Source of the DNA: Bdellovibrio sp.
Lineage (GTDB): Bacteria > Bdellovibrionota > Bdellovibrionia > Bdellovibrionales > Bdellovibrionaceae
Direction: 5' to 3'
Length of the DNA: 12,653 nt
Assembly: GCA_019104905.1 (NCBI GenBank)
Contig: JAHRXB010000207.1
Location: 1 to 12,653, forward strand
The notes below the pieces were generated by a model. That model searched no databases and was not told where the DNA came from. It worked only from the letters and a program-made list of their open reading frames with translations. Both the position numbers and the translations under genes were made by a program. Below are positions 1-12,653 of this stretch, one piece after another; the stretch's first letter is position 1; the number at the start of each line of letters is the position of its first letter.

Positions 1-815
1 TTCAATTTAAAATCACTTAAAAGACTTTTGTTGGTTAAAATCCACGAGAGTTGAAAATGATACTGAATCACTTCATACAAAGCCTCTTCGAAGATTTCGA
101 CCACCGGCCCCCACTTCAAGATCACATTGTATTTCTGAAAAGCCGTGGGGTAGTCCATTTTCATAAGATAGAAACGCGCTTCACTAAGAACATTTCTTCC
201 GTACATCTGGCGAGCCTCATTCAGCATTCCCAAGACTTCATTCTTCCAGATTGAATTCGGATAGCGATCTAAAAATTTGCGATACTGAAGATTCATAAGG
301 TAGGGAGACTCTTCCGTTTGAGTCAAAGCCGCACCCAAACTGAGTGACACAAACTCCATCTGGCGTTCTTTATCCCGCCAGGTTTGTTTGATTTCACCAT
401 AAACAGCGCGAAGCAAAAGAAGATGAATGTACTCAGAGTCATTGTATCCTTTGTTGTCATCAATGTATTGATTGGCTTCATTCATCGCCATAATGAAGTC
501 TTGAACATCTAAAAATGTCTGAATATAGGCTCGATACGCCTCTTTGTAGTAACGCCCCCCAGGATAACTCACTAGCAAACTTCGCAGGTGAATCGCCGCC
601 TCACATTGATCATAACCTTCTTGAGCCCTCTGAGCCGATCTCCACAGCTGCTCTTCACTGGCCGTCAAGTCGATGCGGGTGTTTTCGGGGCATATCTGCA
701 CCGAAGGGTCTTCCATAAATCCCAGTTCAAACAAAACACGTTGAATCGTGGATGTCTTTGCTTGAACCCCTTGAGACATCAATGAAATCGCAATGATCAA
801 AATAAATTTAGTCAT
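1..815 (-). CDS. BamD-like TPR protein, exported, no lipobox (3' end cut by window)
   Basis: Open frame of 271 codons reading from ATG at 815 to the window edge with no stop, so the C-terminus is missing. GAGGGGG lies 4-5 nt before the ATG. Residues 1-18 form a signal peptide ending VQA, followed by KTS. The rest is helical and TPR-like. Two stretches resemble BamD (ComL): CEAAIHLRSLLVSYPGGRYY (71-90), like the first TPR with its 'YP' turn, and residues 169-236, where 'FLDRYPNSIW' and 'EARFYLMKMDYPTAFQKYN' match the BamD 'RFPNSKYAEDA... ARYYLKRGAYLAAINRF' region. BamD is the outer-membrane lipoprotein partner of BamA in barrel assembly. True BamD is anchored by an N-terminal lipidated Cys; here the signal peptide has none, so this is more likely a soluble periplasmic paralogue. 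It lies downstream of the porin-like gene on the same strand, beyond a terminator. Confidence 0.8.
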   Translation of the reverse strand, partial: MTKFILIIAISLMSQGVQAKTSTIQRVLFELGFMEDPSVQICPENTRIDLTASEEQLWRSAQRAQEGYDQCEAAIHLRSLLVSYPGGRYYKEAYRAYIQTFLDVQDFIMAMNEANQYIDDNKGYNDSEYIHLLLLRAVYGEIKQTWRDKERQMEFVSLSLGAALTQTEESPYLMNLQYRKFLDRYPNSIWKNEVLGMLNEARQMYGRNVLSEARFYLMKMDYPTAFQKYNVILKWGPVVEIFEEALYEVIQYHFQLSWILTNKSLLSDFKL

Positions 816-828
816 AAATCCCCCTCGC

Positions 829-870
829 AAAAAAAAAGGGGGACGCTTTCCCCCTCCTGAAAAGCGTCCC
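829..870 (-). terminator. Intrinsic terminator after the porin-like gene
   Basis: Read on the minus strand, a perfect 10-bp stem (GGGACGCTTT / AAAGCGTCCC, plus-strand 840-849 and 861-870) with a 11-nt loop is followed by nine T's (A-run 829-837). It starts 11 nt after the stop at 881. The T-run reaches nearly to the ribosome site of the BamD-like gene, so that gene either depends on read-through or has a promoter hidden in this segment. Confidence 0.9.
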
Positions 871-880
871 ACGGTCTTTA

Positions 881-1888
881 TTAGTTCTTCTTACCAGTGA
901 GAAGATTGTGGCGAGCCTCTTTGTGAGCTTGCAGACGAGCACGGATTCCAACAACAGTGTCATCAGCACCCGTTCCCGTGCGATCCATACGATGACGGAT
1001 TTCAGGACTCAACACCAGATAGCTTCCCACGGGAAGATTGTAAGCGACGGCCACTTCATGAGCTTGTTTATCCAAGTATTGGTACTCAACCACAACAGCT
1101 CCAGGACCTACTTTGTATGAGCCCCCGACTTGTCCGCCAACCGTCGTGTCTTGAAATACGGGACTATCCGCAATGACAAGCCCTTCAGCCCAGACTTTCC
1201 AAGAGCCGTCTTCAGACTTGAACACAAAGCCCACGCTTCCCCGCTTTTCTTTGATGTCAGTTCCGGCTTGCTCTTTCATCATGCCAGAGATTTGTGCTGA
1301 CAACTGAGAAGTCAGATCCTTACTCAATTTGATAGAGGCCCCTTTTTCATCTGAAATTTTAAGATCGCCAGCGCCGGCTTCAAACATCGAGATCGCGACA
1401 GAGTCTACAATCTTAAAGAAGTTCGCGGGAAGTTCTACCGTGAAACCGATCACTTCATCTTGCTTTGAAAGGTTGTAAAGCAAAGAGTCTTTAAACATAG
1501 GCAGTTCATGATAGTTTTGACCAAATGCCATTTGATGTTTACCGGCGGTGATCACTGCACGAGGCAAACCAGAAATCTTGTCTGTCTCAATTTGGATATA
1601 TGCTTCTTCCAAGAATTTACCCATATCAAAAGAATCATCCATTGTTTCTTTGTTCAGCTTTTGCTCAAGCTCTGTTTTAACAACCAGCTTGATACCTTCG
1701 CGCACGATCAATTCGAACTTGATCTCGGCGTCCTGCACACGAAGTGTTCTTTCATAATCATCCGTCGAGCTGCCTGTCACATCAAAGTTGGCCTGCCCAT
1801 CAATCTTCAACCACGGAGCCCCGTCTGCCAAAGCTGCTTGAGTGCAGAGCAAAGCCGCCAAAACTGCTGTTGTTAGTTGTACTTTCAT
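881..1888 (-). CDS. Outer-membrane porin-like beta-barrel protein
   Basis: 335 aa from ATG 1888; the frame is open upstream to 1921, but only 1888 has a Shine-Dalgarno (AAGGGGG, about 5 nt upstream) and only it places the signal peptide at the N-terminus (MKVQLTTAVLAALLCTQAALA, cleavage before DGAPW). The mature part has alternating polar/hydrophobic strands with no long hydrophobic helix, as in an outer-membrane barrel. Segments such as 'EEAYIQIETDKISGLPRAVI' followed by 'TAGKHQMAFGQNYHELPMFKDSLLY' resemble the strand-turn pattern of porins of the phosphate-selective porin O/P-like class, where 'G+...FG' precedes a conserved loop. The C-terminus (LLTGKKN) is not the usual terminal aromatic residue, so the last strand may end earlier near 'VVGIRARLQA'. 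Substrate cannot be read from sequence. It is monocistronic, or is followed by the BamD-like gene through partial read-through. Confidence 0.75.
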   Translation of the reverse strand: MKVQLTTAVLAALLCTQAALADGAPWLKIDGQANFDVTGSSTDDYERTLRVQDAEIKFELIVREGIKLVVKTELEQKLNKETMDDSFDMGKFLEEAYIQIETDKISGLPRAVITAGKHQMAFGQNYHELPMFKDSLLYNLSKQDEVIGFTVELPANFFKIVDSVAISMFEAGAGDLKISDEKGASIKLSKDLTSQLSAQISGMMKEQAGTDIKEKRGSVGFVFKSEDGSWKVWAEGLVIADSPVFQDTTVGGQVGGSYKVGPGAVVVEYQYLDKQAHEVAVAYNLPVGSYLVLSPEIRHRMDRTGTGADDTVVGIRARLQAHKEARHNLLTGKKN

Positions 1889-1912
1889 AATTTCCCCCTT
1901 GTATTGGTTAAT

Positions 1913-1922
1913 AGTGGCCACT
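1913..1922. promoter_or_regulatory. 10-bp palindrome in porin leader/promoter
   Basis: AGTGGCCACT is a perfect palindrome 25-34 bp upstream of the porin-like start codon. On the minus strand it abuts CTATTAA, a possible -10. It could be an operator, but 10-bp palindromes also arise by chance, and no good -35 was found. Confidence 0.25.
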
Positions 1923-2309
1923 GTCGTTTTCCCCTATGAATCGAAAGTGGCAGCGAAGGGGGCTATTCCAAAGAGGGTGCCAACCGCAAAGAGAGCCTGC
2001 GAGCAAAAAATTCAAAGTCTTAAGATCACAGACTTTTTATTCCAAAATCCAACGGCGTCGAAAACTTTGGGTGCCAACAATTGTTCCCGCTCGTCTCAAA
2101 AATAGAGACCCATTTCGTCTCAACGCCCGATGTTAATTCCGCGATCACTTTTAAAGACCAAAGTTATTTTAGCTAGATAGAAAGATGTCACCGAGGGAAG
2201 AACAATTTGCGACTCTCTTAAAAGAGGCCCCTTTGCCGGATTTGTAAGTTGACTCCGTCGTTTCAATTTTAGATTCGGCAACTTTTTAAAATTTTCTGCA
2301 AAAAGACCC
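1923..2309. other. Long intergenic stretch without a convincing gene
   Basis: It should hold the promoter of the porin-like gene (minus strand). A weak hairpin, AAAGTCT / AGACTTT (2014-2020 / 2030-2036), runs into five T's on the plus strand, like a poor terminator, but no gene precedes it. A 20-codon ORF (ATG 2185, TAA 2245-2247) has no good ribosome site; its peptide looks protein-like (ends KEAPLPDL) and the same frame continues past stops at 2245 and 2287, so the stretch may be decayed coding DNA. Other short ORFs here lack ribosome sites. Confidence 0.4.
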
Positions 2310-2336
2310 TCAACTATCCAAAGGTCCAGCCGATAA
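2310..2336 (+). promoter_or_regulatory. FliA (sigma-28)-like promoter
   Basis: A perfect GCCGATAA at 2329-2336 matches the sigma-28 -10 consensus in all eight bases. Exactly 11 bp upstream, TCAACTAT (2310-2317) matches TAAAGTTT at five of eight positions. Transcription would begin near 2343, about 24 nt before the ATG at 2367. The spacing and the downstream ribosome site, ORF and terminator make a coherent unit. Confidence 0.6.
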
Positions 2337-2366
2337 GCTTACTACCTTGAATGAAAGGAGCCTTGA

Positions 2367-2456
2367 ATGGCGAATTCAAAAGTAGTACGTCACGAATATA
2401 TCTGGAATAAGGAGATTCGTGAATTGACTCTACACCCGGAGACCGGTCCTCCATAA
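2367..2456 (+). CDS. Small protein, 29 aa, function unknown
   Basis: ATG 2367 to TAA 2454-2456. AAAGGAG (2354-2360) sits 6 nt before the ATG, an ideal ribosome site. The peptide begins MANSKVVRHEYIWNKEIREL and ends TLHPETGPP: hydrophilic, mixed charge, no signal peptide and no membrane segment, with a Pro/Gly-rich tail. It is flanked by a sigma-28-like promoter and an intrinsic terminator 27 nt after the stop, so promoter, leader, ORF and terminator form a complete short transcription unit of about 170 nt. I do not recognise the family. If the promoter is used by FliA, expression would be tied to the motile (attack) phase. The alternative is that the transcript is a small regulatory RNA and the ORF is incidental. 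A shorter overlapping ORF (2351-2410) has no ribosome site. Confidence 0.6.
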   Translation: MANSKVVRHEYIWNKEIRELTLHPETGPP

Positions 2457-2482
2457 AATCTTAAATACTAATTTGGTGAACG

Positions 2483-2515
2483 AAAAACCAGAATCACAAG
2501 GGATTCTGGTTTTTT
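2483..2515 (+). terminator. Intrinsic terminator of the small gene, probably bidirectional
   Basis: AACCAGAATC (2486-2495) pairs with GATTCTGGTT (2502-2511) around a 6-nt loop, followed by T's to 2515. The left arm is preceded by A's from 2483, so the same hairpin can end minus-strand transcription coming from the metalloprotease gene at 2553. Confidence 0.9.
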
Positions 2516-2552
2516 GTATTTTGTAGTGTCGCAGGATTGACCCCTGACGAAA

Positions 2553-3317
2553 TCAGAAGATATCGCAAGATCCCTGTTCATAAACCTTGTTGACCAAGGC
2601 GCGTGCGCGAATCGCTGAGGGATCGTCAGAGTTATCCGTTGTCACATCGAACCCCATAAGTGCGCTGGTGGCGCTGTTGAGATCGGTCGCCCGATTGGTA
2701 AGACCTTTGCGTTTCATATGCTCAAGCTGTTGGGCCGCGATACAGTCTGCCTGCAGCTCCATCGCAAGACCTCCGGTATAGATCAACTCTTGAATCGAAG
2801 CGACAAGATCTCGCCCCTTGGGCCACTTTCCAGCTTTAACCGACTCGTAGATATTCTTTAACTGATAGACTATGGCACCTAAAGGGAGTGGTGTCTTTTG
2901 CATATGGTGAGCTTTTTCTGAATGAGCCAGCTCATGAGCGATCACGGCCGTCAATTGCTCCGACGAAAGCACCTCAGTCATACTTTGCGTAATAAAGATG
3001 TTATTTCCAAAAGCAAAACCATTGGGTTCGCCCTCAATCCCTTTAATGATGACAATCGAAACTTTATTATAAGTATAATCAAAGGCAGGATACTGATAGA
3101 TCTTCTGCAGCGCCGCTTGCGCCTTTTTTTGAGCTTCGGGAGCATTGAGAACTTGGTATTCGGGATGACTGGTTTTACTGGCCACCTTCAAGATTCCGCG
3201 AACCAACTGACCTAAATAGTAGTCAGGCATCACATACTGTAAGGCCGAAGCTTGAGCCTGAAAGCTCAGAAACATCGCCATCCCCATACTTACCATAAAA
3301 GCTTTATTCCAACGCAT
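2553..3317 (-). CDS. Secreted M48-family zinc metalloprotease
   Basis: 254 aa from ATG 3317, chosen because GAGAGG precedes it and the protein then starts with a signal peptide (MRWNKAFMVSMGMAMFLSFQ, ending AQASA); upstream ATGs at 3383 and 3329 have no ribosome site. The core is that of peptidase family M48: 'NGFAFGNNIFIT' (about 99-110), like the 'NAFALPGG.IFVT' strand; the zinc/catalytic motif H128-E-L-A-H132; and the third ligand in E177-L-Q-A-D181. No transmembrane helices follow, so it resembles the small periplasmic or envelope M48 proteases (LoiP/YcaL/BepA type) without their TPR domain. These act in envelope quality control; substrates are not readable here. It is last in a minus-strand row after the barrel gene, with a 145-nt gap and no clear terminator between. 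A GC-rich imperfect hairpin lies at 3374-3395 in the leader. Confidence 0.9.
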   Translation of the reverse strand: MRWNKAFMVSMGMAMFLSFQAQASALQYVMPDYYLGQLVRGILKVASKTSHPEYQVLNAPEAQKKAQAALQKIYQYPAFDYTYNKVSIVIIKGIEGEPNGFAFGNNIFITQSMTEVLSSEQLTAVIAHELAHSEKAHHMQKTPLPLGAIVYQLKNIYESVKAGKWPKGRDLVASIQELIYTGGLAMELQADCIAAQQLEHMKRKGLTNRATDLNSATSALMGFDVTTDNSDDPSAIRARALVNKVYEQGSCDIF

Positions 3318-3462
3318 AGGCCCTCTCATGGGAGGAGAGAAAGCGAGATCCGTGCCCGCCTCATCCGCAAACCAGGAGCCCATGAGCCCCTGGAGGCGTT
3401 CAGGGATGAGACAACTGACAATTATTGACCTTTTTTATTTGCGTGAGTCCCGTTTCGTAAAA

Positions 3463-4419
3463 CTACAAAATCGAGAAAATGGTCGCAAAACTCAAAGTCG
3501 TGGTCTCAGTTCTCAGATTTTCCGGATAGAAATTTAAGAATGGGGCAAAGTAGATGTCACGAGTGAAGGCCACACCCATTCCCAAGCGACCACTTAAGGT
3601 TTTGTTCAAAAGATCCGCTTCACTGTCTCTGAATCGTGGATTCCAAAAGTTCATCGCCACAGAAGTGTAAACATTCACTCGATCAGAGAAATTGTATTTC
3701 ACTTGCGGATAAAAACCCACGTGGTAGCGACTGGCTTTGCCGTCTTTCTTTTCGTAGCCTCTTTCATACAAGAAAATATTAAGACCAGTATCCAAACCCA
3801 CTGCGAATCCAGAAGCTCCAAAGTTGTAAACCAAAGAGTTATCATAAGATAAAGAACTGTACTGCCCGACGTCGCGGAAATTCGGAACCGTCGTAATGGA
3901 AGCGCCGTAAGAGTTTCTCATCTGCACTTCGCCCAAACGCGCATTGCGATCATAACTGATGAAGGGAGTTTTCACGTCCGTACGCTCAACCCCATGCAAT
4001 GGAGTCAAAGCCGTGATCCCCGTCCCCACGCTCAGCGCGCTTTTGCTATCCATACGGTAACGGCCACTGATCGAACCTCCCAAAGCCGTCGCAAACACAC
4101 CGATAGAACCGTCTGGATTCGGTTGATATTTATTAGAAAGATCCCCAATCGGAGGACCCGAATAGGCCAGAGCGAATTTCAAAGAGTAACGAGATAAAGA
4201 ACCGGAGTCCGCCTTCAACTTGGTATCCGTGATCTCTTTGTCGTCTTCAAATTTTTTATTTTTAAGAACATCGCCTACTTTCAAGGTCGATTCCTGAGTC
4301 ACAGACTCTGTGGAAGAAGTGGTGGAAATCGTGGATGCCGAAAGTGTTGTTGAAGACGTCTGTGCGTTTGCTGTCAAAGCCAAACCCACCAGAGCCACTA
4401 CCAAAAGCCCTTTACTCAT
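3463..4419 (-). CDS. Outer-membrane beta-barrel protein with Ser/Thr-rich N-terminus
   Basis: 318 aa from ATG 4419; GGGAG lies 6 nt upstream and the signal peptide begins there (MSKGLLVVALVGLALTANA, cleavage before QTSS). The frame stays open to 4476 but has no ribosome site there. Residues 20-45 are almost entirely Ser, Thr, Ala, Glu and Gln, an exported low-complexity linker, followed by a charged segment (47-75). From about residue 77 the chain has amphipathic strands separated by short turns ('YSLKFALAYSGPP', 'GVFATALGGSISGRYR', 'FAVGLDTGLNIFLYER', 'HVGFYPQVKYNF') and ends in a hydrophobic strand, FATIFSIL, as barrels do. I cannot assign a family beyond outer-membrane barrel. It lies 90 nt after nnrD and before the M48 protease, all on one strand. 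Confidence 0.75.
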   Translation of the reverse strand: MSKGLLVVALVGLALTANAQTSSTTLSASTISTTSSTESVTQESTLKVGDVLKNKKFEDDKEITDTKLKADSGSLSRYSLKFALAYSGPPIGDLSNKYQPNPDGSIGVFATALGGSISGRYRMDSKSALSVGTGITALTPLHGVERTDVKTPFISYDRNARLGEVQMRNSYGASITTVPNFRDVGQYSSLSYDNSLVYNFGASGFAVGLDTGLNIFLYERGYEKKDGKASRYHVGFYPQVKYNFSDRVNVYTSVAMNFWNPRFRDSEADLLNKTLSGRLGMGVAFTRDIYFAPFLNFYPENLRTETTTLSFATIFSIL

Positions 4420-4509
4420 GAATATCTCCCTGTTTTCGGGAGTTTGTAACCGGGCGGGACTCAAAAGGAAAGTCATGGTTTTGCTGGGAGCACCGAGTTG
4501 GTAGTTTTT

Positions 4510-5358
4510 TCAGTCCCCTTGCCGCAGCTTATAGACAACCTGGGGGATGTATTCGATTACATCTGATGCCACCATCGATAAAAGATCGTTTTTACGAGCC
4601 CTCCAAAGGTTGGCCGTCGCGCCATGAATATACGCCCCTAAAAGAGCCGCTTTTGTGGCCGAGAGCCCCTGGGCCCTTAAAGCCGTGATCATCCCAGCAA
4701 GGACATCTCCCGTCCCTGCCTTTGCCAAGGCCGAATTGCCTGTCGCGATGGTATAAACCTTCTGAGAATTTGCCACCAAGGTCCCATGCCCTTTAAGCAG
4801 CACCACACATTGAAACAACTCTTGGGCCTGTTTCACTGCCGCCATGCGATCAAGATTGATCTGGTCGGCTGAGATTTTCAAACAACGGGCCAGCTCTCCC
4901 ACATGAGGGGTGGCAATCCAAGTTGGCAACAGAGGAAATAAGTTTTTTTCCGCACACACCGTTAAGGCGTCTGCATCCAGAATAACTTTTTCTACTTTCT
5001 GTCTTTTGAGCTCGCGAATCACCGAAGCCGTGTATTCATTCACGCCAAAGCCCGGCCCGACCAAGACGGCATCAAATTTTAATGAACTCCAGGGTTTTTT
5101 CGCCAGATCACACAGTAGAAAATCTGGATTCTGTAAAGATGAAACAGAAATGTTTTTTTGCGCCAAAGTCACATACCCGCTCCCCATTCGCAACGCGGCT
5201 TTGGCGGCAAGAACTCCCGCGCCGGGATACTCAGAGCTCCCTGCCATCAGAAGGCTTCGACCTCGCGTCGCCTTGTTGTCGGACTCTGAAACCGTGGGCA
5301 AAAGCTTTCTCGCGCCTTGTTTCTTCAAAATATGTCTCGGAGCAGTGGATTTTTCCAT
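4510..5358 (-). CDS. nnrD: ADP-dependent NAD(P)HX dehydratase
   Basis: 282 aa from ATG 5358. Repairs hydrated NADH/NADPH (NADHX, NADPHX) back to the normal cofactors using ADP; the family is the C-terminal carbohydrate-kinase-like domain of YjeF. Visible family marks: 'GSSEYPGA' (40-47), VGPGFG (100-105), LDADAL (127-132), TPHVGE (140-145), LKGHGT (168-173) and NSALAKAGTGDVLAG (188-202), whose GTGD Asp198 is the catalytic base position. In E. coli an epimerase domain (NnrE) is fused in front; here the dehydratase stands alone. The ATG has no Shine-Dalgarno. A TATACA box (minus strand, plus 5368-5373) ends 9 nt before it, so the mRNA may be leaderless. Upstream start at 5445 would lie inside map and is unlikely. 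Divergent from map; likely first gene of a row with the barrel protein and M48 protease. Confidence 0.93.
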   Translation of the reverse strand: MEKSTAPRHILKKQGARKLLPTVSESDNKATRGRSLLMAGSSEYPGAGVLAAKAALRMGSGYVTLAQKNISVSSLQNPDFLLCDLAKKPWSSLKFDAVLVGPGFGVNEYTASVIRELKRQKVEKVILDADALTVCAEKNLFPLLPTWIATPHVGELARCLKISADQINLDRMAAVKQAQELFQCVVLLKGHGTLVANSQKVYTIATGNSALAKAGTGDVLAGMITALRAQGLSATKAALLGAYIHGATANLWRARKNDLLSMVASDVIEYIPQVVYKLRQGD

Positions 5359-5367
5359 CAAGTTGAG

Positions 5368-5375
5368 TGTATAAC
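5368..5375. promoter_or_regulatory. Overlapping divergent -10 boxes between nnrD and map
   Basis: TGTATAAC contains TATAAC on the plus strand (5370-5375) and TATACA on the minus strand (5373-5368). The two start codons are 25 bp apart (5358 and 5384). Transcription starting 7 bp past each box would begin 2-3 nt from each ATG, which suggests leaderless messages on both sides. -35 boxes are weak: TTTACG-like for nnrD at a 15-bp spacing, none clear for map. Confidence 0.45.
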
Positions 5376-5383
5376 CAGGCCTT

Positions 5384-6142
5384 ATGATCGTAAAGACCGA
5401 AGCGGACCTGGAAGGTCTAAAAAAAATTGGAAAGATTGTCGCCAACTGCCTTCAGCATATGTCTCGCCAAATCGAGCCCGGAATGACCACTCGAGAGCTC
5501 GATGAGTTGGGGGGGCGATATTTAGAACTCCACGGGGCACGCTCCGGGCCGATGCTCACCTATAATTTCCCGGGATACAACTGCATCAGCCTGAATCACG
5601 AGGCGGCTCACGGGGTGCCCTCTGACAAAAAAAAGATCCAAAAAGGAGATCTTATCAACATTGATGTCTCGGCCGAGCTGGGTGGCTATTACGCAGATAA
5701 TGGTGGCTCCTTTCTAGTCCCTCCCGGAAAAAAAGAGGAGCAACGCCTGCTCTCTGTGACTCGACAGGCTTTGGATGCCGCGATTCAAGCTGTAAAAGCG
5801 CGTGAGCTTCTCAACGTCATCGGCTATCACATTCAACGTGTGGCCACAGAAAATGGTTACACGGTGATTGAGAACCTCGGCAGTCATGGTGTTGGCAAAG
5901 GACTGCACGAAGAACCGAAGTTTATTGCTGGCTATTACGACAAATCAGACAAACGAAAGCTAAAGGAAGGGCAAGTCATCACGATCGAGCCTTTTATCTC
6001 TACAGGGGCCCGCTTTGTGGATGAAGAGCCTGATAATTGGACTCTGGTGACTGGCAAAGAATATCGCACAGCTCAATTTGAACACACCATGGTGGTACTT
6101 AAAGACCGAGCCTTGATTGTCACAATCCCAGATCCCGTTTGA
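5384..6142 (+). CDS. map: Methionine aminopeptidase, type I
   Basis: 252 aa, usual length for a bacterial type Ia enzyme. Removes the initiator Met from nascent proteins in the cytoplasm using two metal ions. All metal ligands are present: Asp94 (NIDVSAEL), Asp105 (YYADNG), His168 (GSHGVGKG), Glu202 (TIEPF) and Glu233 (AQFEHTMVV); the substrate-binding His76 is in AAHGVPS and His175 in LHEEP. The neighbourhood 'NFPGYNCISLNHEAAHGVP' departs from the common 'FP.S.C.SVNEVVCHGIP', so it may be a divergent paralogue rather than the only copy. ATG 5384 is the first possible start; only a partial AGG precedes it at 4 nt, and a TATAAC box ends 8 nt upstream, so the message may be leaderless. Divergent from nnrD; 102 nt before a small secreted protein gene. 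Confidence 0.93.
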   Translation: MIVKTEADLEGLKKIGKIVANCLQHMSRQIEPGMTTRELDELGGRYLELHGARSGPMLTYNFPGYNCISLNHEAAHGVPSDKKKIQKGDLINIDVSAELGGYYADNGGSFLVPPGKKEEQRLLSVTRQALDAAIQAVKARELLNVIGYHIQRVATENGYTVIENLGSHGVGKGLHEEPKFIAGYYDKSDKRKLKEGQVITIEPFISTGARFVDEEPDNWTLVTGKEYRTAQFEHTMVVLKDRALIVTIPDPV

Positions 6143-6244
6143 TTAGGACACCTTACTGATACTTTTTAACGTAGACACAGCGCCTAAATACTTGAGCTTC
6201 TCTGGAAAGATGAAAGGCTACTCAGGTCTAAAGACGGAGGGTCT

Positions 6245-6640
6245 ATGAAACTATATTTTATTCTCGTATCACTGCTATTTGTTGCTTCTGCTCACGCCAG
6301 CGACCGCAAGGTTGGCAATGTCATTGCTGTTGAAAGAGAAGTCTCAGGTATTTATTCCACGTGCTTGAAAAATGGCCCCGAAGATACGACAAAACCACAG
6401 AGTTTCTTTTCTTGCGCAATTAAATACACAACAGACGGAGAACTTCCAGTCAGCAAAGGTCGCGTAATTAAGCTGGTTGATGACAAATGTTCTGTCGTTG
6501 GTGAAACTGCAAACGGCACTCTTCTTATCACTTTCGCCGCGGCAAAAAGCCCCTCAACTTATGAGGCTTCCCGTTCTTGCCTTGAGCGTGCCTTGTCCAC
6601 CAAGGACTACGTAAAAGTGATTGTCTACACTCTAGAATAA
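6245..6640 (+). CDS. Small secreted four-cysteine protein, unknown function
   Basis: 131 aa; GGAGG (6236-6240) lies 4 nt before the ATG. Signal peptide MKLYFILVSLLFVASAHA, cleavage around residue 18-19. The mature part, about 112 aa, has four cysteines (C40, C57, C82, C112), an even number suggesting two disulfides in the periplasm or outside. The pattern of short strands (KVGNVIAVEREVSGIY, ELPVSKGRVIKLVDD, YVKVIVYTLE) suggests a small beta or alpha/beta fold. I do not recognise a family; Bdellovibrio-type genomes hold many such exported proteins. It stands between map and a secreted glycosidase on the same strand, with gaps of 102 and 87 nt. Confidence 0.8.
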   Translation: MKLYFILVSLLFVASAHASDRKVGNVIAVEREVSGIYSTCLKNGPEDTTKPQSFFSCAIKYTTDGELPVSKGRVIKLVDDKCSVVGETANGTLLITFAAAKSPSTYEASRSCLERALSTKDYVKVIVYTLE

Positions 6641-6681
6641 TTTTGTATATTAGAATGGCCGCTTTGTAAGTGGCTTCCGTG

Positions 6682-6724
6682 GGACCTCTTTTTCATACTG
6701 AATTCTCATTCAGAAAAGAGGTCC
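6682..6724 (+). promoter_or_regulatory. Leader hairpin that hides the ribosome site of the glycosidase
   Basis: GGACCTCTTTT (6682-6692) pairs perfectly with AAAAGAGGTCC (6714-6724), 11 bp. Inside it, CTGAA (6698-6702) pairs with TTCAG (6709-6713) around a 6-nt loop, stacked on the outer stem with a 5-nt bulge. The right arm contains the Shine-Dalgarno AAGAGG (6716-6721) of the ATG at 6728, so translation would be blocked unless the hairpin opens. No T-run follows, so it is not an intrinsic terminator. It could also be a DNA-level operator. Confidence 0.65.
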
Positions 6725-6727
6725 ATC

Positions 6728-7810
6728 ATGAAACTCCTTCTTTTTTCTTCTCTCCTGTTATTTACCCTGAATTCCCAGGCCATACACCCTCACGCCGACA
6801 AACCCTTGAAGGTTCTGCCGCCAGCTCAAGAGGGGCAACTTTATCACGGGGCCTTCACAGACAATAGCGAAGAAGAAAATCACGTGGTTCTTGAAAATAT
6901 CCGTAAATTCGAACAACTGGCGACGAAGAAGGTCGCCTGGGTTTACTTTTCAAATCACTGGTTCAACGGTCGAGTGACATTTCCAACTGACGCAATTGAA
7001 ACGATCAAAAAAAGTGGCGCGATCCCCTACATCCGCATGAGTCCCTGGTCTCGACAACAAGAAGAGGTCGCCGATCCCCTCATCAATATGCAAAAAATAA
7101 TTGATGGAAAATTCGATTCTGATCTTAAGGAGTGGGCTCGCCAGGCTCGCGATTCAGGCGTGGCCTTGATGATTGAATTTGGCCCTGAAGCCAACGGCAG
7201 TTGGTTTCCTTGGAATGGTGTTTGGAATGGAGGCTCTAAAAAAACAGATTATGGAGACCCCAACTGGCCCGATGGACCTGAACGTTTTCGAGATGCCTAC
7301 CGCCATGTCGTGGATCTGTTTCGCGCTCAGGGAGCAAACAATATAACCTGGATCCTTCATATCGACACTTCTCAATATCCCGCCGCTGAGTGGAACGACC
7401 CGAAGTACTACTATCCTGGAGACGACTATATCGACTGGATCGGAATCACCGTCTATGGCCAACAAGTCCCCAACGATGAAGACTGGGAGGAGTTTGTGCC
7501 TAAGCTCACTCGCTATATGCCAAAAATCGATGCCATCTCCAAAACAAAACCATTGATGATCTCGGAATACGCGGTGATCGAAGATCCCAACAACTCGAAG
7601 AGAAAAGCGAAATGGATTTCTGATGCGCTCAACTTTGTGATGAGTGCAAAAATCCCTCGCATCCGCGCCGCCACCTACTGGCATGCCGGAGGCTGGCTGC
7701 CCAACGGAAAAAATAATTTTAAAATTGATTCTTCCGCCGCCTCGCTGAAGGCCTATCAGGACGCCGTTTCAGACTCACGCTGGCTCTCGGAGGTCCAGCT
7801 CACTCAATAG
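6728..7810 (+). CDS. Secreted GH26-like glycoside hydrolase
   Basis: 360 aa with signal peptide 1-18 (MKLLLFSSLLLFTLNSQA). The body is a TIM-barrel hydrolase resembling glycoside hydrolase family 26 (beta-mannanase and related beta-glycanases). The acid/base Glu154 is in FGPEANGSWFPW, the equivalent of 'HE.NG.WF.W'; the nucleophile Glu270 is in PLMISEYAV; and YYPGDDYIDWIGITVYG (about 228-244) is the characteristic strand 6 region of GH26. ATYWHAGGW (335-343) fits the last strand, with an aromatic at the sugar site. No carbohydrate-binding module is attached. Substrate is uncertain; mannan is only the commonest GH26 target, and an exopolysaccharide of self, prey or biofilm is possible. Ribosome site AAGAGG, 6 nt before ATG, sits in a hairpin. 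Followed by a strong inverted repeat with T-run. Confidence 0.85.
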   Translation: MKLLLFSSLLLFTLNSQAIHPHADKPLKVLPPAQEGQLYHGAFTDNSEEENHVVLENIRKFEQLATKKVAWVYFSNHWFNGRVTFPTDAIETIKKSGAIPYIRMSPWSRQQEEVADPLINMQKIIDGKFDSDLKEWARQARDSGVALMIEFGPEANGSWFPWNGVWNGGSKKTDYGDPNWPDGPERFRDAYRHVVDLFRAQGANNITWILHIDTSQYPAAEWNDPKYYYPGDDYIDWIGITVYGQQVPNDEDWEEFVPKLTRYMPKIDAISKTKPLMISEYAVIEDPNNSKRKAKWISDALNFVMSAKIPRIRAATYWHAGGWLPNGKNNFKIDSSAASLKAYQDAVSDSRWLSEVQLTQ

Positions 7811-7835
7811 TTTCTTGGGCAAACCTTGATTCTTC

Positions 7836-7877
7836 ACTATGGAAAGAGTGTCACATTCTTTCCATAGTCCACTTTTT
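7836..7877 (+). terminator. Hairpin terminator after the glycosidase gene
   Basis: ACTATGGAAAGA (7836-7847) pairs perfectly with TCTTTCCATAGT (7857-7868), 12 bp with a 9-nt loop, starting 26 nt after the stop. Five T's follow at 7873-7877, 4 nt beyond the stem, so the U-tract is displaced and termination may be partial. A binding site for a regulator is an alternative reading. Confidence 0.65.
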
Positions 7878-7940
7878 GAGATTGATTCTTACTAATAGAC
7901 TAAACATGAGTTAATTTCTAAATGAATCACCTCGTTTTTC

Positions 7941-7969
7941 TTGCCCTTCAGAAATCCTCTCCTTAAAAT
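7941..7969 (+). promoter_or_regulatory. Sigma-70-like promoter of the MarR gene
   Basis: TTGCCC (7941-7946), 17 bp, then TAAAAT (7964-7969). Transcription would begin near 7976, leaving a leader of about 39 nt. Between it and the ATG, ATAGT (7981-7985) and ACTAT (7995-7999) form a small inverted repeat with a 9-bp spacer that could serve as a site for autoregulation. Confidence 0.5.
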
Positions 7970-8014
7970 ACAAATCTGCCATAGTTTAATCATCACTATT
8001 TCAGAGGAGAATAA

Positions 8015-8530
8015 ATGGCCAAACTCTTCTTTACAGAGCTTCCCACCCGCGAAGAACTTGAAAGAGATGCCTCCCTCTTGCATCCCAGCTTAGATCATCT
8101 CACCTTGTACTCGCACATTCTGTTGAGACGGGTTGCTACGGATTTAGATATCAACTTGGATAGCTTCTTTTCTAGATACAATCTTTCTTCAGGGCGGTTT
8201 GCATTGATGCTTTTACTGCAAAGAACCCCTCAGGGTCTTATGCCCTCTGAGCTGGCGCAGAAGGTGGGCGTAACTCAAGCCACCATCTCGGGCCTGATCA
8301 ACAGCTTGGAAAAAGCCGATGTCGTCAAAAGAACTACTCACGAAAAGGATGGTCGCTCGTTTGTCATTCTCTTGACTGATAAAGGACATAGTATCTGCAA
8401 CGAGGTGCTTCCTCTGTATCACGAGCGCATTAGTTTGTTCTGGGCCGAATTTAATGACGGAGAAAAAGAACAGCTGAACTCGCTGATGGTGCGAATGATC
8501 GGCTCTATCAATAAGCTTGGAGACAAATAA
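8015..8530 (+). CDS. MarR-family transcriptional regulator
   Basis: 171 aa; GAGGAG lies 5 nt before the ATG. Winged-helix dimeric DNA-binding protein of the MarR family: first helix of the HTH in GLMPSELAQKVG (74-85), recognition helix TQATISGLINSLEKADVV (87-104), and the wing HEKDGRSFVILLTDKG (109-124) with the conserved D-x-R. N-terminal residues 1-50 and C-terminal 125-171 supply the dimer helices. The N-terminus is about 20 residues longer than in compact MarR proteins. MarR proteins usually repress a neighbouring gene and respond to a small ligand; here there is no divergent partner, and the flanking genes end towards it, so the target is probably itself or elsewhere. No cysteine-based sensor like OhrR is evident: the only Cys lies near residue 128. 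Confidence 0.92.
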   Translation: MAKLFFTELPTREELERDASLLHPSLDHLTLYSHILLRRVATDLDINLDSFFSRYNLSSGRFALMLLLQRTPQGLMPSELAQKVGVTQATISGLINSLEKADVVKRTTHEKDGRSFVILLTDKGHSICNEVLPLYHERISLFWAEFNDGEKEQLNSLMVRMIGSINKLGDK

Positions 8531-8552
8531 AAAAGGGGCTCAAGGCCCCTTT
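8525..8552 (-). terminator. Bidirectional terminator between the MarR and lysozyme-like genes
   Basis: AAAGGGGC (8532-8539) pairs with GCCCCTTT (8545-8552) around TCAAG. On the minus strand the stem is followed by six T's (plus A-run 8529-8534), 6 nt after the stop at 8559, a strong terminator for that gene. On the plus strand it ends in TTT and overlaps the MarR stop codon, so it serves both genes, more weakly in this direction. Confidence 0.9.
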
Positions 8553-8558
8553 GAAATT

Positions 8559-9773
8559 CTAGTATTCGCCTGTCATCGTACAGGACATGATATTTTCTAA
8601 AGTAAATCCCGAAGTATTTTGAAATGGACCGAAGTGGTTGTAAGAGCGGCCGACCGCCATGTGCGGACTTACACAGCGCTCTGTAGGAGCCTTCAAACTT
8701 CCATCGGACTTCACGTTATAAGGATGAGTGTTGTAGGCCTTCACCGAGTTGACCTGAACCCCGAACATCCCAGTGACCTTGGCCGCCGCACAGAAAGCAT
8801 TGAAGGTCTGCAAAGAGCTTCCCAAGACGCGAATCATCTCGGCCTGACTTGCTGAAGTGGAGATTCCACATTTTGGATAAAGGACATTCCACTCACGGAT
8901 ACAGGATTGGATATTGCCACCCGAGTCCGGAGTAAATTGGAAAAGACCGATATTCAAACGAGACTCTGCGGGTTGATTCGGATCTTCGTAAAAATTCACT
9001 CCCGCCGGGCGACGATATCCCGTGGGGGCATACTTTTCCGCCACTTTCTGCGCTTTCGCAGAATCCGCCGTCGTCAAAGACTCCATATACGACAAACACA
9101 TCATGAATTTGGACCAAAGCTTTGAGGCCTTCACATAACCTTCACGATTTCCAGCCAAAGCATCACGACGATAGGAGTTCATGCGATTGGCAAATTCGTT
9201 GATCTTCTTCACCGTGGACTCTGAAGGAAGATTCTTGCCGTTCAAAGTAGTCTCAAGAGTTCCTGAAGTCACAGTGCAAAGAGGATGAGAAATCAAACTG
9301 TTCGGCAAGTAGGTATTCACGTCCTTGTTAAGACCAAAATAGGAAGCGACGTAACCCAGTTGCGCTTTAGACGGCTGCATCTTGAGCTCCACGGCATAGG
9401 CGATGCGATCTGCGAATCGATCGTTTCTATCCAAAGTGGTATCACAACTGTCTGTACGGTAAGCCTCTTGCGCATTTCTTACCGGCAAAAGTTCCCGGTA
9501 AGTTTTGTAAGTTGTATCGACAATACCTCCAACGGGGTAAGACACTTCACGAAAAACATCAAACCCTTCAGGAGTGATTGAATCTGAAATAGCCGCTGGC
9601 TCTCGCACCACAGGGGGAGGAGTTGAGGTTGGGGGCGGAGGTGTTGTTCCTGCGTTGGAACCACCGTCGCCGGTATTAATAGGTTTTTTTGCCATCGCAA
9701 AGGCTGCGGTAGAGAAGGTTGTTGCGACAAGGAAGGACATCAAGATGTTGATCGTGCTCTTTTGTGTTTTCAT
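8559..9773 (-). CDS. Secreted lysozyme/lytic transglycosylase-like protein
   Basis: 404 aa. Signal peptide 1-26 (ends TAAFA), then a Gly/Pro-rich linker (34-55, with PPPP and PPP runs). The central part carries a pattern seen in lysozyme-fold lytic transglycosylases: CLSYMES with Glu231 at the position of the catalytic Glu in 'ES', then NIGLFQFTPDS (274-284), the equivalent of 'GLMQIMP'. Those enzymes cleave peptidoglycan glycan strands. The 45-residue gap between the two motifs is longer than usual, so the assignment is by motif only. Eight cysteines (110, 166, 226, 291, 302, 328, 367, 398) suggest four disulfides and an extracytoplasmic location. The Shine-Dalgarno AGGAGG ends only 1 nt before the ATG, which is abnormally close, yet no later start keeps a proper signal peptide. 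Divergent from the 9973 operon. Confidence 0.7.
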   Translation of the reverse strand: MKTQKSTINILMSFLVATTFSTAAFAMAKKPINTGDGGSNAGTTPPPPTSTPPPVVREPAAISDSITPEGFDVFREVSYPVGGIVDTTYKTYRELLPVRNAQEAYRTDSCDTTLDRNDRFADRIAYAVELKMQPSKAQLGYVASYFGLNKDVNTYLPNSLISHPLCTVTSGTLETTLNGKNLPSESTVKKINEFANRMNSYRRDALAGNREGYVKASKLWSKFMMCLSYMESLTTADSAKAQKVAEKYAPTGYRRPAGVNFYEDPNQPAESRLNIGLFQFTPDSGGNIQSCIREWNVLYPKCGISTSASQAEMIRVLGSSLQTFNAFCAAAKVTGMFGVQVNSVKAYNTHPYNVKSDGSLKAPTERCVSPHMAVGRSYNHFGPFQNTSGFTLENIMSCTMTGEY

Positions 9774-9890
9774 ACCTCCTAGATCGGAGATAGGTCTTAG
9801 GACTTAAGAATACCTGGACCATTTTTCCCGACTTTTCCTGGAAAAAGGTAAAGTCATAAAAAACTGAAAAATTATTGTTCAGTCACCTTT

Positions 9891-9902
9891 AGACCATGGT
9901 CT
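9891..9902. promoter_or_regulatory. 12-bp perfect palindrome in a divergent intergenic region
   Basis: AGACCATGGTCT lies between the divergent genes at 9773 and 9973, 13 bp upstream of the candidate -35 at 9915. Its position suits an operator. A second, imperfect dyad, CTTTTCC-T-GGAAAAAG, sits nearby at about 9832-9847. Neither is recognised. Confidence 0.3.
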
Positions 9903-9914
9903 TGAGGTCGAGTT

Positions 9915-9941
9915 TAAGATCTGCCGATCGTTGACCGATAC
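9915..9941 (+). promoter_or_regulatory. Candidate FliA (sigma-28)-like promoter of the PilZ operon
   Basis: TAAGATCT (9915-9922), 11 bp, then ACCGATAC (9934-9941), against TAAAGTTT-N11-GCCGATAA. The -10 matches six of eight and the -35 five of eight, with the exact spacing. The start of transcription would be near 9948, about 25 nt before the ATG at 9973. Weaker than the 2310 promoter. Confidence 0.4.
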
Positions 9942-9972
9942 TATGAATGCAACCAAAAAAGGGAGTATCAAA

Positions 9973-10275
9973 ATGAGTCAACAATATGATGTACCGAACC
10001 TCTATAACTTCTTGCTTCACACTCCAGAGGGCGGGCTCAGAAAAATGCTCGTAGATAACAAACCTTTCACTGAAGCTCACTTCAACTTGATGTTGAAGAT
10101 TGTGCGCGCTTGTAACGAATCTCAGTTTACTGAGCACTTCGAAAAACAAGATTACCCCAAAATCAAAATGGGTCCCGCCGAGATCAAGTTGAAAGAAAAG
10201 TTCTGGGCCGAGGCGATGACGACCTGGAACAATCGTGGACTTCTCACGCCAGCTGTGGCAACTAAGGCAGCGTGA
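9973..10275 (+). CDS. 100-aa cytoplasmic protein, unknown function
   Basis: The frame is open from a TTG at 9931, but ATG 9973 is chosen because GGGAG (9961-9965) lies 7 nt upstream and the TTG lies inside the candidate promoter. The 100-aa product has no signal peptide or membrane segment. It looks all-helical and compact: LYNFLLHTPEGGLRKMLVD (10-28), FTEAHFNLMLKIVRACNESQ (32-51), EIKLKEKFWAEAMTTWNNRG (70-89), with one Cys and a loose Ala/Thr tail. I do not recognise the family. Its stop overlaps the GTG of the RlmM-like gene by four bases (GTGA), so the two are translationally coupled and probably co-regulated. A role in RNA modification or motility control would be only guilt by association. 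Confidence 0.8.
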   Translation: MSQQYDVPNLYNFLLHTPEGGLRKMLVDNKPFTEAHFNLMLKIVRACNESQFTEHFEKQDYPKIKMGPAEIKLKEKFWAEAMTTWNNRGLLTPAVATKAA

Positions 10276-11171
10276 TTGCTTATTTTACCTCAGAACAATT
10301 TCTACCAGAGCTTCTTGAAGAACTAAAAAACGTTCGCTCAGTTCATGGAAGCCTGGTTCTCACTGATGGGCCCCTGCAGACCTCTGTATGGGCCCAAAAT
10401 ATTTGGCTGAACCCTGAAATCATTCCTTTTGAATCCATCAGCCAAGCGGCCAAGTCTTTAAAGGGACTGGGAAAGCTCTGGGCCCCCTACACGTTTGAAC
10501 ATCATCGCAGGGCTCAACTCATCCAAGAACAACTGCCGAAACTAAAACCTCGGATCATTGATTTCTTAGCCCCTCTTCCTGAAGACAATTTAGGAGCTTG
10601 GACTTTATTGGACAAAAACACTCTTTTAGCCTCCAGCAAAACGAATTCACGTTTTCCTCTAGGAGAAGTTCGTTTTCATGAAGATAAAAAGAACCCGCCT
10701 TCGCGCGCCTATTTAAAGTTATGGGAGCTCTTCACGGTCTATAACATTCGCCCCCAGGCGGGACAGCGCGTGGTCGACTTCGGAAGTTGTCCTGGAGGAT
10801 GGACTTGGGTTTTACAGAAAATGGGCTGTGAAGTGATCAGTATTGATCGTGCCCCGTTAGAACCTCACATTGCCAAACTTCCGCGCATTCACTTCATGAA
10901 AACCAATGCCTTCACCGTGAAACCTGAGGACATCGGGGCCATTGACTGGTTCTATTCGGATATTATTTGTTATCCGGAAAAGCTGTTGGAGATGGTGCAA
11001 GCCTGGCAAAGTTCAGGACTTTGCCAGAACTTTGTTTGTACGATAAAATTCCAAGGTAAAACGGACTTTGCGACTCTTAAAAAGTTTCAAGCTCTTGAGA
11101 ATGCGCAGGTTCAACATTTGTTTCACAATAAGCATGAGGTCACCGTATGGATAAAGACATCTTCACCCTGA
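10272..11171 (+). CDS. rlmM: RlmM-like 23S rRNA 2'-O-methyltransferase
   Basis: 299 aa from GTG 10272, overlapping the previous stop; TAAGG precedes by about 4 nt. SAM-dependent 2'-O-ribose methyltransferase; E. coli RlmM modifies C2498 of 23S rRNA before ribosome assembly. The Rossmann motif I is V-D-F-G-S-C-P-G-G-W-T (168-178), close to RlmM 'VDLGACPGGWTY'; Asp192 in SIDRAPL binds the SAM ribose. The K-D-K-E tetrad of the RrmJ/FtsJ group is complete: Lys149 (SRAYLKL), Asp220 (YSDII), Lys249 (TIKF), Glu279 (HNKHEVTVWI, like RlmM 'DREEVTVHV'). The N-terminal 140 residues are shorter than in E. coli RlmM (366 aa in all), implying a reduced RNA-binding part. The gene overlaps the PilZ gene by 25 nt. 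The exact target nucleotide is inferred from the family. Confidence 0.85.
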   Translation: MIAYFTSEQFLPELLEELKNVRSVHGSLVLTDGPLQTSVWAQNIWLNPEIIPFESISQAAKSLKGLGKLWAPYTFEHHRRAQLIQEQLPKLKPRIIDFLAPLPEDNLGAWTLLDKNTLLASSKTNSRFPLGEVRFHEDKKNPPSRAYLKLWELFTVYNIRPQAGQRVVDFGSCPGGWTWVLQKMGCEVISIDRAPLEPHIAKLPRIHFMKTNAFTVKPEDIGAIDWFYSDIICYPEKLLEMVQAWQSSGLCQNFVCTIKFQGKTDFATLKKFQALENAQVQHLFHNKHEVTVWIKTSSP

Positions 11172-11830
11172 TTGGTCGTGAAGAGGAAAAGATCAAGCTT
11201 TGGCAAGATCTGGCCCATGCTAAAGGCGAAATTCTTTGTAAAGGCAAAGAAGATGCGGTGGCAAAACTTCGCATCCTTTTTTTCAATGCCAAAACAAAAT
11301 CCTTGGAATGTGCTTTTGAATCCTCGACAACTCTGAAGAACGAAGAAGAGTATCTGGGGCATTTCTTTTTGGGCGGAGAAAAATATTATTTTCAGGCCGT
11401 TGCCAATGTTCACCAAGGAAAAGTGGTCGTCGCTCTTCCCGAAGAACTTTATCACCTGCAACGCCGTCAGAACTATCGCGTGAGAATTCCCGATGGTTAT
11501 CAGGCTTTCTACAACATCATCTTGGTCAATGAAGTTCCTCAGCGCATCATAGGACAACTGGCCGATTTAAGTAGCCAAGGCTGTCGTGTGATCTATCGTT
11601 TAGACGCCCCCTTAATGAAACTTAACGACAACGTCACCGGCCACCTTGTGATCGGCAAACGCCCCCCGATCGAAATCAACGGCGTCGTCCGTCACATCAA
11701 AGTCGACGAGGGCAACAAGGTCATCCAAACCTTTGGGATCGAGTTCACCCCACTCCCCCCGATCATCGAAAACAAACTCTTCGCCATCACCATGGAAATC
11801 CACAAAGAAGTCTTCAAACGCCCTTCCTAG
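11147..11830 (+). CDS. PilZ-domain c-di-GMP receptor, YcgR-like
   Basis: 227 aa; GAGG lies 7 nt before the ATG, which sits inside the end of the RlmM-like gene. The first 100 residues form a YcgR_N-like beta domain (ECAFESSTTLKNEEEYLGHF, then YYFQAVANVHQGKVVVALPE). The PilZ domain follows: the c-di-GMP binding arginines in LQRRQNYRVRIP (R107-x3-R111) and the second motif D140-L-S-S-Q-G145 (consensus [DN]xSxxG), then strands to about 220. Both motifs are intact, so binding is expected. YcgR proteins brake the flagellar motor when c-di-GMP is high and in enterobacteria are FliA-dependent, which fits the candidate FliA promoter of this operon. Alternatives are control of gliding or another PilZ output. 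A terminator starts at its stop codon. Confidence 0.9.
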   Translation: MDKDIFTLIGREEEKIKLWQDLAHAKGEILCKGKEDAVAKLRILFFNAKTKSLECAFESSTTLKNEEEYLGHFFLGGEKYYFQAVANVHQGKVVVALPEELYHLQRRQNYRVRIPDGYQAFYNIILVNEVPQRIIGQLADLSSQGCRVIYRLDAPLMKLNDNVTGHLVIGKRPPIEINGVVRHIKVDEGNKVIQTFGIEFTPLPPIIENKLFAITMEIHKEVFKRPS

Positions 11831-11850
11831 AAGGTACGCCGTACCTTTTT
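11830..11850 (+). terminator. Intrinsic terminator of the rlmM-PilZ operon
   Basis: AAGGTAC (11831-11837), GCC loop, GTACCTT (11841-11847), then T's to 11850. The 7-bp stem follows the PilZ stop at once. The 3-nt loop is tight but usable. It lies 18 nt from the stop of the convergent gene at 11868. Confidence 0.8.
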
Positions 11851-11867
11851 GAAGTGCGGCGCGTTGG

Positions 11868-12653
11868 CTATTGCTCTGTGGAATTGGGTTCTAACACTGT
11901 GGGATCTTTTTTGCGAATGGGCTCGTATTCATGATCCAAATCTTTTTGTATTTGTTGGCGCTTCAGTTCAGCCTGCTTCTTGAGATCTGCCTGAGACTTT
12001 TTATTCTCTTCAAATCTTTTTGTGTAGTCCCTGTGAAGCTGATTGAATTCGTCCGTTTTAGCTCGAACATAGTCATCAAAGTTTTTGCGCTTATCGCGAG
12101 TCTCCGCCTCAAACTCGTCCCGCTTTTCTTTTTGATTGCTGTAGAAGTCTTTGCGTTTGGCCTCTAATTCATCAAAAAACTCTTTGCGATCCTCAGAGCT
12201 TGCTTTTCGTTTGGAAAAGTTCTTGCGCAGCTCCGCTTGTTCTTTGCTGAAAGCTTCCCGTTCTTCTTTCTGAGTTTTACTGAATTGCTCCCGGGACTTG
12301 GTCATGTCTTTATTGAAGAGGTCCCTTTTTTTATTCAAGATGCTTGAAAACTTGCCACGCACCTCAGAGGGACTGCGCGAAAGATCTGACATCATCTGAT
12401 CCATAAAGGCCTTTTCATCATTTTCTTTTTTGATCTCAGGAGGAATCTGCTTACGAAGCGCCTCAAAAGCTTCCCGATCGGCCTTCAGCGAGTATTTCTC
12501 ATCGACCAAGGTCGTACCTGCGGGCTTGGCCTCTTCAGCAAATGAGGTCGCAGAACACATTCCTTGCACGATGAGGATCCCTAAGGCCACCAGTACTAAA
12601 GACTTTCGTCTGTTTGTATCTTGGAAGTTGGACGCTTCAACGTGCTTTGACCA
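11868..12653 (-). CDS. Exported hendecad-repeat coiled-coil protein (5' end cut by window)
   Basis: A GTG at 12590 would give 240 aa, but it has no ribosome site, and the frame stays open to the window edge, adding 21 codons that include NRRKSLVLV directly before the hydrophobic core. A signal peptide with RRK, LVLVALGILIVQG and cleavage near TSFA makes a start outside the window more likely. No lipobox. After an acidic linker, residues 81-193 (numbered from the GTG) are almost pure charged helix with Phe at 81, 92, 103, 114, 125, 138, 149, 160, 171, 182 and 193: every 11 residues, with one 13-residue step. Each unit reads roughly x6-[KR]-[RE]-x-x-F. Eleven-residue repeats form straight or slightly right-handed coiled coils. 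The tail (194-240) is Lys/Gln-rich, then Pro-containing. Probably a periplasmic rod or spacer; I recognise no family. Confidence 0.8.
   Translation of the reverse strand, partial: WSKHVEASNFQDTNRRKSLVLVALGILIVQGMCSATSFAEEAKPAGTTLVDEKYSLKADREAFEALRKQIPPEIKKENDEKAFMDQMMSDLSRSPSEVRGKFSSILNKKRDLFNKDMTKSREQFSKTQKEEREAFSKEQAELRKNFSKRKASSEDRKEFFDELEAKRKDFYSNQKEKRDEFEAETRDKRKNFDDYVRAKTDEFNQLHRDYTKRFEENKKSQADLKKQAELKRQQIQKDLDHEYEPIRKKDPTVLEPNSTEQ

Follow-up and report, generated by a model that had tools for sequence, protein, structure and literature searches.

Comparative analysis of a 12,653-nt stretch of Bdellovibrio sp. DNA (the window) confirmed a cassette of promoter, ribosome-binding site, ORF and terminator as a real, conserved small gene. 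The locus is orthologous to APsRNA5 of Bdellovibrio bacteriovorus HD100, so that this small gene was previously on record solely as an sRNA. On balance, it is probably a monocistronic small-protein gene, which would be transcribed by FliA in the attack phase and encode a peptide acting in trans. Comparisons were made among 24 genomes of the genus Bdellovibrio (g1), the sister genera g9 (one genome), g19 (six genomes) and g4 (two genomes), and sets of 66 family, 140 order and 368 phylum genomes. The features of the cassette in the window are as follows.

2310..2317, + strand: -35-like element of a sigma-28 (FliA) type promoter, TCAACTAT; CTCAACT (CTTAACT in L005) in 24/24 genus genomes and the g9 genome (G034), with identical spacing
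2318..2328, + strand: 11-nt spacer, CCAAAGGTCCA; genus-conserved (consensus over 25 loci) and similar by eye in two g4 loci
2329..2336, + strand: -10 box, GCCGATAA; the sole exact copy within the window, with GCCGATA in 25/25 loci
2343, + strand: expected transcription start, placed 7 nt past the -10 box to within a few nt
2354..2360, + strand: ribosome-binding site AAAGGAG, 6 nt ahead of the ATG; kept in the alignment
2367..2456, + strand: ORF of 29 codons plus stop (TAA, 2454-2456), MANSKVVRHEYIWNKEIRELTLHPETGPP; examined by peptide searches, alignment and codon comparison
2388..2396, + strand: codons 8-10, CGT CAC GAA; R8 is always CGT where it is R (21/24) and E10 is GAA in 23/24
2390..2397, + strand: left arm, TCACGAAT, of an 8-bp inverted repeat within the ORF; no compensatory changes
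2411..2426, + strand: GGAGATTCGTGAATTG, third base of codon 15 through codon 20; near-invariant at the nucleotide level
2415..2422, + strand: right arm, ATTCGTGA, of the ORF-internal inverted repeat
2442..2453, + strand: codons 26-29, T-G-P-P; G, P and P in 24/24 and T in 23/24, with three to four synonymous codons each
2480..2517, + strand: intrinsic terminator, 16-pair stem and U-run; the orthologous HD100 transcript stops in the orthologous U-run

Taken singly, these elements are unremarkable, and the cassette was judged to be real because they are conserved jointly. The exact GCCGATAA box is by itself only suggestive, as the one copy in the window compares with 0.19 expected from dinucleotide shuffles (at least one copy in 35/200 shuffles). 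Likewise, the terminator scan alone proves nothing, since 15 such sites were found in the window as compared to 14.8 in shuffles. An earlier note on this DNA had described the ribosome-binding site, the 29-codon ORF and a strong terminator; all three were found as claimed, with the frame of the ORF kept in 24/24 genus genomes and in the g9 genome. The terminator stem is retained in relatives through compensatory changes, with C-G replaced by U-A in 5/12 and G-C by C-G or U-A in 6/12 of a set of 12 chosen sequences, some of which are closely related. The predicted leader is ~24 nt long in the window and longer in HD100, L017 and others, where a hairpin was noted by eye.

The E. coli FliA consensus is TAAAGTTT-N11-GCCGATAA. 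Against this consensus, the 11-nt spacing of the window promoter fits and the -35 element TCAACTAT matches at 5/8 positions. The Bdellovibrio FliA promoter form given in PMC3627812 is TTAAG-N16-CCGATA. The window gene has the CCGATA -10 box in common with these FliA-dependent genes, and its orthologue shares their attack-phase expression, whereas the published genes carry TTAAG at N16 and the window gene TCAAC (3/5 matches) at N15, together with a conserved spacer. The -35 was called weak because of these matches (5/8 and 3/5) and the gap of 15; it is yet conserved, with its spacing from the GCCGATAA-type -10 box, in 25/25 loci. Thus the sigma-28-like promoter proposed by the earlier note stood with regard to the exact -10 box and the 11-nt spacing, with a -35 that is itself weak. 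The consensus over the 24/24 genus genomes and the g9 genome, at fixed spacing, is CTCAACT.TcCaAAgGTCcaGCCGATAaG (capitals 90%, small letters 70%). Conservation of the spacer at 2318-2328 extends past the sigma-28 consensus, and this spacer is possibly a second binding site. A loose FliA pattern was found upstream of both g4 loci and 5/6 g19 loci, the sixth (L074) having a weaker form by eye. A scan of named genomes for the promoter pattern returned at least eight stretches, six of them in Bdellovibrio or Bdellovibrionaceae and two being unrelated chance matches.

The distribution of the peptide was examined by single-sequence and profile searches. The single-sequence search serves as the independent test, since the profile was built from its own members; it found the peptide at the locus in 24/24 genus genomes with E-values of 0.09 or better. 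Across the 66 family genomes, the same 29-residue query matched 35 at E ≤1, several of the non-genus matches being due to chance, and off-locus matches at E >0.05 (including L029 and L032) were dropped as such. Two profiles, A1 (23 rows) and A2 (27 rows), were built without the identical or near-identical sequences L004, L007, L008, L014 and L018, and A2 also without L073. Among the 140 order genomes, profile A2 found 33 carriers, namely 24/24 of g1, 1/1 of g9, 6/6 of g19 and 2/2 of g4. No credible match to this profile was obtained in the other 107 order genomes, nor any in the other 33 family genomes, which include 14 genomes of g17. One further match in this search (G069; E 0.047) has an internal stop and was dismissed as chance, as were weak matches in G064, G069 and G125 in another search. 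The phylum search of 368 genomes returned the same 33 and G202, whose match (E 0.005) covers positions 4-23 without the GPP end and was judged to be chance. At the DNA level, a query of 221 bp from the cassette found matches in 24/39 relatives, all genus members and some over partial length.

Promoter, frame and C-terminal GPP are retained in 24/24 genus genomes, and the genus ORFs are 27-30 codons long with differences confined to the region near the N-terminus. Six residues (E16, E19, L20, G27, P28 and P29) are invariant in the 27 aligned peptides from four genera, and the spacing from L20 to GPP is constant. GPP is retained in the g9, g4 and 2/6 g19 loci despite the presence of 1-7 residues after it. 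The 24 genus ORFs (22 distinct) align gap-free over their last 22 codons. Synonymous divergence exceeded non-synonymous divergence (pS > pN) in 265/276 pairs, with means of 0.47 and 0.22, respectively, for genomes that are related and hence not independent. The TGPP codons occur in three or four synonymous forms with G27, P28 and P29 held in 24/24 genomes and T26 in 23/24, a turnover that points to protein-level selection. The earlier note had proposed looking for conserved codons with synonymous changes in relatives, and this is the pattern seen at codons 26-29 in the 24 genus genomes. The ORF accordingly has a conserved frame, a ribosome-binding site and purifying selection on its residues, and its conservation suggests that it is translated. 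Searches of Pfam and NCBIfam with the 29-residue peptide matched 0 families, such a short query being insensitive, and no relative was found among solved structures (best PDB match E 0.16, chance). An amphipathic helix was rejected as the moment of the central segment was not above that of shuffles in 4/4 peptides tested.

Expression of the orthologue has been published for HD100. In Table 2 of PMC3627812, APsRNA5 is a 176-nt RNA at 605,441-605,617 on the minus strand with an RPKM of 388,842 in attack phase and 73 in growth phase, a 5,295-fold difference, and its attack-phase RPKM is second, behind merRNA, of the eight tabulated attack-phase RNAs. These values agree with the earlier note's expectation of attack-phase expression. 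Overall, the interpretation in that note is supported, and the published expression of the orthologue strengthens it. Coordinates of G003 agree with those of HD100, as a c-di-GMP-I riboswitch (L100:269-352, minus strand) falls inside the published merRNA interval (1,073,741-1,074,185, minus strand). The orthologous ORF, at 605,512-605,598 on the minus strand, lies within the APsRNA5 interval. PMC3627812 describes APsRNA5 as an attack-phase non-coding RNA and leaves the FliA column blank, whereas the orthologous locus analysed here has an ORF that is conserved and a promoter of the FliA type. The earlier note had placed the transcript between about 2343 and about 2515. Its end was borne out, since the APsRNA5 3' end falls in the orthologous terminator U-run; its start calls for caution, as the published HD100 5' end (605,617) lies 24 nt downstream of the HD100 FliA box (605,648-605,641). 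A potential hairpin, GAACCTCGGGTTAGGTTC, is located between this box and the published 5' end (L082; 605,633-605,616, minus strand). As the hairpin overlaps the listed 5' end by two bases, this end may be processed or misassigned, and the hairpin may also explain the lack of a FliA promoter assignment for APsRNA5. On comparative grounds, our conclusion is that APsRNA5 is a messenger RNA whose promoter is of the FliA type. A search of the Bdellovibrio literature for APsRNA returned PMC3627812 alone, and the literature matches listed held no paper on APsRNA5 translation and no ribosome-profiling or peptide evidence for it. In the accessible text of two Bdellovibrio expression papers (PMC12622784 and PMC11209729), neither sRNA nor merRNA occurred as a word start; PmerRNA occurred in PMC12622784.

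The published interpretation, that APsRNA5 is purely non-coding and any ORF incidental, agrees with its report as an intergenic sRNA and with the strong secondary-structure potential of most of the set in PMC3627812. It is extremely improbable given that the frame, ribosome-binding site and C-terminal residues are kept in 33 genomes of four genera, that the TGPP codons show synonymous turnover, and that a stretch found to be variable in the alignment of relatives separates the stop codon from the terminator. Since relatives retain the reading frame, the outcome that the earlier note regarded as favouring an sRNA, namely a promoter and terminator kept with the frame lost, was not found. No Rfam match was obtained in the window. 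An Hfq-type sRNA was also rejected, as Hfq was detected in 0/66 family genomes by a search that was positive in 5/14 control genomes.

Constraint within the ORF extends to the nucleotide level. A single codon was used in at least 95% of genomes at 5/10 conserved-residue columns of the peptide, as compared to 2/102 columns of one neighbouring gene (window 3463-4476) that served as the control in the same 22 genomes; for all 24 genomes, the figure for the peptide was 8/13. All 24 genus genomes have GAG for E16 and TTG for L20. At the third base of codon 15, G occurs in 21/24 genomes against 6.3 expected from window codon usage, the residue being K, R, Q, T or V, and G is also in excess at codon 24 (16 vs 6.1) and codon 25 (21 vs 9.2). 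Codon 20 is TTA in all six g19 loci. The inverted repeat spans codons 8-11 and 17-19, which leaves codons 15, 16 and 20 outside it; a conserved hairpin of its arms TCACGAAT and ATTCGTGA was rejected, as the arms lack compensatory change and are mismatched in the K9 genomes. In view of the near-freezing of codons 16-20, a second role of the RNA is possible, alongside the peptide and not in place of it.

A dual-function RNA would encode the peptide and also act through the frozen segment 2411-2426 (perhaps also 2388-2396). This action might consist of base pairing or of the binding of a protein such as CsrA; alternatively, the segment might be an internal ribosome site (GGAG, 9 nt, TTG) from which a decapeptide ending in ETGPP is made. 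The one-codon columns and the fixed bases of codons 15, 16 and 20 are in keeping with such a role, as are the presence of CsrA in 65/66 family genomes and the folding of the 178-nt window transcript (z = -3.95, of which the terminator accounts for part). There is also a precedent in VcdRP of Vibrio cholerae (PMC8672173), a short dual-function RNA that has a 29-residue ORF (VcdP) and conserved RNA sequence like the window locus. VcdRP, however, contains a base-pairing segment, and the keywords of that paper include Hfq, whereas no Hfq was found in the family of the window locus. Base pairing with an exactly complementary target was rejected because a search limited to exact 14-nt complements gave 21 matches in the 24 genus genomes, each at the locus itself. 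A CsrA sponge was discarded as GGA was barely above expectation from composition (4.2 vs 3.2) in 25 transcripts, one of which (L005) was ended at 90 nt by a crude end finder. The inverted repeat, for the reasons given, adds no support, and an internal start is weakened by the G excess at codons 24-25 and by TTA at codon 20 in the six g19 loci. A dual function was regarded as decidedly unlikely.

The neighbourhood of the small gene was compared across loci. A homologue of the minus-strand gene at window 3463-4476, which has no Pfam match and by our own reading encodes an outer-membrane-like product, lies within 1.5 kb in 22/24 genus loci, 19 being downstream and convergent and three upstream (L006-L008). 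Because of this proximity, a local functional link between the two genes may exist. The neighbours are not the same from genus to genus. Of the 10 loci compared, seven have the next downstream ORF on the opposite strand and three (L077-L079) on the same strand, where it is not one gene. As the next ORF is mostly on the opposite strand and differs between genera, the small ORF is not a conserved leader; a leader peptide or attenuator was rejected on this basis and because a terminator follows.

These data also bear on a ribosome-arrest peptide, whose nascent chain would cause stalling once the ribosome reaches the C-terminal GPP or the stop codon. The exit tunnel is long enough to enclose a 29-residue nascent chain. 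Conservation is anchored C-terminally with constant spacing and a varying N-terminus, the ORF ends in GPP-stop in 24/24 genus genomes, and the maintenance of GPP in sister genera even where residues follow it is a further point in favour of arrest. According to PMC7246954, PP-stop is problematic and occurs less often than expected in bacteria (odds ratio 0.44); for E. coli, the paper names DP and PP as the most potent triggers of stalling and ssrA tagging. It also reports a modest measured effect as well as differences between clades. The window peptide resembles SecM and the RAPP class in its C-terminally anchored conservation and terminal proline, but lacks a RAPP motif. Moreover, SecM and CliM, among the matches listed, sit upstream of a regulated gene, whereas the small gene is followed by a terminator and by differing genes, and a same-strand regulated gene is not conserved downstream of it in the ten loci. 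Arrest is regarded as unlikely; if true, with an mRNA of such abundance, ribosomes would be kept engaged but inactive in non-growing attack cells, or the mRNA would be stabilised.

By eye, a micro-ORF of 5-7 codons with its own ribosome site was observed upstream of the homologue in eight g4 and g19 loci (L072-L076 and L078-L080). It precedes the matched peptide segment by 71-113 nt (DNA CCNGATATCTRR) and encodes MAQRPDI, MRPDI, MPGKPDI (three loci), MASRPDI, MPSRPDI or MPGRPDI, each followed by a stop. The RPDI pattern was found in 5/140 order genomes, which are the five RPDI carriers. A micro-ORF of this kind in Bdellovibrio was rejected, as the pattern, which does not capture the KPDI form seen in three g19 genomes, was absent from 24/24 genus genomes. 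A very unlikely reading, which takes in the upstream (R/K)PDI-stop micro-ORF of g4 and g19, is that translation of the mRNA is itself the output, with a stall at GPP parking ribosomes in the non-growing hunter for instant release after prey entry.

The small-protein gene with a trans-acting product is the preferred explanation. RNA polymerase with sigma-28 (FliA) would make the transcript in attack phase, and its translation would yield the 29-residue peptide. This peptide would bind a partner in trans via a C-terminal module consisting of E16, R18-E19-L20, a fixed five-residue gap and T26-G27-P28-P29, the N-terminus being more variable. Given the high abundance of the RNA, the peptide would act in stoichiometric amounts and set an attack-phase state, which would end once FliA transcription stops after prey entry. 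Several observations count against this explanation: Pfam, NCBIfam and solved structures name no partner; the central segment does not exceed shuffles in amphipathicity in the four peptides tested; the freezing of codons 16-20 is unneeded for a purely protein function; the -35 is weak, with the 5' end published in PMC3627812 lying downstream of the FliA box; and the gene at window 3463-4476 remains near the small gene in 22/24 genus loci.

Other published attack-phase RNAs of HD100 were also inspected. APsRNA7 (L102; HD100 3,416,640-3,416,858, + strand) has a 73-residue ORF inside it, whose product is lipoprotein-like by our own reading; as a homologue of this ORF is present in 24/24 genus genomes, APsRNA7 is probably an mRNA too. 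APsRNA2 (L098; HD100 535,188-535,321, + strand) has a DNA match in 21/24 genus genomes, and 13/14 aligned loci (L107-L120) keep an ORF of 15-17 codons that resembles MVKNVDITKAEVTSS and has a strong ribosome site. APsRNA6 holds an 89-residue ORF with hydrophobic stretches (L101:223-492, + strand). The analysis suggests that further RNAs of the table in PMC3627812 are coding too. If APsRNA5 is an mRNA, then a very abundant attack-phase message of the model predator would encode an unrecognised 29-residue peptide.
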